Assembly: GCF_000284095.1 (NCBI RefSeq) | Contig: NC_017068.1 | Coordinates: 372,001-436,000, forward strand | From: Selenomonas ruminantium subsp. lactilytica TAM6421 | GTDB taxonomy: Bacteria; Bacillota; Negativicutes; Selenomonadales; Selenomonadaceae | Direction of reading: 5' to 3' | DNA length: 64,000 nucleotides | Shown here: positions 1 through 64,000 of the stretch, piece by piece | How the letters are laid out: each line of letters starts with the position of its first letter | Numbering within the stretch: the stretch's first letter is position 1 | Translations under genes and position numbers: made by a program | Notes under the pieces: model-generated | Database searches by the model: none | What the model was told of the DNA's origin: nothing | The model's input: the letters and a program-made list of their open reading frames with translations, nothing else

Positions 1-57
1 ATGCGGAACTCCTGGGAATTCATTACTGAGATGTTATCAAAAAACAAGAAGATTTGA
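1..57 (+). CDS. possible 3' end of an upstream gene (partial)
   Basis: Frame 1 is open from the first base of the window to a TGA at 55-57, giving 18 codons ending in SKNKKI. The window happens to begin with ATG, but the stretch has no visible ribosome binding site and is more likely the tail of a gene lying to the left. It ends 9 bp before the next start codon, so it would be co-transcribed with the GH3 gene. Too short to assign. Confidence 0.25.
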   Translation: MRNSWEFITEMLSKNKKI

Positions 58-66
58 GGAGAGTCC

Positions 67-1272
67 ATGGATAAGATGTTGAAGCGGAGGCTGATGGCGG
101 CTGTCGTTCTGGTATTCCTGCTGGCAGTGCTGGGGGGCGGACTTTTTGCTTCCCGCCTGTTCCCCCAGGTGCCTGCGGCCGTAGAGAAGACAAAGGAAGC
201 GCTGACAGGGCAGGAGACAAAGCGCCCGCTGACCATTGATGAACAGGTGGAGGAGATTGTTTCCTCCATGTCCACCACAGAAAAAATCGGCCAATTGATG
301 GTGATTGGCGTGCAGGGAACTGAGGCCAATGAAGATGCCCTGTATGTGCTGCATCAGTTCCATTATGGCGGCATCATTCTCTTTGACCGCAATCTTGAGA
401 GCAAGGCCCAGACCAAGGCGCTGGTGCAGGATCTGCAGGCCGGAGCTGATGAGAAGCTGCCGCTCTTTGTGGGCATAGACGAAGAAGGCGGCCGGGTGGT
501 GCGCGGCAAGGATTTCATCACCCCACCCCCCTCCCAGGAAGCCGTGGGAAAACAAGGCGAGCCACAGCAGGCGCAGAAGCTGGCCAAATCCACGGCAGCC
601 GAGCTGAAGGAAATGGGCATCAATGTGAATTTTGCCCCTGTGGCGGATGTGGGAGCGGCTGACGGCCGTTCCTACAGCAAGGAGCCTTATGAAACTCTGA
701 AATTTGTGCAGGCGGCAGGCGAGGGGTATAAAGAGAGCGGCATGGTCTATGCCCTGAAACATTTCCCCGGGATCGGCCGCGGGCTGGTGGATTCCCATAA
801 GGAAATCTCCTCCATTGAGGCTGGGGAAAGCGAACTGCGCAAGGTGGATCTGGTGCCTTTCCGGGAGATGATCAATGATACCGGCAAAGGTAAGGATCTT
901 GACTATATGGTGATGGTGGGACATCTGAACTATCCTGCCTTTGACAAGGACAATCCCGCTAGTCTGTCCAGGAAAATCATCACGGATCTGCTGCGGCAGG
1001 AGATGGGCTATCAGGGCCTTGTCATTACCGATGATCTGGAAATGGGCGCCATTGCCAATCATCGCTCCTTCCGTCAGGTGGGCGTGGAGGCCATCCTTGC
1101 CGGCTGTGATATCGTGCTGGTCTGCCATGAATACCAGCACGCCGAAGACGTCTATATGGGCATCTATGAAGCAGTGCAAAACGGGAAGATCAGCGAGATG
1201 CGCCTGAACGAATCGGTACGCCGGGTAGTGAAAGCCAAGCTCCTGCACGGTTTGCGCCCGGCTGATCATTGA
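67..1272 (+). CDS. nagZ: NagZ-like beta-N-acetylhexosaminidase, GH3 family, membrane-anchored
   Basis: A 401-residue glycoside hydrolase family 3 protein. Residues 9-30 form one hydrophobic segment without a lipobox cysteine, so it is probably an N-terminal membrane anchor or uncleaved signal. The GH3 barrel follows, with KHFPG at 231-235, the Asp-Ser-His triplet at 242-244 that supplies the acid/base dyad in NagZ enzymes, and the nucleophile region ITDDLEMG near D322. The loop between KHFPG and DSH reads IGRGLV rather than the usual HGDT type, so substrate preference may differ from classic NagZ. Family members remove N-acetylglucosamine from muropeptides in wall recycling. ATG at 67 follows GAGGAGAG. 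The gene ends at a strong bidirectional terminator. Confidence 0.85.
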   Translation: MDKMLKRRLMAAVVLVFLLAVLGGGLFASRLFPQVPAAVEKTKEALTGQETKRPLTIDEQVEEIVSSMSTTEKIGQLMVIGVQGTEANEDALYVLHQFHYGGIILFDRNLESKAQTKALVQDLQAGADEKLPLFVGIDEEGGRVVRGKDFITPPPSQEAVGKQGEPQQAQKLAKSTAAELKEMGINVNFAPVADVGAADGRSYSKEPYETLKFVQAAGEGYKESGMVYALKHFPGIGRGLVDSHKEISSIEAGESELRKVDLVPFREMINDTGKGKDLDYMVMVGHLNYPAFDKDNPASLSRKIITDLLRQEMGYQGLVITDDLEMGAIANHRSFRQVGVEAILAGCDIVLVCHEYQHAEDVYMGIYEAVQNGKISEMRLNESVRRVVKAKLLHGLRPADH

Positions 1273-1317
1273 AAACTGCCGGAAATGTGACAAGACAAAA
1301 TCATATCGCATAGAATG

Positions 1318-1364
1318 AAAAAGGGACGACCAGCGCAGAAATAACTGCCTGATCGTCCCTTTTT
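1318..1364. terminator. bidirectional rho-independent terminator
   Basis: A perfect 12-bp stem (AAAAAGGGACGA at 1318-1329 with TCGTCCCTTTTT at 1353-1364) carries A and T runs on its outer sides. It can end the GH3 transcript on + and back up the tRNA terminator on -. Confidence 0.8.
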
Positions 1365-1373
1365 ATTCGCAAG

Positions 1374-1402
1374 AAAAAGCCCGCGCAAACGCGCGAGCCC
1401 TT
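1374..1402 (-). terminator. terminator of tRNA-Ser
   Basis: On the minus strand GCTCGCGC and GCGCGGGC pair around a short loop and are followed by TTTTTCTT, directly downstream of the tRNA 3' end. Confidence 0.75.
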
Positions 1403-1410
1403 GATTTCAC

Positions 1411-1499
1411 TGGCAGAGAGGGTGGGATTCGAACCCACGGTGGCTATTAACCACACTTGATTTCGAGTCAAGCACCTTCGACCACTCGGACACCTCTCC
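1411..1499 (-). tRNA. tRNA-Ser (anticodon CGA)
   Basis: The minus strand begins GGAGAGG and ends with an encoded CCA. The anticodon stem CTTGA/TCAAG encloses loop CTCGAAA, giving anticodon CGA, which reads UCG serine codons. The long variable arm and total length of about 89 nt are typical of class II serine tRNAs, and GGTTCGAATCC marks the T arm. The tRNA is transcribed alone, away from ddh. Confidence 0.93.
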
Positions 1500-1532
1500 A
1501 TATGTTCATAACTGAACAACAAATATTATAAC

Positions 1533-1560
1533 ATAATAATCATATGAGTGTAAAGGTCAA
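1533..1560 (-). promoter_or_regulatory. probable sigma-A promoter of tRNA-Ser
   Basis: On the minus strand TTGACC (1555-1560) and TATTAT (1533-1538) are 16 bp apart, about 35 bp upstream of the tRNA. Confidence 0.5.
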
Positions 1561-1637
1561 GTTTTATTCCAGCCAGAAATATGGTATAGTAAGAAGGTAG
1601 CGATTTCATTTCTGAACATATGGAAAGAAGGCAGATT

Positions 1638-2624
1638 ATGAGTATCCGTATCGGTATTTTAGGTTATGGCAATCTGGGTCGGGGCGTGGAGTGCGCGGTG
1701 AAGGCCAATGATGATTTGGAACTGGTGGCGGTGTTTACCCGCCGCGATCCGGCGCTTTTGACCATCAAGACTCCGGGTGTGCCGGTGGTGAATGTCAGTG
1801 ATGTGGAAGAGTGGGAAGACAAGATCGATGTCATGATCCTCTGCGGCGGCAGTGCCACAGATCTGCCGGTACAGACGCCTCATTATGCCAAGCTCTTCAA
1901 TGTAGTGGATAGCTTTGACACCCATGCGCGGATTCCGGAGCATTTTGCCAATGTGGATAAGGCTGCCAAGGAAAATGGTCATGTGGGCATCATTTCCGTG
2001 GGCTGGGACCCGGGACTGTTCTCTTTGGCCCGTGTCTACAGCAATGCCATCCTGCCCCAGGGCAAGGATTATACCTTCTGGGGCCGTGGTGTTTCCCAGG
2101 GTCATTCCGATGCCATCCGCCGCGTTGAGGGCGTAGCGGATGCCCGTCAGTATACGGTGCCGGTGGAAAAGGCGCTGGCTGCTGTGCGTGCCGGTGAGAA
2201 TCCGGAGCTTACGACGCGGGAGAAGCATACCCGCGAGTGCTATGTGGTGCTGGAGGAAGGCGCCGATGCGGCCAAGGTTGAGCAGGAAATCAAGACCATG
2301 CCCAACTATTTCGATGAATACGATACGACAGTGCATTTCATCAGCCAGGAAGAGCTGGATCGTGACCACAAGGGCCTGCCCCATGGTGGTTCGGTGATCC
2401 GCAGCGGCGTTACGGGGCATGATGGTGAGCACAAGCATGTGATTGAGTTCAAGCTCGACCTGGATTCCAATCCGGAGTTCACCACCAGCGTGCTGGTGTG
2501 CTATGCGCGGGCGGCTTATCGTCTGGCCAAAGAGGGCGTGACGGGCTGCAAGACGGTACTGGATATTGCGCCGAGCTATCTGTCGGCTAAGTCCGGTGAG
2601 GAACTGCGGGCACATTTGCTTTAA
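1638..2624 (+). CDS. ddh: meso-diaminopimelate D-dehydrogenase
   Basis: A 328-residue protein that starts with a Rossmann fold: GxGxxG at residues 9-14 followed by a basic FTRRDP stretch that suits NADP(H). Length and conserved blocks through the dimerisation domain fit meso-diaminopimelate dehydrogenase. The enzyme aminates tetrahydrodipicolinate to meso-DAP in one step, bypassing the succinylase or acetylase routes to lysine and peptidoglycan. The frame opens six codons earlier at 1620, but ATG 1638 is preferred because AAGAAGG lies at proper spacing before it. The gene is monocistronic and followed by a long imperfect palindrome. Confidence 0.9.
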   Translation: MSIRIGILGYGNLGRGVECAVKANDDLELVAVFTRRDPALLTIKTPGVPVVNVSDVEEWEDKIDVMILCGGSATDLPVQTPHYAKLFNVVDSFDTHARIPEHFANVDKAAKENGHVGIISVGWDPGLFSLARVYSNAILPQGKDYTFWGRGVSQGHSDAIRRVEGVADARQYTVPVEKALAAVRAGENPELTTREKHTRECYVVLEEGADAAKVEQEIKTMPNYFDEYDTTVHFISQEELDRDHKGLPHGGSVIRSGVTGHDGEHKHVIEFKLDLDSNPEFTTSVLVCYARAAYRLAKEGVTGCKTVLDIAPSYLSAKSGEELRAHLL

Positions 2625-2653
2625 TAGTATGCACGATTGGGTTCGTGGCGCAA

Positions 2654-2842
2654 GGCGGCGTGGTCAGCCTGTTGTCCACGCTGTATTTTGACTTTAGGCT
2701 AAAAAGGCTTTATTTGCTTTTTGCAATGGGAAACTCTAAACTCGCTTCGCTCAGACAGCAGATTTTCCCATTGCCGCAAATAAAGCCTTTTCTTGATGCT
2801 AAAAGTCAAACGTTCCGCTTAGGATAGCAGGCTGGCCGCGCC
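2654..2842. repeat. long imperfect palindrome, hairpin type II copy 1
   Basis: Most of the ddh/2991 intergenic space folds back on itself. Paired blocks include the CAGCCTG region (about 2657-2671 with 2828-2842), TTGACTTTAGGCT with TGCTAAAAGTCAA, GGCTTTATTTGC with GCAAATAAAGCC (12 bp perfect), and CAATGGGAAA with TTTCCCATTG. The apex is CTCGCTTCGCTCAGACAG, shared with the hairpin at 55.8 kb. No gene is apparent in 2625-2990. Confidence 0.75.
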
Positions 2843-2990
2843 TGACGGCATTGGCTGGGGAAGAAGGCATAGCGAAGCGTGCAATCCCCTGCCTCCCGCC
2901 GCCAGGACGTATGAACAACAAAATATCGATGTAAACCACCACGGAAATAAGCTATAATATGGATAGAAACAAAACGGGGGAGGGGATTTT

Positions 2991-3890
2991 ATGGCTGTGA
3001 AGGCTCCGGCGGCACCGACACCGCCTACGCCGCCATCTGTGCCGGGGGTGAAGCTGGAAAATGGCGGCACGGCGCAGGAAACGAATGTACCCCATGACAA
3101 ACAGCAGACCCATGATGAGCGGGTGGAGGATCAGGCGCGTCAGTCTGTGGCCCGGGGGGATGGGGCATTGTCCAAGACGACGCAGTCCAAACCGGAAAAG
3201 GCGGCGAAGCCGCAGAAAAGCGTGGATGCCAGCGGCGGGGCGTCTCAGGAAAACCAGCAGCCGCAGAGGGTAGTGGTTCCTGCTCAGAATGGGCTGAATC
3301 AGGAAAATCCCCGGCAGGAGGCTTTGGCTGATGCCAAGGCGCAGACACAGAAGGAAACGCAAACCCAGATGGCGCAGGACAACAGCTGGGGGCAGTTCGC
3401 TTCCCATGGTGCGGTATTCTGGGGGGCAGTGCTGATCCTTATGGCCCTGGTGGTTTGGTTTGGTATCCGCAAGGTACTGATGCGCAAACAGGGACGGAAA
3501 AGTTCCCTGAGTATGGCCGATATTGATGGCGCCGCAGTTCCTGCGGCCGTGCCGGGAAAAGGTGCAGGCAGAGCGGCACGCAGCCGGGAGCAGGTGGAGA
3601 CTTTTGCGGAACTTCGTGGCCTGACGCCGGATGAGGTGTTGGAAAAACTTGCTCATGATGAAGAGAAAGCCTTGCGGGCGGAAATGAGGCAGGCACGGGA
3701 AGAGGCCAGAGCGAGATTGGAAAAGGCAGGTCGTATCCCGGTGAATCCGTCGCCGCCTCCCCATGCGGCACGACAATACCGGGAGCAGGTAACAGCAGAG
3801 CTGCCGCCGGAAAAGGCAAAAACGCTGAAGCCGCTGCCCAAGCGCAAGCAGTCGCAGGATGAGGAGCAGCGATTTGAGGTAAGGATCTGA
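2991..3890 (+). CDS. hypothetical single-span membrane protein
   Basis: A 299-residue protein I do not recognise. Residues 1-135 are hydrophilic and low in complexity, rich in Pro near the start and in Gln, Lys and Ala later. A single hydrophobic segment lies at about 139-162 (GAVFWGAVLILMALVVWF), followed by basic residues consistent with a cytoplasmic C-terminal half. That half has a charged, probably helical or coiled stretch around 200-245 (EALRAEMRQAREEARARLEK) and a Lys/Pro-rich tail. ATG 2991 follows GGGGGAGGGG. The layout resembles an envelope linker, but no function is assigned. The next gene starts 95 bp downstream. Confidence 0.65.
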   Translation: MAVKAPAAPTPPTPPSVPGVKLENGGTAQETNVPHDKQQTHDERVEDQARQSVARGDGALSKTTQSKPEKAAKPQKSVDASGGASQENQQPQRVVVPAQNGLNQENPRQEALADAKAQTQKETQTQMAQDNSWGQFASHGAVFWGAVLILMALVVWFGIRKVLMRKQGRKSSLSMADIDGAAVPAAVPGKGAGRAARSREQVETFAELRGLTPDEVLEKLAHDEEKALRAEMRQAREEARARLEKAGRIPVNPSPPPHAARQYREQVTAELPPEKAKTLKPLPKRKQSQDEEQRFEVRI

Positions 3891-3984
3891 TTTTGTAACG
3901 GATATTACAGAGCAGGGCTGCTTTATCTGCTAAACTTGACTTGTGTGTTATATGAAGCATGTGTTTATTTTGGGAGGGCTTTTT

Positions 3985-4176
3985 ATGAAAGGCTATGTGG
4001 ATAAAGCGCTTTGTGTGGCCTGCGGCATGTGTGTGGGCAGCTGTCCGGAGGGATTCCGTCTGGGGGGGGATGGTCTGGCGGAAGGTTATCAGGAACTGCC
4101 GGCGGAGTCTGTAGAGGATGCGCAGCAGGCGGCAGGTGATTGCCCTGTGGGAGCAATTACCATAATTTCTCAATAA
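3985..4176 (+). CDS. small [4Fe-4S] ferredoxin
   Basis: A 63-residue ferredoxin. C10, C13, C16 and C20-Pro form a CxxCxxCxxxCP cluster motif, and one further CPVGAI near the C-terminus resembles the closing half of a ferredoxin fold whose second cluster is incomplete. It is therefore probably a monocluster electron carrier. The frame is open 14 codons further upstream, but ATG 3985 sits 7 nt after GGGAGGG and gives the usual compact ferredoxin. It lies alone between the membrane protein and the pheA promoter; its partner is unknown. Confidence 0.8.
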   Translation: MKGYVDKALCVACGMCVGSCPEGFRLGGDGLAEGYQELPAESVEDAQQAAGDCPVGAITIISQ

Positions 4177-4232
4177 TTATACACAGAAGTTTGTTTGCAA
4201 AAGACAAAGTGTAACTTATTTTGCGAAAATGC

Positions 4233-4261
4233 TTGTTAATTGTTATCATTTGTGCTATGAT
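4233..4261 (+). promoter_or_regulatory. sigma-A promoter of pheA-aroF
   Basis: TTGTTA (4233-4238) and TATGAT (4256-4261) are separated by exactly 17 bp. The predicted start of transcription near 4268 gives a leader of about 78 nt containing a terminator hairpin. Confidence 0.7.
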
Positions 4262-4293
4262 AATAACAATTTGAAGCGGAAACAGGTATTGAG

Positions 4294-4330
4294 AGCCTCG
4301 TCCATTAGATTCAAGGACGGGGCTTTTCTT
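4294..4330 (+). terminator. leader terminator (putative attenuator) before pheA
   Basis: AGCCTCGTCC (4294-4303) pairs with GGACGGGGCT (4315-4324), with one G-U pair, and is followed by TTTCTT. It lies between the promoter and the pheA start with no gene in between, the arrangement expected for transcription attenuation. I see no T-box motif and no phenylalanine-rich leader peptide. Confidence 0.55.
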
Positions 4331-4345
4331 GTGAGGGGGATGTGC

Positions 4346-5179
4346 ATGGCAAAGACCATGGGGGTGCTAGGCCCCGCGGGAACCCATAGTGAGGCGGCAG
4401 CGGTCTATCTGAAAAAACACTGCCACGAAGATTACAAGCTGGTATTGTTTGCCGATATCTTCGACTGCCTGCAGGCAGTGGAGAATGGTGAGGTGGATTC
4501 GGCATTGGTGCCGGTGGAAAACTCGCTGGAGGGAGCCATCAATATCTCTCTGGACACGCTGGCCCGCAGTGACGGGCTTCATGTCTGGCGGGAGCTGATC
4601 TGGCCGGTGCATAATCAGCTTTTAGCTAAGCGCAAGGGCGAGATAAAGAGGATTTATTCCCATGCCCAGCCCATTTCCCAATGCCGGGCCTTCTTGCAGG
4701 CCCATTATCCGCAGGCGGAGCTCATCAAGGTGTCCAGCACGGCCCGGGCGGCGGAAATCGTGGCTGATTCGGAAGACGACAATTGCGCGGCCATTGCCAC
4801 GGCGCGGGCCGGTGAGCTTCTGGGGCTGATTCCCATCGCCAAGGAGATCCAGGACAGTGCGGCCAACTGCACGCGGTTCTTTCAGGTGGGAAGGGAAGTA
4901 CTGGAATTCCTGCCCAAGGAAAAATTGCTCGTCATCTGCCAGATTGATGGTCAGCAGGCCGGTGCCCTCTTCGATGTGCTCAAGGAATTTGCCCAGCGGG
5001 GCATCAATATGACGCGTATCGAATCGCGGCCGGCCCGTACGGAGCTCGGGGCCTATATCTTCTTTTTCGACCTGGAATATGTGGATTCGCCGCAGCTTGA
5101 TGAGTCGCTGGCGGCGGTGGCAGAGAAGAGTATCTGGCTCAGAAACCTCGGTACGTATCCGGTTATACAGGTTAAATAA
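4346..5179 (+). CDS. pheA: prephenate dehydratase
   Basis: A 277-residue monofunctional prephenate dehydratase that converts prephenate to phenylpyruvate for phenylalanine synthesis. The N-terminal catalytic domain shows GPAGTHSE, the ENSLEGAI block and NCTRFF. The C-terminal ACT domain carries the ESRP motif that binds phenylalanine for feedback inhibition. No chorismate mutase domain is fused. ATG 4346 was chosen because GAGGGGG precedes it at good spacing and it starts directly on the conserved fold; an in-frame ATG two codons earlier is possible. It forms an operon with aroF 28 bp downstream. Confidence 0.93.
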   Translation: MAKTMGVLGPAGTHSEAAAVYLKKHCHEDYKLVLFADIFDCLQAVENGEVDSALVPVENSLEGAINISLDTLARSDGLHVWRELIWPVHNQLLAKRKGEIKRIYSHAQPISQCRAFLQAHYPQAELIKVSSTARAAEIVADSEDDNCAAIATARAGELLGLIPIAKEIQDSAANCTRFFQVGREVLEFLPKEKLLVICQIDGQQAGALFDVLKEFAQRGINMTRIESRPARTELGAYIFFFDLEYVDSPQLDESLAAVAEKSIWLRNLGTYPVIQVK

Positions 5180-5207
5180 GTCTTTTTATATAGAAGGGGA
5201 TGGAACT

Positions 5208-6239
5208 ATGGTTATTATCATGAATGTGGATGCTACGGCAGAAGACATCCAGGAAGTCATCGCGGTCATTGAGGGCGCAGGCCTGCAGGCCAAGGTGATG
5301 GAGGGCAGCCAGCAGAAGATCGTCGGGGTTATCGGCGATAAGGCAAGACTGGCTACGGTGCCCATCGATGCGATGGATGGCGTGGAAAAGAGCGTGGAGA
5401 TTTCTAAGAGCTACAAGTTGGCCAGCCGGGAATTCCATCCCCAGAGCAGCGTGATAGATGTAGCCGGTGTCAAGATTGGCGATGGCACGCCGGTGGTCAT
5501 GGCTGGCCCCTGCGCTGTGGAGTCCAAGGAACAGCTGTTCGAGGCTGCCGAAATCGTGAAAAAGGCCGGCGCTCAGTTCCTGCGCGGCGGTGCCTATAAG
5601 CCGCGCACATCTCCCTATGCGTTCCAGGGGCTGGAAATCGAGGGCCTCAAGTATCTGGCCGAAGCCCGCGAGCGCACCGGCCTGCGGGTGGTTACGGAGG
5701 TAACGACGGTGGAGGCCATCGAGGGCGTGGTGGAATATGCGGATATGCTGCAGATCGGCGCCCGCAACATGCAGAATTTCGGCCTTTTGAAGGAAGTCGG
5801 CAAATGCGGCAAACCGGTGCTCCTAAAGCGCGGTCTGGCGGCAACGATTGATGAATGGCTCAATGCTGCCGAATATATCATGAATGCCGGCAATCCCAAT
5901 GTGGTGCTCTGCGAGCGCGGTATCCGCACCTATGAGACTTATACCCGCAATACCCTGGATCTGAGTGCAGTGGCGGCAGTCAAGCACCTGTCCCACCTGC
6001 CGATCATCGTGGATCCCAGCCATGGTACGGGCAAATGGAGAATGGTGAAACCCATGGCCTTTGCCGCCATTGCCGCCGGTGCAGACGGGCTCATGATGGA
6101 AGTGCATCCGAACCCGGCCAAGGCATTGTCTGATGGACCCCAGTCCCTGACGCCGGAGAACTACGCCGAAGTCATGCGCGGCGTACAAAAGATTTCCGCC
6201 TTTATGAAAGCGGAGAACATTCATTCAATGGATATTTAA
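5208..6239 (+). CDS. aroF: 3-deoxy-7-phosphoheptulonate (DAHP) synthase
   Basis: A 343-residue DAHP synthase of the type with an N-terminal ferredoxin-like/ACT regulatory domain (residues 1-75) before the catalytic barrel. It condenses phosphoenolpyruvate and erythrose 4-phosphate, the first step of the shikimate pathway. Visible blocks are AGPCAVES, RGGAYKPRTSPYAFQG, LLKRG and DPSHGTGKW, which hold phosphate- and metal-binding residues. ATG 5208 follows AAGGGGAT. Pairing with pheA lets the first step of the pathway and the phenylalanine branch be controlled together, through the shared leader and both ACT-type domains. Confidence 0.93.
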   Translation: MVIIMNVDATAEDIQEVIAVIEGAGLQAKVMEGSQQKIVGVIGDKARLATVPIDAMDGVEKSVEISKSYKLASREFHPQSSVIDVAGVKIGDGTPVVMAGPCAVESKEQLFEAAEIVKKAGAQFLRGGAYKPRTSPYAFQGLEIEGLKYLAEARERTGLRVVTEVTTVEAIEGVVEYADMLQIGARNMQNFGLLKEVGKCGKPVLLKRGLAATIDEWLNAAEYIMNAGNPNVVLCERGIRTYETYTRNTLDLSAVAAVKHLSHLPIIVDPSHGTGKWRMVKPMAFAAIAAGADGLMMEVHPNPAKALSDGPQSLTPENYAEVMRGVQKISAFMKAENIHSMDI

Positions 6240-6248
6240 GTTGGCAAA

Positions 6249-6281
6249 AGCAGCTCGACATGTTGGTCGGGCTGCTTTTTT
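6249..6281 (+). terminator. terminator of pheA-aroF
   Basis: AGCAGCTCGAC (6249-6259) pairs with GTCGGGCTGCT (6266-6276) and is followed by a T run, just after the aroF stop and just before the 607-bp element. Confidence 0.85.
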
Positions 6282-6283
6282 AG

Positions 6284-6890
6284 AAATTGCAGTTTGTAGA
6301 TGCGAGACTAAACTCTTTTGTTACAGCTCAGTGGGGCGGCGGTGGGAATACTTTTCCGCCGCTGCACTAAATGACCCGCCAGCAGAAGTACGCATCTTCC
6401 AGTAACCTGCGCCGGGCAAGTCCGGCGGCGCGTCCATCAACGAAGCATCCAGCAAATGCTGTTTGCGGGCCAGCCTTCACTTCGTTCAGGCAGTCGTTCC
6501 GCCGGCGGAAAAGCATCCCCACCGCCACCCAGCGTTACGTTTGTCAATGCTGCTATGTTCCGGCTGGAGGATACAAGCACATCGATGTTCTTGTTACGGG
6601 AGAACCGGGTTCGTGCCGATTGCAAAAATCGTGGCTGGGGGCGAACGGGGGAGTGCTTTTTCTGTGGGAGCGACTGTCTGAGCGCAGCGAAGACCGGCCC
6701 GAGGCAGGCAGTTACCAGAAAGCACGCTGAAAGACGCGCCGCCGGTCTTGCCCGGCGCCATCTGGCTAAACAGCTCTAAAATTGCCGAGAGGGTCGTTTT
6801 AGCGGAAACAGAAAAAGTACTCCCCCGTGAACCCCTGACTGCGTATGAACAGGATACCTTCAGCACGAACGCGCCGACAAACTGCAATTT
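6284..6890 (+). repeat. 607-bp palindromic dispersed element, copy 1
   Basis: It starts AAATTGCAGTTTGT and ends with the exact inverse ACAAACTGCAATTT. The centre is ACATCGATGT at 6579-6588, within a few bases of the geometric midpoint. The left half and the reverse complement of the right half share a 26-bp block beginning GCGCCGGGCAAG with one mismatch, and a GGGCC..CCTTC..CAGGCAGTCG block. No transposase or convincing gene lies inside; open frames here also occur in the other copies and look like by-products of composition. It fills the gap between aroF and the MFS gene. Confidence 0.85.
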
Positions 6891-6984
6891 GTATGAGTAG
6901 ATATGTGGGAATGCTGGATGATTTGCCTGGGGCGGAAAAAATTGTTACAATGAAGACAATAGTTTCAGAAGGAGTATCTTCGTG

Positions 6985-8148
6985 ATGAATAAGAAATATC
7001 TCTATATGCTGTCGGCCGGGCATTTGAGCGTGGACATCAATAGTGGTTCCCTGCCGGCCTTATTGCCGTTTTTCGTCAGTGAGTACGGCATGGATTATAC
7101 GTCGGTGGCGGGGCTGATGTTTGCCTCGTCTTTTTTGTCTTCAATCATTCAGCCGTTGTTTGGCTGGCTGGCGGATAAAGGCTCGAGGCAGTGGTTCATG
7201 GTGCTTGGTGTGCTGATGGCTGGGCTGTCGCTGGCCTGCACTGGTTTTGTGACCAATTACTGGGGCATCTTTGCGGCGGTCACCTTGATGGGGATTGGTA
7301 GTTCCATCTTCCATCCCGAGGCGGCGCGCAATGTGAATGCCATTGCCGGCAAGAAAAAGGGGCAGGGTATGAGCATCTTCAGCGTGGGCGGCAACGGCGG
7401 CTTCGGGCTGGGGCCGCTGCTCGCGGTGTTTTTGGTCACGACATTTGGGATGCAGGGCACGGCCTTTTATGGGATTGCTTCTCTGTTTACCGCGGGCATG
7501 ATCTTTCTGGCGGCGCCGGCCATTGCCCGGGAAAGCCGGCGGCAATTGGCACAGGCCCGGGATACGGCCAAGGCCAATCATGTGCCGCGGGAAAATGACT
7601 GGCCGGCCTTTGCGCGGCTGTTCGTGGTGATTGTGTTCCGTTCCACGCTGTTTACGTCCATCAGTGCGTTCCTGCCCCTGTTCTGCATCCAGGTGCTGGG
7701 GGCAAGTCCGGCGGTGGGCAGTGCCACGCTATCCATCATCTCCATTGCCGGGGTGCTGGCAACTCTGGTGGGCGGCTGGCTGGCTGACCGCAAGGGCTAT
7801 GTCAATACCATGCGCTATGGTGCCTTGCTGCTTATCCCCTGTCTGGCGGTGGTGGTCTTCACGCAGGATATCCGGGCTGTCTATGCCATGCTGATTCCCA
7901 TGAGTTTGGCCATGCAGGGTCCCTATGCGGCCTTCGTGGTACTGGGGCAGAGCTATCTGGCCAAAAGCCTGGGCTTTGCCTCCGGCGTGACCTTGGGGCT
8001 GTCCTTCAGCCTGGGGGGCATCATCGTGCCGTCCTTGGGCTGGTATGCGGACAGCTTCGGCATTGCAGCAGTGATGGTGGTGATCTTTGTCATTTCCATC
8101 TGCTGTGCGGCGGCGACCTTCTTATTGCCAGAGCCGAGGAGGTCTTAA
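6985..8148 (+). CDS. MFS transporter, Fsr (fosmidomycin resistance)-like
   Basis: A 387-residue, 12-segment major facilitator protein. HLSVDINSGSLPALLPF near the N-terminus and GIGSSIFHPEAAR at about residues 98-110 are characteristic of the Fsr fosmidomycin-resistance group of drug exporters. The gene appears complete and is probably a drug:H+ antiporter in the inner membrane; the native substrate is unknown. ATG 6985 is preceded in frame by GTG 6982, which is equally spaced from AAGGAG, so the start may be three bases earlier. It stands alone and shares a bidirectional terminator with the convergent ClpX-like gene. Confidence 0.85.
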   Translation: MNKKYLYMLSAGHLSVDINSGSLPALLPFFVSEYGMDYTSVAGLMFASSFLSSIIQPLFGWLADKGSRQWFMVLGVLMAGLSLACTGFVTNYWGIFAAVTLMGIGSSIFHPEAARNVNAIAGKKKGQGMSIFSVGGNGGFGLGPLLAVFLVTTFGMQGTAFYGIASLFTAGMIFLAAPAIARESRRQLAQARDTAKANHVPRENDWPAFARLFVVIVFRSTLFTSISAFLPLFCIQVLGASPAVGSATLSIISIAGVLATLVGGWLADRKGYVNTMRYGALLLIPCLAVVVFTQDIRAVYAMLIPMSLAMQGPYAAFVVLGQSYLAKSLGFASGVTLGLSFSLGGIIVPSLGWYADSFGIAAVMVVIFVISICCAAATFLLPEPRRS

Positions 8149-8150
8149 TA

Positions 8151-8195
8151 AAAAAAGCAATAGCCATGTATTTGCTTCATGGCTATTGCTTTTTT
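8151..8195. terminator. bidirectional terminator
   Basis: A perfect 18-bp stem (8151-8168 with 8178-8195) has A6 and T6 at its ends. It serves the MFS gene on + and the ClpX-like gene on -. Confidence 0.9.
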
Positions 8196-8201
8196 GCATG
8201 C

Positions 8202-9479
8202 TTATTTCTTTACGACTTCCGGCTTGGCGCCTTTTTCGATGCATTCCTTGGTGATGATGACCTTGCGGGCTTCGTCGGATTTGGGGATATCAAACATGAC
8301 GTCCAGCATGATGTCTTCGATGATGCCCTTGAGGGAGCGGGCGCCGGTCTTGCGCTCGATGGCCTTGCGGGCCACGGCTCGCAGGGCGTCTTCCTGGAAT
8401 TCCAGTTCCACGTTATCCATGGCCAAAAGTTTCTGGTACTGCTTGACCGGGGCGTTCTTGGGCTCGGTGAGGATGCGCAGCAGGGCGTCTTCATCGAGGG
8501 TTTCCAGTGTGCAGATCACGGGCAGGCGGCCGATGATTTCAGGGATGATGCCGTACTGCATGAGGTCTTCGGGACGGACCTTATGGATGAGCTCGTCGAA
8601 TTTCGGCTTGTCGTCCTTGCCCTGTACTTCGGCGCCAAAGCCAATGGTGCTGGCCTTGGACAGGCGTTTGGCAATGACGTCGTCAATGCCCACAAAGGCG
8701 CCGCCCACGATGAAGAGGATGTTTTTCGTGTCCACTTTGATGGTGGGGGCTTCGGGATGCTTGCGCTGGCCGCGGGAGGTGAATTCCACCACACTGCCTT
8801 CCAGCATCTTGAGGAGTGCCTGCTGCACGCCTTCATGGCCCGGATCAGCGGTGATGGAGTTGTTTGCTCCGGACTTGCGGGCGATCTTGTCGAATTCGTC
8901 CAGGTAAATGATGCCGTGTTCGGCCTTTTCCACGTCCTTGTCTGCGGCGTAGTAGAGGTTGCGCACGGCCACTTCCACGTCTGCGCCCACGAAGCCAGCT
9001 TCCGTCAGGCTGGAAGCGTCCGTTACGGCGAAGGGGATGTCCAGGAGTTTCGAGAGGTGGGACAGCAGCGCCGTCTTGCCGCAGCCGGAGGGGCCCAGCA
9101 TGATGACGTTGGATTTTTCGATTTCCGTGCCGTCATCGTTCTGATAGCCGTATTTCATGCGCTTGTAATGGTTGTAGACAGCCACCGAGAGGATCTTCTT
9201 GGCGCGGTCCTGATTGATGATGTATTCATCGAGATACTGTTTGATGATATGGGGCTTGTTCTTCTTGAGGATATCATCAAGCTCTCCGGCAAAGACCTGT
9301 TTCTCGTCCTGCTGCTCTGCGGCGGCATGTTCTTCGAGGAAATGATTGATTTCCTTGATGCAGTGGGCGCAGAGGGCAAAGCCCGTATTGGGATCGTAGA
9401 CGGGCATATCGTATTGGTTGCGGACGTTGATGATCCGCTTGCAGAAACTGCACTGATGTTGTACTGCTTGATTGGCCAT
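8202..9479 (-). CDS. ClpX-like AAA+ unfoldase (probable paralogue)
   Basis: A 425-residue ClpX-type AAA+ protein. An N-terminal zinc site (C10, C13, C37, C40) is followed by Walker A GPSGCGKT at 129-136, Walker B IYLDEFDKI at 191-199 (D194, E195), arginine finger R318 in the GRLPV motif and sensor-2 R381 in GARSLK. The IGF loop that docks ClpP is present at 279-281, so protease partnership is plausible. It departs from canonical ClpX in the pore-1 loop (GFVG for GYVG), in the RKH pore loop and in the 23-residue spacing of the zinc cysteine pairs. It is not beside clpP or tig. ATG 9479 is chosen because longer starts overlap the promoter. Confidence 0.85.
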   Translation of the reverse strand: MANQAVQHQCSFCKRIINVRNQYDMPVYDPNTGFALCAHCIKEINHFLEEHAAAEQQDEKQVFAGELDDILKKNKPHIIKQYLDEYIINQDRAKKILSVAVYNHYKRMKYGYQNDDGTEIEKSNVIMLGPSGCGKTALLSHLSKLLDIPFAVTDASSLTEAGFVGADVEVAVRNLYYAADKDVEKAEHGIIYLDEFDKIARKSGANNSITADPGHEGVQQALLKMLEGSVVEFTSRGQRKHPEAPTIKVDTKNILFIVGGAFVGIDDVIAKRLSKASTIGFGAEVQGKDDKPKFDELIHKVRPEDLMQYGIIPEIIGRLPVICTLETLDEDALLRILTEPKNAPVKQYQKLLAMDNVELEFQEDALRAVARKAIERKTGARSLKGIIEDIMLDVMFDIPKSDEARKVIITKECIEKGAKPEVVKK

Positions 9480-9543
9480 AGTGGTGTTTGTTCCTTTCTC
9501 TATATCAAGATCCTTCATTTTGTTTCCGACAGATACTACCATT

Positions 9544-9573
9544 ATCATATAGGAAAGAAAATTTTTCAAGCAA
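9544..9573 (-). promoter_or_regulatory. probable promoter of the ClpX-like gene
   Basis: On the minus strand TTGCTT (9568-9573) and TATGAT (9544-9549) are 18 bp apart. The predicted transcript starts near 9537, which excludes the longest open-frame start at 9569. Confidence 0.6.
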
Positions 9574-9589
9574 ATTTTTGTTTCTTTCC

Positions 9590-9618
9590 TTGCATAGCGG
9601 CAACTTGCGTGCTATAAT
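9590..9618 (+). promoter_or_regulatory. sigma-A promoter of rpmE
   Basis: TTGCAT (9590-9595), a 17-bp spacer and a perfect TATAAT (9613-9618). The -10 is consensus and the resulting leader is about 140 nt. Confidence 0.8.
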
Positions 9619-9625
9619 ATTCGGG

Positions 9626-9766
9626 TACTGGACGTACTGACGTCTGGTTCCAAGTCAAAATTTGACTGGCTTTGCCCCAAGAGGTAAGCTAGGTCTAAAC
9701 CAAGCTCGCGCATAGCTTGCTTGTATCAATTCCCAGTTTCGTTGGGGTGAAAGCGAGGTGTAAATA
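9626..9766 (+). ncRNA. structured rpmE leader, candidate L31 autoregulatory leader
   Basis: The leader has several short inverted repeats. CTTTGCCCC near its 5' side can pair with GGGGTGAAAG just upstream of the start codon, bringing the ribosome binding site into a long-range helix. L31 mRNA leaders of this kind are known in Firmicutes, but I cannot confirm the family match by eye. Confidence 0.4.
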
Positions 9767-9967
9767 ATGAAACAGGGTATTCATCCGGAATATTTCGAAG
9801 CTACGGTAACCTGCGGTTGCGGCAACACGTTCACCACGGGTTCCACGCAGAAAGAACTGCGCGTCGATGTTTGCTCCAAGTGCCATCCGTTCTTCACGGG
9901 TCGTCAGCGTGACGTACAGGCAGGCGGTCGTATCGAAAAGTTCAACAAGCGTTACGCCAAGAAGTAA
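9767..9967 (+). CDS. rpmE: 50S ribosomal protein L31
   Basis: A 66-residue L31 of the zinc-binding type: C16, C18, C36 and C39 are all present. The sequence runs through [10 protein letters not shown] and ends in basic residues, as usual for bL31. ATG 9767 follows GCGAGGTG. It heads the cluster rpmE-DUF1385-prfA-prmC-tsaC, an order common in Firmicutes, though a terminator hairpin follows directly, so part of its transcription stops here. Confidence 0.97.
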
Positions 9968-9980
9968 GAAACGTTATGGT

Positions 9981-10014
9981 AAAGCAGAGCACATTTATGG
10001 CTCTGCTTTATTTT
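9981..10014 (+). terminator. terminator after rpmE
   Basis: AAAGCAGAGC (9981-9990) pairs perfectly with GCTCTGCTTT (10000-10009), followed by ATTTT. It probably gives extra rpmE mRNA relative to the downstream genes. Confidence 0.75.
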
Positions 10015-10033
10015 GTATAGTTGAGGAAAAATT

Positions 10034-10987
10034 ATGAGTAAGAAATTGATGGTTGGCGGTCAGGCCGTTATCGAAGGGGTCATGATGCGGGGGCCGAAGC
10101 TTACGGCTACTGCTGTGCGTGATCCCCAGGGGAAGATCCAGGTCGAGACCAAGCCCGTAAATTCCATTAGCGATAGATTTCCCATCTTGAAGAAGCCCTT
10201 CCTGCGGGGCTCGGTATCCCTGATCGAGTCACTGGTCATCGGCATGAAGTCCTTGTCCTATTCGGCCAAGATGGCCGGCGAAGAGGATGAGCAGCTCTCG
10301 GACAAGGAAATGGCAGGCACGATTGTATTTGCCTTGGTGCTGGCCAGTGTGCTGTTCATTGCCATCCCGACATTCGGGGCGAAATGGCTGCATGGGGCCA
10401 CGGAAGATCCGATGGTCTTGAACCTGCTGGAAGGCGGCCTGCGGCTGGTGATTTTCCTGCTGTATATCTGGGGCATCTCCCGTATGAAGGACATCCGGCG
10501 GGTGTTCCAGTATCATGGAGCGGAGCATAAGACGATTTTCTGCTATGAGGCAGGCCTGCCGCTGACGGTGGAGAACGTGCAGAAGTTCCCGCGGCTGCAT
10601 CCGCGCTGTGGCACGAACTTCCTGCTGATCGTGATGCTCGTGTCCATCTTCGTGTTTGCATTCTTGGGCTGGCCTTCGCTCTGGGAGCGTATTGCCAGCC
10701 GCATCCTGTTGCTGCCGGTGGTGGCGGGGATTTCCTATGAGATCATCCGTCTGGCGGGGCGCAGTGAGAATGCGATTATTCAGACGGCCATCAAGCCGGG
10801 GCTCTGGCTGCAGTACCTGACCACCCGTCCGCCGGAGGATGAGATGGTGGAAGTGGCGATTGAATCCCTGAAGGCGGTACTGCCGGAAGAGGAGATCGTG
10901 GCTGGCACGCCGGATTATATCAACAAAGCAAGTGAGGAAGCGGCCCCGGCGGAGAGTGCTCCCGTGGCGGCTGCTGTTACGGAATAA
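10034..10987 (+). CDS. DUF1385 family membrane protein (YqhQ-like)
   Basis: A 317-residue protein beginning MSKKLMVGGQAVIEGVMMRG, the hallmark N-terminus of DUF1385. Hydrophobic segments at about 95-115, 135-155, 195-220 and 225-245 indicate a polytopic inner-membrane protein. The family's HGAEHKTIFCYE block with conserved His and Glu and the LHPRCGTNFL block are present and suggest a metal site. The role is not established; it is very often encoded between rpmE and prfA, as here. ATG 10034 follows GAGGAAA, and prfA follows after 16 bp. Confidence 0.9.
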   Translation: MSKKLMVGGQAVIEGVMMRGPKLTATAVRDPQGKIQVETKPVNSISDRFPILKKPFLRGSVSLIESLVIGMKSLSYSAKMAGEEDEQLSDKEMAGTIVFALVLASVLFIAIPTFGAKWLHGATEDPMVLNLLEGGLRLVIFLLYIWGISRMKDIRRVFQYHGAEHKTIFCYEAGLPLTVENVQKFPRLHPRCGTNFLLIVMLVSIFVFAFLGWPSLWERIASRILLLPVVAGISYEIIRLAGRSENAIIQTAIKPGLWLQYLTTRPPEDEMVEVAIESLKAVLPEEEIVAGTPDYINKASEEAAPAESAPVAAAVTE

Positions 10988-11003
10988 ATTTGAGGTGAAA
11001 TAA

Positions 11004-12071
11004 GTGCTGGACAAACTCCAAGCCGTTGAAGATAAATTTTTGGAACTGGAATCGCTGATCAGCGATCCCGATGTGATTGCGGATATGAGCCGCTGGCAGA
11101 AGTACAGCAAGGAACATGCAAGCCTTGCGCCCATCGTGGAAAAGTTCCGGGAATACAAGGATGTGACCAAGGGCATCGAGGAAGCCAAAGCCATGTTCGA
11201 AGAATCCCTGGACGATGAGATGCGCAAGTTCGTGGAAGAGGAACTTGCCGAACTGAAAGCCCAAAAGGAAGTGCTGGACGCAGAACTGCCGATCCTGCTG
11301 CTGCCCAAAGATCCCAATGATGACAAGAATGTCATCGTGGAAATCCGCGGCGGCGTGGGCGGCGAAGAGGCGGCGCTCTTTGCGGGCGACCTTTTCCGCA
11401 TGTATGGCCGCTATGTGGAGAAGCAGGGCTGGAAGATGGAAATCATCGATGGGAGTCCCACGGAATTGGGGGGATACAAGGAAATCTCCTTTATGGTCAC
11501 GGGCTTCGGTGCTTACAGCAAGCTCAAATATGAAAGCGGCACCCATCGCGTGCAGCGGGTGCCGGCCACGGAATCCGGCGGCCGCATCCATACCTCGGCG
11601 GTGACGGTGGCAGTGCTGCCCGAAGCGGAGGATGTGGACGTGGACATCGATCCCAAGGATCTGCATATCGACCTGTACTGCGCTTCCGGCGCGGGCGGCC
11701 AGCATGTCAACCGCACGGAAAGTGCCATCCGCATCACCCATATTCCCACGGGGATCGTGGTGCAGTGTCAGGATGAGCGCTCCCAGCTCAAGAACAAGGA
11801 CAAGGCCATGAAAGTGCTGCGGGCAAGGCTTCTCGACAAGGCTCAGCAGGAACAGATGGCGAGCATCTCGGCTGACCGCAGAAGCCAGGTGGGCAGCGGT
11901 GACCGCAGTGAGCGCATCCGCACCTATAACTTCCCCCAGGGGCGCGTGACCGACCATCGCATTGGTCTGACGCTCCATCGCATTGATGCAGTCCTGGCGG
12001 GGGATCTGGACGAAATCCTCAATGCCCTGATCACCGCAGATCAGGCAGAGCGGCTGAAGCAGGTGAAATGA
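11004..12071 (+). CDS. prfA: peptide chain release factor 1
   Basis: A 355-residue class I release factor with the catalytic GGQ at residues 231-233 in [15 protein letters not shown], and the PAT tripeptide in VPATESGGR that reads UAG and UAA. It releases the finished peptide at the ribosome. The start is GTG at 11004, 6 nt after GAGGTG. The gene overlaps prmC, whose product methylates this GGQ glutamine, by 4 bp, so their synthesis is coupled. Confidence 0.97.
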
Positions 12072-12946
12072 TGGCAGGAAATGAAGTATGGACAATCGGC
12101 CGCATCCTCAAGTGGACGGAGGATTACTTTGCCCAGAAGGGCATCGAGAATCCGCGGCTGGATGCGGAAGTTTTATTAGGGCATGTGCTCCATAAACAGC
12201 GCATCTATCTCTATGTGCATTTTGACGAACCCTTGCAGGCCGCAGAACTGGCGGCTTTCCGTGAGATGATCAAAAAGCGCATCGCGCATGTGCCGGTGGC
12301 CTATATCCTGGGGGAAAAGGAGTTTATGGGGCTGACCTTCAAGGTGACGGAGGCGACGCTCGTGCCCCGTCCTGATACGGAAATCCTCGTGCAGGCGGCG
12401 GTGGACCGCCTGCGGCAGCTGGGGGTGGAAGCGCCCCATTTTGCCGATATCGGCACGGGCACGGGGGCGGTGGGGCTCAGCGTGCTACATTTTGTCCAGG
12501 ATGCCATTTTGGACACGGTGGATATTTCCCCGGCGGCCCGGGCGGTGGCCGAGGAAAATGCGGCAACGCTGGAGCTGAAAGAGCGGGCGCATTTCTTCAC
12601 CGGAGATCTGCTGGCCCCCTTGCAGGGCAATACCTATACGGCGATTCTCTCCAATCCGCCCTATATTCCCGCCAAGGACATCGAAGGCCTGTCGGCGGAC
12701 GTGCGCAATAGTGAGCCCCATACGGCGCTGGATGGCGGCGAGGACGGGCTGGACTTTTACCGCCGGCTGTGCAGCGAGGCGCCGGCCATGCTGACGGCGG
12801 GCGGCTTCATGGCCTTTGAAGTGGGCATAAAACAGGCAGAGGATGTAGCAAAACTGGCTAAAGCAAATCCGCTGATCTGCCGCACGGAGATCCTGAAGGA
12901 CTACGCCGGCATTGAGCGGGTAGTGGTGGCCTGGAAAGAGGCGTAA
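12068..12946 (+). CDS. prmC: release factor glutamine methyltransferase
   Basis: A 292-residue SAM-dependent methyltransferase. A helical N-terminal domain binds the release factor; the Rossmann domain carries the [12 protein letters not shown] motif and NPPY at 196-199, the signature of N5-glutamine methylation. It modifies the GGQ glutamine of release factors. Translation can start at ATG 12068 or at the adjacent ATG 12071, which overlap the prfA stop. tsaC starts 2 bp after its stop codon. Confidence 0.95.
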
Positions 12947-12947
12947 G

Positions 12948-14009
12948 ATGCAGACAAGATGTATAAGAATCGATAATATCACAGCAGGCAAAGAAGCACT
13001 TCATTTCGCCGGGGAGCTGATCCGTCAGGGGGAAGTGGTGGCTTTTCCCACGGAGACGGTCTATGGACTGGGGGCCAACGGCCTGGATGCCGCGGCCTGC
13101 CGCAAGATCTATCAGGCCAAGGGACGTCCTTCGGACAATCCCCTGATCCTGCATGTGGCCAACCGCTCCATGATCGATCAGGTGGCGGCCAGAATCCCGG
13201 AAAAGGCAGAAAAGCTGATCGCGGCCTTCTGTCCCGGCCCGATTACCTTGATTTTGCCCCGTAAGGCCATTGTGCCGGAGCAGATTACCGGCGGCCTCTC
13301 CACCGTGGGCGTGCGCATGCCGGAGCATGATGTGGCCCGGGCGTTGATTGCTGCTGCCGGCGTGCCCATTGCGGCACCATCAGCCAATATATCAGGCCGC
13401 CCTAGCCCCACCACCGCAGAATCCGTGCTGGTGGATATGGAGGGCAAGATTCCCATGATCCTCGACGGCGGCGCCTGTGATTTCGGCGTGGAGTCCACCA
13501 TCGTGGACGCCACGGGGGAAAAGGCCGTGATCCTGCGGCCCGGAGCCATCACCAAGGAAATGCTGGAAGAAGTGCTGGGCGAGGGCAGTGTCGTGATCGA
13601 TCCGGCGCTGGTGGGGGCAGACAGCGTGCCCAAGGCACCGGGCATGAAGTACACCCATTATGCCCCCAAAGCACCCCTGACACTGATTGAAGGCATGCCC
13701 ACGAGAATGGTGCGGGCTTTCCAGCGGGAGATTGCGCGCCTGCAGGATGAAGGCCATACGGTAGGCGTGATTGCCAGCCACGAAGTCCTGCAGGAGCTGA
13801 AGGATACCGTGCCTGCGGATCTGCAGGCCGATTACGGCCATCAGGGGCAGCTGCCGGCCATTGCGGCCAATATCTACGAGGCACTGCGCTCCTTTGATGA
13901 AAAAGGGGCCGATGTACTGCTGGGGGAAGGAACAACCTCAGAAGGCCTGGGGTTGGCCATCATGAACCGCCTGCACAAAGCCAGCGGCTTCCGGACGATA
14001 CAGGCATAG
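12948..14009 (+). CDS. tsaC: L-threonylcarbamoyladenylate synthase (Sua5 type)
   Basis: A 353-residue Sua5/YwlC-type protein. Residues 10-205 are the YrdC catalytic domain (GEVVAFPTETVYGLG, KGRPSDNPLILH and SANISGRPSPT), and residues 215-353 the additional Sua5 C-terminal domain joined by a PGMKYTHYAPKAP linker. It makes threonylcarbamoyl-AMP for the t6A modification of ANN-decoding tRNAs. It closes the prfA-prmC translation operon; a new promoter follows before secG. Confidence 0.95.
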   Translation: MQTRCIRIDNITAGKEALHFAGELIRQGEVVAFPTETVYGLGANGLDAAACRKIYQAKGRPSDNPLILHVANRSMIDQVAARIPEKAEKLIAAFCPGPITLILPRKAIVPEQITGGLSTVGVRMPEHDVARALIAAAGVPIAAPSANISGRPSPTTAESVLVDMEGKIPMILDGGACDFGVESTIVDATGEKAVILRPGAITKEMLEEVLGEGSVVIDPALVGADSVPKAPGMKYTHYAPKAPLTLIEGMPTRMVRAFQREIARLQDEGHTVGVIASHEVLQELKDTVPADLQADYGHQGQLPAIAANIYEALRSFDEKGADVLLGEGTTSEGLGLAIMNRLHKASGFRTIQA

Positions 14010-14047
14010 TGCCCGCAATGGCGCGCAGGGAAATGACGAGAAAAAGC

Positions 14048-14077
14048 TTGCGCAGCGGGTTGTAATTGTGTTACTAT
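14048..14077 (+). promoter_or_regulatory. probable promoter of the secG operon
   Basis: TTGCGC (14048-14053) and TACTAT (14072-14077) with an 18-bp spacer, about 37 bp before the secG start. Confidence 0.5.
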
Positions 14078-14113
14078 GAATTGGAGACTGTAATTAAAGG
14101 GAGGCTTTCATTA

Positions 14114-14341
14114 ATGCTTACCGTTTTGATGATAATTGATGCGCTGGTGGCAATCGCCCTCATCGCAGCAGTACTGGGACAGGAAGCAAAATCTGCCGGC
14201 ATGGGCGGCATGGGCGGCGGTGCGGACACCGTTTTCTCCGGCAAGGCCCGTGGCATGGACGCACTGCTTGCACGCGTGACCGTAGTGTTGGCTGTCTTGT
14301 TCGCAGGGATTACCATTTTGATTGCAAAAATGACAAGCTAA
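14114..14341 (+). CDS. secG: preprotein translocase subunit SecG
   Basis: A 75-residue protein with two membrane segments (about 3-22 and 52-71) around a glycine-rich loop (GMGGMGGGADTVFSGKARGMD), the standard SecG pattern. It associates with SecYE to stimulate protein export. ATG 14114 is preferred over the longer open frame (14066) because GGGAGG lies 9 nt upstream. Position ahead of est, rnr and smpB matches the conserved Firmicute order. Confidence 0.92.
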   Translation: MLTVLMIIDALVAIALIAAVLGQEAKSAGMGGMGGGADTVFSGKARGMDALLARVTVVLAVLFAGITILIAKMTS

Positions 14342-14350
14342 TAAAAAGCA

Positions 14351-14382
14351 TCCCTGTTCTCTATGGAGCAGGGAATTTTTTA
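14351..14382 (+). terminator. terminator or attenuator after secG
   Basis: TCCCTGTTC pairs with GAGCAGGGA (one G-U), followed by ATTTTTT. It lies between secG and the esterase and may reduce readthrough. Confidence 0.65.
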
Positions 14383-14417
14383 AATTTAGGAATTTTCGGT
14401 ATTATGGGGGTGCGGAA

Positions 14418-15152
14418 ATGATTTTACCGGGAGCGGAGCCCTTTTTTATGCCCGGCGGGAAAAAAGGGGTGCTCCTGATTCACGGCTTTACAGGCCTGCC
14501 GGCAGAGCTTTTGCTGCTGGGGCAGCATCTGAATAAAGCGGGCTTTACGGTGCTGGGGGTGCGTCTGGCCGGTCATGGGACGACGGTGGAAGATATGAGC
14601 CATATGACCTGGGAAGACTGGATGGATTCCGTGCGGGATGGCTATGCCCTGCTGTCGGGCTTCTGTGAAGATATTTCGGTGATCGGGCATTCCATGGGCG
14701 GGCTCTTTGCTTTGCTGCTTTCCACGGAGGAGGTCATCTCCCATGTGGTGACGCTGGCGGCACCGATCTTCATCCCCGAAGAGAGAGGCCTGGCGGCACT
14801 GCCGCCGCGGGAAGCCTGCTATGACGGCTATGTGTCCAAGCCACGGCGGCGGCTCAAGGATGTACCCCCTGCCGCCAATCGTACCTATCGCAAGATGCCG
14901 CTGATTTCCATCCATGAGCTGGTGGAGGTTATCGAAAAGACCAAGGGTGCTATCGAAGAGGTGAAAGCACCGACGCTGATCATGCACAGCCGCGACGACC
15001 ATACGGCGGCGCCTGTGAGTGCGGATTATATTCTGTCCCATGTGCAGGGACAGGCGCGCATCGTCTGGCTGGAGGAATCCGGGCATCTGCTGCCCCTGGC
15101 CGGCGAAAGAGAGAGAGTATTTGAAGAGGCTGCGGCCTTCCTGCAAGGGTAG
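14418..15152 (+). CDS. est: carboxylesterase, Est30/YvaK type
   Basis: A 244-residue alpha/beta hydrolase. The oxyanion region HGFTGLPAE, the nucleophile elbow GHSMGG with S92, an aspartate in HSRDDHTAAP and the histidine in SGHLLPL complete a catalytic triad. It resembles the thermostable Est30 family, which hydrolyses short-chain esters in the cytoplasm. The gene between secG and rnr is a long-standing Firmicute arrangement. No signal peptide is seen. Confidence 0.88.
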   Translation: MILPGAEPFFMPGGKKGVLLIHGFTGLPAELLLLGQHLNKAGFTVLGVRLAGHGTTVEDMSHMTWEDWMDSVRDGYALLSGFCEDISVIGHSMGGLFALLLSTEEVISHVVTLAAPIFIPEERGLAALPPREACYDGYVSKPRRRLKDVPPAANRTYRKMPLISIHELVEVIEKTKGAIEEVKAPTLIMHSRDDHTAAPVSADYILSHVQGQARIVWLEESGHLLPLAGERERVFEEAAAFLQG

Positions 15153-15156
15153 TGGT

Positions 15157-15254
15157 GTGACTTTTCTTTGGTGCAAAGAAAAGTCACCAAAAGAAACAGC
15201 GGGCTGAAATCCCATCACGGGATTTACGCCCGACGGCTCCCGTCCTTGGGAGCC
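15157..15254. repeat. three consecutive hairpins between est and rnr
   Basis: A perfect 14-bp stem with a 3-nt loop (GTGACTTTTCTTTG at 15157-15170 with 15174-15187) is followed by a second hairpin (GGGC..AAATCCC with GGGATTT..GCCC, about 15201-15233) and a third (GGCTCCC/GGGAGCC, 15235-15254). None is followed by a good T run, so processing or stability elements seem likelier than terminators. Confidence 0.6.
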
Positions 15255-15309
15255 GATTACGCTTGCCTTATGTTTGCAGGTAAATCGTAAATTTATGTAA
15301 GGAGAAAAA

Positions 15310-18057
15310 ATGGACTTAAAAGAAAGAATCCTCGCTTATATGCGAGAAGCTGCCTATAAGCCACTGGCCGCCGAAGATTTAGGCGAAGAGATGGGATTGA
15401 CGGACGAAGAACTGGTGGATTTTGAAGCAGCCTTGGATGAATTGGAAGCGGAAGGGGTCATCATCAGGAATCGCAGTGACCTTTATGGTGTGCCCAGCCG
15501 CATGCATCTGGCTGTGGGGCGGCTTTCCATGACGGCCAAGGGCTTTGGCTTTTTGATTCCGGATGTGCGGGAAACGGAAGAGGAGACGGATGTATTCATT
15601 CCGGCCAATGCCGTGGGCTCTGCCATGCATGGTGACCGCGTGGTGGCCCGGGTTTCGCCGGCCCAGGAGGAAGGCCGTTCCCGGGAGGGTGAGATCATCC
15701 GCATCCTGGAGCATGCCAATGAAAAGATCGTGGGCACCTTCGAGCGCAGCAAGACCTTTGGTTTTGTGACGCCGGACAACACGAAGCTCACCCAGGATAT
15801 CTTCGTGGCCAAGAAGTTCTTCAAGGGAGCCAAGACCGGCAGCAAGGTGGTCGTGAAGATCACCAAATGGCCTAGCGGCCGCCGCAGTGCGGAAGGCGAG
15901 GTCATTGAGGTGCTGGGCAAGGTGGGGGATCCCGGCGTGGATGTGCTCTCGGTGATGCGCCAGTATGAGCTGTCCGAAAGCTTCCCGGAGGATGTGCAGG
16001 CGGAAGCCGATGCCATTGAGCAGGAACCTGCCCCCGAGGAATACCGGGGCCGTGCGGATCGCCGTGACCTGCCCATCGTCACGGTGGACGGGGAGGACTC
16101 CAAGGACCTCGATGACGGTGTCTTTGCCCGCAAGAATCCTGACGGTTCTTATTTTCTGGGCGTCTATATCGCCGATGTCAGCCATTACGTGCGGGAAAAT
16201 GCGCCCCTTGACCGGGAAGCCTATGCCCGTGGCACCAGCGTCTATCTCGTGGACCGCGTGATTCCCATGCTGCCCAAGGAACTGTCCAACGGCATCTGCA
16301 GCCTGAACGCCGGCGTTGACCGCCTGTCCATGGCCTGCGAGATGCAGATTTCCCCGGAAGGCGAGGTCGTAAGCTACGAGATCCTGCCGACGGTGATCCA
16401 TGTCTACCGCCGCCTGACCTATAATATCGTCAACAAGGTATTGGTGGGAAAGGAAGAGCCCTTCCTTTCCGATAACCATGATATCCTCTCCATGCTGGAA
16501 ACCTTGGCGGAACTGCGCGGTGTGCTCAAGGGCAAGCGCCATCGCCGGGGTTCCATCGACTTCGACCTGCCGGAGATCAAGGTCAAGCTGGATGAAAACG
16601 GTCATCCCGTGGCCCTGATCAAGCGGGAAGGTTCTTTGGCAGAATCCATCATCGAGGAGTGCATGCTGGCGGCCAATGAAACCGTGGCCAAGCATATGGA
16701 TACGAAGAACCTGCCCTTCATGTACCGCGTCCACGAGCAGCCCTCTGAAGAAAAGATCGAGCGGCTCAATAATCTGCTGGCTGCCTTTGGCCTGTACGTC
16801 AAACGGGATGAAGCCGGGCAGATCAAGTCCATGGATGTGCAGAAGGTATTGGAGAAAGTCGAGGGCCGTCCCGAGGAGCGGATCATCAGCACCGTGTCCC
16901 TGCGCTCCATGCAGCAGGCACGCTACAGCGAATTGAGCCTGGGCCATTTTGGTCTGGCAGCCCGCTATTATACCCACTTCACGTCCCCCATCCGCCGCTA
17001 TCCGGATCTGATCGTCCATCGCCTGCTGCGGGAGACTTTCGCCACCGGCAGCATCCCGGCAGAACGTCAGGTCAAGCTGAAGACCATGTTGCCGGAGATT
17101 GCCGACCATACCTCCCAGCGGGAGCGGGTGGCCATCGAGGCGGAGCGCGAGACCACGGACATGAAGAAGATCGAGTATATGGCCCAGTTCGTGGGTGAGG
17201 AATTCACCGGTGTCATCAGCGGCGTGACCGCCTTTGGCATCTTTGTGGAGCTGGATAACGGCGTGGAAGGTCTGGTTCATGTTTCCACCATGACCAATGA
17301 CTATTACGAATATGTGGAAGAACAATATGCAATGATTGGCGAGCGCACCCGGGCGCAGTACCGTCTGGGCGATGAGGTGGAAGTAATCCTCGTGCGGGCC
17401 AATGTGGAGGAACGGAATTTGGATTTTGTGTTGAAAGATAACGGACAATATGTGCCGGAACAGCCGGCTGCCAAGAAAAACGACGGCCGCAAGGGCAAAG
17501 GGGAAAGGAAGCCCAAGGCTCCCCGCCCCAAGAAGGTGAACAAGCCGCTGCTGGAAGATGAGCTGATTGCTGAACCCATGCTGACGGAGGAAGAAAGCCA
17601 GCAGAAAGAGCAGCAGGGACATAGCCAGCATAAGCGGCGCCGCAATCATAAGAAGCGCGGTGCTTCCGGCGAGAAACTGTCCCAGACTGAAAATCAGGAA
17701 AAGCGTCAGCCCAAGGAACGCAAGGGGCGCAACGATAAAAACCGCCGTCCGGGCAAGGCCGAGCGCGCGGATAAGGAGAGCCGCATCGGTTCCGGCTCCT
17801 TCCGTGGTGGCAATGGCGATCGTGGCCGCAACCGCGAGGAACGTCGCAGCGATAGGGAAGTCGGCTACCATCGCGTCTACGTGACGGGGCTCAACAGTGC
17901 CGTCTGGCCGGATCCCCCCGGATATCATGAGAAGAAGGAGCGGGAGATGGCCGCTGCAGCCGCCAAGGCGGAAAAGGAAAAGGCACAGAAATCCAAGGGC
18001 CGGCGTCGTCCCCGTCCGCATCGTAAGACTGAAGGCGGTACGGGCAACAGCAAATAA
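15310..18057 (+). CDS. rnr: ribonuclease R with long basic C-terminal tail
   Basis: A 915-residue RNase R/RNB-family 3'-5' exoribonuclease. Order: N-terminal helix-turn-helix-like region (1-60), cold-shock OB domains (about 60-230), RNB catalytic domain with the acidic cluster D260, D263, D266, D268 and D269 in the DSKDLDDG region, then an S1 domain (about 632-715). Residues from about 720 to 915 form a Lys/Arg/Gln-rich low-complexity tail, much longer than in typical RNase R. It degrades structured RNA and works with SmpB in trans-translation; smpB starts 15 bp downstream. Confidence 0.95.
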   Translation: MDLKERILAYMREAAYKPLAAEDLGEEMGLTDEELVDFEAALDELEAEGVIIRNRSDLYGVPSRMHLAVGRLSMTAKGFGFLIPDVRETEEETDVFIPANAVGSAMHGDRVVARVSPAQEEGRSREGEIIRILEHANEKIVGTFERSKTFGFVTPDNTKLTQDIFVAKKFFKGAKTGSKVVVKITKWPSGRRSAEGEVIEVLGKVGDPGVDVLSVMRQYELSESFPEDVQAEADAIEQEPAPEEYRGRADRRDLPIVTVDGEDSKDLDDGVFARKNPDGSYFLGVYIADVSHYVRENAPLDREAYARGTSVYLVDRVIPMLPKELSNGICSLNAGVDRLSMACEMQISPEGEVVSYEILPTVIHVYRRLTYNIVNKVLVGKEEPFLSDNHDILSMLETLAELRGVLKGKRHRRGSIDFDLPEIKVKLDENGHPVALIKREGSLAESIIEECMLAANETVAKHMDTKNLPFMYRVHEQPSEEKIERLNNLLAAFGLYVKRDEAGQIKSMDVQKVLEKVEGRPEERIISTVSLRSMQQARYSELSLGHFGLAARYYTHFTSPIRRYPDLIVHRLLRETFATGSIPAERQVKLKTMLPEIADHTSQRERVAIEAERETTDMKKIEYMAQFVGEEFTGVISGVTAFGIFVELDNGVEGLVHVSTMTNDYYEYVEEQYAMIGERTRAQYRLGDEVEVILVRANVEERNLDFVLKDNGQYVPEQPAAKKNDGRKGKGERKPKAPRPKKVNKPLLEDELIAEPMLTEEESQQKEQQGHSQHKRRRNHKKRGASGEKLSQTENQEKRQPKERKGRNDKNRRPGKAERADKESRIGSGSFRGGNGDRGRNREERRSDREVGYHRVYVTGLNSAVWPDPPGYHEKKEREMAAAAAKAEKEKAQKSKGRRRPRPHRKTEGGTGNSK

Positions 18058-18072
18058 TCTGAGGTGATGATA

Positions 18073-18546
18073 GTGGGCAAGAAAAATATCGGCATGAAGG
18101 TAGTCTGCGAAAACCGCAAGGCCCGCCATGACTACTTCATACACGAAACCTTTGAGACAGGGCTTGCCCTCGTGGGCACGGAGGTCAAATCCCTGCGCGC
18201 CGGCAAGGCCAACCTCAAGGACAGCTATGCCATGATCAAAGACGGGGAGATCTTCGTGGAGAACATGCACGTTTCTCCCTACGATCAGGGCAATATCTTC
18301 AATCACGATCCCCTGCGGGCCCGCAAGCTCCTGATGCATAAGAGCGAGATCGTCAAGCTTTTCGCCAAGACCAGAGAAAAGGGCTTTACCCTGGTGCCAC
18401 TCAAAATCTACTTCAAGAATGGCAAGGCTAAGCTGGAACTGGCGCTGGCTTCGGGTAAACACAACTACGACAAGCGGCAGGATCTCCATGAGAAAGCCGC
18501 CAAGCGGGAAGTGGAACGGGCTCTCAAAGACAGACAACATTATTGA
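18073..18546 (+). CDS. smpB: SsrA-binding protein SmpB
   Basis: A 157-residue SmpB with [24 protein letters not shown] and the C-terminal basic tail [17 protein letters not shown]. It delivers tmRNA to stalled ribosomes. GTG at 18073 is chosen because GAGGTG lies 6 nt upstream and the product then begins MGKKNIG; in-frame ATG 18067 and GTG 18064 overlap that Shine-Dalgarno. No tmRNA gene is visible immediately downstream. Confidence 0.95.
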
Positions 18547-18561
18547 TGTAATACTGTAATA

Positions 18562-18591
18562 TTGTAAAGTACCTGCCCTTGATGATATAAT
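18562..18591 (+). promoter_or_regulatory. promoter of the amino-acid permease
   Basis: TTGTAA (18562-18567), 18-bp spacer, TATAAT (18586-18591). The -10 lies in the loop of the smpB terminator, so promoter and terminator overlap. Confidence 0.65.
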
Positions 18592-18606
18592 AGGCAGGTA
18601 CTTTTA
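18566..18606 (+). terminator. terminator of smpB
   Basis: AAAGTACCTGCC (18566-18577) pairs with GGCAGGTACTTT (18593-18604), followed by T-rich sequence. Confidence 0.8.
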
Positions 18607-18627
18607 TATTTTGAAGGGGAATATCTT

Positions 18628-19965
18628 ATGAGTGAAAATGGAAAATTAAAACGGGGGCTGAAGAACCGCCATCTGCAGATGATTGCCCTGGGCGGAGCTA
18701 TCGGCACCGGTTTGTTCTATGGTTCAGCGTCCACCATTGCGCTGGCAGGGCCGGCGGTGATGCTGGCTTACCTGATCGGCGGCATCATGATCTTCTTCAT
18801 CATGCGGATGCTGGGGGAGATGGCAGTGGATGAGCCGGTGTCCGGTTCTTTCAGCCATTACGCCACGAAATACTGGGGCAAGTTTCCGGGCTTCATGTCC
18901 GGCTGGAATTATTGGTTCAATTATGTGCTGGTGTCCATGGCCGAGCTTACCGCCGTGGGTATCTATATGCAGTTCTGGTTCCCGGATCTGCCTCAGTGGA
19001 TTGCGGCATTGATCTGCCTCGTGGCCATTACGGCCCTGAACCTCATCAATGTGCGGCTCTATGGGGAAACGGAATTCTGGATGGCCCTGATCAAGATCAC
19101 GGCCATTGTGCTGATGATCGTGCTGGGGGGTTATCTGCTGGTAGGCAATCCCCAGCCTTTCCCGCAGAATCTCAGCAACCTTTGGAATAACGGCGGTTTC
19201 CTGCCTAATGGCGTCTGGGGATTGGCACTGTCCATCGCTGTGGTCATGTTCTCCTTCGGCGGTATCGAGCTGATCGGCATCACGGCGGGGGAGGCGGAAA
19301 ATCCGGACAAGACCATTCCCCAGGCCATCAATCAGGTCATCTGGCGTATTCTGATCTTCTATGTGGGCACCATGGCCGTGCTCATGGCCCTCTGGCCCTG
19401 GAATGAAGTGGGCATGGAGGCCAGCCCCTTCGTGCAGATCTTCATGAGCGTAGGGATTCCGGCGGCGGCTCATATTCTGAATTTCGTCGTGCTGACGGCG
19501 GCGGTATCGGTCTATAACTCCGCCATCTACAGCAACAGCCGCATGCTCTATGGGTTGGCCTCGAAGGGTGAGGCACCAGAGTTCTTGAGCAAGCTCTCCG
19601 GCCGCGGCGTACCCGTGCGGGGGATTTTGATTTCCTCGGGCATCACGCTGATCTGCGTGGCCCTCAATTACTTCTTCCCCGGCAAGATCTTCATGTTCCT
19701 GATGAGTATTGCCACCATCGCGGCCACCATCAGCTGGCTGACCATTGTCATCACCCATCTGAAATTCCGAGCCCATTGCAAAGAAGTGGGGAAGGATACG
19801 AAGTTCAAATCGCCCCTTTATCCCTTCATAAACTACCTCTGCATTGCCTTCCTGCTGGCTATCTGGGGCCTGATGACGCAGATCGAGGGCATGGACCTGG
19901 CGGTCTATATCCTACCGGTATGGCTGCTGTGCTTGTGGGGGGGCTTCAAATATCAAAATAGATAA
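18628..19965 (+). CDS. amino-acid permease, APC superfamily (AAT family)
   Basis: A 445-residue permease with about 12 membrane segments. The N-terminal LKRGLKNRHLQMIALGGAIG and the PAVMLAYLIGG region are typical of the amino-acid transporter family that includes ProY, GabP and AnsP, which take up amino acids with protons. Substrate cannot be told from sequence. ATG 18628 follows GAAGGGGA. The gene is monocistronic and ends just before a 607-bp element. Confidence 0.88.
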   Translation: MSENGKLKRGLKNRHLQMIALGGAIGTGLFYGSASTIALAGPAVMLAYLIGGIMIFFIMRMLGEMAVDEPVSGSFSHYATKYWGKFPGFMSGWNYWFNYVLVSMAELTAVGIYMQFWFPDLPQWIAALICLVAITALNLINVRLYGETEFWMALIKITAIVLMIVLGGYLLVGNPQPFPQNLSNLWNNGGFLPNGVWGLALSIAVVMFSFGGIELIGITAGEAENPDKTIPQAINQVIWRILIFYVGTMAVLMALWPWNEVGMEASPFVQIFMSVGIPAAAHILNFVVLTAAVSVYNSAIYSNSRMLYGLASKGEAPEFLSKLSGRGVPVRGILISSGITLICVALNYFFPGKIFMFLMSIATIAATISWLTIVITHLKFRAHCKEVGKDTKFKSPLYPFINYLCIAFLLAIWGLMTQIEGMDLAVYILPVWLLCLWGGFKYQNR

Positions 19966-19979
19966 AGGCGCTTGTGAGC

Positions 19980-20226
19980 AAATTGCAGTTTGTCAGTGCG
20001 AGCCTGAACGCTTTTGTTACAGAGCAGTGGGGTGGCGGTGGGAATACTTTTCCGCCGCTGCACTAAATGTCCCGCCAGCAGAAGTACGCATCTTCCAGTA
20101 ACCTGCGCCGGGCAAGTCCGGCGGCGCGTCCATCAACGAAGCATCCAGCAAATCCTGTTTGCGGGCCAGCCTTCACTTCGTTCAGGCAGTCGTTCCGCCG
20201 GTGGAAAAGCATCCCCACCGCCGCCC
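19980..20226 (+). repeat. 607-bp palindromic element, copy 2, left part
   Basis: It begins AAATTGCAGTTTGT and matches copy 1 along its length up to the CCACCGCC region, where an insertion sequence interrupts it. The last 9 bp (20218-20226, CCGCCGCCC) recur just beyond the insertion as a target-site duplication. Left and right parts, with one duplication removed, total 606 bp. Confidence 0.85.
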
Positions 20227-20280
20227 GAGGCCACTGAAAAAGTCTATATATAACGATAACCGTGGATGGATGTGATGAAA

Positions 20281-20310
20281 TTCGCATTCATCCACGGTTT
20301 CTAGTATAAT
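20281..20310 (+). promoter_or_regulatory. transposase promoter
   Basis: TTCGCA (20281-20286), 18-bp spacer and TATAAT (20305-20310). It overlaps an inverted repeat (AACCGTGGATG with CATCCACGGTT, about 20259-20301) that may limit read-in or bind a regulator. Confidence 0.5.
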
Positions 20311-20337
20311 GGAGCCATCAACACTTGGAGGTTCAAC

Positions 20338-21813
20338 ATGTTACGGAATAGCCAGCAACTCAAGCTTAGTGAATTTACAGCCATCTATGATCGTCTCATT
20401 CCCAAAAATCATTTTCTGCGAAAATTTAATACGCTTGTAGATTTTTCTTTCATTCAAGATGAACTGGAGCATAAATATTGCCTGGATAATGGCCGTAATG
20501 CTCTTTCTCCCATAATGCTGTTCAAATATCTGCTGTTAAAGGTTATCTACAATATGTCGGATTCCGATTTAGTTGAACGTAGCCGATATGATATGTCATT
20601 TAAATATTTTCTGGGACTCCGCCCTGAAGATGAAGTAATCCACCCTTCTACCTTAACCAAATTTCGTAAACTCCGCTTACAAGATGAGAATATTCTGGAT
20701 TTGTTACTCAAGAAAAGTATCCAAATTGCTTTGGAGAACAAAGTAATCAAGAGCAAACGAATTATTGTAGATGCTACGCATACTAAGGCTCGCTATAACC
20801 AGAAATCTGCCTATGAGCGGTTGTTGGAACAAGCCAAGCTATTGCGCAAGACGGTTTACCAGACAGATTCTCCCCAAAAGAAAGAAAGGTTTCCCAAGAA
20901 AGTAGAAAATGGCTCACTGGTGGATGCGCTGGAATATTGCCGACAGTTAATCAATACAATAGAAAATGACAGCCAGATGGCAGAAATGCCTGCCATACAG
21001 GAGAGGCTGAACTTGCTCAAAGAAACGGTCGAAGACCATGCAGAACATTTGGCCACTTCCAAAGATGAGGACGCCCGAATCGGGCATAAAACAGCAGATA
21101 CATCCTTCTTTGGCTATAAGACACATATTGCCATGACCGATGAACGGCTGATTACAGCTGCAGTAGTAACCAGTGGCGAGCGCAGTGACGGGGAACAATT
21201 AAGAACATTAGTTGAAAAAACCAGAGCAGCCGGACTGGAAGTGCAGAGTGTCATCGGTGATACCGCATACTCCGGCAAAGAAAATCTTAAATTTGCTGAA
21301 TCGAAAGATGCGCCAGAAAAATCCTTTGAACTGATTGCCAAATTGAATCCTGTTATATCCAACGGCTCCCGTGTTGAAGGCAGCAATGGTTTTTCTTTCA
21401 ACAAGGATGCGGGAATGTTCGTATGCCCTGAAGGGCATATGGCCATCCGCAAAGCAAGAACTGGACGCAAAAACAATAGAACAAATCAAAGAATGAGCTA
21501 TTATTTTGACATTGAGAAATGTAAGCAATGCCCACATTGTGGAACCTGTTATAAAGAAGGTGCCAAAAGCAAGATTTATTCCGTTACGATAAAATGCGAT
21601 TTACACAAGAAACAACAGGAGTTTCAGGAAACAGAATATTTTAAGGAACAGGCTAGAAAGCGTTATATGATAGAAGCTAAAAATAGTGAGATTAAACACA
21701 GGCATGGGTATGACATAGCGTCATCCGCAGGCCTGATTGGTATGGAATTACAAGGAGCCCTAACGCTTTTTGTAACAAATATGAAACGAATTGTGAAAAT
21801 GATGGAGAAATAA
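20338..21813 (+). CDS. IS1182-family DDE transposase
   Basis: A full-length 491-residue transposase. The N-terminal DUF772-type domain (about 50-125, including SPIMLFKYLLLKVIYNMSD) precedes a DDE catalytic domain with acidic residues in IIVDATHTKARY, VIGDTAYSGKENL and the IEAKNSEIK region. A cysteine-rich insert (CKQCPHCGTC, about residue 398) may bind zinc. No frameshift or stop interrupts it, so it may be active. ATG 20338 follows GGAGGTT. Its codons are more AT-rich than the flanking genes, as expected for a mobile element. Confidence 0.93.
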   Translation: MLRNSQQLKLSEFTAIYDRLIPKNHFLRKFNTLVDFSFIQDELEHKYCLDNGRNALSPIMLFKYLLLKVIYNMSDSDLVERSRYDMSFKYFLGLRPEDEVIHPSTLTKFRKLRLQDENILDLLLKKSIQIALENKVIKSKRIIVDATHTKARYNQKSAYERLLEQAKLLRKTVYQTDSPQKKERFPKKVENGSLVDALEYCRQLINTIENDSQMAEMPAIQERLNLLKETVEDHAEHLATSKDEDARIGHKTADTSFFGYKTHIAMTDERLITAAVVTSGERSDGEQLRTLVEKTRAAGLEVQSVIGDTAYSGKENLKFAESKDAPEKSFELIAKLNPVISNGSRVEGSNGFSFNKDAGMFVCPEGHMAIRKARTGRKNNRTNQRMSYYFDIEKCKQCPHCGTCYKEGAKSKIYSVTIKCDLHKKQQEFQETEYFKEQARKRYMIEAKNSEIKHRHGYDIASSAGLIGMELQGALTLFVTNMKRIVKMMEK

Positions 21814-21840
21814 AGCCCTAATAACGGGGGAGATATACAA

Positions 21841-21889
21841 AATCGTCGCAGAATGATGATAAAAATATCATTCTGCGACGATTTTTTTT
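21841..21889 (+). terminator. transposase terminator
   Basis: A perfect 17-bp stem (21841-21857 with 21867-21883) is followed by eight T residues, inside the right end of the insertion sequence. Confidence 0.9.
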
Positions 21890-21937
21890 GTGGATAATTT
21901 GCCAGTCGTATGAAATGGATAGTTTTTCAGTGGCCTC

Positions 21938-22305
21938 CCGCCGCCCAGAGTTACGTTTGTCAATGCTGCTATGTTCCGGCTGGAGGATACAAGCACATCG
22001 ATGTTCTTGTTACGGGAGAACCGAGTTCGTGCCGATTGCCAGAAACGTGGCTGGGGCGAACGGGGGAGTGCTTTATCTGTGGGAGCGACTGTCTGAGCGC
22101 AGCGAAGACCGGCCCGAGGCAGGCAGTTACCAGAAAGCACGCTGAAAGACGCGCCGCCGGTCTTGCCCGGCGCCATCTGGCTAAACAGCTCTAAAATTGC
22201 CGAGAGGGTCGTTTTAGCGGAAACAGAAAAAGTACTCCCCCGTGAACCCCTGACTGCGTATGAACGGGATACCTTCAGCACGAACGCACCTACAAACTGC
22301 AACTT
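21938..22305 (+). repeat. 607-bp palindromic element, copy 2, right part
   Basis: It begins with the second target-duplication copy (21938-21946), continues through the central ACATCGATGT and ends ACAAACTGCAACTT, one base different from the other copies. It shares the GTCTGAGCGCAGCG variant with copy 1; copies 3 and 4 share a GCCTGAGCG..AGCG variant. Confidence 0.85.
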
Positions 22306-22310
22306 ATAGA

Positions 22311-22343
22311 AAACGTCCGTTGGCATTTTGCCAGCGGACGTTT
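22311..22343. terminator. bidirectional hairpin terminator
   Basis: AAACGTCCGTTGG (22311-22323) pairs with CCAGCGGACGTTT (22331-22343). It lies downstream of the molybdopterin oxidoreductase on the minus strand. Confidence 0.65.
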
Positions 22344-22372
22344 CGTCTATTAAGGGGATTTTTTATTCTCGT

Positions 22373-24370
22373 TTATTTGGGCCGGATATTCACAAATACA
22401 TCATAGAAGGCGACACCGACGGCATCGGTGGTAAGCTGTCCCAGATCGGTAGGCAGGCCGGCATTGAGGGCGTTGAGCCCTCCCATTTTACTGTTTCCCT
22501 GATGGCTCAGGAGGATATCCGGTGCCATATCCTGACGGAATTCCACGGTTACCATGATCTGTCCCATTTCATTCCAGATAATGGCTGGGTGCTTGTCCTG
22601 CAACTGCAGTTTTTTCCCCACTGTCGGATTGATGTACACTGGCGGGTACTCAGGCAGGCAATTCTGCAGGGCATGATTTTGGCCATTGATAGACTCCTGG
22701 CCATGGGGGGTTAAAAAGTGAAAGGGATATTTCTCGCTGGGGAGCAGCTGGGGAAAATTGGCGGGCAAGGTGCAGCAGTGGAATTTGCCATCATCTGTGG
22801 CAAATTTTCCGTCCCGCCAGGGAATGGGATCATGGCGGTAGAAAGCAATGCCGTTATAGAGATCCTGCCACTTCTTGATGCCAATCTGCTGGCAGACTGC
22901 CGGTGTGAATTCGGCGTCGAGGAACTGCTCATCGCTGAGATGGGCGGGAAAGGTGCTGGTGCCGGGGGCCAGTTCGTTCAGGCGCCGGGTAAGGAGCCGG
23001 GCGATATCGACATCGCTTTTGGCCTCGCCACGGGGCGGTATGGCTGGCTCATTGATGCCCAGCCAATGGCGGAAGTAACCGCCATACACATCTAATTCCT
23101 CGAATTCCGTGGTCACGGGCAGGACGATGTCTGCCATTTGGGCAGAATGCGTCAGGAATTTGTCCGCGACAACGATAAGTTCCAGCTGGGACCAAAGTTG
23201 TCTGAGTTCCGTCAGATTCACATCCTGCCGCAGCAGATCGCGGCAGGCAATCCAAAGGAATTTTACGGGCGGGTCGTTCAGCTGTTTCAGGCTATGGGCG
23301 AAATTATTGATGTTGACAAAACGTGTATCCGCCCGCTGACCGGCAATCTTGTAGGGGAAAATATCCATGCCCTTGTCGGCAAAATTCACCCCGCCGCCGG
23401 GAACGCCGATATTGCCGGTAAGCTGTCCCAGAGCGTCGATCAGGCGAATGGTCAGGCCACCCTGGATATGACGCTGCAGGCCAAAGCCGGCCCAGATATG
23501 GGTGGGGTGATGATTGGCCAGCAGATCAGCCAGGAAATCGATGGCCGCCTTATTTTGGCCGGCAGCCTGCAATAAAGGTGCGGCAGGCATTTTGGCTACG
23601 GTGGCGAGAAGTTCTTCGGCGCCTGTAACCTGGTCCGCATTGTAGGACAGTTTGTCCATTTTGGCCAGTTTTTGCAGCAACAGGATAACCAGCGCGGCAT
23701 CGCCGCCGGGACGAAGTTCGATATAGTAATCGGCTTTGCGGGCGGTTTCCGTATAGACCGGATCGATGACCACGACTTTTGCTCCCCGGGCCTGAGCTGC
23801 ATAGATGACAGGCATGGTGTGGACGGCGGTCCAGGCAGGATTGATGCCCCAAAGGATAATCAGTCTGGCTTCCAGCATCTGGCGGATATCGGCGGCGGCA
23901 TTGGCGCCAAAATCCAGCCGCTGGGCATCCAGCCCCGAGGAGAAACAGGGAGTGCCGGTGGTTTGGGTGGTAGGGCCAAGACCATTGAACATCCCTTCTA
24001 CGGAGTAGTGCATCAGGCCGAAGTTGCCCGAGTATTTATTGAGGCATAGGGGCAGCGTGGAATGGTAACGTTCCTTCAGCTCCAGTATCTTTCGGGCAAT
24101 GGTGTCGATGGCTTCCTCCCAGGAGATCGGCTGCCAGATTCCAGAACCGCGGGCGGTCTGCTTTTGTGGATAGAGCAGCCTTTGGGGATGATAGACCGTA
24201 GACAGGATTTCCTCCTGCTTGCAGCAAAGGGGTTCGGAGGCGCCGTGTTCCTTATCCCCGGTGATATAGGCGATCTTGCCGCCCTGTGTATAGGCCAGTA
24301 TGGGACAGGTGTCATAGCAGTTGCGGGGACAGATATGGCGGGTGACCTGATATTTATCACGAAAAAACAT
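22373..24370 (-). CDS. molybdopterin oxidoreductase (DMSO reductase superfamily)
   Basis: A 665-residue catalytic subunit of the DMSO-reductase superfamily. C14, C18, C22 and C49 or C50 form an N-terminal [4Fe-4S] site. Blocks such as WGINPAWT, VVIDPVYTETARKADYYIELRPGGD and DIVLPVTTEFEELDVYG bind the bis-molybdopterin cofactor. There is no Tat signal peptide, so it is probably cytoplasmic, and the substrate is uncertain; thiosulfate, polysulfide, formate or another compound are possible. ATG 24370 follows AAAGGAGT. It is divergent from a four-cluster Fe-S protein likely to be its electron-transfer partner. Confidence 0.85.
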   Translation of the reverse strand: MFFRDKYQVTRHICPRNCYDTCPILAYTQGGKIAYITGDKEHGASEPLCCKQEEILSTVYHPQRLLYPQKQTARGSGIWQPISWEEAIDTIARKILELKERYHSTLPLCLNKYSGNFGLMHYSVEGMFNGLGPTTQTTGTPCFSSGLDAQRLDFGANAAADIRQMLEARLIILWGINPAWTAVHTMPVIYAAQARGAKVVVIDPVYTETARKADYYIELRPGGDAALVILLLQKLAKMDKLSYNADQVTGAEELLATVAKMPAAPLLQAAGQNKAAIDFLADLLANHHPTHIWAGFGLQRHIQGGLTIRLIDALGQLTGNIGVPGGGVNFADKGMDIFPYKIAGQRADTRFVNINNFAHSLKQLNDPPVKFLWIACRDLLRQDVNLTELRQLWSQLELIVVADKFLTHSAQMADIVLPVTTEFEELDVYGGYFRHWLGINEPAIPPRGEAKSDVDIARLLTRRLNELAPGTSTFPAHLSDEQFLDAEFTPAVCQQIGIKKWQDLYNGIAFYRHDPIPWRDGKFATDDGKFHCCTLPANFPQLLPSEKYPFHFLTPHGQESINGQNHALQNCLPEYPPVYINPTVGKKLQLQDKHPAIIWNEMGQIMVTVEFRQDMAPDILLSHQGNSKMGGLNALNAGLPTDLGQLTTDAVGVAFYDVFVNIRPK

Positions 24371-24401
24371 AGCGGGACTCCTTTCGAGGCGATTTTCCTT
24401 T

Positions 24402-24430
24402 ATTATACAGCCTGAGAGAGGGCGGGGCAA
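24402..24430 (-). promoter_or_regulatory. promoter of the molybdopterin oxidoreductase
   Basis: On the minus strand TTGCCC (24425-24430) and TATAAT (24402-24407) are 17 bp apart in the divergent intergenic region. Confidence 0.65.
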
Positions 24431-24498
24431 ATTTTGCAGGAACTGTCTTGTCTTCTGTGGTATCATATAGATAAGAGAGATGTGAGGAGGCGTGTTTT

Positions 24499-25053
24499 AT
24501 GAGGCCGCAGCAGTTGGGGTTTCAGGTGGATCTGTCCAGGTGTGTGGGCTGTCGGGCCTGTGAAAAAGCCTGTCAGCATAAGCATCCGGATATATCCCAG
24601 GCTTTCCGCCATGTGGATGAATGGGGCGGCGATCGGCGGGAGCAGGGATTCTTATCCATGTCCTGCAATCATTGCACTTCGCCAGAGTGCATGCGAGTAT
24701 GTCCTGTCGGCTGTTATGAAAAAAGCCGCAATGGCATCGTCCTGCATAACAGTGCCCGGTGTATTGGCTGCGGGCGCTGCGTGGGAGCCTGTCCTTTCCA
24801 TGCGCCGCGGCTTCTTCCCCATACGGGGAAGGCAGCAAAATGTGATATGTGTCAGGACCGATTGGCCGCGGGCAGTCAGCCGCAGTGCGTGGAGGCCTGT
24901 CCGATGGAGGCCTTGCGCCTTTGCGATATCGAGGGAGAGGGCATCAGCTGGCAGGATTATCCGCTGGTACGTTATACGCAGCCGTCCCTGAAGTTTATCA
25001 AGGCCCGGCAGCCGCTTTGTTTTTGGCGGGAGGATCGAGATGGAAAAAGATAA
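24499..25053 (+). CDS. four-cluster ferredoxin-type subunit (DmsB/NrfC-like)
   Basis: A 184-residue iron-sulfur protein with four cysteine groups: CVGCRACEKAC (from residue 15), CNHCTSPECMRVCPVG, CIGCGRCVGACPF and CDMCQ..CVEACP. This is the pattern of DmsB/PhsB/NrfC electron-transfer subunits that carry four [4Fe-4S] clusters. It probably moves electrons to or from the divergent molybdopterin protein. No membrane anchor subunit is encoded nearby. ATG 24499 follows GAGGAGG. Its end overlaps the regulator gene by 14 bp. Confidence 0.88.
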   Translation: MRPQQLGFQVDLSRCVGCRACEKACQHKHPDISQAFRHVDEWGGDRREQGFLSMSCNHCTSPECMRVCPVGCYEKSRNGIVLHNSARCIGCGRCVGACPFHAPRLLPHTGKAAKCDMCQDRLAAGSQPQCVEACPMEALRLCDIEGEGISWQDYPLVRYTQPSLKFIKARQPLCFWREDRDGKR

Positions 25054-26215
25054 GGAAGAGCTTTGGCAGGCAGAAGACATTGCTGGCAAGCTGAGGGTTG
25101 TCCATGGCTATACGGGAATGGAAATGGTGCTGCTGGACAGACGCGGCGATCTGCGAGGGGGGACAGCGAGGTTTCGCGAGGAAAGCCTGTCTCTTTTGCG
25201 CCGCAAGCAGCAGGCTTTGCAGCAGAAGGATTTTGCGCCCTTTGCCGGGCTCACCGTCGTTCCGCTGGTGCAGAATAAGTACCTCTGGGGGTGGCTGGCA
25301 GCGGACTGTCCCCGGGAGAGCATGGCGGAAAGCGCATACTGTCTGTTTTTGGAACTGAGTCTCCAGCTGACCTTTCTGCTTTGGCATGAAGGAGAGATGA
25401 ATGCCATGGTGCGCAGGCATCGGGAGCAGTTCCTGTACGATATCCTCTATCATAATTTTGCCTCCTCGGATGAAGTCATTGAGATGGGGAAGAACTGGAA
25501 TATGCGGCTGGAAAAGCCCCATCATGTGGTGGTGGTAGAGTTTGACCGGCCCTTGCAGGGGGAGCGGCGGGAACAGCTGCTGGAAGATCTGGACAAGGAA
25601 TGGATGCGGGTGTTGTCGGCCCGCTTTGTGCAGCCCATATTGATGCTTTTGCGGATGCAGCTGGTGATTCTCTTTGAGGATGACCACACCCCGCCGCGCA
25701 GTCAGAGTGAGGTGGCGAAAATCATGGCAGACGCCATGGCTGAGGTGAAGAAGGACTTTCCGACAATCCTGCCCTTTTCCGTAGGGATTGGCAGGCTGCA
25801 CTACTCTGTGGCAGAAATCTGCCGCAGCTTTCAGGAGGCGCGGCAGGCGCTGAGTCTGGGGCGCTTCCGCCAGCCGGAAAATGGCATTACCTGCTATGAG
25901 GATTTGGGTGTGCTGAAGCTCCTTTCTCATATCCGCACAGAGGAATTGGACGATTTTGTCCAAGAGACTTTTGGTACACTGATGGCCTACGACAGCCAGA
26001 ATGGTACGGAGCTTCTGCATACGCTGGAAATCTACTTTCAGGAAAACGAGTCCATGTCACTGGCGGCGGAACGGCTCTTTATCCATGCCAATACCCTGCG
26101 CAACCGGTTGAAGAAGATCGAGAATATTCTGGGAGTTAACTTGAGCCAGGCGGATGTGCTGTGCCGCTTCTGTGTGGCCTGTCAGGCCCTGCGGATCATT
26201 CGGCAGACTATGTGA
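25040..26215 (+). CDS. PucR/CdaR-type transcriptional regulator
   Basis: A 391-residue regulator. The C-terminus (about 320-385: LLHTLEIYFQENESMSLAAE, then IHANTLRNRLKKIENILG) is the PucR-type helix-turn-helix; the central region (about 140-280) resembles the GGDEF-like domain of CdaR-type proteins; and the N-terminal part is an unassigned sensing region. It is translationally linked to the Fe-S gene by a 14-bp overlap, which suggests that it controls the molybdoenzyme cluster. The inducer is unknown. Confidence 0.8.
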   Translation: MEKDKEELWQAEDIAGKLRVVHGYTGMEMVLLDRRGDLRGGTARFREESLSLLRRKQQALQQKDFAPFAGLTVVPLVQNKYLWGWLAADCPRESMAESAYCLFLELSLQLTFLLWHEGEMNAMVRRHREQFLYDILYHNFASSDEVIEMGKNWNMRLEKPHHVVVVEFDRPLQGERREQLLEDLDKEWMRVLSARFVQPILMLLRMQLVILFEDDHTPPRSQSEVAKIMADAMAEVKKDFPTILPFSVGIGRLHYSVAEICRSFQEARQALSLGRFRQPENGITCYEDLGVLKLLSHIRTEELDDFVQETFGTLMAYDSQNGTELLHTLEIYFQENESMSLAAERLFIHANTLRNRLKKIENILGVNLSQADVLCRFCVACQALRIIRQTM

Positions 26216-26220
26216 GTTCA

Positions 26221-26246
26221 GGCCTTCCTTTGGGGAGGCCTTTTTT
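26221..26246 (+). terminator. terminator after the PucR-type gene
   Basis: GGCCTTCC pairs with GGGAGGCC and is followed by TTTTTT. Confidence 0.85.
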
Positions 26247-26378
26247 ATGCCGGAAAATAAGTAAAAAAAGTCAAACAACTCACAAAATAATGCTTGCTTT
26301 TTCCCTGCGTTTAAACGATAATGTAATTAGGAACCTTGTTTGCATTTTTGGTTCAGAAGATAAAGGAGGAAGATGAAC

Positions 26379-27038
26379 ATGGATGTCAATATGATTTCTT
26401 CTTTGTCGCAACAGACGGCCGCGGTGAAGGCTAACTATACGAAGAGCACCACCACTACCACGAATGACGCGACAAAGGAAACCACTACTACTACCAACGA
26501 GGCTTTTTCAGTGGATATCTCTGCTGAAGCCAAGAAAGCTTCCAAGGCAATGGACAAGCTTACCAGTGAGCAGATCGATGCATTGCAGGAGGGTATCGAC
26601 AAGAGCTACCAGCTGATGATCAAGACCCTCACCGAACAGAATGCCAAATTGCAGGGCTATCTCGATGAAGGTATCGGCAAGCTGAACTTTGACGGTATCC
26701 TGTTTGGCACGGATAAGTTCGCCCTGCCGGCGGTAGGCACCACGCCGGAAGAGGCTGCAGCAGCTATTGGCGAAGGCGGTGCGTATTCTGTGGATAGCGT
26801 TGCAACACGCATCATGGATATGGCGACGGCCATTGCCGGCGGTGATCCGGAAAAACTGCAGAAGATGCAGGCTGCAGTGGAGGAAGGCTTCAAACAGGCT
26901 GGTATCGTTTGGAAAGATGAGATGGGACAGGATGACATGCCTCAGATCACCAAGGATACCCACAATGAAATCACCAATCGCTTCAACAAACTTTACGAAG
27001 AGATGGGTGTCAAACAATCTGCCAAGATGGACGAATAA
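26379..27038 (+). CDS. hypothetical protein, possible DUF5610-like
   Basis: A 219-residue protein of unknown function. It has a Thr-rich low-complexity stretch at about 20-42, then SVDISAEAKKASKAM, then largely helical sequence. The C-terminal part (GDPEKLQKMQAAVEEGFKQA through ITKDTHNEITNRF) reminds me of the DUF5610 pattern; this is from memory and uncertain. ATG 26379 is chosen over ATG 26373 because AGGAGG is 9 nt away rather than 3. It has no signal peptide. It shares a short V-x-[IL]-S-x-E motif with the two proteins at the right end of the window. Confidence 0.65.
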   Translation: MDVNMISSLSQQTAAVKANYTKSTTTTTNDATKETTTTTNEAFSVDISAEAKKASKAMDKLTSEQIDALQEGIDKSYQLMIKTLTEQNAKLQGYLDEGIGKLNFDGILFGTDKFALPAVGTTPEEAAAAIGEGGAYSVDSVATRIMDMATAIAGGDPEKLQKMQAAVEEGFKQAGIVWKDEMGQDDMPQITKDTHNEITNRFNKLYEEMGVKQSAKMDE

Positions 27039-27049
27039 TCGCTTTTCAG

Positions 27050-27083
27050 GCGGCTGCTACGTGGAAATAGCGGCCGCTTTTTT
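27050..27083 (+). terminator. terminator after the 26.4-kb gene
   Basis: GCGGCTGCT (27050-27058) pairs with AGCGGCCGC (27069-27077) and is followed by T6. Confidence 0.75.
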
Positions 27084-27122
27084 ATGGTTGCATTGGCAGG
27101 GGAAAATTATGACTTGACAAGG

Positions 27123-27197
27123 TTATCCACAGATAGCTTGTGCATAAGCCTGTGAATTCTGTGGATAACCTGTGTTGAAATGAACAGTTTATCCACA
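27123..27197. promoter_or_regulatory. cluster of four DnaA boxes
   Basis: Three perfect TTATCCACA boxes (27123-27131 +, 27160-27168 -, 27189-27197 +) and one TTATGCACA (27139-27147 -) lie within 75 bp, upstream of the asparaginase promoter. All fit the TTATNCACA consensus for DnaA. No dnaA, dnaN, rpmH or other origin-linked gene is in view, so a titration or regulatory cluster is likelier than oriC. Confidence 0.8.
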
Positions 27198-27220
27198 AGG
27201 TATATAAGAACAACACAATA

Positions 27221-27249
27221 TTGTTTAAATCCTCTGTTCTTCGTATAAT
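27221..27249 (+). promoter_or_regulatory. sigma-A promoter of ansA
   Basis: TTGTTT (27221-27226), 17-bp spacer, TATAAT (27244-27249). Transcription would start near 27256, giving a short leader. Confidence 0.75.
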
Positions 27250-27271
27250 ATAGATAACTCACGAAGAACAG
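27233..27271. promoter_or_regulatory. inverted repeat flanking the ansA -10 (candidate operator)
   Basis: CTGTTCTTCGT (27233-27243) and ACGAAGAACAG (27261-27271) form a perfect 11-bp inverted repeat whose arms lie on either side of the -10 hexamer. The left arm is upstream of the expected transcription start, so it acts on DNA rather than as an RNA hairpin, as expected of a repressor site. Confidence 0.5.
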
Positions 27272-27282
27272 GGGGCTTTTTT

Positions 27283-28275
27283 ATGCGCAAGAGAATACAT
27301 ATATTGGCTATGGGTGGAACCATTGCCGGCAGTGCCGGGGACAGTGCTGCCACCACGGGTTATCAGGCGGGGGCGATGGGCATCGAAGAACTGCTGGCGG
27401 CGGTGCCGCAGGTGCGGGAACTCGCTGAAATTACCGGCGAGCAGCTGGCGGCCATCGACAGCAAGGATATCACAGCGGCCCAGCAGTTGCAGCTGGCAGC
27501 CCGGGTGCGGGAGTTGCTGCTCTCCGGCGAGGTGGATGGCATTGTCATTACTCATGGTACGGATACCCTGGAGGAAAGCGCTTATCTTTTGGATCTGCTG
27601 CATTTTGCCGATATACCTGTGGTGATTACGGGGGCCATGCGGCCGGCTACGGCCCTGAGTGCCGATGGGCCGTTGAACATTCTGGATGCCGTGCGGGTGG
27701 CGGCAGCTGACGAAGCCCGTGACCGGGGCGTGCTGGTGGTGCTCAACAATACCATCCATAGTGCTCAGCTGGTCACGAAGATGTCTGCCACGGCGGTGGA
27801 AACATTCCAGTCCCCCAACGGCGGCGCCATCGGTGCCGTGAATGATGGGGAAGTTTGCTTCTATCAGAGTGCCCAGCTCCATCATCTGCCCAATGCCCTG
27901 AGTGTCAGCGAAAAACTGACCAGTCAGAAGGAACTGCCCTATGTGCCCATTCTCTATGGACATAGTGATGATGATGGCCGACTGGTGAAGCTGGTGCGGG
28001 AAAATGGTGCCCAGGGTATCGTTTACGCCGGTATGGGCAACGGCAGTATCCCCGAGCGAGCGGAAAAAGAACTGGCTGCTGCTGTGCAGGCCGGCATTCC
28101 CGTAATCCGGTCCAGCACCAGTGTCAGCGGCATGGTGGTGAAAGCTGAAGAATCCTATGAACAGGCCGGTTTTATCGCCAGCGGCCTCTTGAATCCCCGC
28201 AAGGCCCGCCTGCTTTTGCAGGCAGCTGTGGTCTGCGGCAAAGGGACAGCGGATTTGCGGAATTTTCTGCGGTGA
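27283..28275 (+). CDS. ansA: L-asparaginase
   Basis: A 330-residue bacterial asparaginase. T13 in AMGGTIAG is the usual nucleophile position and ITHGTDTLEE carries the second catalytic threonine and aspartate. It hydrolyses asparagine to aspartate and ammonia. There is no signal peptide, so the enzyme is cytoplasmic although the sequence looks closer to type II enzymes. The Shine-Dalgarno is poor (GGGGG 7 nt upstream of ATG 27283). It is monocistronic with its own terminator; the DnaA-box cluster lies directly upstream. Confidence 0.93.
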   Translation: MRKRIHILAMGGTIAGSAGDSAATTGYQAGAMGIEELLAAVPQVRELAEITGEQLAAIDSKDITAAQQLQLAARVRELLLSGEVDGIVITHGTDTLEESAYLLDLLHFADIPVVITGAMRPATALSADGPLNILDAVRVAAADEARDRGVLVVLNNTIHSAQLVTKMSATAVETFQSPNGGAIGAVNDGEVCFYQSAQLHHLPNALSVSEKLTSQKELPYVPILYGHSDDDGRLVKLVRENGAQGIVYAGMGNGSIPERAEKELAAAVQAGIPVIRSSTSVSGMVVKAEESYEQAGFIASGLLNPRKARLLLQAAVVCGKGTADLRNFLR

Positions 28276-28334
28276 GAAACAGGAAATATTTTTTCCGATG
28301 GCGAATAATACAAGCAAATAATGGTGCAGTGTTG

Positions 28335-28367
28335 AAAATCCCTTGCGTTTCCCCGTAAGGGATTTTT
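28335..28367 (+). terminator. terminator of ansA
   Basis: AAATCCCTT pairs with AAGGGATTT and is followed by T residues, 20 bp before the FIST-domain gene. Confidence 0.8.
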
Positions 28368-28386
28368 CGTTATAGGAGGTTGCGGA

Positions 28387-30687
28387 ATGATACAGTATAA
28401 TTATGTGCTGAATTGGTCAGCCGGAGATCAAGGCTTCTGGAATAAGCTGGAGAAGGTGCTGCAGACGCTCTGCATGCGGCCGGCCAGCAAGCAGGCCAAT
28501 GCCATTTTTATGTCCTTGTCGTTTTGCCATATGCCGCTGGATGAAGTGGCGAAGGTGCGGGAGAAAATCCGTAGTTTCCTGCCTCGGGCGGTGGTGGCAG
28601 GGGTGACGGAAACCCTTTTCAATGGCCGGCAGGACAGTTATCTGTGTCTTAATTGCAGTTTCTTCCAAAATGCCAAGATCAGGCTGATGGAATATGCAGG
28701 CGTGCCGGAGGATTATGGGAAACTGGGCATTGAACTGGGGCAGAAGGTGGCGGCCATACCGGATGCCAGGGCGGCGCTGGTGCTGGGCTCCATGGATGCG
28801 AATTTTGGCAAATTCCTGGAACGCTTTGTCTGTGGCAATGAAAATGTGGTTATTTTCGGCACCATGACGGGCACGGTGAAGTATATAGGAGAGGAAGATT
28901 CCATTATCAGTGATGCCCTGCTGCAGGATAAGCCCCATAAGTATTTCCTGCTGGGCAGTGAGATCCTTGAACAGGGCATCGTAGTCGTGGTGTTTACCGG
29001 AGAAAGCCTCAGCGTGCGGGCGGATTATGTGCTGGGCTGGAAGCCGCTGGGCAAGGAAATGGTCATTACGGAGACCTATGGCCCCAATGTGATCAGCACT
29101 CTGGACAATATGCCGGCGGTGGATATCTACCGGCATTATCTGAAGGTGCGGCCGGATGAGAATTTCGTCTACAATATTGCAGAATTTCCCCTGACCATTG
29201 AACGGGATGACTGCCTGATCGCCCGGGTGCCGCCTGGCTATGATGAGGAAGGCAGGATATTCTTCAACGGTGATGTGAAGGTGGGAGAAAGAGTGCGGCT
29301 TACCTATGCCGTGCAGGAGGATTTTCTCCATGAAACGGAACTGGCCAGCGAAAAGATGAGTCAGTTTGCCCCGGAAGGTATGTATATCAGCGCCTGCGGC
29401 ACCCGTAAGCTGTTCTTGCAGGCTAGGGAAAATGAGGAAATCAGCTATTATCAGCGCATTGCCAATCAGCTTCATGCCTGCAGCGGTACCGGGGAGATTT
29501 ACTGCTATCAGGGGCATGGGGGGCTTTTGAACTGCGCCCTCATTGCCGTGGGCTTCCGGGAAGGCCGCAATAAGTCAGCACTGAATATCTTTGATGAGCC
29601 GGAGGTGCCGCAGGAAAAAACGAAAATGCTGCTGTCCACCCGCATGGCGGCCTTTTTGGATGCCATCACCAGGGAATTGGCGGAAAGCAATCGGGAACTT
29701 CGTGAGCTGGCTCGGGAAAATGAGGAAAAGAGCATCGCCAAGTACAAATTCCTGGCCGGTGTCAGCCGTGATATTGCCCAGCCATTGAAGACGGTCATCG
29801 AATTGGAACGTAAGATCCGCCGGGAAAGCATGGAGCCTCAGATCAAAGAATATGCCAAAGAATGTTATAGTGCCGGGGAAAAGGTCTACAATATCATCTA
29901 TCGTATCTTTGATTATCTGCAGATGGAGGCCGGTGATTTTGCCATCAATGAAGGGGAGTATAAGGTTAAGGAACTTATCCGCCATATTCGGAATGAAATT
30001 GGCGAGGAAGCAGAGACCAAGGGGATCGACTTTGTCGTAGAACTGCCCGATGATATGCCCAGCGTCCTCTATGGCGATGAATTGCGTCTGCGGCAGATCC
30101 TTCTGAATATCCTGGCCAATGCGGTCAAATTCACAGTGGCTGGCACTGTCCAGCTCATATTCAACGTAGCCAAAACCGGCCCTGCTGATGTGAAGATTCA
30201 TGTAGTGGTCAAGGATACCGGTGTGGGCATTACCGAGGCGGACATGGCGATTGTCCGGCAGATGTTATCCCTGGGGGAGGATAAGCCGCTGAATATGCTC
30301 AATGAAGCCGGGCTGGGGCTGAATGTTACCCAAAGACTGCTGAAGCTCTTTGGCAGTGAGCTGCAGATGAAATCTGAACTGGGTAAGGGTACAGAGTGTT
30401 CCTTCACCATCAGCCAGCGGGTGCTGAACTGGGTGCCGGTGAAGGGCCGGAAGGCTGTACCAGTGGAGGAAAGCGAGAAAAGTATGCCCATCAGTGATGA
30501 GGAAATATTGGAAACCATCGAAGCCCTGCGGGAAATTGCGGCAGCAAAAGACAAAGACAGCCTGGATTATATGCTGGAGACACTGGCCGGCTATACCCTG
30601 TCAGACCAACAGGCATCTGTGCTGCTGGAACTGCAGACGGCGGCGAAAGAGGAGGATTGGGAACGGATTCAGAAGCTGGTGGAATAA
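28387..30687 (+). CDS. FIST-domain sensor histidine-kinase-like protein with substituted H-box
   Basis: A 766-residue cytoplasmic protein without membrane segments. Residues about 30-235 fit a FIST sensor domain and 240-400 a FIST C-terminal domain, followed by a helical linker (425-450). The dimerisation helix reads FLAGVSRDIAQPLK, with Arg461 where histidine kinases have the phosphorylated His. The ATPase domain is intact: N box with N578, G1 box DTGVGIT from D610, G2 box GLGLNVTQ. The C-terminal 75 residues are helical and acidic, without a receiver domain. It could be a non-phosphorylating ATPase regulator or use another residue. ATG 28387 follows AGGAGGT. Confidence 0.8.
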   Translation: MIQYNYVLNWSAGDQGFWNKLEKVLQTLCMRPASKQANAIFMSLSFCHMPLDEVAKVREKIRSFLPRAVVAGVTETLFNGRQDSYLCLNCSFFQNAKIRLMEYAGVPEDYGKLGIELGQKVAAIPDARAALVLGSMDANFGKFLERFVCGNENVVIFGTMTGTVKYIGEEDSIISDALLQDKPHKYFLLGSEILEQGIVVVVFTGESLSVRADYVLGWKPLGKEMVITETYGPNVISTLDNMPAVDIYRHYLKVRPDENFVYNIAEFPLTIERDDCLIARVPPGYDEEGRIFFNGDVKVGERVRLTYAVQEDFLHETELASEKMSQFAPEGMYISACGTRKLFLQARENEEISYYQRIANQLHACSGTGEIYCYQGHGGLLNCALIAVGFREGRNKSALNIFDEPEVPQEKTKMLLSTRMAAFLDAITRELAESNRELRELARENEEKSIAKYKFLAGVSRDIAQPLKTVIELERKIRRESMEPQIKEYAKECYSAGEKVYNIIYRIFDYLQMEAGDFAINEGEYKVKELIRHIRNEIGEEAETKGIDFVVELPDDMPSVLYGDELRLRQILLNILANAVKFTVAGTVQLIFNVAKTGPADVKIHVVVKDTGVGITEADMAIVRQMLSLGEDKPLNMLNEAGLGLNVTQRLLKLFGSELQMKSELGKGTECSFTISQRVLNWVPVKGRKAVPVEESEKSMPISDEEILETIEALREIAAAKDKDSLDYMLETLAGYTLSDQQASVLLELQTAAKEEDWERIQKLVE

Positions 30688-30709
30688 AAAACTTTTTCCT
30701 TTTGACCTA

Positions 30710-30737
30710 TTGACTTTTTGACTATTTGTGTTATTAT
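30710..30737 (+). promoter_or_regulatory. probable promoter of hsp20
   Basis: TTGACT (30710-30715) and TATTAT (30732-30737) with 16-bp spacing. The leader of about 110 nt contains no CIRCE element that I can see. Confidence 0.45.
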
Positions 30738-30855
30738 ATACTTGTAATCAGGAAAGAGAGAAACAAGGAGACCTGGTTACCGAAAGGTTACAGATAGTCA
30801 AGAGAGGCGCAGCAAGCTCCCTTGACCGGTATATATGAGAAAGGGGTTGCTGATT

Positions 30856-31317
30856 ATGTTTGGTCTGGTTCCATTTGGCGGTCGTAAGGATTTGGCAGCA
30901 GGTAATGCTCCGCGCAGTATCTGGGATGTGTTCAATGAGCCGTTCTTCCATGATGATTTCTTCCCCACGATGTCGGATTTCAGTGCCGGTGGCGGTATAC
31001 GGGTGGATGTCAAGGATAATGGCGATCATTATGAACTCACCGCAGATCTGCCGGGCATGAAGAAGGAGGATGTAAACCTCAGCTATCAGAACGGTTATCT
31101 GACCATCGCCGCCCAGCAACAGAGTGATTCTGGCGACAAGGATGATAAGGGCAATTACATCCGCCGCGAACGCCGCATGGGCTCCGTGAGCAGGTCCTTC
31201 TATATCGACAATATCGATGAGAGCAGGATCGATGCGGAATTCAAGGATGGTGTGCTGCAGGTGAAGATGCCGAAAGCGGCAGAGGTGCAGCATAGCACCA
31301 CCATCAATATCCGGTAA
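30856..31317 (+). CDS. hsp20: Hsp20-family small heat-shock protein
   Basis: A 153-residue small heat-shock protein. The alpha-crystallin domain spans about 48-148 and includes YELTADLPGMKKEDV and the closing GVLQVKMPK signature. It binds unfolding proteins as large oligomers. ATG 30856 is preferred over 30835 because AAAGGGG lies 9 nt upstream and the product starts at the usual MFGLVPF. Monocistronic; a conserved-loop hairpin follows. Confidence 0.92.
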   Translation: MFGLVPFGGRKDLAAGNAPRSIWDVFNEPFFHDDFFPTMSDFSAGGGIRVDVKDNGDHYELTADLPGMKKEDVNLSYQNGYLTIAAQQQSDSGDKDDKGNYIRRERRMGSVSRSFYIDNIDESRIDAEFKDGVLQVKMPKAAEVQHSTTINIR

Positions 31318-31342
31318 GTTTTTAAAGTTAATACGTGCTATC

Positions 31343-31420
31343 GGCCCCCTGGGATAATGTTTTTCTCCACTGAGACGGCTTCGCCGCCAAACGTTCCGAA
31401 AAATATTATCCCAGGGGGCC
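31343..31420. repeat. hairpin type I, copy 1 (conserved loop, variable arms)
   Basis: A 22-bp stem with one G-U pair (31343-31364 with 31399-31420) encloses a loop containing CTGAGACGGCTTCGCCGCC and AAACG. It is followed by a short T run and may terminate hsp20. The loop, not the arms, matches the two hairpins at 48.0-48.2 kb. The rest of 31421-31506 is AT-rich with no gene. Confidence 0.8.
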
Positions 31421-31506
31421 TTTGCTTTAATTTTTACAATCTGTTATGTTAAGATTTATCATATTTATTGAAAATAAAATAATTTATTAATATTTTTCAT
31501 TACTGC

Positions 31507-31535
31507 TTGCCTTTTAACAATAATTTGCCTATAAT
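31507..31535 (+). promoter_or_regulatory. sigma-A promoter of the atp operon
   Basis: TTGCCT (31507-31512), 17-bp spacer and perfect TATAAT (31530-31535). It is the only clear promoter before atpI and implies a leader of about 220 nt. Confidence 0.75.
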
Positions 31536-31541
31536 AGTCAT

Positions 31542-31764
31542 TGCGACTAAACACGATAAAATGCGCCGATTAATTTATCGTAATATAAATATAAATAATT
31601 GCATTTGTTTAGTCCATAAATATTTTCCTGGCCTATAAAATTTTCTAAAAAAAAATGAAAAAATTTTGTTTTAGTTAAAGGATTTTTAAGCTTTATGTTG
31701 AATAATAAGAAGTGGGCATTAGCCCGGATATTCAACTGTAAGGCTCTTGGGCCGAAGGAGGAAT
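31542..31764 (+). ncRNA. long structured 5' leader of the atp operon
   Basis: GACTAAAC (about 31545-31552) can pair with GTTTAGTC (about 31607-31614), enclosing an inner CGATAAA/TTTATCG stem and a competing AAATGC/GCATTT pairing. GGGCATTAGCCC and GGCTCTTGGGCC form small hairpins just before the atpI ribosome binding site. No reading frame in it looks like a gene. Function unknown. Confidence 0.4.
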
Positions 31765-32136
31765 ATGAAAGAAGTTTTGTCGATATTCATGAAAAGGTTT
31801 ATAATGGGGTTGGGGGTAATCACTCTCGCGATAGGCAGCATGCTGGCAGCCAATGGCACGGCAGAGCTTATCGGGGCGCTTATCATCGGCTTCATTACAG
31901 GCCTGGTGTTCTTGGGAAACATGTCCATGCGGCTGTGGAGGGCCGCGTCACTTTCAGCTGGCAATGCGAAGCGGCAAATGCTTTGGGGGCTGGTTTTGCG
32001 ACTACTGGTATTATTTATTGTCCTGTTCGCAGCCGTCCAGATTTCTACGCAGGTGTTCAGCATGGTGGCGTTGGGCTTTGTCCTCTGTTATGCCTGGGCT
32101 ATGGTTCTTATGATCCGCATGAATAGCGCGAAATAG
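31765..32136 (+). CDS. atpI: ATP synthase subunit I
   Basis: A 123-residue hydrophobic protein with four predicted membrane segments, at the head of the ATP synthase operon. The fit to the ATP_synt_I family is by size, topology and place; subunit I helps assemble the c-ring. AAGGAGG lies only 3 nt before ATG 31765, a short spacing, but no better start is seen. atpB follows after 34 bp. Confidence 0.8.
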   Translation: MKEVLSIFMKRFIMGLGVITLAIGSMLAANGTAELIGALIIGFITGLVFLGNMSMRLWRAASLSAGNAKRQMLWGLVLRLLVLFIVLFAAVQISTQVFSMVALGFVLCYAWAMVLMIRMNSAK

Positions 32137-32170
32137 TAACTCAGGAATTCCTGGGAGGAGGTTGAGGTAT

Positions 32171-32845
32171 ATGCATGAAATCGGTGTTCGCGAAGTAGTG
32201 CAGTTTGCCGGCTTTACCTTCAATTGGGAAACTCTGGTCATGACCTGGATTACGATGGCGATCGTACTGCTTATCGCAGTGCTGGCAACCCGCAATCTGC
32301 AGATGGTGCCGCAAGGCTGGCAGAATGTGGTGGAAGCAATCGTGGTCTGGCTCCATGAGCAGATCGATGCGACCATGGGCAAGAACGGACGCTTTCTGGC
32401 GCCCTTTGTCGTGTCGCTCTTTATGTTCCTGCTGGTTTCCAACTGGCTGGGACTTATCCCAAAGATGGCATCGCCGACAAATGACTTGAACACCACTTTA
32501 GGCCTTGCACTCTTGGTCATCGTGATGGTACACGGACTGGGGCTTTATATGAAGGGCGGTCATTACATCGCTCATTTCTTCCAGCCCACGCCGGTCTTTG
32601 TCATCATCAACGCCATAGAGGAAGTCGCTAAGCCAATTACGCTGGCCTTCCGTCTATTCGGCAACATTCTGGCAGGTGAAATTCTTATCATCATCCTGCT
32701 GCAGCTCATGCCAATCTGGATGCCGATCCCGTCAGTGATCTGGCTGGCGTTCAGTATCTTCATCGGTGGAGTACAGGCCTTCATCTTCACCATGCTGTCC
32801 ATGGCATATCTTGCCAACGCAGTGAAGAGTGAAGAAGAAGGTTAA
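32171..32845 (+). CDS. atpB: ATP synthase subunit a
   Basis: A 224-residue Fo subunit a with five to six membrane segments. The essential arginine lies in LAFRLFGNILAGEI, and the C-terminal hairpin forms the ion half-channels against the c-ring. ATG 32171 is 9 nt after AGGAGG; an upstream in-frame TTG at 32162 is less likely. atpE follows after 44 bp. Confidence 0.95.
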   Translation: MHEIGVREVVQFAGFTFNWETLVMTWITMAIVLLIAVLATRNLQMVPQGWQNVVEAIVVWLHEQIDATMGKNGRFLAPFVVSLFMFLLVSNWLGLIPKMASPTNDLNTTLGLALLVIVMVHGLGLYMKGGHYIAHFFQPTPVFVIINAIEEVAKPITLAFRLFGNILAGEILIIILLQLMPIWMPIPSVIWLAFSIFIGGVQAFIFTMLSMAYLANAVKSEEEG

Positions 32846-32889
32846 GACAAACTGGGAATTTGAGTTAAAGTTTTAAGGAGGATTTTTTC

Positions 32890-33141
32890 ATGGAAAACGC
32901 AATTATGGTAGCCGCTGCTCTCGTTGGCGCAGGTATTACGATGGGTCTGGCCGCAATCGGCGCTGGTATCGGTGATGGTCTCGTAACGAGCCGTTTCATC
33001 GAAGGTATCACCCGCCAGCCGGAAGCAAAGAGCACGCTCTTCACCAACACCCTGATCTCCGTTGGTCTGATCGAGTCCATGGCTATCATTGCAACGGTTG
33101 TCGCCCTCATCATGCTCTATGCAAACCCGCTCATCAAATAA
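32890..33141 (+). CDS. atpE: ATP synthase subunit c
   Basis: An 83-residue two-helix proteolipid. The ion-binding carboxylate is E62 in GLIESMAII; the polar loop is RQPEAK. Helix 1 has GIGDG with D29 where Na+-type rings such as Ilyobacter carry Gln32, so each hairpin has two acidic residues, and S63 follows the glutamate as in Na+ rings. Coupling ion, H+ or Na+, is therefore open. ATG 32890 follows AAGGAGG. Confidence 0.97.
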   Translation: MENAIMVAAALVGAGITMGLAAIGAGIGDGLVTSRFIEGITRQPEAKSTLFTNTLISVGLIESMAIIATVVALIMLYANPLIK

Positions 33142-33179
33142 TTTTCTTTGATGAACTTTACGAAAAGGGGGCATAGGAA

Positions 33180-33683
33180 TTGATCGAATTAAATGGGACG
33201 TTTTTTGCACAGATCATCAACTTCCTGATTTTGGTAGTTCTGCTCCGTGCATTTGCGTATAAGCCCGTGGTGAATATGCTCAAAGCCCGTCAGGATAAGA
33301 TTCAGGAAAGCCTTGACAAAGCCGATGCCGATGCGGCAGAGGCAGACAAGCTGCTGGCCGAATACAAGGCAAAACTTGCTGCCGCTACCAAGAAAGCTGA
33401 AGAGATTCAGAAGAATGCGGAAAAGCGTGCTGCTGAGTTCCGTGAGGCAGAGGAGCAGAAGGTTAAGGCCGATATCGAGCAGATGAAGAAGTCCGCTCAG
33501 GCAGATATTGAGCGCGACAGAGCCAAGGCTGTTGAGAAACTGCGCGTCGAAATGGTGTCGCTTTCCATGGCAGCTGCCGGCAAGATCATCGCCAAGAATA
33601 TGGATTCGGCTGAAAATGAAGCGCTTATCTCGGAATTTGTGGATAAGCTGGACAAGGATAAGATTGGTGATCTGCCATGCTAA
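33180..33683 (+). CDS. atpF: ATP synthase subunit b
   Basis: A 167-residue peripheral stalk subunit: one N-terminal membrane segment (about 6-24) and a long charged coiled coil (30-140). It starts at TTG 33180 after AAAAGGGGG; the encoded MIELNGTFFAQIINFLIL is the expected N-terminus and no ATG fits. It overlaps atpH by 7 bp. Confidence 0.93.
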   Translation: MIELNGTFFAQIINFLILVVLLRAFAYKPVVNMLKARQDKIQESLDKADADAAEADKLLAEYKAKLAAATKKAEEIQKNAEKRAAEFREAEEQKVKADIEQMKKSAQADIERDRAKAVEKLRVEMVSLSMAAAGKIIAKNMDSAENEALISEFVDKLDKDKIGDLPC

Positions 33684-34219
33684 ACTTACAGCTTGCACAT
33701 AAATATTCCCGCGCGATTTTTGAACTGGCTGAGGAAGAAGGCAAACTGGAAAAATATGGCGAGGAACTGCTCGAAGTCAAGAAAGACCTCGAAGCTATTC
33801 CGGAAGCCAAGGCCTTCTTTGCCAATCCGCAGGTGGAGCGCAAGGCGAAAAAAGAACTGGTGACCAAGATGTATGAAGGGGAGCTTTCCTCGAGCATCTA
33901 TCACTTCTTGCTGCTCCTGGTGGACAAGCGCCGCTTTGCCCTTCTCGGGGTTATCGCCGAGCAGTATCGGGAAATGGCCAACGCCGCACGCGGTATTGTC
34001 ATTGCCGATGTGACCACGGCTCAGCCCGCGACCAAGGCACAGCAGGAAAAAATCGCTCAGAAACTGCAGCAGGTTACCGGGAAAAAGGTGGAATTGCGCC
34101 TCCACGAGAATCCGGCCCTTTTGGGCGGCGTGGTGGTCAAGATTGGCGACCGCCGTATCGACGGCAGTGTAGCCGGACGCCTCCAGGCGCTGCAAAAAGA
34201 ATTACTGACGAGCAAGTGA
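33677..34219 (+). CDS. atpH: ATP synthase subunit delta
   Basis: A 180-residue OSCP/delta subunit linking the peripheral stalk to F1. N-terminal helical bundle with YSRAIFELAEEEGKLE and the C-terminal GGVVVKIGDRRIDGSVAGRL signature are clear. ATG 33677 lies within the end of atpF; atpA starts 23 bp after its stop. Confidence 0.95.
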   Translation: MLNLQLAHKYSRAIFELAEEEGKLEKYGEELLEVKKDLEAIPEAKAFFANPQVERKAKKELVTKMYEGELSSSIYHFLLLLVDKRRFALLGVIAEQYREMANAARGIVIADVTTAQPATKAQQEKIAQKLQQVTGKKVELRLHENPALLGGVVVKIGDRRIDGSVAGRLQALQKELLTSK

Positions 34220-34242
34220 GAAACTGGGGTGACAGCTAAGTT

Positions 34243-35760
34243 ATGAAAATGAATCCGGAAGAAATAACGGCCATCATCAAAGACCAAATCAAGAACTACG
34301 AAGTAGACTTGAACGTCGATGAAGTTGGCACGGTTATCGAAATCGGTGACGGTATCGCCCATATCCATGGCCTCGAAAAAGCCATGGCCGGTGAGCTGTT
34401 GGATTTTGGTAATGATATATATGGTTTGGTCCTGAACCTTGAACAGGACAACGTAGGTGCCGTTATCCTGGGCGGCGAAACCCAGATCAAAGAAGGTGCG
34501 CAGGTAAAACGCACGGGCAAGATCATGCAGGTGCCGGTAGGCGAAGCTATGATCGGCCGCGTTGTGGATGCCATTGGCCGTCCGATCGATGGCAAGGGCG
34601 AAATCAAAGCCGACACCTTCCGTCCCGTTGAGTACCGCGCACCGGGCATTGCGGACCGCAAGCCCGTTAAGGAACCGCTGCAGACTGGTCTGAAGGCTAT
34701 CGATGCCCTCGTACCGATCGGCCGTGGCCAGCGCGAACTCATCATCGGTGACCGTGGTATCGGTAAGACGGCTATCGCTGTAGATACCATCCTCAACCAG
34801 CATGACCAGAATTGTATCTGCGTCTATGTTGCCATCGGTCAGAAGGCTTCCACGGTAGCCCGCGTGGTGAAGACACTGGAAGAAGCCGGTGCCATGAAGT
34901 ACACGATTGTCGTTGCCGCAACGGCAGCTGACAGCGCTCCGCTGCAGTATCTGGCTCCCTATGCCGGTGTTGCCATGGCGGAACACTTCATGTATCAGGG
35001 CAAGGCCTGCCTCTGCGTGTATGATGACCTTACCAAACACGCTGCCGCATACCGCGCCATGTCCCTGCTGCTCAGAAGACCGCCCGGACGTGAAGCATAT
35101 CCCGGTGATGTATTCTATCTGCATTCCCGTCTGCTGGAACGTGCAGCAAAGCTCAATGACGAATTGGGCGGCGGCTCCATCACGGCTCTGCCGATCATCG
35201 AAACCCAGGCCGGCGACGTTTCCGCCTACATTCCGACCAACGTTATCTCCATCACCGATGGTCAGATTATGCTGGAATCCGATGCCTTCTATTCCGGTAT
35301 CCGCCCGGCTATCAACGTAGGTCTGTCCGTATCCCGTGTAGGTGGTTCTGCACAGATCAAGGCTATGAAGCAGGTTGCCGGTACCATGCGTCTGGATCTG
35401 GCCCAGTATCGTGAGCTGGCAGCATTTGCCCAGTTCGCTTCCGATCTGGATAAGGCCACCAAGGCACAGCTCGACCGCGGTGCCCGCATGGTTGAAACCC
35501 TGAAACAGGCCCAGTACAGCCCGCTCCTCGTACAGGAACAGGTTATGGTGATCTTCACCGCTGTCCGCGGGTTCCTGGCAGATATTCCGGTGGAAAGAGT
35601 CGTTGAGTTCCATAATGACTTCCTGAAGTTCATGCGTGCTCAGCATCCGGATATCGGTGCTAAGATTGCCGAACAGAAGAAACTTGACGATGCCATCGAA
35701 GCAGATCTGAAGAAAGCTATCGAGGAATTCAAGGAAACTGTAACATACAAAATGGCATAA
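34243..35760 (+). CDS. atpA: ATP synthase subunit alpha
   Basis: A 505-residue F1 alpha subunit with the non-catalytic nucleotide site. The P-loop reads GDRGIGKT instead of the common GDRQTGKT. The [15 protein letters not shown] block and the alpha signature region are intact. ATG 34243 is used; an ATG two codons on is an alternative. Confidence 0.97.
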
Positions 35761-35780
35761 GGTTAGCGAGGTGATTCTTT

Positions 35781-36629
35781 TTGGCTAGTTTACAGGACAT
35801 CCGCCATCGCATTAAGAGCGTAAAGAGTACCAAGCAGATAACCAGTGCCATGAACATGGTTGCAACTTCCAGATTGCGCCATGCGAAAGAGGCCGCCCTG
35901 GCCAACAAACCTTATGCAGAGAAAGTCGTGCAGGTGGTGCAGCAGATTGCTGCCACTGCGGGAAATGATTTTTCCCACCCACTTCTGGCTAAGCATGAGG
36001 ATGGCAAGAAGCTCATTTTGCTTGTCACCAGTGACAAGGGCCTCGCCGGTGCATATTCATCCAACGCCTGCAAGGCAGCGGAAGCACTGGTAGAGGATAA
36101 GAAGAATACCCCCATGGTCATCGTTGGCCGCAAGGGTACCAGCCACTTCAAGAATCGCGGCTATGACGTAGTGAAAAGCGTCATCGGCGTCAGCGAGCGC
36201 CCCAACTTCGATCTGGCCAAAAAACTGGCCGATGATCTGGTGGAACGCTTCAAGACGGGGGAAATCCGCGAAGTGCAGATGGTTTATACGAAATTCATCT
36301 CGGCTATCAACTGTGAACCGCAGGTGTTGAAGCTCCTGCCTTTCGAGGCAGAGGCATCCGATGGCCCGGTTACCGAGTACATCTATGAACCGGATGCAGC
36401 AACGGTGTTGGGGAGCCTGCTGCCGCAGTATCTCTACACCACCATCTATGCAGCGCTCCTGCAGTCTGCGGCAAGCGAACTCAGCTCCCGCATGAACGCC
36501 ATGAGCAATGCAACGGACAACGCAGAAGAGCTTATCAGCAAACTGGACCTCTACTACAACAAGGTACGTCAGGCAGGTATCACCAACGAGATCACCGAGA
36601 TCGTTGGCGGTGCCGAAGCTCTGAAATAA
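35781..36629 (+). CDS. atpG: ATP synthase subunit gamma
   Basis: A 282-residue central rotor subunit. N-terminal MASLQDIRHRIKSVKSTKQI and C-terminal RQAGITNEITEIVGGAEAL helices form the rotating coiled coil. It starts at TTG 35781 after GCGAGGTGA. Confidence 0.95.
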   Translation: MASLQDIRHRIKSVKSTKQITSAMNMVATSRLRHAKEAALANKPYAEKVVQVVQQIAATAGNDFSHPLLAKHEDGKKLILLVTSDKGLAGAYSSNACKAAEALVEDKKNTPMVIVGRKGTSHFKNRGYDVVKSVIGVSERPNFDLAKKLADDLVERFKTGEIREVQMVYTKFISAINCEPQVLKLLPFEAEASDGPVTEYIYEPDAATVLGSLLPQYLYTTIYAALLQSAASELSSRMNAMSNATDNAEELISKLDLYYNKVRQAGITNEITEIVGGAEALK

Positions 36630-36640
36630 GGGCATCGTAA

Positions 36641-38065
<1,425 letters not shown>

Positions 38066-38068
38066 TCT

Positions 38069-38512
38069 ATGGCTACGATCCAGCTAGAGATTGTCTCCCC
38101 GGATAAAGTGGTTTATGCCGCAGATATCGGCATGCTGATCGTCCGTTCCACGGGCGGTGAGCTCGGTATCCTGCCCAAGCACGCTCCCTTGGTGACGGGC
38201 CTTCTGCCCCATGCCATGCGCGTGCGCCTCAATGGTTCCGACAGGGACGAACAGCTTATCGCTGTGTCCGGCGGCTTCATGGAAGTCACGCCGGAAAAGA
38301 TCACGGTGCTGGCCACCGCCGCTGAACAGCCCATTGATATCGACATCAATCGTGCCCAGCGTGCCATGGACCGCGCCAAGGAGCGTATCGCTGCTTTCCA
38401 TCAGGGAGGCGACGAGGCCAGAAATATCGATATCGAACGTGCCCAGCTGGCCCTGCGGCGTGCAATCGCCCGCCTGCATGCTACGGGAACAGAAATCGAG
38501 AATCTGAAATAA
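38069..38512 (+). CDS. atpC: ATP synthase subunit epsilon
   Basis: A 147-residue epsilon subunit: N-terminal beta sandwich (GELGILPKHAPLVTGL) and C-terminal helical hairpin that can block rotation. It ends the atpIBEFHAGDC operon at a strong terminator. Confidence 0.95.
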   Translation: MATIQLEIVSPDKVVYAADIGMLIVRSTGGELGILPKHAPLVTGLLPHAMRVRLNGSDRDEQLIAVSGGFMEVTPEKITVLATAAEQPIDIDINRAQRAMDRAKERIAAFHQGGDEARNIDIERAQLALRRAIARLHATGTEIENLK

Positions 38513-38518
38513 GCAATG

Positions 38519-38553
38519 AAAACGGCTTGCAGAGAAATCTGCAAGCCGTTTCC
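38519..38553 (+). terminator. terminator of the atp operon
   Basis: AAACGGCTTGCAG pairs perfectly with CTGCAAGCCGTTT around a 6-nt loop. Confidence 0.85.
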
Positions 38554-38581
38554 ATGTATATCATATGTGAGGAGATTAAAT

Positions 38582-39016
38582 ATGTCTGAGTGGTTATTAG
38601 CGCCAGCGTTTATTATGCTCGTAGGCGTTATATTCATATTGGTAGCCGTCGGTATAAAATGGAAGATAAAAAAGAAATTAGCGGTTTGTACGGCAGAGAC
38701 AAAGGGGACGGTGGTTCGCTGGTCGCATGAAAGAGTCGCGCATGATTATGGTAGTGCAACGGATTACTTTTGGTTTCCGGTATATGCTTATGACGTACAG
38801 GGAAAGCACTATGAGGAGAAATCATCTGTCGGTTTATCGGAACAAGGCGAATTATATGCTGAGACCGTCTTGTACTATGAACCGGGTAATCCAAGCAATT
38901 TTTATGCCAACATTGGGAACTATGATCGCTTGATTATGATTTTTCGGTTGGTGGGGTGGAGTCTTACCTTGATGACGTTATTAACTCTGGGCATCCTTTA
39001 TCATGTGCAAAGTTGA
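38582..39016 (+). CDS. DUF3592-like membrane protein
   Basis: A 144-residue protein with a membrane segment at each end (about 5-27 and 118-140) and a beta-rich middle (TKGTVVRWSHERVAHDYG, YFWFPVYAYDVQGKHYEEKS) typical of DUF3592. Function unknown. ATG 38582 follows GAGGAG. Its last 36 bp overlap, convergently, the end of the AGCS gene, and its terminator lies within that gene. Confidence 0.75.
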   Translation: MSEWLLAPAFIMLVGVIFILVAVGIKWKIKKKLAVCTAETKGTVVRWSHERVAHDYGSATDYFWFPVYAYDVQGKHYEEKSSVGLSEQGELYAETVLYYEPGNPSNFYANIGNYDRLIMIFRLVGWSLTLMTLLTLGILYHVQS

Positions 39017-40537
39017 TGCTGTGCTGCATTCGTCCCAAACTGGCACGGGCGTACCAAATGTTTCAGAATTGAATTCTTCCTTCTGGCCTTCGAAATTTGC
39101 GAAGGCCTTTTTTACTTGGCCGAAACCCAGATAGAGGAGCGGCAGGTTGCAGCAGACCATGACGATGTTGGCAAAGTCACTGAGGTTCCAGAGGGCGCTG
39201 AGGTCAAAGCCGGCAATGTTGGTGACCATGCCGAAGGCCAGTACCGTCAGATTTACCAGACGGACAACAGCAATGAACATCTTGTTATGGGAAATCTGCC
39301 GGGCGCAGATTTCCGAGAAGGACAGGAAACCCAGCAGGCAGGTAAAGGCGAAGATGCCAAAGCAGATGCTGATAACCAGCGTAGCCAGCCCATAACCAAC
39401 ACCACCGCCTAAGAGCTGTGCACAGGAGAACAGGAATTTTTCCAGACGGCCCATTTCCATCCAAGCCGCAGCGCCATTGCCGAGCCATGCTTGTCCCATG
39501 ATGAGGACGAAGCCTGTCAGCGTACAGATAACCATGGTGTCAAGGAAGACGCCGATGGCCTGAATGATGCCCTGGTCGCAGGGATGTTTGGCATGAGAGA
39601 CTGCGGCAGGCATCGAAAGCGTGCCTTGTCCAGCTTCGTTGCTCATGAGGCCGCGTTTGATACCCTGGGAGAGAGCAAGGCCTAAGGCACCGCCGAAGAT
39701 CGGCTCGGGCTGGAATGCTTCGGTCACGACCACATAGAAGAACCAGGGCAGGCGATCAAGGTTCAAGGCAACCATAATCACAACTGCGGCCACATAGATA
39801 ACGGCCATGATGGGCACGAGTACATCTGTGATTTTGGTAATACGGCGCAGTCCGCCGAAGATAGAAAAGGTGGTCACGCCCATCAGCAACAGAAAGAAAA
39901 CCCAGACAAGCGTGCTGTCAGCAGCCAGCTCCATGCCTGTTATATTCTGCGTGATGGCGGTCATGGCCGATATGGTATTGAAGCCCTGAGCCGGAATGCA
40001 GAGCAGGGCATAGACGATATACAGCAGGCTCAAAGCTCCGCCGACAACTGCCGCTCCGCCTAAAAGTTTCCGCCCATAGCAGGGGAGGCCGCCGACGTAT
40101 TCATCGCCTTGCTTGTCCTTGTAGATCTGTGAGAGTGTTGATTCCACAAAAGCGGTCGCCATGCCAAAGAACGCGGATATCCACATCCAGAACAAGGCAC
40201 CGGGACCACCTGTGGAAACTGCACCCGTTACGCCCAGAATATTTCCGGGGCCCACTCGCATGGCCGTAGAGAGAAGAAAGGCGGCCAAAGGGCTGATGCC
40301 CTGCTCTGATTTTTGACTATTTATCAGGGTGCGCAGGCCATAACGGAAATATTTGATTTGCACAAAGCGCAGGTTCAGGGTGAAATAAATACCTGTACCC
40401 ACCAAAAGGATAATGACCAACGGTAATTCCCCAATAACGGGGAGCCGGGCATACCATTCCAGATTCGTGGGGAATCCCCAGACCAGATCGGCAAGATTCT
40501 GGAAGACAGCACAAATGCTGCCGATTAGTTCATACAT
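38981..40537 (-). CDS. AGCS-family sodium:amino-acid symporter
   Basis: A 518-residue symporter of the alanine/glycine:cation family with about ten membrane segments. AMRVGPGNILGVTGAVSTGG and the AFFGMATAFVESTLSQIYK block are family signatures. It imports small amino acids with Na+ (or H+). ATG 40537 follows AGGAGGT on the minus strand. It converges on and overlaps the DUF3592 gene by 36 bp. Confidence 0.9.
   Translation of the reverse strand: MYELIGSICAVFQNLADLVWGFPTNLEWYARLPVIGELPLVIILLVGTGIYFTLNLRFVQIKYFRYGLRTLINSQKSEQGISPLAAFLLSTAMRVGPGNILGVTGAVSTGGPGALFWMWISAFFGMATAFVESTLSQIYKDKQGDEYVGGLPCYGRKLLGGAAVVGGALSLLYIVYALLCIPAQGFNTISAMTAITQNITGMELAADSTLVWVFFLLLMGVTTFSIFGGLRRITKITDVLVPIMAVIYVAAVVIMVALNLDRLPWFFYVVVTEAFQPEPIFGGALGLALSQGIKRGLMSNEAGQGTLSMPAAVSHAKHPCDQGIIQAIGVFLDTMVICTLTGFVLIMGQAWLGNGAAAWMEMGRLEKFLFSCAQLLGGGVGYGLATLVISICFGIFAFTCLLGFLSFSEICARQISHNKMFIAVVRLVNLTVLAFGMVTNIAGFDLSALWNLSDFANIVMVCCNLPLLYLGFGQVKKAFANFEGQKEEFNSETFGTPVPVWDECSTASTLHMIKDAQS
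39085..39113 (+). terminator. terminator of the DUF3592 gene inside the antisense AGCS gene
   Basis: GGCCTTCG (39085-39092) pairs with CGAAGGCC (39100-39107) and is followed by T6 on the + strand. It lies 68 bp past the DUF3592 stop, within AGCS coding sequence on the other strand. Confidence 0.6.
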
Positions 40538-40704
40538 GAATTAAGACCTCCTGTGACACGTTTAGATAAGCAGCCGGATGACTGCCGAACCTGTTGTCTC
40601 AATTGTAACACACCGAATATAATATGGATATTGGTGTTTGTGCTGTGTATTTTGTAGTCTGTGCGCATACAGGCTGTTTTGCATATTGATGCTGTAAAAT
40701 TCTA

Positions 40705-40734
40705 TCGACAAAATCTCAACAATAGCGTTATAAT
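40705..40734 (+). promoter_or_regulatory. promoter of the UPF0016 gene
   Basis: TCGACA (40705-40710), 18-bp spacer, TATAAT (40729-40734), with a start about 33 bp before the ATG. I see no manganese riboswitch in the short leader. Confidence 0.6.
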
Positions 40735-40773
40735 GAGAGCTATCATTTGTGTAAAAATTTAGGAGTGGATTTC

Positions 40774-41337
40774 ATGGAAGCCTTTTGGGCGGCGTTTTTG
40801 TTGATTTTTTTTGCCGAGATGGGGGATAAGACGCAGTTCCTCGTGATGGCGCTGGCTGGTCGGTATGACAGCCGCCGGGTGTTTGTTGGCATGACTTTGG
40901 GAATCATCGTGGTACATGCCTTGGCGGTGCTGCTAGGTGCAACTATCGGCAGCTTCCTGCCCGCGGAAAAAATGGCCATTGCAGCCTCAATCCTTTTTAT
41001 CTGTTTTGGCCTTTGGTCGCTGAAGGGCGAGGATGGCGATGAGGAAGAAGAATGCCAGACCAGCCGTTTTGGCCCGGTGGTGACAGTGGCGCTGACCTTC
41101 ATTATCGGCGAGATGGGGGATAAGACACAGCTCGCGGCAGTGGCCTTGGCGGCTGACTATGGCAGCTGGCTGATGGTTTTTGCCGGGGCTGTCGCGGGCA
41201 TGATCCTGGCCGATGGCATGGGCCTGGTGGCAGGTAATTATCTGCAGAAAAAAGTCTCTACGGCCACCATGCAGAAGATTTCGGCAGGATTGTTCATTCT
41301 TTTTGGGACGTTAGGCCTGATTCAGGCGTTATTTTGA
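40774..41337 (+). CDS. UPF0016/GDT1-family cation exporter (Mn2+-exporter type)
   Basis: A 188-residue membrane protein with six predicted segments in two homologous halves. Each half carries the family motif: EMGDKTQ at residues 15-21 and again EMGDKTQ near 110. Bacterial members (MneA, Mnx) export Mn2+, others move Ca2+. An acidic loop (EDGDEEEE) separates the halves. ATG 40774 follows TAGGAG. Monocistronic. Confidence 0.85.
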   Translation: MEAFWAAFLLIFFAEMGDKTQFLVMALAGRYDSRRVFVGMTLGIIVVHALAVLLGATIGSFLPAEKMAIAASILFICFGLWSLKGEDGDEEEECQTSRFGPVVTVALTFIIGEMGDKTQLAAVALAADYGSWLMVFAGAVAGMILADGMGLVAGNYLQKKVSTATMQKISAGLFILFGTLGLIQALF

Positions 41338-41389
41338 TTCCGGCCGCTACGAGTACACTAATAAACAATAATAAATATCGCTCAACCAC

Positions 41390-41418
41390 TTGCAACATAG
41401 ACAAAAACTGTTTATAAT
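41390..41418 (+). promoter_or_regulatory. promoter of the 42-residue-repeat protein
   Basis: TTGCAA (41390-41395), 17-bp spacer, TATAAT (41413-41418). Confidence 0.65.
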
Positions 41419-41485
41419 TATATTAGGGCTGTATACCTATATATAAAGGATTAAGGAATGTCTCAGGGAAAGTGAGGGATCGATT

Positions 41486-42106
41486 ATGGGTATCTCGGGT
41501 GTAGGGGCTACGACGCTTTCGAGTTTCCCGCAAATCAATCGCGAGGTTCATTCTGTGGGAATGCAAGCGACTAAAGAGCGTAGCGACCAGGCAGCGTCTT
41601 ATAGCAAAGTATCGCAGTTCGGCAATGAAACCAAATTGGGTACCAGCCCGTTCCAGCGCAATAACGATACGGTTATCAGCATTGGTGAACGGGAAACCTC
41701 GCAGATTGCCAAGGAGACGGCGGCTATATATAAGGCGTCCAATCTCGGTAACAATACGAAAATAGGCACCAGTGCCTTCCAGCGTGACAATCAGAAGACC
41801 AATAACGAGGGGATGAAAAATACCTCTCAAATCATGGATAAGGCGAAGTCTTACTACGAGGTGTCAAACTTCGGCAATGAGACGAAACTTGGTTCCAGCA
41901 AATTCCAGCAGCAGGTCAAGCAGATTTCCAAACAAGGTGAGCAAAACACAGCGCACAGCATGAAAGCAGCCCTCGATGTGACGCGTGTATCTCAGTTTGG
42001 CAATGAGACGAAGCTGGGTAATAGCCAGTTCCAAAAGGCTAATGCCCAGATCAGCAATTACAAGCCCAAACCAGCTACTGGAGGGAATGTTGACATCGCT
42101 GCTTAA
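41486..42106 (+). CDS. hypothetical protein built of exact 42-residue repeats
   Basis: A 206-residue hydrophilic protein I do not recognise. The motif FGNETKLG (LGNNTKIG in unit 2) recurs at residues 45, 87, 129 and 171, exactly 42 apart. Each unit reads roughly VSxFGNETKLGxSxFQ, then about 10 polar residues, Gly, and a helical T-S-Q-I-x-x stretch. A more degenerate unit precedes the first (residues 3-38). No signal peptide, cysteine or membrane segment; the C-terminus is Gly/Pro-rich. Six heptads per unit suggests a fibrous or solenoid fold. GAGGGA 6 nt upstream supports ATG 41486. Confidence 0.75.
   Translation: MGISGVGATTLSSFPQINREVHSVGMQATKERSDQAASYSKVSQFGNETKLGTSPFQRNNDTVISIGERETSQIAKETAAIYKASNLGNNTKIGTSAFQRDNQKTNNEGMKNTSQIMDKAKSYYEVSNFGNETKLGSSKFQQQVKQISKQGEQNTAHSMKAALDVTRVSQFGNETKLGNSQFQKANAQISNYKPKPATGGNVDIAA
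41600..42055 (+). repeat. 126-bp tandem coding repeat, about 3.6 units
   Basis: The DNA encoding residues 39-190 of the preceding protein repeats with a 126-bp period. Units differ at many third positions, so they are old duplications kept by selection at the protein level. Confidence 0.75.
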
Positions 42107-42121
42107 AGACATGTTCATTTT

Positions 42122-42149
42122 GCCGCAGACTTTTGTTTGCGGCCTTTTT
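42122..42149 (+). terminator. terminator of the repeat-protein gene
   Basis: GCCGCAGA pairs with TTTGCGGC (one G-U) and is followed by CTTTTT. Confidence 0.75.
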
Positions 42150-42212
42150 ACTATGAAATTTTAGTCAGTCAAGCCGTTAGGCGCAGAATGACTTAGATTT
42201 CGTGTAAGGGCT

Positions 42213-42245
42213 GATGAAAAATCCGATGGATTTTTCATCTTGCTT
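42213..42245 (+). terminator. second terminator-like hairpin
   Basis: GATGAAAAATCC (42213-42224) pairs perfectly with GGATTTTTCATC (42228-42239) around a 3-nt loop, followed by TTGCTTT. It insulates hcp from upstream transcription. Confidence 0.65.
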
Positions 42246-42273
42246 TATGTCTGTAAATAAATGCGATTCAAGG

Positions 42274-42316
42274 TGTAACAAGCGTTACAGTCAGCAAGCC
42301 TTGCTGCCGTTATAAT
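42274..42316 (+). promoter_or_regulatory. hcp promoter with palindromic activator site
   Basis: A perfect palindrome TGTAAC-AAGC-GTTACA (42274-42289) lies upstream of TATAAT (42311-42316). The -35 region has no consensus. With a start near 42323 the palindrome is centred at about -41.5, the position used by class II Crp/Fnr-type activators. HcpR and Fnr-family proteins are known to control hcp in anaerobes; which one binds here is inferred. Confidence 0.7.
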
Positions 42317-42359
42317 AAAGCCAGTGAATGACGAAAGCGTGTAGCGAGGAGAGTGCATT

Positions 42360-43994
42360 ATGGAAATGAAGATGTTTTGCTATCAGTGTCAGGAAACTGC
42401 TGGCTGCAAGGGCTGCACCCAGATGGGTGTCTGCGGCAAGAAGCCGGAAGTGGCGGCTATGCAGGATCTGCTGATCTATGTGACCAAGGGGCTGTCGGCG
42501 GTTACCACCCGTCTGCGGGCTGAGGGGAAGAAGGTCAGCCCACAGGTGAATTATCTGATTACTATCAATCTGTTCATCACCATCACCAATGCCAATTTTG
42601 ATCAGGAGGCCATTGGTGCGCGGGTGTCCCAGACCTTACAGACGAAGCAGGAGCTTTTGGCACAGCTGGCTGACCGGGAAAATCTGCCGGCTGCAGCTCT
42701 GTGGCATGATACGGAGGATGGCTTTGCGGCCAAGGCCGCTAAAGTTGGCGTGCTTGCTACCGAGAATGAGGATATCCGCAGCCTGCGTGAACTGATCACC
42801 TATGGGCTGAAAGGTCTGGCGGCTTATCAGAAGCATGCCAATGTGCTGGGTTATGAGAATGAGGCCATTGATGCCTTCCTGCAGTCGGCTCTGGCCAAGC
42901 TGCTGGATGACAGCCTGACGGCGGATGAGCTTACGGCCCTGACGTTGGAGACAGGCAAGTGGGGCGTAGATGGCATGGCCCTGCTGGATAAGGCCAATAC
43001 GGAGACTTATGGCAATCCGGAACTCACCAAGGTAGATTTGGGCGTACGCAATAATCCGGGCATCCTGATTTCTGGCCATGATTTCAAGGATCTGGAAATG
43101 CTGTTGGAACAGACTCAGGGCACGGGGGTGGATGTATATACCCATGGTGAGATGCTGCCGGCCCATTACTATCCAAAGTTCAAGAAGTACGATAATTTCG
43201 TGGGCAATTATGGCAATGCCTGGTGGAAGCAAAAGGAAGAATTCGAGGCTTTCAATGGCCCGATTCTCATGACCACCAACTGTGTGGTACCGCCGAAGTC
43301 CAGCTATCAGGAGCGCCTTTTCACCACAGGCGCTACGGGAGTGCCTGGCTGCCAGCATATCGAGGCCAAGGCTGATGGCACGAAGGATTTCTCGGTCATC
43401 ATTGAGCTGGCGAAGAAGTGCGCGGCACCGACGGAACTGGAGCAGGGGCAGATTGTAGGCGGTTTTGCCCATGAGCAGGTCTTTGCTGTGGCGGATAAGG
43501 TTGTGGAAGCGGTCAAGAGCGGCGCCATCAGGAAGTTCGTGGTGATGGCTGGCTGCGATGGCCGCATGAAGAGCCGCGATTATTATGCGGAATTTGCCAA
43601 GGCTCTGCCTCAGGATACTGTGATCCTCACGGCCGGCTGCGCTAAGTACAAGTACATCAAGCTGGATCTGGGGGATATCGGCGGCATTCCCCGGGTGTTG
43701 GATGCCGGCCAGTGCAATGACTCCTACAGCCTGGCCCTGATTGCCCTGAAACTCAAGGAAGTCTTTGGCCTGGCTGATGTGAATGAGCTGCCCATTGCCT
43801 ACAATATTGCCTGGTATGAGCAGAAGGCCGTAATCGTGCTGCTGGCCCTGCTGCACCTCGGCGTGAAGAACATCCATCTGGGGCCGACGCTGCCCGCATT
43901 CCTCTCTCCGCATGTGGCGAAGGTGCTGGTGGAGACCTTCGGTATCGGCACGATTTCCACGGTGGAAGAAGATATCAAAAAGATGATAGGCTGA
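42360..43994 (+). CDS. hcp: hybrid cluster protein / hydroxylamine reductase
   Basis: A 544-residue Hcp. The N-terminal cysteines C7, C10, C19 and C25 show the C-x2-C-x8-C-x5-C spacing of enzymes from strict anaerobes that bind a [4Fe-4S] cluster. Downstream residues of the hybrid Fe-S-O cluster lie in regions such as [28 protein letters not shown] and [11 protein letters not shown]. Hcp reduces nitric oxide or hydroxylamine and protects against nitrosative stress. ATG 42360 follows GAGGAG. No hcr reductase gene is adjacent. Confidence 0.96.
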
Positions 43995-44007
43995 TATTAA
44001 ATATAAG

Positions 44008-44045
44008 AAAATCCTCGCAGGATTTAGTCATTCTGCGAGGATTTT
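44008..44045. terminator. bidirectional terminator between hcp and the FtsA-like gene
   Basis: AAAATCCTCGCAG (44008-44020) pairs perfectly with CTGCGAGGATTTT (44033-44045). Confidence 0.85.
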
Positions 44046-44058
44046 GTGTTGTTATCCT

Positions 44059-46635
44059 TTAATCACGGCGGATGAAATCGGCAATGGAGCGGCGGATGGG
44101 CTTTTCCGTTGGTGCCGTATTCTGACCAATGGCTTCGGCAAGCCCCGGGATGTGTTTACTGGGCTCGGCGTGGCGCATGGGCGCCGCATCGGCGGCATTG
44201 ATGGTGGAAAGGGTGGGGACGCCGTGAATGGAAGCGGGGGCAGGCGTTACGGGGATGGAGGCGGCGCTATTTTCCGGCGCAATCCTTGTGCCTGCGTTGG
44301 GGGCGGACAGGGATGGTGTAATAGGCACATCCCGGCTGGTCAGTTTCACTTCCAGCGTATCGCCGTTCTTGACCGGATCGACAAAGTCGACGGGCTGTCC
44401 ATTGACCAGGATGGTGAAGTTCACCCGGCTGGTGGCAGCGGGGGGCTGGAAGTTGACGGCCAAAAGGGCATCGCTGACCGTAGTCACCATGCGTTCCGAA
44501 GTATGGTAAGTAACTTCGCAGCCATCGTCGATGATGGTGCCGGGGCTGGCAGTACGGCCATTGACCATGAGTTCCACATTGGCTGAGGGAATGGCGAATT
44601 CCTTGCCTTCGTAGTAGATCATCACGGAGGTATCGGAGTTTTTGATATTCAGGATGTCACCGAGCTTCGGATCTTCGTCGGCCATGTATTCCACATGATC
44701 CCCCTCATGGATGGGCATGGAAATGCTGGCGGGAATATCGTTGAGGAGGATTTCTGGCGTACAGCTGTAAGTGGTTTCTCTGCCGTTCAGGGTATAGTGG
44801 ATCTTGCGGCCGGTGGGCGGGTAGCCGGCGGCCAGCAGGGCTTCGCCCAGGCTCTTGAATTCCCGGCTTTCAATCACATCGCCGTCGGCCAGCAGCTGGT
44901 CAGCTTCGGCCTCTTTGCCGTTGACGGTGACTTTCTGGCGGATATGTTTTTCCCGGCCGTTGATGTAGATGGTGTATTCCTGTCCGGCGGTCACGAGGTC
45001 GCCCAGCCGTACCGTCGGAGTGGTGCCGTTTTCCCCGGGGATCACGGTGATGCGGGCGCCGTCGCGGATCACCGTATCGAGATCAGCCTCTTCCTCATTC
45101 AGCATGATCTTGGCAAAGGTGCCCAAAGTGCCCGGGAAGAATTTTTTCTCGGTGCCGATATTGACCATCAGGCCCAGTCCCGGATGGCCATTGTATTTGC
45201 GCATATTGATGCCGGCGTTCAGCAAGGCATCGGACACGGTGAGTTCCCGGAAGTTGAACAGGCTGTATTCCTCGTCATTGACGTAGACGGAGAGGAAATG
45301 CAGGGTGTTCAGGGAAGCAATCTTCAAAATGCCCAAGGGGGTTACGGCATCGGGATAATGCAGTTCTTCGGGGATATCCACAATGCCATTGACGGCGTCG
45401 GGTTTGCGCACAGCTACGCGGTTTTCCGGCATGCCCAGGGCATCGGCCACGAATTGGGCAAGACCGGGGGTAAGGGAGCCGCCGCCCACCAGCATGACAG
45501 CTTGGGGCGTGTCGCCGTTGAGTTCAAAGATCTGTTTGGCAATGGCGTTGGCCAAATTTTCGATATTGGGCATCACCGGATCGAGAACCTCGGCGGCGGA
45601 AAGATTGTATTCCACGCCCAAAATGTCGGTGAAGTTTACATCTTCGCCCACGGAGGCCTGCCGTTTGATGCGTTCAGCAATGTTGAAGTCCAGCAGGAAG
45701 CGCTGGCTGATGGCTTCGGTGACTTCATCGCCGGCCAGTGGCACCATGCCATAGGCAATGACGGAGCCGTTCTTGGTGATGGCCACGTCGGAGGTGCCGG
45801 CGCCGATATCCACCAGCACCAGATTCAGATGGCGCATGGTGGGCGGGATCAGCACGTTGATGGCGGCAATCGGCTCCAGGGTCAGGGCCCGCATTTCCAG
45901 ATTGGTGGCATGGAGGGCTGACTGCATGGAGTCGATGACCTGCCGGGGCAGGAAGGTGGCGATGACTACGGCCTTGGCCTTCTTGCCCCGCTGGCCAATC
46001 AGCATCTTGAGTTGGATGTCGTCCAAAACGTAGCGGATGGTGCTGTAGCCTACGCAGTAATAGCGGGTGGGATCGTCCACGGTATGGCTTTCGGCCAGAG
46101 CTGCCTGGGCGGCCTGTACCCCGGCAAAGTCCAGGTTGCGCTGCTGTTCGGCGGTGATCAGGCCGTTGACTTCCATCTCCGCTTCGGCGGTCATGGTGTA
46201 GAGGGCACGGCCGGCGGCGGCCACAGCGGCGGTCTTGATGGGGCCGGTCTTTTCAATCAGGGCATTCTTGACTTTTTCCACCACGGCGGCTACCTGAGGC
46301 ACATCGTGGATCTGACCGTCCAGCATGGCCCGCGTCTTATGCTCCAACCTGTCCGTGGCGATGACATGGAGATTTTCGTCATCGCCTTCTTCAGCCACAA
46401 TGCCGATGACACTGCGGGTGCCGATGTCCAGGGCAAAAATCCGCTCATGCTCCTTGACAGCTTTGGGTGGCGGTGTTTTAATAACATTGATAGCCTCTAC
46501 AATTTCCGGCCGCAGTTCTTCTGCGGGAGGTTCGGCAGGCTTTGGCTTTTTAGCCGTGCGGGCCGTTGTTTTCTTAGGCGCAGGGGCTTTTTCCGTAGGT
46601 TGTATATCAGTGGTGTTTTTCTTGATTGTTGGCAT
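44059..46635 (-). CDS. FtsA/PilM-like actin-fold ATPase with long beta-rich C-terminal region
   Basis: An 858-residue protein. Residues 1-60 are Lys/Pro/Ala-rich. Residues about 65-420 form an FtsA-type actin fold: phosphate-1 FALDIGTRSVIGIV, phosphate-2 LVLVDIGAGTSDVAI and adenosine-motif VMLVGGGSLTPGL. Residues about 440-790 are a series of beta-rich modules of roughly 70-80 residues with recurring phrases such as NGREKHIRQKVTVNGKEAEA, GDVIES and EGDHVEYMADEDPKLGDIL; the tail is Pro/Ala/Ser-rich. No amphipathic membrane-targeting helix ends it, unlike true FtsA. It may organise envelope or division complexes; the role is unknown. ATG 46635 follows GAGGAG, which excludes the much longer open frame upstream. 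Confidence 0.8.
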   Translation of the reverse strand: MPTIKKNTTDIQPTEKAPAPKKTTARTAKKPKPAEPPAEELRPEIVEAINVIKTPPPKAVKEHERIFALDIGTRSVIGIVAEEGDDENLHVIATDRLEHKTRAMLDGQIHDVPQVAAVVEKVKNALIEKTGPIKTAAVAAAGRALYTMTAEAEMEVNGLITAEQQRNLDFAGVQAAQAALAESHTVDDPTRYYCVGYSTIRYVLDDIQLKMLIGQRGKKAKAVVIATFLPRQVIDSMQSALHATNLEMRALTLEPIAAINVLIPPTMRHLNLVLVDIGAGTSDVAITKNGSVIAYGMVPLAGDEVTEAISQRFLLDFNIAERIKRQASVGEDVNFTDILGVEYNLSAAEVLDPVMPNIENLANAIAKQIFELNGDTPQAVMLVGGGSLTPGLAQFVADALGMPENRVAVRKPDAVNGIVDIPEELHYPDAVTPLGILKIASLNTLHFLSVYVNDEEYSLFNFRELTVSDALLNAGINMRKYNGHPGLGLMVNIGTEKKFFPGTLGTFAKIMLNEEEADLDTVIRDGARITVIPGENGTTPTVRLGDLVTAGQEYTIYINGREKHIRQKVTVNGKEAEADQLLADGDVIESREFKSLGEALLAAGYPPTGRKIHYTLNGRETTYSCTPEILLNDIPASISMPIHEGDHVEYMADEDPKLGDILNIKNSDTSVMIYYEGKEFAIPSANVELMVNGRTASPGTIIDDGCEVTYHTSERMVTTVSDALLAVNFQPPAATSRVNFTILVNGQPVDFVDPVKNGDTLEVKLTSRDVPITPSLSAPNAGTRIAPENSAASIPVTPAPASIHGVPTLSTINAADAAPMRHAEPSKHIPGLAEAIGQNTAPTEKPIRRSIADFIRRD

Positions 46636-46758
46636 AAAAAAACTCCTCACTTTGCGTAATTTTAAAAGGTTATTTTTATTATTTCGCGAAATATACATTA
46701 TAATCCTGTTTTTTGCCGAAAATCTTATAAAAACAGTTATAGAAACGAGTGTGATACT

Positions 46759-48015
46759 ATGACAGGAAATCGAGAAGTTATTACGGGCAGTGATTTTAAG
46801 CGCATGGTCTCTGGGGCCTACAGCGAATTCTTGCTGGAGTATGAGGAGATAAACCGGATGCAGGGGGCGGGCAGCATGCCTGGTACCCATGTGTTGCGGA
46901 CCATGGGGGCGGCCATCATGCCGTTGAAGGATGCCAAGGACGACAGCATCGGCGGACTGGCCCGGCGGGTGGCTTCGGGAGCGCTCTTCGGCGCCCGGGG
47001 CAGTGCCGGTGTGGTGCTGGCGCAGATGTTCCGCGGTCTGGGCAAGGGGCTTCTGGGCAAGCATAATGCCACGTCCACGGAGTTCGGCAAGGCCTTTCAG
47101 TATGGCATTCTCTACGCGCAGCGGGTGATGCCTGAGGAGCCGGAGCGTCCCATCATCACTTTGGCCAAAGAGGTGGCAAAAGGTGCCTATCATGCCGTGC
47201 GGGCCAACAAGCCGATCTCCGAGATTCTGGAAACGGCTATTGCCTGCGGGGAAAAGGCGCTGGAAAAAATCGGCGAGGAAGATGCAGGGGCAAGGATCAT
47301 GTTTGCGTTCCTGCAGGGCTGCCTGAAGGGGTTGGATGGCAATTTCGTTTCGCCGGCAGTCAGCCTGTCCCTGGGGCTGGAGGCACAGCAGGCCGGTCTG
47401 CCTGATCCCCGCCATGATGTGGTCCGTCCTTACTGCGTGCGTTTTTCGGTGAAAAATGTGCAGGTGGACATGAAGGAGCTGGAGGCGCATCTCAGGGAAT
47501 TTTCTTCCTTTGCGCTGGTGGAGCGGGCGGCTACCGGTGTGGACGTACATCTGCATACGGATCATCCCGGCAAGGTCATCGAACAGGCCATTGGCTGGGG
47601 GCCCCTCAAGGGCATCCATGTCACGAATATGAGCGAACCGCACAGTCTGTCCGCCCATGATGCCGTGATGAAGGTAGCCCTGTTGGCGGTAGCGGAAAAC
47701 AAGGTGCAGGCCAAGGAATTGCAGGAGCAGGGCGTGCAGATTCTCGTCACCGGCAGCGAGGCAGAAAGTCCCTCGGTGGCAGAACTCATCAACGCGGCCC
47801 ATAGCGATCTGGCCTATGCCTATGTGATGGTGGCCTGGAACCGGGATTTCTGGCAGGCCTTCCGTCAGGTGAAACGGCTGCTGGGCGAGCGCATTGAACT
47901 GGTGCTCTGCGAAACGAAACAGCAGCAGGCTGCAGCGATCAAGGCTTTCGATGCCAACCTCACGGCGGTGGAGAATGCCATCGTCATGCGGGAGGCTGCG
48001 GAAGAGGCCAAATAA
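46759..48015 (+). CDS. FakA/DAK2-like protein lacking the metal-binding aspartates
   Basis: A 418-residue relative of fatty-acid kinase FakA (YloV). The N-terminal DhaL-like helical domain has GARGSAGVVLAQMFRG, and the middle domain carries VHLHTDHPGKVIEQAIGWGP and GIHVTNM as in FakA. At the place of the invariant PDGDTG metal/ATP motif it reads QGAGSMPGTH (residues 35-44), so the aspartates that hold Mg-ATP are missing. The C-terminal domain is shorter than in FakA. It is therefore probably not a kinase; it may bind lipid or regulate a paralogue. It is divergent from the FtsA-like gene across a 123-bp AT-rich spacer. Confidence 0.8.
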   Translation: MTGNREVITGSDFKRMVSGAYSEFLLEYEEINRMQGAGSMPGTHVLRTMGAAIMPLKDAKDDSIGGLARRVASGALFGARGSAGVVLAQMFRGLGKGLLGKHNATSTEFGKAFQYGILYAQRVMPEEPERPIITLAKEVAKGAYHAVRANKPISEILETAIACGEKALEKIGEEDAGARIMFAFLQGCLKGLDGNFVSPAVSLSLGLEAQQAGLPDPRHDVVRPYCVRFSVKNVQVDMKELEAHLREFSSFALVERAATGVDVHLHTDHPGKVIEQAIGWGPLKGIHVTNMSEPHSLSAHDAVMKVALLAVAENKVQAKELQEQGVQILVTGSEAESPSVAELINAAHSDLAYAYVMVAWNRDFWQAFRQVKRLLGERIELVLCETKQQQAAAIKAFDANLTAVENAIVMREAAEEAK

Positions 48016-48037
48016 ATTTGGGTTGAGACAATAAGAC

Positions 48038-48119
48038 GCGGGCCACGGTATAATACTTTTTCTCCGCTGAGACGGCTTTGCCGCCAAACGCTGCGAAAAA
48101 GCATCATACCGTGGCCCGC
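48038..48119. repeat. hairpin type I, copy 2
   Basis: A 24-bp stem (48038-48061 with 48096-48119) with two A-C mismatches on +, which are G-U pairs on -, encloses CTGAGACGGCTTTGCCGCC and AAACG. T-rich sequence follows on +. It follows the FakA-like gene. Confidence 0.8.
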
Positions 48120-48152
48120 TTTTGTTGTTGTTTTCATTCGCTTCGGTAAGAC

Positions 48153-48235
48153 GCTCGGGGGCTGGCAATATTTTTCATCCGCTGAGACGGCTATCGCCGC
48201 CAAACGCTACGGAAAAACATCGCCAGTCCCCGGGC
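48153..48235. repeat. hairpin type I, copy 3
   Basis: Arms 48153-48176 and about 48212-48235 are complementary at 20 of 24 positions. The loop has CTGAGACGGCTATCGCCGCC and AAACG. It lies 33 bp downstream of copy 2 and just past the adhesin stop codon on the minus strand. Confidence 0.75.
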
Positions 48236-48254
48236 TTGATTTTATTTGCGTTTA

Positions 48255-50342
48255 TTATTTTTGGTCGATTTTGGCTTCCAGTCTGGCCAGGGCTTCTTTG
48301 AGGGCCTGGATTTCTGCACCCTGCTGGGCGATGGTTTCGTTTTGGGCGGCGATTTTTTTGAGCAGGGCGGATTTGCTGGTGCTGGTACCGCCGCGGCCCA
48401 GGGCGATGGAGAGGCCGGCGTTGATCATGTTTTCGCCGTTGCCCATACTGCCGCCCAGGCTGACCATGACTGTATCAGAGGGGCGGTAGAAAAGACCGAT
48501 GGCGGCGGCGGTGGCATTGCGATAGTTGCCCACACCCATAGCCATGCTGAATTTATCGTCCGTTTCTAAGGGGCGCAGGGCGGCCAGGGCGGCTGCACCG
48601 GCACCGACTTTATTGATGCGGCTGTCCAGCTTGTTGATGCTGCTGTTTAGCTGTTTCATGTTGCTGGTCAGATTGGTGACGTTTGTGTTTGTGGTTTTCA
48701 GCTGACCAACGGTGGCGGCATCGGTATCGTCAGTACCGTCAGCCACATGTTTGATCTGCCGCTCATTACCTGAGGAACCTACTGAGACGGCATTGGCTTC
48801 GGCAGCAGATTCATTGCCTAATACGACAGCATTGTCCACGTTAGCTGTGACATTGTTGCCCAGTACGAAGGTGTTGTTTCCATTGGCGGTGACATTGTTG
48901 CCCAAGACAAAGGTGTTATTGCCGCCGATATTATTATCATTGCCGACGCCATAGCTGTCACTACCATCAATGATACTGGGGTCACCGAAAGCGCCACTGC
49001 GCTCACCTGTGACTTGATTGCCATAGCCGATGGCGATAGCTTTGTTGCCGGAAGCTTTGTTGCCTTCGCCGATGGCTATGGAGTCGTTGCCGGAAGCCTT
49101 GCTGTCCTTGCCTATGGCAATCTGCTGGCTGGTGGTGCCCAGTTGCAGGGATTCGTTGTTCAGGTAGTTGTAGACCGTGTCGCCTGTGACATAGCCACTG
49201 TCCTGCTCTTGTATAGTACCAGGGGTAATGGAACCTGTGCCTGTGCCGGAATTCTGCAGCGCAGCGACGGTGGTTTGCAGCTCTGTAAGAGCGCTCAGGT
49301 CGGCTTTGCCGGCAAGCTGGGTATCCAGCGTAATCAGATTGGTGGCGGCGGATTGGTCTTTCTTGACGTAAGTGCCATCAGCAGTGAGGCGGACTTCGCT
49401 GGCATCGGCTTTGGTGGCAAGTTGTGTATCCAATGCCGTCAGATTGGCAGCGGTGGTTTGCTCTTTCTTGATAAAGTTGCCATCTGCTGCGGGGCGGACT
49501 TCGGCATAGAGCTGATCCGTGCTGATTCCACCGATGCTGCTGCTGCCACTGCTGCCGCTTCCGGAACCGCTTACACTGCCGATGGCTGCTTTCAGCTGGG
49601 CCACATTTACGGCGTCGGTATCCTTGGTGCCTGCCGCTACGCCGATAATCTGGCGGGTAACGGGGCTTTCGGTATCGTCACTGCCTACGGCAATGGCATT
49701 GTGGGTGGAAACCCAGGCCGCCCCGGTATTTGTGCCCTGATAAGCGGCGCCAGTGGCCCCTGCTGCCCGGTCTGCGATAGCACCGCTGCCCAGTGCAATG
49801 GCATCGGCCAGCGTCGCTTGGGCTCCATTGCCGATGGCGGCAGAATTTTCAGCATCCGCTGTGGTTTTGCCGCCAAGGGCAGCCAGAGAGTTGAGGGCTT
49901 CTGCAGTGGAATACAGGCCAAAAGCTGTGGAGACGTAGCCTTTGGCTGTAGTAGTACTACCCCAGGCGGTGGAATAAAATCCTTCGGCATTGGTATAGTA
50001 GCCGAAGGCTAAGGCACCATTTTGGGTAGCCTTTGCTGCATAGCCAAAGGCTGTGCTGTATTTGCCAGAGGCAGTAGCGCCAGTGCCCCAGGCTGAACTG
50101 TAGTCGCCCGTGGCATGGGTGTCATTGCCCCAAGCAGAGGCAGTGTCCGCACGTTCAGCTGGCGTTCCCGTGACACCGGCATCTGCCCCCAAGGCTGCGG
50201 GCTGGCTGCCACAAAGTACACAGGCACTGGTCAGCAGGGCGGCCATTACACAGCCCTGCCTGTGGTATTTTCGCGCCAGTTCGCTGGTGACCACATAGCA
50301 ATTCCTTGCCTGATTCCAAATCACACTGTAAATCTTATTCAT
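48255..50342 (-). CDS. YadA-like trimeric autotransporter adhesin
   Basis: A 695-residue type Vc secreted adhesin. It begins with an extended signal peptide (MNKIYSVIWNQARNCYVVTS, then a hydrophobic AALLTSACVLCGS core). Residues about 60-220 are YadA-type head repeats (SxAWGxxTxAxGxYSTAFG), then neck, stalk and a second head block (IAIGKDSKASGNDSIAIGEG). The outer-membrane anchor (about 590-655) includes AMGVGNYRNATAAAIGLFY. Unusually, about 40 residues of predicted coiled coil (SALLKKIAAQNETIAQQGAE onward) follow the anchor strands. It marks the cell as diderm. ATG 50342 follows GGAAGGGAG. Confidence 0.9.
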   Translation of the reverse strand: MNKIYSVIWNQARNCYVVTSELARKYHRQGCVMAALLTSACVLCGSQPAALGADAGVTGTPAERADTASAWGNDTHATGDYSSAWGTGATASGKYSTAFGYAAKATQNGALAFGYYTNAEGFYSTAWGSTTTAKGYVSTAFGLYSTAEALNSLAALGGKTTADAENSAAIGNGAQATLADAIALGSGAIADRAAGATGAAYQGTNTGAAWVSTHNAIAVGSDDTESPVTRQIIGVAAGTKDTDAVNVAQLKAAIGSVSGSGSGSSGSSSIGGISTDQLYAEVRPAADGNFIKKEQTTAANLTALDTQLATKADASEVRLTADGTYVKKDQSAATNLITLDTQLAGKADLSALTELQTTVAALQNSGTGTGSITPGTIQEQDSGYVTGDTVYNYLNNESLQLGTTSQQIAIGKDSKASGNDSIAIGEGNKASGNKAIAIGYGNQVTGERSGAFGDPSIIDGSDSYGVGNDNNIGGNNTFVLGNNVTANGNNTFVLGNNVTANVDNAVVLGNESAAEANAVSVGSSGNERQIKHVADGTDDTDAATVGQLKTTNTNVTNLTSNMKQLNSSINKLDSRINKVGAGAAALAALRPLETDDKFSMAMGVGNYRNATAAAIGLFYRPSDTVMVSLGGSMGNGENMINAGLSIALGRGGTSTSKSALLKKIAAQNETIAQQGAEIQALKEALARLEAKIDQK

Positions 50343-50379
50343 GATTTTTACTCCCTTCCATTGGCAATAAAATAAAAAC

Positions 50380-50420
50380 AACCATCAGGCATAGCGTGAA
50401 AAACACTACACCTGATGGTT
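50380..50420 (-). terminator. terminator-like hairpin in the adhesin leader
   Basis: On the minus strand AACCATCAGGTGTAGTG pairs with CACGCTATGCCTGATGGTT (2-nt bulge) and is followed by GTTTTTATTTT. It lies between the promoter and the ATG, 38 nt before the start, so it could be an attenuator. Confidence 0.6.
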
Positions 50421-50437
50421 AGCTTGTACAAAATAAG

Positions 50438-50470
50438 ATTTTAGAGGTTGATTTCTCTTCTCTCTAAAAT
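50438..50470 (-). promoter_or_regulatory. second leader hairpin of the adhesin gene
   Basis: ATTTTAGAG (50438-50446) and CTCTAAAAT (50462-50470) form a perfect 9-bp stem immediately upstream of the terminator-like hairpin. Confidence 0.45.
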
Positions 50471-50491
50471 TTCCATCTCTGCCACTTCCTG

Positions 50492-50520
50492 TATAAAGTA
50501 AATGCAAAAATAAAAAGCAA
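50492..50520 (-). promoter_or_regulatory. probable promoter of the adhesin gene
   Basis: On the minus strand TTGCTT (50515-50520), 17-bp spacer, TTTATA (50492-50497), giving a leader of about 140 nt. Confidence 0.5.
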
Positions 50521-50607
50521 AAATGCCTTACAAGGAATATATCGACAGGAATAAACTGAAACTTAAGTGTATACAGAAAATTTTTTAATCAGTAGAAGGG
50601 GCCAGAT

Positions 50608-51214
50608 AAATTGCAGTTTGTAGATGCGAGCCTAAACTCTTTTGTTACAGCTCAGTGGGGCGGCGGTGGGAATACTTTTCCGCCGCTGCACTAAATGTCC
50701 CGCCAGCAGAAGTACGCATCTTCCAGTAACCTGCGCCGGGCAAGTCCGGCGGCGCGTCCATCAACGAAGCATCCAGCAAATGCTGTTTGCGGGCCAGCCT
50801 TCACTTCGTTCAGGCAGTCGTTCCGCCGGCGGAAAAGCATCCCCACCGCCACCCAGAGTTACGTTTGTCAATGCTGCTATGTTTCGGCTGGAGGATACAA
50901 GCACATCGATGTTCTTGTTACAGGAGAAACGGTTCGTGCCGATTGCCAAAAACGTGGCTGGGGGCGAACGGGGGAGTGCTTTTTCTGTGGGAGCGACTGC
51001 CTGAGCGTCAGCGAAGGCCGGCCCGAGGCAGGCAGTTACCAGAAAGCACGCTGAAAGACGCGCCGCCGGTCTTGCCCGGCGCCATCTGGCTAAAAAGCTC
51101 TAAAATTGCCGAGAGGGTCGTTTTAGCGGAAACAGAAAAAGTACTCCCCCGTGAACCCCTGACTGCGTATGAACGGGATATCTTCAGCACGAACTCACTC
51201 ACAAACTGCAATTT
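50608..51214 (+). repeat. 607-bp palindromic element, copy 3
   Basis: Same orientation as copies 1 and 2, with both 14-bp terminal repeats exact. The centre ACATCGATGT is near 50904-50913. Its right end overlaps the last codons of the GT9 gene and supplies the stop codon. Nothing gene-like lies in the rest of 50521-51198. Confidence 0.88.
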
Positions 51215-52266
51215 TTCAGCGCCTGTTTCAGCCTATCTGCCACCATTTCCGGGGTGATGGCTTTCATGCAGGCGTTGGTTTTGTATTTGCATTTTGTTTT
51301 GAGACAGCGCCTGCATTCGTGGGGGCTGATGATGAACTCGTGGCCTGCAGTCAGGGGGCCGTAGACATCGGGCTGGGTGGGGCCCCAGAGGGAAAGGGTT
51401 CGGCAGCCTACGGCGTCGGCGATGTGCAGAGGGCCGGTATCACAGGACAGGAGCAAATCCGCACTCTTCAGCAGGGCGGCCAGCTCGATGAGATTTGTTT
51501 CGCCGGCAATGGAGAGGCTGGGGCGGTTCATCTGCTTTTGGGCGGCGGCGATAAATTCCGCTTCGCCGGGGCTGCCGCAGAAGACGATCTGCACATCTTC
51601 CGGCAGGTCACGCAGGGCCAACCCGAAGTTTTCCGGTTCCCAGTTCTTGTCCGGCCAGGTGGTGCGTACCGTAACCATCAAAATGGGATGGGCTGTGTCA
51701 ATGGCGTGTTCCTGCCAGAACTTCCCGGCAAAACCTTCCATGTCAGCGGGCAGCTGCAATGTCAGTCCCGGCGTGAAGTCTTCCTGTTGGAAGCCCAGAG
51801 GCATCAGGGCGCTCAGATAGCGGCGCACCTTGTGGGGACTTTCAATATTGGGAGCCATTTCGCTCATAAAGAAGGGGTTGCCCTCGTGGCGCTCGTGGAT
51901 GCCGATGCGCCGTTTGGCTCCCGAAAGTATGGCCAGAATGCCTGTGAGGAAAAGCCCCTGAATATCGAGAACCAGGTCAAAGTGCCGTGCCTTTAAGAGG
52001 GTACGGGCTTTTTTTAGTTCCCGGTAAGCGGTGGGCAGGTCAAAGCCGGCAAAGGCCTTGTCCAATGGCCGTCTGTCCCAGACAAGGAGCTCGTCGATAT
52101 AGGGATTTTCCGCCAGCAGTTTATCGGCAGGCGGGCTCACCAGCCAGGTGATATGGGCGTCCGGCTGCAGTCTTTTGAGCTCCCGGGCCACGGGGGTGGC
52201 GTGGAGCACATCACCGATGGCAGACAGGCGCAGGATCAGGATTTTTTTTCCGTGCTTATTTTCCAT
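51199..52266 (-). CDS. glycosyltransferase family 9 (heptosyltransferase-like)
   Basis: A 355-residue GT9 protein. N-terminal ILILRLSAIGDVLHATPVAR and C-terminal LLLSCDTGPLHIADAVGCRT are the hallmarks of ADP-heptose:LPS heptosyltransferases, which build the lipopolysaccharide inner core on the cytoplasmic face. The C-terminal codons NCSL and the TGA come from the terminal repeat of the neighbouring 607-bp element, so the natural C-terminus may have been altered. It is divergent from the helicase gene. Confidence 0.88.
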   Translation of the reverse strand: MENKHGKKILILRLSAIGDVLHATPVARELKRLQPDAHITWLVSPPADKLLAENPYIDELLVWDRRPLDKAFAGFDLPTAYRELKKARTLLKARHFDLVLDIQGLFLTGILAILSGAKRRIGIHERHEGNPFFMSEMAPNIESPHKVRRYLSALMPLGFQQEDFTPGLTLQLPADMEGFAGKFWQEHAIDTAHPILMVTVRTTWPDKNWEPENFGLALRDLPEDVQIVFCGSPGEAEFIAAAQKQMNRPSLSIAGETNLIELAALLKSADLLLSCDTGPLHIADAVGCRTLSLWGPTQPDVYGPLTAGHEFIISPHECRRCLKTKCKYKTNACMKAITPEMVADRLKQALKNCSL

Positions 52267-52362
52267 AAAGGTTGGTTTTGCCTTTCGTTCATAGTAAAAT
52301 AATAAGATAAGTCTAATATTAGCACAGGAATAACAGATTGTCCAAGAGAAAGGGAACGGGCC

Positions 52363-55300
52363 ATGTTAAAAGATATAACCATCAAGTCGTTGGCCAGCAG
52401 TGATACGGTGTACCGGCGGGGGATTGAGTATTATTATGATGATGCAGTGGATGAACTGGCCAAGCTGGATAATGATGGCAGGGAATGGGAAGCTGTCGTA
52501 TATGGCAATTCAACATATACGGTCTATGTGAAGCTGGACAAGCGCAAGGAGAATATTGAGGATTACAGCTGTGATTGCCCGGCCGCTGAGCAGTATCTGG
52601 GGGCCTGCAAGCATGTGGTGGCGGTGCTGAAGGAAATCCAGGAAACACAGGAACATGAGCGGCCCCAGTCGGCCAAGGAAATCCTGCAGAGCGTCATCAA
52701 GAATATGGGGCTGGAGACGGCGGGCAATCTGCAGAAAAAAAAGCAGCAGGAGCAGCAAAGCCGGGCAGCCCAGCGCATGTTTGCAGCTTTTCAGCAGGCC
52801 CAGGCAGAAGATGTTGACCGGCGTACCGTGGGGCAGGCAGAGTATGCCCATCTGGTGCCCCGTCTGGTCACGGAATCCTATTATGGCGAGCATAACAATT
52901 GGCTGGAATTCCGCTTTGGCTTGGACAAATTATATGTGGTGAAGAATGCGGGCAATTTCGTGGAGGCTATGGAAAAGGGGGATTACTGGCAGCTGGGCTC
53001 GAAGAATTCCGTCCATCTGAGTTCGGTGCACTGGGGGGATGAGACGTCCGCCAAGCTCTATGACATGCTGCAGAAGTACAAGCGTATGGAACAGGGGATG
53101 TTTGCCGCCGGCGCAGGCGGTAACCGCTACTACTATATGAACACCCATTCCTATCTTTTCGATCAGAAGCAGTTCCGCTTGTCACCGGAAGCCCTGACAG
53201 AGTTTCTGGAGCTTATGGGGGATACGCCCTTCGAATTGCGGCTGGATGATGGGGAATGGGAAACGGTCAGAACAAGGACGGGTAATCCCCAGCTGGAATT
53301 GGAACTGGCAGAGGTTCATGGCGGCGGCGAATTGAAGGTCACGAAGGCCGATATCTCGACCTTGTCCAAGGACTGCCGCATCGTATATCAGGATGGTGTG
53401 ATCTACCAGAGTGACAGGAAATTTGCCCAAGGGTTGAAGCCGTTGGTGGATACTTTTGACGGCACCAACGCTATCCGGATAAACAGCCACGATCTGGCGG
53501 CCTTTTTTGGGCAGGTGCTGCCCCGCATGGAATTGGCGGCGGAAGTCAGGATCGCGCCGAAATTCATGGAGCAGTATGTGGTGCAGCCTCTTTCCGCAGA
53601 GCTCTATATTGACTACGAAGTGGACGGCATTGCCGTGCGACCAAAGTTTGCCTATGGGGATGCCGTATTCAATCCCCTGGTGGAAAAAGAACCGCCCCTC
53701 AGGGGCGGGCGGAAGCTGGTACGGGATGAATATCGGGAGCAGGAACTCATCACCCGGCTTACCCATTATGGCTTCCAGCCAAAGCGGGATCAGCTGGTGC
53801 AGAAGGATGAGGAAAAAAGCTATGAATTCCTGACGGAGGAGCTGCCCTTCCTGCCGGATTGGGTGGATGTATTCTATTCCGATGCCTTCGGCAACCGTCC
53901 GGTGCGGCCCATGCCCAAGGTCACGGCAGGGGTAAGCGTCAACGACATGGATCTGCTGGAGGTCACCTTCAATGCCAAGGATCTGGACTTTAACGAGCTT
54001 ATGGAAATCCTCGATTCCTACCGGCAGAAACGCAAGTATCATCGTTTGAAGGACAAGAGCTTCATCACCCTGGGGGAACAGCAGATGCAGGCCATTGCCG
54101 ATTTCGTGGACAATACGGGCATTGGCAAAAGCAAGGCTGAGGGCATGAAGGTGGAACTGCCCATGAATCAGGCCATGTATCTGGATGAACTGGCCCGGGC
54201 TGATGAAAGCCTGCGGCTGGAGCGCAGCAAGGAGTTCCGGGCCATCGTGCGGGATATCCGCCATCCTGAGGACAGCGAGGCCGAAGTGCCGGCGAGCCTG
54301 AAGGATATCCTGCGTGATTATCAGGTGACGGGCTTCAACTGGCTGTCCAATCTGGCAGGTTATCACTTGGGTGGCATTCTGGCCGACGATATGGGGCTGG
54401 GCAAGACCTTGCAGGTCATTGCCTTCCTGCTGTCCAAGCAGGATAAGAACCAGCCGCCCTCTTTGGTGGTGGCACCGACTTCGCTGATGTATAACTGGCT
54501 CGATGAAATCGAGCATTTTGCCCCGGAGCTCAAGGCCTGTGCTGTGGCTGGTACCAAGGCGGAACGGGAAAAGATTCTGGCTGAGGCCGATGCCAGCTTT
54601 GATGTGCTGATCACTACCTATAATATGCTCAAGCGGGATATCGATATGTATGAGAAGCGACGTTTCCGTTACGCCTTTTTGGATGAGGCCCAGCATATCA
54701 AGAATCCCACGACCCAGAATGCAAGGGCGGTGAAGCGTCTGAAGACCAGCGGCTACTTTGCCCTGACGGGTACGCCCATTGAAAACACCCTGACGGAACT
54801 TTGGTCAATCTTCGATTTCCTGATGCCGGGGTATCTGCTTTCCCATAAGAAATTCAAGGACCGCTACGAAACCCCCATCGTACGGGAGCAGGACGAACGC
54901 AGCCTCAAGGATTTAAAGCGCCATGTGATGCCCTTTATCCTGCGGCGTATGAAAAAGGACGTGTTGACGGAACTGCCCGACAAAGTGGAGCGCAAGATGG
55001 TAAGCTCCATGACGCCGAAGCAGGAAAAGGTCTATCAGGGCTGGTTCCTAAAGAGTCAGAAGGAATTTGCCCAGCAGCTGGCGGCGGGGGACGACAGCCG
55101 CATCAAGATCTTGGCCATCCTCACCCGCCTGCGGCAGATTGCCTGCGATCCTGCCATGTTTTTGGAAGGTTATACCGGCGGTTCCGGCAAGCTGGATCAG
55201 CTGGAGGAACTGGTGGGGGAGGCCGTGGACGGCGGCCACCGCATCCTGATCTTCTCCCAGTTCACCACCATGCTTTCCCATATCGGGGAACGGCTGAAGG

Positions 55301-55695
55301 AGCAGGGCATCGACTATTACTATCTGGATGGTTCTACGCCTTCGCTGGAGCGTATCCGTCTGGTCAAATCCTTCAATGAAGGGAATACGCCGGTATTCCT
55401 GATTTCCCTGAAAGCCGGCGGCACGGGACTGAATCTTACAGGGGCGGATATGGTCATCCATTTCGATCCCTGGTGGAACCCGGCGGTGGAGGATCAGGCC
55501 ACCGACCGTGCTTATCGTCTGGGGCAGAAGAACAATGTGCAGGTCATCCGTCTGCTGGCCAAGGGCACCGTGGAGGAAAAGATCTATGAGCTCCAACAGA
55601 AGAAGAAATCCCTGATCGACCAGATGATCCAGCCCGGAGAAAACTTCCTGTCACGGCTGACGGACGAAGAAATTCGCGAACTGTTCCAGAAATAA
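52363..55695 (+). CDS. SWIM zinc-finger and SNF2-family helicase
   Basis: An 1110-residue protein. A SWIM zinc finger (CDC..CKHV, about residues 69-84) near the N-terminus, a large bacterial SNF2-associated middle region (about 130-640), then SNF2 ATPase with DDMGLGKTLQ and DEAQ-box FLDEAQHIKN, and helicase C domain (ILIFSQFTTMLSHI through ATDRAYRLGQ). Such enzymes translocate on double-stranded DNA to remodel nucleoprotein or RNA polymerase complexes. The gene is monocistronic and complete. Confidence 0.93.
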   Translation: MLKDITIKSLASSDTVYRRGIEYYYDDAVDELAKLDNDGREWEAVVYGNSTYTVYVKLDKRKENIEDYSCDCPAAEQYLGACKHVVAVLKEIQETQEHERPQSAKEILQSVIKNMGLETAGNLQKKKQQEQQSRAAQRMFAAFQQAQAEDVDRRTVGQAEYAHLVPRLVTESYYGEHNNWLEFRFGLDKLYVVKNAGNFVEAMEKGDYWQLGSKNSVHLSSVHWGDETSAKLYDMLQKYKRMEQGMFAAGAGGNRYYYMNTHSYLFDQKQFRLSPEALTEFLELMGDTPFELRLDDGEWETVRTRTGNPQLELELAEVHGGGELKVTKADISTLSKDCRIVYQDGVIYQSDRKFAQGLKPLVDTFDGTNAIRINSHDLAAFFGQVLPRMELAAEVRIAPKFMEQYVVQPLSAELYIDYEVDGIAVRPKFAYGDAVFNPLVEKEPPLRGGRKLVRDEYREQELITRLTHYGFQPKRDQLVQKDEEKSYEFLTEELPFLPDWVDVFYSDAFGNRPVRPMPKVTAGVSVNDMDLLEVTFNAKDLDFNELMEILDSYRQKRKYHRLKDKSFITLGEQQMQAIADFVDNTGIGKSKAEGMKVELPMNQAMYLDELARADESLRLERSKEFRAIVRDIRHPEDSEAEVPASLKDILRDYQVTGFNWLSNLAGYHLGGILADDMGLGKTLQVIAFLLSKQDKNQPPSLVVAPTSLMYNWLDEIEHFAPELKACAVAGTKAEREKILAEADASFDVLITTYNMLKRDIDMYEKRRFRYAFLDEAQHIKNPTTQNARAVKRLKTSGYFALTGTPIENTLTELWSIFDFLMPGYLLSHKKFKDRYETPIVREQDERSLKDLKRHVMPFILRRMKKDVLTELPDKVERKMVSSMTPKQEKVYQGWFLKSQKEFAQQLAAGDDSRIKILAILTRLRQIACDPAMFLEGYTGGSGKLDQLEELVGEAVDGGHRILIFSQFTTMLSHIGERLKEQGIDYYYLDGSTPSLERIRLVKSFNEGNTPVFLISLKAGGTGLNLTGADMVIHFDPWWNPAVEDQATDRAYRLGQKNNVQVIRLLAKGTVEEKIYELQQKKKSLIDQMIQPGENFLSRLTDEEIRELFQK

Positions 55696-55728
55696 GTCCT
55701 TTGTTCATTCGTTGCTTGGACGGCGTGA

Positions 55729-55890
55729 GGCGGCTATTGTGCGTCCGCTTTGCCTTGAAGCTAAAATTCTTTTTTGCCTTTTATTAATATCCTGACCAGT
55801 CAAAACTCGCTGTGCTCAGACAGTTGACTGGTCAGGATATTTTCGTGTAGGCAAAAAAAAATTTCCTAACGCTCCCGCACAACAGCCGCC
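55729..55890. repeat. long palindrome, hairpin type II copy 2
   Basis: An inner perfect 18-bp stem (55786-55803 with 55824-55841) extends outward through TTTTTTGCC/GGCAAAAAA to an outer GGCGGCTATTGTGCG (55729-55743) pairing with 55876-55890 at 14 of 15. The apex ACTCGCTGTGCTCAGACAG matches the 2.7-kb palindrome. It follows the helicase gene and may terminate it. 55891-55980 holds nothing clear. Confidence 0.8.
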
Positions 55891-55984
55891 CCACGGCTGC
55901 GCGAAGGAAGATTTTCGGCTGATTGTTTGGTTAGATTATTCCATTGCAAAGGCATTAGAACGGTAAAAAAGAATAAAATTGTGG

Positions 55985-56016
55985 CTGTTCTCCCTCAGGG
56001 AGGGCAGTTTTTTAAT
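55985..56016 (+). terminator. small terminator-like hairpin
   Basis: CTGTTCTCCCT and GGGAGGGCAG pair imperfectly and are followed by TTTTTT. It lies upstream of the rnf promoter. Confidence 0.5.
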
Positions 56017-56075
56017 GTTTAGAAATAAAAATTGTCTTTAATAATAAAAAAATAATAAAAATAAAAAACAGGATT

Positions 56076-56103
56076 TTGACTGTATGAAATCGAATAGTAT
56101 GTA
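56076..56103 (+). promoter_or_regulatory. possible promoter of the rnf operon
   Basis: TTGACT (56076-56081) and TATGTA (56098-56103) with 16-bp spacing. The -10 is weak. Confidence 0.4.
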
Positions 56104-56129
56104 TTGTGTACCTTGTGGAGGTGATGAAG

Positions 56130-56555
56130 ATGAAACAGGAACAAGGTATTGTGTTGGAAACAGAGGGCAGCACGGCCAAGATCCGAGTGGGACGTCATGA
56201 GGAGTGTGGCTCCTGCGGTGCCTGCGGCGGGGCCCAGCGGGTGGTGGTGGAAGCGGCCAATCCCGTGGAGGCCAAGGCCGGGGATAAAGTGCTTTTTGAG
56301 TTCCGGGAGGAAAATGTGCTGACCGGGGCCTTCGTGGTCTTTATCCTGCCTTTGCTGTTTGGTGCAGTGGGGGCGGTGATCGGTCATTTTACAGCACCGC
56401 TGCTGGATGAGAACGGCAGCCTGCCCTATGTGCTGGGAGCGTTGATCTTCTTCCTGATTGCCTTGGTCATCGTGAAGCGATTTGACCGCAAGGCAGCGAA
56501 AGATCAGGCATTGAAACCGGTGATTGTCGAGATTTTGGACAAGCATCAGTCTTAA
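56130..56555 (+). CDS. rseC: RseC/MucC-like membrane protein
   Basis: A 142-residue protein with a cysteine cluster (C26, C29, C32 in CGSCGACGG) before two membrane segments (about 68-90 and 103-122). This matches RseC/MucC, whose genes often accompany rnf and whose products are linked to redox control of SoxR or sigma-E in proteobacteria; here a role with Rnf maturation or reduction is inferred. ATG 56130 is 5-7 nt after GGAGGTGA and is preferred over 56124 and 56106. rnfC follows after 42 bp. Confidence 0.8.
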   Translation: MKQEQGIVLETEGSTAKIRVGRHEECGSCGACGGAQRVVVEAANPVEAKAGDKVLFEFREENVLTGAFVVFILPLLFGAVGAVIGHFTAPLLDENGSLPYVLGALIFFLIALVIVKRFDRKAAKDQALKPVIVEILDKHQS

Positions 56556-56597
56556 TACATATGGTTTTGTTTTAGGAGAGTTACAAGAGGTGATTGT

Positions 56598-57977
56598 ATG
56601 TTCGGAAGTTTTCTGGGCGGTATTCATCCCAAGGACGGCAAGGATCTGGCTAAGGACAAGCCAATTGAAAATATGCCCGTGCCGGCAGAACTCGTGGTTC
56701 CCATGGGGCAGCATATCGGTGCTCCCTGTGCACCCACGGTCAAGGTGGGGGACGAGGTCAAGCGGGGGCAGCTGATTGGCACAAGTCCTGCCTTTATGCA
56801 TGCCGATATCCATGCGCCGGTGTCCGGCAAGGTGGTGAAGGTGGAGCCAAGGCCCCATTCGGGCATGGGCAGCTGCCTGAGCGTGGTCATCGCCAATGAC
56901 GGCAAGGATGAATGGGCAGAGGGACTGCCGCTTACGCGCAATTGGCAGACCATGGAGAATGAGGAAATCCTGGCAGCCATCCAAGCTGCTGGCATTGTGG
57001 GCATGGGGGGGGCCACCTTCCCGGCTCATATCAAATTGAAGCCGGCCAAGCCTGTGGACATCCTCATCCTGAACGGAGCGGAGTGCGAGCCGTATCTGAC
57101 TGCGGACTATCGGCTGATGCTGGAAGAGGGCGAAAAGATCATCACCGGCACGCAGATCCTGCAAAAGATTTTAGGCGTAAAGCGCACGGTCATTGGTATT
57201 GAGGACAATAAGCCCGAGGCAATCAAGGCCATGCAGAAGGCGGCCCAGGGCACCGATATTGAAGTGGCAGCCCTCAAGACCAAGTACCCCCAGGGGGCAG
57301 AGAAAATGCTCATCAAGGTCATTTCCGGCCGGGAAGTGCCCATGGGCGGCCTGCCTATGGATGTGGGGGCTGTGGTGCAGAATGTGGGCACCGTGGCGGC
57401 CATTGCCGATGCCGTGGAACATGGTTTGCCCCTTACTGAGCGCATCACCACTGTGACCGGCGATGCCATCAAAGAGCCAAAGAATCTGCGCATCCGCATC
57501 GGCACGCCTTATCAGGCGGCTATTGACTACTGTGGCGGCTTCAAGGAACAGCCCAAGAAGCTGATTGCCGGCGGCCCCATGATGGGTATGGCCCAGGCCA
57601 CAGCCCAGGTTCCCGTGATGAAGGGTTCTTCCGGCATATTGGCTTTGACGGCCAAGCAGGTGGACCACGGCCCGGAGATGAACTGCATCCGCTGCGGCAA
57701 ATGCGTCAAGGCCTGTCCCATGGGACTGGTGCCCAGCATGCTTTCCATATTGTCAGAGCGTCAGGCCTATGAAGCCTGCCGGGATGATTACGGCCTGATG
57801 AATTGCGTGGAATGCGGCTGCTGCACCTTCGTATGCCCTGCCAAGCGCAATATCGTGCAGTATATCAAGAATGCCAAGGGTGTGATCCGGGCAGAACAGA
57901 TGAAAGCCAAGGCGGCAGCCGAGGCGAAGAAGAAAGCTCAGGAAGCTGCGGAAGGGAAAAAGGAGGCGGTCAAATGA
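56598..57977 (+). CDS. rnfC: Rnf complex subunit C
   Basis: A 459-residue peripheral subunit. N-terminal barrel-sandwich region with HAPVSGKVVKVEPRPHSG, NADH/FMN-binding Rossmann-like region with the glycine-rich GMGGATFPAHIK, then two [4Fe-4S] motifs: C363, C366, C369, C373 and C403, C406, C409, C413. It is the NAD+-interacting end of the ferredoxin:NAD+ oxidoreductase. The C-terminal Ala/Lys-rich tail overlaps rnfD by 4 bp. Confidence 0.95.
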   Translation: MFGSFLGGIHPKDGKDLAKDKPIENMPVPAELVVPMGQHIGAPCAPTVKVGDEVKRGQLIGTSPAFMHADIHAPVSGKVVKVEPRPHSGMGSCLSVVIANDGKDEWAEGLPLTRNWQTMENEEILAAIQAAGIVGMGGATFPAHIKLKPAKPVDILILNGAECEPYLTADYRLMLEEGEKIITGTQILQKILGVKRTVIGIEDNKPEAIKAMQKAAQGTDIEVAALKTKYPQGAEKMLIKVISGREVPMGGLPMDVGAVVQNVGTVAAIADAVEHGLPLTERITTVTGDAIKEPKNLRIRIGTPYQAAIDYCGGFKEQPKKLIAGGPMMGMAQATAQVPVMKGSSGILALTAKQVDHGPEMNCIRCGKCVKACPMGLVPSMLSILSERQAYEACRDDYGLMNCVECGCCTFVCPAKRNIVQYIKNAKGVIRAEQMKAKAAAEAKKKAQEAAEGKKEAVK

Positions 57978-58984
57978 GTGAGGAAGTAATGAAAAAGGAA
58001 CCGGAACTCTTTACGGTGTCTGTATCGCCTCATATCCGTGACGATGAAACCATCAGCCATATCATGTGGCAGGTCAATGCGGCGCTTTTGCCGGCGGCGC
58101 TCTTTGCCATCTGGTGGTTTGGTATCCCTGCACTTATCAATATGTTAGTCGGTGTGGTCTTTGCCGTTTTAGGGGAATACATTTGGCAGAAAGGCATGCA
58201 TCAGCCCATTACGGCCTTTGATGGCAGTGCCTGCATTACCGGCCTTTTGCTGGCCATGTCCATGTCGCCGCTGCTGCCGCCGTACATGGTGGCCATTGGT
58301 TCCCTGCTGGCGATCATTGTGGCCAAGCAGTCCATGGGGGGCTTAGGCTTCAATATCTTCAATCCCGCCCATATCGGCCGGGCGGCGCTCATGGTGTCCT
58401 GGCCGGTGGCCATGACCACCTGGACGAAAATGACGGATTGCAGTGGCGGCGTGGATGCCATGACCTCGGCAACTCCCCTCAATATCCTCAAGATGCAGGG
58501 CTATGATGCCCTGGTGGCCACCTTTGGCAGTCAGTCGGACTTATACTGGAATCTCTTTATCGGTACCCGCAATGGTTCCCTGGGGGAAACCAGCACCCTG
58601 TTGCTTTTATTGGGCGGCTTGTATCTGATCTGGAAAGGCTATGTGAACTGGCAGGTGCCTGTGACCATGATCGCCACGGTGGCAGTGCTGACCTGGATCT
58701 TCGGCCCGGCAGGGCTCTTTACCGGCGATCCCCTGTTCCATATGATGGCGGGCGGCCTGATGCTGGGTGCTTTCTTCATGGCCACGGATATGGTGACCAT
58801 TCCCATGACCATCAAAGGTCAGCTGATTTTCGCAGTAGGGGCTGGGGCGCTTACAGTGCTGATTCGTCTGGTGGGGGGCTATCCTGAGGGGGTATGCTAT
58901 TCCCTGCTCTTGATGAATGCGGTGACGCCGCTGATCGACCGGTTCTGCAAACCGCGGATCTTTGGGGCAGGAGGTGCTAAATGA
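57974..58984 (+). CDS. rnfD: Rnf complex subunit D
   Basis: A 336-residue membrane subunit with about ten segments. T167 in MTSATPL is the expected covalent FMN attachment site. It carries part of the ion-translocating core. ATG 57974 overlaps the rnfC stop (ATGA) and the stop overlaps rnfG. Confidence 0.95.
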   Translation: MSEEVMKKEPELFTVSVSPHIRDDETISHIMWQVNAALLPAALFAIWWFGIPALINMLVGVVFAVLGEYIWQKGMHQPITAFDGSACITGLLLAMSMSPLLPPYMVAIGSLLAIIVAKQSMGGLGFNIFNPAHIGRAALMVSWPVAMTTWTKMTDCSGGVDAMTSATPLNILKMQGYDALVATFGSQSDLYWNLFIGTRNGSLGETSTLLLLLGGLYLIWKGYVNWQVPVTMIATVAVLTWIFGPAGLFTGDPLFHMMAGGLMLGAFFMATDMVTIPMTIKGQLIFAVGAGALTVLIRLVGGYPEGVCYSLLLMNAVTPLIDRFCKPRIFGAGGAK

Positions 58985-59544
58985 TGGGCAATAATGAACA
59001 TTCTACTTTCAAGATCGCCTTCAATCTGGCGGCGGCCTGCTTTATCTCCGGCATCGTCATCGGCTCTGTCTATTTTGTGACGGCTCCTGTGGCGGCGCAG
59101 AAAGCCGAGGAAATGAAGCAGGAGTCCATGAAGTCCCTGGTGCCGGAAGCGGAACACTTTACCGAAGTGGCCGGTCATGAAGGCTGGTTCGCGGCGGAAA
59201 AAGGCGGCAAGGCCATCGCCTATATCGTACCCGGCGAAAGCAAAGGCTATGGCGGCAAGATCAAGATGCTGGTAGCCGTAACCGCCGATGCCAAGGTCAT
59301 TGATTTTTCCATTTTAGAGCATAATGAGACGCCGGGGCTCGGTGACAATGCCCAAAAGCCGGCCTTCCGGCAGATGTTTGCGGGCAAGGGCGCCGACAAG
59401 CTGGAGGTCACGAAAGATCCGAACAACAAGGAGAATATCCAGGCCATGACCGGGGCGACGATTTCCTCCCGGGCCGTGACCAAGGGCGTGCGGGAGGCCG
59501 TGGAGGCTGTGGCCGCTTACAAGGCTGAGGGAGGTGCTAAGTGA
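58981..59544 (+). CDS. rnfG: Rnf complex subunit G
   Basis: A 187-residue protein with one N-terminal membrane anchor (about 12-36) and an extracytoplasmic FMN-binding domain. The covalent FMN threonine is T160 in MTGATISS. GYGGKIKMLVAV and ETPGLGDN are family blocks. Overlaps rnfD and rnfE at both ends. Confidence 0.95.
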   Translation: MMGNNEHSTFKIAFNLAAACFISGIVIGSVYFVTAPVAAQKAEEMKQESMKSLVPEAEHFTEVAGHEGWFAAEKGGKAIAYIVPGESKGYGGKIKMLVAVTADAKVIDFSILEHNETPGLGDNAQKPAFRQMFAGKGADKLEVTKDPNNKENIQAMTGATISSRAVTKGVREAVEAVAAYKAEGGAK

Positions 59545-60182
59545 TGAAGGAACATTGGCAAATATTCAGCAAGGGCCTGATTGCCGAAAATCCGATTTTC
59601 ATTCTGGCCCTGTCCCTGTGCCCGGCGCTGGCGGTAACCACGACGGTCATCAACGGTCTGACCATGGGGCTTACGGTGACTTTCGTCATCACCACCAATA
59701 ATGTGGTGGTATCCATCGTGCGCAAATGGGTGAATCCCAAGGTGCGCGTGCCGGTGTATATCACCTCCATTGCCACCATCGTGACGGTGGCGCAATTGGT
59801 ATTGCAGGCTTACTTCCCCGTGCTCTACAAGGCCATGGGCATCTATCTGGCATTGGTGGTGGTGTTCGCCATCATTTTGGCCAGAGCGGAGGTTTTCGCC
59901 TCTAAGAATGGCGTGTTCAAGTCTTTCCTCGATGGCTTTGGTATGGGCTGCGGCTTTACGCTGGCCATGCTGACCATTGCGGTGATCCGCGAGCTGATTG
60001 GCGCAGGTACTATCCTGGGCGTGCCGGTTTTCGGCGAGGGCTACAATCCCATGCTTATGATGATCCTGCCGCCGGGGGCCTTTATCCTGATCGGTTATCT
60101 GGTGGCGGCTTGCAAGACCTGGAACGCCAAGCAGGAAGAAAAAGCCCGCATCGCGGAGCTGAAAGCTGGAAAGGAGGCCTAA
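59544..60182 (+). CDS. rnfE: Rnf complex subunit E
   Basis: A 212-residue membrane subunit with six segments, homologous to RnfA and NqrD. It contributes with RnfA to the membrane Fe-S site and ion path; a CP motif lies in LALSLCPALAVT and a second cysteine in GFGMGCGFTLA. ATG overlaps the rnfG stop (TGATG). Confidence 0.95.
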   Translation: MKEHWQIFSKGLIAENPIFILALSLCPALAVTTTVINGLTMGLTVTFVITTNNVVVSIVRKWVNPKVRVPVYITSIATIVTVAQLVLQAYFPVLYKAMGIYLALVVVFAIILARAEVFASKNGVFKSFLDGFGMGCGFTLAMLTIAVIRELIGAGTILGVPVFGEGYNPMLMMILPPGAFILIGYLVAACKTWNAKQEEKARIAELKAGKEA

Positions 60183-60185
60183 CTC

Positions 60186-60761
60186 ATGGGAGAGTATTTA
60201 ACATTGTTTATCGGCGCTGTAGTGGTCAATAACTTCGTGCTGACGAAATTCCTGGGCCTCTGTATCTTCTTCGGTATCTCCAAGAACCTCAGTGCCTCGG
60301 TGGGCATGGGCATGGCGGTGACCTCCGTCATGACCATGAGCTCCATCCTGGCGTGGATCGTGTATTTCTTCGTGCTGGAACCATTGGGGCTGACCTTCCT
60401 GACCACCATCGTATTCGTGGTGCTCACGGCAAGTTTCGTGCAGCTCTTGGAACTGGTCATCAAGAAGCAGGCACCGGCTCTCTACAATATGTGGGGCATT
60501 TACCTGCTGCTGATTGCCACCAACTGTATTGTATTGGCCGTACCTCTCCTCAATGTGGAGAATAATTACAGCCTCTTGAAGAGCATTGTCTTTGCCATTG
60601 GCTCCGGTTTAGGCTTTGCCGTGGCCATCATCCTGATGGCCTCCCTGCGGGAAAAGCTGGTCTACGCCAATGTGCCCAAGCCATTGCAGGGCATCGGCAT
60701 CGCCTTTATCCTGGCAGGCATGCTGTCGTTGGCATTCCTGGGGTTCGCAGGCATGTTATAA
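60186..60761 (+). CDS. rnfA: Rnf complex subunit A
   Basis: A 191-residue six-segment membrane subunit paired with RnfE; cysteine in FLGLCIFFG and TNCIVLAVPLLN match the family. The stop codon is followed after 7 bp by a 607-bp palindromic element that separates it from rnfB. Confidence 0.95.
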   Translation: MGEYLTLFIGAVVVNNFVLTKFLGLCIFFGISKNLSASVGMGMAVTSVMTMSSILAWIVYFFVLEPLGLTFLTTIVFVVLTASFVQLLELVIKKQAPALYNMWGIYLLLIATNCIVLAVPLLNVENNYSLLKSIVFAIGSGLGFAVAIILMASLREKLVYANVPKPLQGIGIAFILAGMLSLAFLGFAGML

Positions 60762-60768
60762 CAGATAT

Positions 60769-61377
60769 AAATTGCAGTTTGTGAGTGAGTTCGTGCTGAA
60801 GGTATCCCGTTCATACGCAGTCAGAGGTTCACGGGGGAGTACTTTTTCTGTTTCCGCTAAAACGACCCTCTCGGCAATTTTAGAGCTGTTTAGCCAGATG
60901 GCGCCGGGCAAGACCGGCGGCGCGTCTTTCAGCGTGCTTTCTGGTAACTGCCTGCCTCGGGCCGGCCTTCGCTGGCGCTCAGGCAGTCGCTCCCACAGAA
61001 AAAGCACTCCCCCGTTCGCCTCCCAGCCACGATTTTGGCAATCGGCACGAACCCGGTTCTCCCGTAACAAGAACATCGATGTGCTTGTATCCTCCAGCCG
61101 GAACATAGCAGCATTGACAAACGTAACTCTGGGTGGCGGTGAGGATGCTTTTCCGCCGGCGGAACGACTGCCTGAACGAAGTGAAGGCTGGCCCGCAAAC
61201 AGCATTTGCTGGATGCTTCGTTGATGGACGCGCCGCCGGACTTGCCCGGCGCAGGTTACTGGAAGATGCGTACTTCTGCTGGCGGGACATTTAGTGCAGC
61301 GGCGGAAAAGTATTCCCACCGCCGCCCCACTGAGCTGTAACAAAAGAGTTTAGGCTCGCATCTACAAACTGCAATTA
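60769..61377 (-). repeat. 607-bp palindromic element, copy 4 (inverted, inside the rnf operon)
   Basis: The element lies in the opposite orientation to copies 1-3: it opens on + with the end that closes the others. The central ACATCGATGT is near 61074-61083. The last base of its terminal repeat differs. It occupies nearly all of the rnfA-rnfB gap, leaving 67 bp before rnfB. Confidence 0.88.
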
Positions 61378-61444
61378 AAAAAGTCCATGGGCTTTGGGAG
61401 ATATTTACATTCCCTTCAAGAGGTAACGGATGAGGTGGAGATAA

Positions 61445-62275
61445 ATGGAAAAAGCAATACTGATTATCGTCGTGCTGGTGGGTGTCGGGCTGTTCTTCGG
61501 CATCGTGCTGGCATTGGCGGATAAGAAATTCTATATGGCGGTGAACCCGCTGATCAATGAAGTCGAAGAAATCCTGCCCAAAGGCCAGTGCGGTGCCTGC
61601 GGCTTTGCAGGCTGTGCCAAGTATGCCGAAGCCGTGGTGGAAGATCCCACGGTGGCCCCGAATCTCTGCGTGCCGGGCAAGGCGGCTGTAGCGGCAAAAG
61701 TTGCCGAGCTTACAGGCAAGAAAGCCGAGGTCACGGAACCCAAGTATGCTGCTTTGAAATGCCGGGGCACGAAAACTGCCGCGGCTATGGCGGCCCATTA
61801 CGAGGGTGTGCCGGACTGTGCGGCGGCCAAGCTCATACAGGGCGGCCCCAAGGGCTGCAAGTTCGGCTGCATCGGCTTTGGCAATTGCGTCAAAGCCTGC
61901 CCCTTCGGCGCCATGAGCATGGGGCCGGACGGCCTGCCCGTGGTGGACAAGGAGATTTGCACCGGCTGCGGCAAGTGTGTAAGCACCTGTCCCCAGGCAA
62001 TCCTGACACTTAAGGGCTTCCATGATCCGGTGGAAGTTCTCTGCAGCTCCCACGACAAAGGCCCCGCAGCCAAGAAACTCTGTGCCAATGCCTGCATCGG
62101 CTGTGGCCTGTGCATGCGGAACTGCAGCCAAGGAGCAATCAAGATTGATAACTTCGTGGCCGTAGTGGATAGCAGCAAATGTGCAGAATGCACCGAGCCG
62201 ACCTGTATGGGCAAGTGTCCGACTAGCGCGATTCAGTCTGTTGTCCATACAACAGCTGCACAAAAGACGGCATAA
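61445..62275 (+). CDS. rnfB: Rnf complex subunit B
   Basis: A 276-residue ferredoxin-receiving subunit. One N-terminal membrane segment (3-24), the Fe-S domain with CGACGFAGC (from about residue 50) and a downstream Cys, then ferredoxin-type motifs CIGFGNCVKACP, CTGCGKCVSTCP, CIGCGLCMRNCS and CAECTEPTCMGKCP. ATG 61445 follows GAGGTGGAG. It ends the operon at a strong terminator. Confidence 0.95.
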   Translation: MEKAILIIVVLVGVGLFFGIVLALADKKFYMAVNPLINEVEEILPKGQCGACGFAGCAKYAEAVVEDPTVAPNLCVPGKAAVAAKVAELTGKKAEVTEPKYAALKCRGTKTAAAMAAHYEGVPDCAAAKLIQGGPKGCKFGCIGFGNCVKACPFGAMSMGPDGLPVVDKEICTGCGKCVSTCPQAILTLKGFHDPVEVLCSSHDKGPAAKKLCANACIGCGLCMRNCSQGAIKIDNFVAVVDSSKCAECTEPTCMGKCPTSAIQSVVHTTAAQKTA

Positions 62276-62346
62276 ACGTTCTTTTGCGCTAGTCTTTGGG
62301 CGCTTCTGCTAAGACTGCTGGCTAAAAAGTATCTTTTGCCTTTGGT

Positions 62347-62396
62347 ATAAGGGTAAGCAACTGAACGTACTGTGTTCAAGTGCTTACCCTTATTTT
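62347..62396 (+). terminator. terminator of the rnf operon
   Basis: ATAAGGGTAAGCA..TGAAC (62347-62366) pairs with 62374-62393 with two mismatches, followed by T-rich sequence. The remaining 62276-62522 is increasingly AT-rich without a gene. Confidence 0.75.
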
Positions 62397-62522
62397 AGTG
62401 ATGGAGAAAATAATATAAAAAATTAAATTTATAAGAAGGAAAACAAAATTTAATCTAGAAGAGTACACAAAGATAAGGCTTGAGAAGGCATAAATAGTTT
62501 GAATTAGAAAGGTGGTATTTTT

Positions 62523-63071
62523 ATGAGTGGAGTTAATGGTATTCAGTCTTAGTACATTGCAAATACTTATAGTCAAAATTCACAATATACGAAGTCGTCC
62601 AGTCAACAAATTAATGATATTGTTAGTGAAAGTCCTGCCACGATAGTGGAGTTATCAGCAGAGGCTGTTGCTAGCAAGAATGCAATGCCATCTCGCTATA
62701 CTATACAAGCGACTATAAGAGAGACAATAGGTGATGTTGAGAAAATGAGAAATGAGACGCTTAAGTTGGTGGATCATTATAGTGATTATGCTGATTCGGA
62801 TAAAAGTACAGTGGCTAGTGATGATAGAAAGGCAATAAGACGCTTGTGGGGAACAAACTCTCCATCGCAGGCAAGTGTTGAGGAATGGTGTCAACATGGT
62901 CAAATTGAAAATGGAAGAAAAGTAATAAAAAATGGCTCTGCAAATTTGCAAAGAAAAATGACTGCATTATTCAACAGCAATTTAGATTTTTATACATATA
63001 AAAATGCAAAAAGATCCTTCCAAATTATAGATGATGCATATAATGCAATGCGCGCAGAAATTGGATGGTGA
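62523..63071 (+). pseudogene. hypothetical gene interrupted by an in-frame amber codon
   Basis: ATG 62523 has a good ribosome binding site (AAAGGTGG, 7 nt away) and opens a 183-codon frame (182 codons plus the TAA) that is uninterrupted except for TAG at codon 10 (62550-62552). The peptide around it reads MSGVNGIQS-stop-YIANTYSQNS. The rest is hydrophilic and helical, with VELSAEAVASKNAM at about 42-55 and SVEEWCQHGQ later. A CAG-to-TAG change is the simplest cause; restart at GTG 62646 would give a 141-residue product but has a weak binding site. Function unknown; AT-rich, paired with the next gene 4 bp downstream. Confidence 0.65.
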
Positions 63072-63075
63072 TAAT

Positions 63076-63780
63076 ATGAGGATTGATTCAGCACGCCAAA
63101 CTATTCGTTTTTTACAGGATAAAAGCATTCAACCAGATTCGAAAAAGGTGTGTTCGCTTAATAAACCTGAAAATATCAACTTTAAAGTAACTATAAGTGA
63201 TGAAGGGAAGCAATTGTCAAGAAAGCTCAATACGGATGTTGTTTCAGCATCCGGAGAAGAACTGAATGCTATTAAAGAAGAAAAAGAATATAGAAAAGAA
63301 TGTAAAGAGAGGATAAAAGGAATCGATGATATTTTGTCCAAAGATGATATAACGGATAAAGAAAGGAATAAACTTTTAGATGAGAAAAAACTTTTAGAAA
63401 AATCATCATGGGATTCAGAAGATGCATTATATGATGCATATAAGAAAAAAAGAGATTTTAATAAACGCCATAACATTGATGAATGCAATTCTGGAGATAG
63501 ATTAATTATAGATAAAGTTAATACATTTTTTGATAGAATAATACAAGAAAAAAAAGATGTAATAAGTAGAGAGAACGAACATGAACAGTCATTGCGGCGT
63601 AACCAAATACAAGAGACTGCTGATATTGAATTGGAAAAACAGAAGGCAAATAAAAATGAAATGAATATGGATAGCGTGGATAAAAATGTCGAACAGTTGG
63701 AAGAAACTACTGACTTACTAAATTTGGTAGAAAAAAGTGCGGCTGAAAATAACGATTCAAAAAGTAATAGAATAATGTAA
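63076..63780 (+). CDS. hypothetical coiled-coil protein
   Basis: A 234-residue highly charged protein, rich in Lys, Glu, Asp and Asn, with long predicted coiled coil (about 65-200) and no signal peptide or membrane segment. FKVTISDEGKQLSRKL near residue 35 resembles the V-x-[IL]-S-x-E stretch of the preceding gene and of the 26.4-kb protein. AT-rich codons contrast with the rest of the window and suggest transfer. ATG 63076 follows GGTGAT. I do not recognise the family. Confidence 0.6.
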   Translation: MRIDSARQTIRFLQDKSIQPDSKKVCSLNKPENINFKVTISDEGKQLSRKLNTDVVSASGEELNAIKEEKEYRKECKERIKGIDDILSKDDITDKERNKLLDEKKLLEKSSWDSEDALYDAYKKKRDFNKRHNIDECNSGDRLIIDKVNTFFDRIIQEKKDVISRENEHEQSLRRNQIQETADIELEKQKANKNEMNMDSVDKNVEQLEETTDLLNLVEKSAAENNDSKSNRIM

Positions 63781-63786
63781 TGCAGT

Positions 63787-63852
63787 GATAATGGGGCTGT
63801 GATAATTAGGCAAATAACTTGCAAAAATAATTATTTCACAGTCCTATTATTG
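63787..63852. terminator. imperfect terminator hairpin
   Basis: GATAATGG..GCTGTGATAATTA (63787-63808) pairs imperfectly with TAATTATTTCACAG..CTATTAT (63828-63851), followed by TGTTGTC. The final 148 bases (63853-64000) show no gene I can support. Confidence 0.5.
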
Positions 63853-64000
63853 TTGTCATAATACTCTTATGACCGAGATTTAGATAAGACTGGCATGTTT
63901 TGAAGAAAACTTCAGTATTCCAGCACAGGTAATGGTAGGTTGTTCAATGGGGAACAGCGTGACTGGCTCACGGAAGTTAAAGGGGATCTTTGCTATGCTG

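What the first reader, a model, noticed from the sequence alone, without database searches (positions are those of the whole stretch)
6284..6890. Dispersed 607-bp non-coding element with 14-bp terminal inverted repeats, four copies in 64 kb
Seen directly: copies at 6284-6890, 19980-22305 (606 bp once the insertion sequence and one target duplication are removed), 50608-51214 and 60769-61377 (inverted). Ends are AAATTGCAGTTTGT and its inverse. No transposase is encoded and open frames inside differ between copies. The size is nearly constant and boundaries are sharp, as for a MITE or a retained regulatory element, but I see no clear target-site duplication. Each copy lies immediately downstream of a gene's 3' end. 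I do not know a described family of this form, which makes it the best candidate for an undescribed system here.
Basis: partly seen in the sequence, partly recalled or inferred. Interest (0 to 1): 0.85.

Follow-up and report, generated by a model that had tools for sequence, protein, structure and literature searches.

The report
Giant palindromic structured repeat of Selenomonas
A 607-bp non-coding repeat, present about 26 times on this Selenomonas chromosome, is a pair of back-to-back copies of a folded 200-base unit found only in this bacterial family; its copies are overwritten and flipped in place by recombination, which makes it a new and unusually large variant of the small palindromic repeats known from other bacteria.

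Summary
The four copies are real and belong to a family of about 26 on this chromosome (17 near-full, 6 split by an insertion sequence, 3 shortened). The 14-bp ends are the tips of one 607-bp imperfect palindrome (about 77% identical to its own complement). It consists of two divergent copies of a ~200-nt unit whose stems are kept by compensatory changes. A covariance model finds the unit in 26 of 380 sampled Negativicutes genomes, all Selenomonadaceae: single, tandem or as divergent pairs. Rfam has no match.

At orthologous sites in two relatives (flanks 83-98% identical) the element is no closer to its ortholog than to other copies, and its orientation is random. Deposited 'plasmid' pSR1 is a chromosomal circle made by a crossover inside two direct copies. 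Copies are therefore homogenised and inverted in place, most simply by ectopic homologous recombination.

No target duplication, cognate transposase or Y1/RAYT transposase was found here. Most detected flanking hairpins sit 0-9 nt from an end and share one sequence. I read it as a new, giant REPIN/BIME-like structured repeat. What first spread it, and whether the unit acts as RNA or hairpin DNA, stays open. A plain MITE explains little of this.

The parts
6284..6890 (+). Element copy 1, full length (reference copy)
6322..6536 (-). Unit A of copy 1 (structured unit, read outward on the minus strand)
   Evidence: covariance model R2; genome position 378322-378536
6579..6588 (.). Central palindrome ACATCGATGT between the two units of copy 1
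   Evidence: conserved in both half alignments
6633..6847 (+). Unit B of copy 1 (read outward on the plus strand)
   Evidence: covariance model R1/R2; genome position 378633-378847
6246..6279 (.). Terminator-like hairpin 4 nt from the left end of copy 1 (sequence departs from the common hairpin consensus)
19980..22305 (+). Element copy 2, split at element positions 239-247 by an IS1182-family insertion sequence
20018..20232 (-). Unit A of copy 2 (runs a few bases into the insertion sequence)
   Evidence: genome position 392018-392232
20227..21937 (+). IS1182-family insertion sequence inside copy 2 (transposase ORF 20338-21813), with a 9-bp target duplication CCGCCGCCC at 20218-20226 and 21938-21946; not part of the element
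22048..22262 (+). Unit B of copy 2
   Evidence: genome position 394048-394262
22311..22343 (.). Hairpin of the common element-associated type (AAACGTCCGTTGGC...GCCAGCGGACGTTT) 5 nt from the right end of copy 2
50608..51214 (+). Element copy 3, full length
   Evidence: genome 422608-423214
50646..50860 (-). Unit A of copy 3
50956..51171 (+). Unit B of copy 3
60769..61376 (-). Element copy 4, inverted orientation
   Evidence: genome 432769-433376
60812..61027 (-). Unit B of copy 4 (element inverted)
61125..61339 (+). Unit A of copy 4 (element inverted)

Best explanation
A new family of composite interspersed repeats. SHOWN: each element is an inverted (divergent) pair of a ~200-nt unit whose stems are maintained by compensatory substitutions; in the genomes sampled the unit is confined to Selenomonadaceae; the ends AAACTGCAATTT are nearly invariant; at shared chromosomal sites the element's sequence is homogenised within a genome and its orientation is random between related species; two direct copies have recombined inside the element to release a 4.7-kb chromosomal circle, deposited as plasmid pSR1. 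INFERRED: the palindrome is a recombination hot spot (it folds on single strands, breaks, and is repaired from another copy), so ectopic gene conversion spreads variants and, because the element is nearly symmetric, flips it. The copies first spread as non-autonomous mobile repeats through an unidentified trans-acting enzyme that recognises the folded unit and/or the conserved ends, and that places or keeps the element beside a specific terminator-like hairpin. It thus works like a giant REPIN/BIME: a structured repeat kept alive by recognition of its fold plus recombination, not by a gene of its own.
For: Inverted-dimer anatomy and palindrome. Covariation with shuffle and slide controls. Family-restricted distribution; single, tandem and divergent-pair arrangements. 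Homogenisation at orthologous sites. Inversion at 8 of 15 site comparisons. Crossover between element positions 112 and 296 in pSR1. Conserved ends. Adjacent hairpin. Palindrome-provoked, SbcCD/RecA-controlled rearrangement is known in E. coli (PMC3315005).
Against: No mobilising enzyme was identified. Only one crossover is directly mapped; gene conversion itself is inferred from sequence patterns. G005 copies are less homogeneous (84.3%) than those of G000 and G006. Several orientation comparisons rest on half elements at contig ends of draft assemblies. Near-absolute conservation of the 12-bp ends suggests that a protein reads them, which pure homologous recombination does not need.
Confidence: 0.55

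Rival explanations
1. Site-specifically inverting or exchanging cassette: a recombinase acts on the near-palindromic ends AAACTGCAATTT, inverting the element and exchanging it between sites.
For: The ends are the most conserved part of the element; orientation is random at fixed sites while junctions stay the same.
Against: The one mapped crossover (pSR1) lies inside the element at 112-296, not at the ends. No recombinase associated with the element was found. Presence of 14-bp identical inverted ends does not by itself show such an enzyme.
Confidence: 0.15
2. Host-serving structured RNA gene or 3'-UTR element in many copies, kept alike by gene conversion as rRNA genes are; the adjacent hairpin is its terminator.
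For: Covarying fold; G-U over A-C excess on the outward strand; constant length; many sites shared between species; terminator-like hairpin at the end.
Against: Copy number varies from 0 to ~35 between species of one genus; some genomes lack it altogether; no promoter was recognised at the centre by eye; no expression data are available.
Confidence: 0.15
3. Classical MITE: an internally deleted derivative of a DDE-type insertion sequence, moved in trans by that IS.
For: Dispersed, non-coding, sharp inverted ends, ~26 copies, AT-rich insertion sites.
Against: No target duplication; no element with the same ends carrying a transposase; constant length and covariation at high divergence.
Confidence: 0.08
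4. True REP/RAYT system: units are outsized REPs moved by a Y1 (RAYT-type) transposase.
For: Same logic of single, tandem and inverted-pair palindromic units in intergenic regions.
Against: No Y1 transposase in G000 (10 contigs) or G004 (1 contig), which hold about 26 and 35 elements, while G002, G018 and G021, with one unit or none, have one; units are ~200 nt rather than 20-40 bp.
Confidence: 0.04

Closest known systems
REP / BIME / REPIN repeats (RAYT-associated; PMC2817692, PMC3733652)
   Same: Intergenic palindromic units occurring singly, in clusters and as inverted pairs; many copies per genome; restricted to related species; compensatory changes; used as insertion-sequence targets (PMC1525189).
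   Different: Unit ~200 nt and pair 607 bp instead of 20-40 bp; conserved 12-bp ends; no Y1/RAYT transposase in two element-rich genomes; REPs carry a GT(A/G)G head (PMC2817692), which I did not look for here.
Stem-loop repeat families without known transposase (e.g. those catalogued in PMC2267715; bcr1 of Bacillus cereus, from memory)
   Same: Interspersed, intergenic, common predicted secondary structure, possible function at RNA level.
   Different: Inverted-dimer architecture, complete homogenisation and in-place inversion at shared sites, and an associated hairpin; whether any catalogued family shares these was not examined.
MITEs (review PMC10969869)
   Same: Short, non-coding, dispersed, inverted ends.
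   Different: No target duplication, no parent element found, fold conserved by covariation over the whole element.
Group IIC introns (from memory: insert beside transcription terminators)
   Same: Structured, RNA-like sequence without target duplication lying immediately beside a terminator-like hairpin.
   Different: Symmetric inverted ends, hairpin on either side, and no Rfam group II match even at E 10.

Membership tests
MITE | Target-site duplication on insertion | tested here: not met
   All-offset scan of 27 copies and inspection show none; a very short duplication inside the conserved AATT cannot be excluded
MITE | Ends shared with an autonomous transposon | tested here: not met
   End 14-mer with up to 1 mismatch in own genome, exact 12-mer in G004 and G014: no transposon-sized pair; other genomes not scanned
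MITE | Terminal inverted repeats, no coding sequence, dispersed | tested here: met
REP/BIME/REPIN | Palindromic units, single and as inverted pairs, intergenic, many copies | tested here: met
REP/BIME/REPIN | Cognate Y1 (RAYT) transposase in the genome | tested here: not met
   PF01797 absent from G000 and G004, present in element-poor G002, G018, G021
REP/BIME/REPIN | Unit size of 20-40 bp | tested here: not met
   Unit ~200 nt
Known structured RNA family (Rfam 15) | Match to a covariance model | tested here: not met
   None at gathering score in the window; only chance-level matches at E up to 10 for the element
Structured RNA (any) | Base-pair covariation beyond controls | tested here: met
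   95.5% paired vs 82.1% shuffled and 40-46% slid; 160 both-side cells vs 55
Structured RNA (any) | Strand asymmetry (G-U tolerated, A-C not) | tested here: inconclusive
   48:12 on union of folds; strand-neutral 28:2 and 52:32 in the two main helices vs ~1.2:1 elsewhere
Structured RNA (any) | Transcription in vivo | not testable with these tools
   No transcriptome data available

The most novel reading that the evidence does not exclude
The unit is an undescribed, family-specific structured RNA read outward across each element end into the flank, serving in trans as the guide or recognition RNA of a recombinase or nuclease that moves, exchanges and inverts the elements: an RNA-dependent mobile cassette without an enzyme of its own.
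Probability: 0.1. Interest if true: 0.92.

Novelty: new variant of a known kind. Interest (0 to 1): 0.6.

Why it matters
It is a tractable natural case of concerted evolution plus in-place inversion of dispersed non-coding repeats in a bacterium, at sites that can be matched between related species. It adds an undescribed covarying structured unit to the Selenomonadaceae, supplies a physical record of recombination between copies (pSR1), and indicates that a deposited 'plasmid' is a repeat-mediated chromosomal circle. If the fold proves to act as RNA, it would give a new RNA family tied to genome rearrangement.

Tried and rejected
Rfam at gathering score and at E 10: nothing. Target-site duplications by all-offset scan: a weak diagonal signal, no real duplication on inspection. 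Autonomous partner by end sequence in G000, G004 and G014: none. RAYT/Y1 transposase: absent from G000 and G004. Phages: no match; plasmids: only pSR1 is a real match. Weak hits in two genomes of another genus (L129, L130) are 23-25 bp matches that I take as chance. Group II intron, considered because of terminator adjacency: rejected (no Rfam match, symmetric ends). The end-to-end 607-nt hairpin as the conserved fold: rejected in favour of two local unit folds, because the genus-wide consensus keeps the local stems. Spread of the IS1182 copies by conversion: rejected because they sit in both orientations at the same stem position. More empty sites besides L003: looked for in 12 further regions, mostly not syntenic on both sides or filled. 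Papers on the element or on pSR1 replication: none found in the open library.

Full report
WHAT WAS CHECKED. The genome holding the window is 3.63 Mb in 10 contigs; the chromosome-sized contig is 3,003,680 bp. From memory that size fits Selenomonas ruminantium subsp. lactilytica TAM6421; this was not verified. On that contig there are 17 near-full-length copies (93-98% identical to the window copy), 6 copies split by an insertion sequence and 3 copies of about 275 bp that lack the middle (about element positions 145-456). None lies on the other nine contigs. The 14-bp end with up to one mismatch occurs 44 times, against none for the reversed control, and all but one of these are at the elements.

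ANATOMY. The element is an imperfect palindrome over its whole length: aligned with its own reverse complement it is 71-82% identical, and full copies are 596-612 bp in every genome sampled, although sequences from different clades are only about 60% identical. It is two divergent copies, A on the minus strand and B on the plus strand, of one unit of about 200 nt, around a central ACATCGATGT. Each unit folds as a long basal stem, a short stem, a small hairpin and a further stem closing a large loop. On 32 units, 95.5% of cells are standard pairs versus 82.1% after shuffling and 40-46% when the partner is slid; 18 of 32 pairs show changes on both sides; the covariation score is 0.409 versus 0.175; no shuffle reaches the observed value of any of these three. 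So the fold, not only the sequence, is under constraint.

RNA OR DNA HAIRPIN. If the fold acts as RNA, G-U pairs should be tolerated on the transcribed strand and A-C should not. On the union of folds from both strands, G-U outnumber A-C 48 to 12 on the outward strand. A strand-neutral count gives 28:2 in one main helix (its diagonal includes a few cells of a second stretch) and 52:32 in the basal stem, against about 1.2:1 in the other, chance helices. This favours RNA on the outward strand but does not settle it, since a few pairs inherited by many sequences carry most of the counts.

DISTRIBUTION. By DNA similarity, 16 of 22 genomes of the genus match; one of these is a single 31-bp match. 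A covariance model finds the unit in 24 of 189 genomes of the family, and a broader model in 26 of 380 genomes of the class, all in one family, 5 of 102 genera. Outside the main group the unit occurs singly, in direct tandem, and as divergent pairs with other spacings. In one relative, G020, about 27 single units were found; five inspected ones sit inside a repeat of about 700 bp. Rfam has no match, phages none, and plasmids only pSR1.

FIXED SITES, MOVING CONTENT. Flanks of 11 of the G000 copies were matched to element-bearing sites in two relatives, G005 and G006. Flanks are 83-98% identical and the junctions coincide nearly to the base at the sites inspected closely, so the sites are shared. 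Yet the element at a shared site is no closer to its G000 ortholog than to the other G000 copies: the ortholog ranks anywhere from 1st to 16th of 16. Within-genome identity is 95.1% in G000 and 92.6% in G006 (84.3% in G005), versus 81-86% between these genomes. Orientation is flipped at 8 of 15 site comparisons: L001, L003, L011, L013 against G005 and L010, L011, L015, L016 against G006. Several of these rest on half elements at contig ends, but the L016 comparison with G006 is a complete element with both flanks assembled. At one site (L003) five other genomes lack the element, which points to insertion in the G000/G005 lineage. The copies therefore exchange sequence and direction while staying in place.

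A RECORDED RECOMBINATION. The deposited 4,692-bp circular plasmid pSR1 of S. ruminantium (NC_002139.1) carries two radical-SAM genes, a hypothetical gene and a HAMP-domain gene, and no recognised replication gene. It matches a chromosomal contig of G006 at 99.7-100% between a partial and a full copy of the element, in direct orientation and 4,690 bp apart. Its element is a hybrid: diagnostic bases up to position 111 match the full copy and those from 297 on match the partial copy, so the crossover lies between 112 and 296. This looks like an ordinary homologous crossover inside the element, not one at the ends. It supports ectopic recombination between copies as the agent of homogenisation. 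That an interrupted palindrome provokes SbcCD- and RecA-controlled rearrangement is known in E. coli (PMC3315005, abstract seen); applying it here is inference.

ENDS AND HAIRPIN. Over 165 distinct ends in the genus the sequence AAACTGCAATTT is conserved at 86-100% per position, and conservation drops sharply just outside it. No target duplication is seen. Of 60 ends with a detected hairpin in 120 nt of flank, 49 have it beginning 0-9 nt from the end; shuffled flanks give 2.3 hairpins in all. Most share the consensus AAAAGYCCGYTGACA...TGTCARCGGRCTTTT. In the window and in about 500 kb of related loci this hairpin type was found only beside elements, apart from two hits that look spurious; those loci were chosen around elements, so that sample is biased. 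Genome-wide, the exact matches to its arm in G000 (7 sites) and G004 (9 sites) all lie beside elements when compared with the coordinates; two looser hairpins in G000 stand alone, and among the listed matches paired arms are nearly absent from the genomes without elements (the list was cut off). The hairpin either travels with the element or is its preferred neighbour. It stays put when the element flips.

MECHANISM. Most likely these are non-autonomous structured repeats that once spread through an unidentified enzyme recognising the unit and/or the ends, and that are now maintained and inverted by ectopic recombination promoted by their palindromic form. Shown: family, fold, shared sites, homogenisation, inversion between species, one mapped crossover. 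Inferred: breakage at the folded palindrome, gene conversion as the main route, past mobility in trans. I looked for an enzyme and did not find one: no transposon-sized pair of such ends in G000, G004 or G014, and no Y1/RAYT transposase in G000 or in G004, which has about 35 elements.

COMPARISON. In how it works it resembles REP/BIME/REPIN repeats (PMC2817692), which also occur singly and as inverted pairs, are species-specific, and are targets of insertion sequences (PMC1525189). It is not a member: unit size differs several-fold and the defining transposase is missing. It is close in kind to other stem-loop repeat families without a known transposase (PMC2267715). It fails two MITE tests (duplication, parent element). 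Hence 'new variant of a known kind'. No paper on this element was found in the open library; that library lacks most subscription journals, so an earlier description cannot be excluded.

Noticed in passing
L199 (NC_002139.1) and L107 (G006:C49:8500-17000): The deposited plasmid pSR1 is a circle of ordinary chromosomal genes bounded by one element and has no recognised replication gene; whether it truly replicates, and whether the element could act as an origin, is unexplained.
   Followed up: partly
window 20227-21937; L018-L027: An IS1182-family insertion sequence (copies 99.9-100% identical where compared) sits at the same stem position (239-247) of the element in five copies, in both orientations, and near the mirror position in the other unit in a sixth: it appears to target the unit's stem.
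   Followed up: partly
G004 contig 1 (291213-291757, 388240-388764, 512240-512681 and others): A second, weaker-scoring set of ~195-nt units in divergent pairs with other spacing, probably a sister subfamily.
   Followed up: no
L117 (G003, orthologous to the L004 site) and the left flank of L006: About 800 bp at the L004 site of G003 and a stretch beside L006 share motifs such as AATACYTTTCCTTCGC and look like another palindromic repeat family.
   Followed up: no
G062 contig 5 at 573111-576254 (L167): Units in direct tandem at a regular ~223-bp spacing, an array form not seen in the window's genome.
   Followed up: no
G000 contigs C2-C10: No copy lies on the 0.63 Mb outside the chromosome-sized contig, although a uniform spread would put about four there.
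   Followed up: no
L148 (G187), left of the unit: The single unit is followed by imperfect repeats of about 85-90 bp containing GTGCAAACCAACTGTTCCTCGGCGAGC-like sequence.
   Followed up: no
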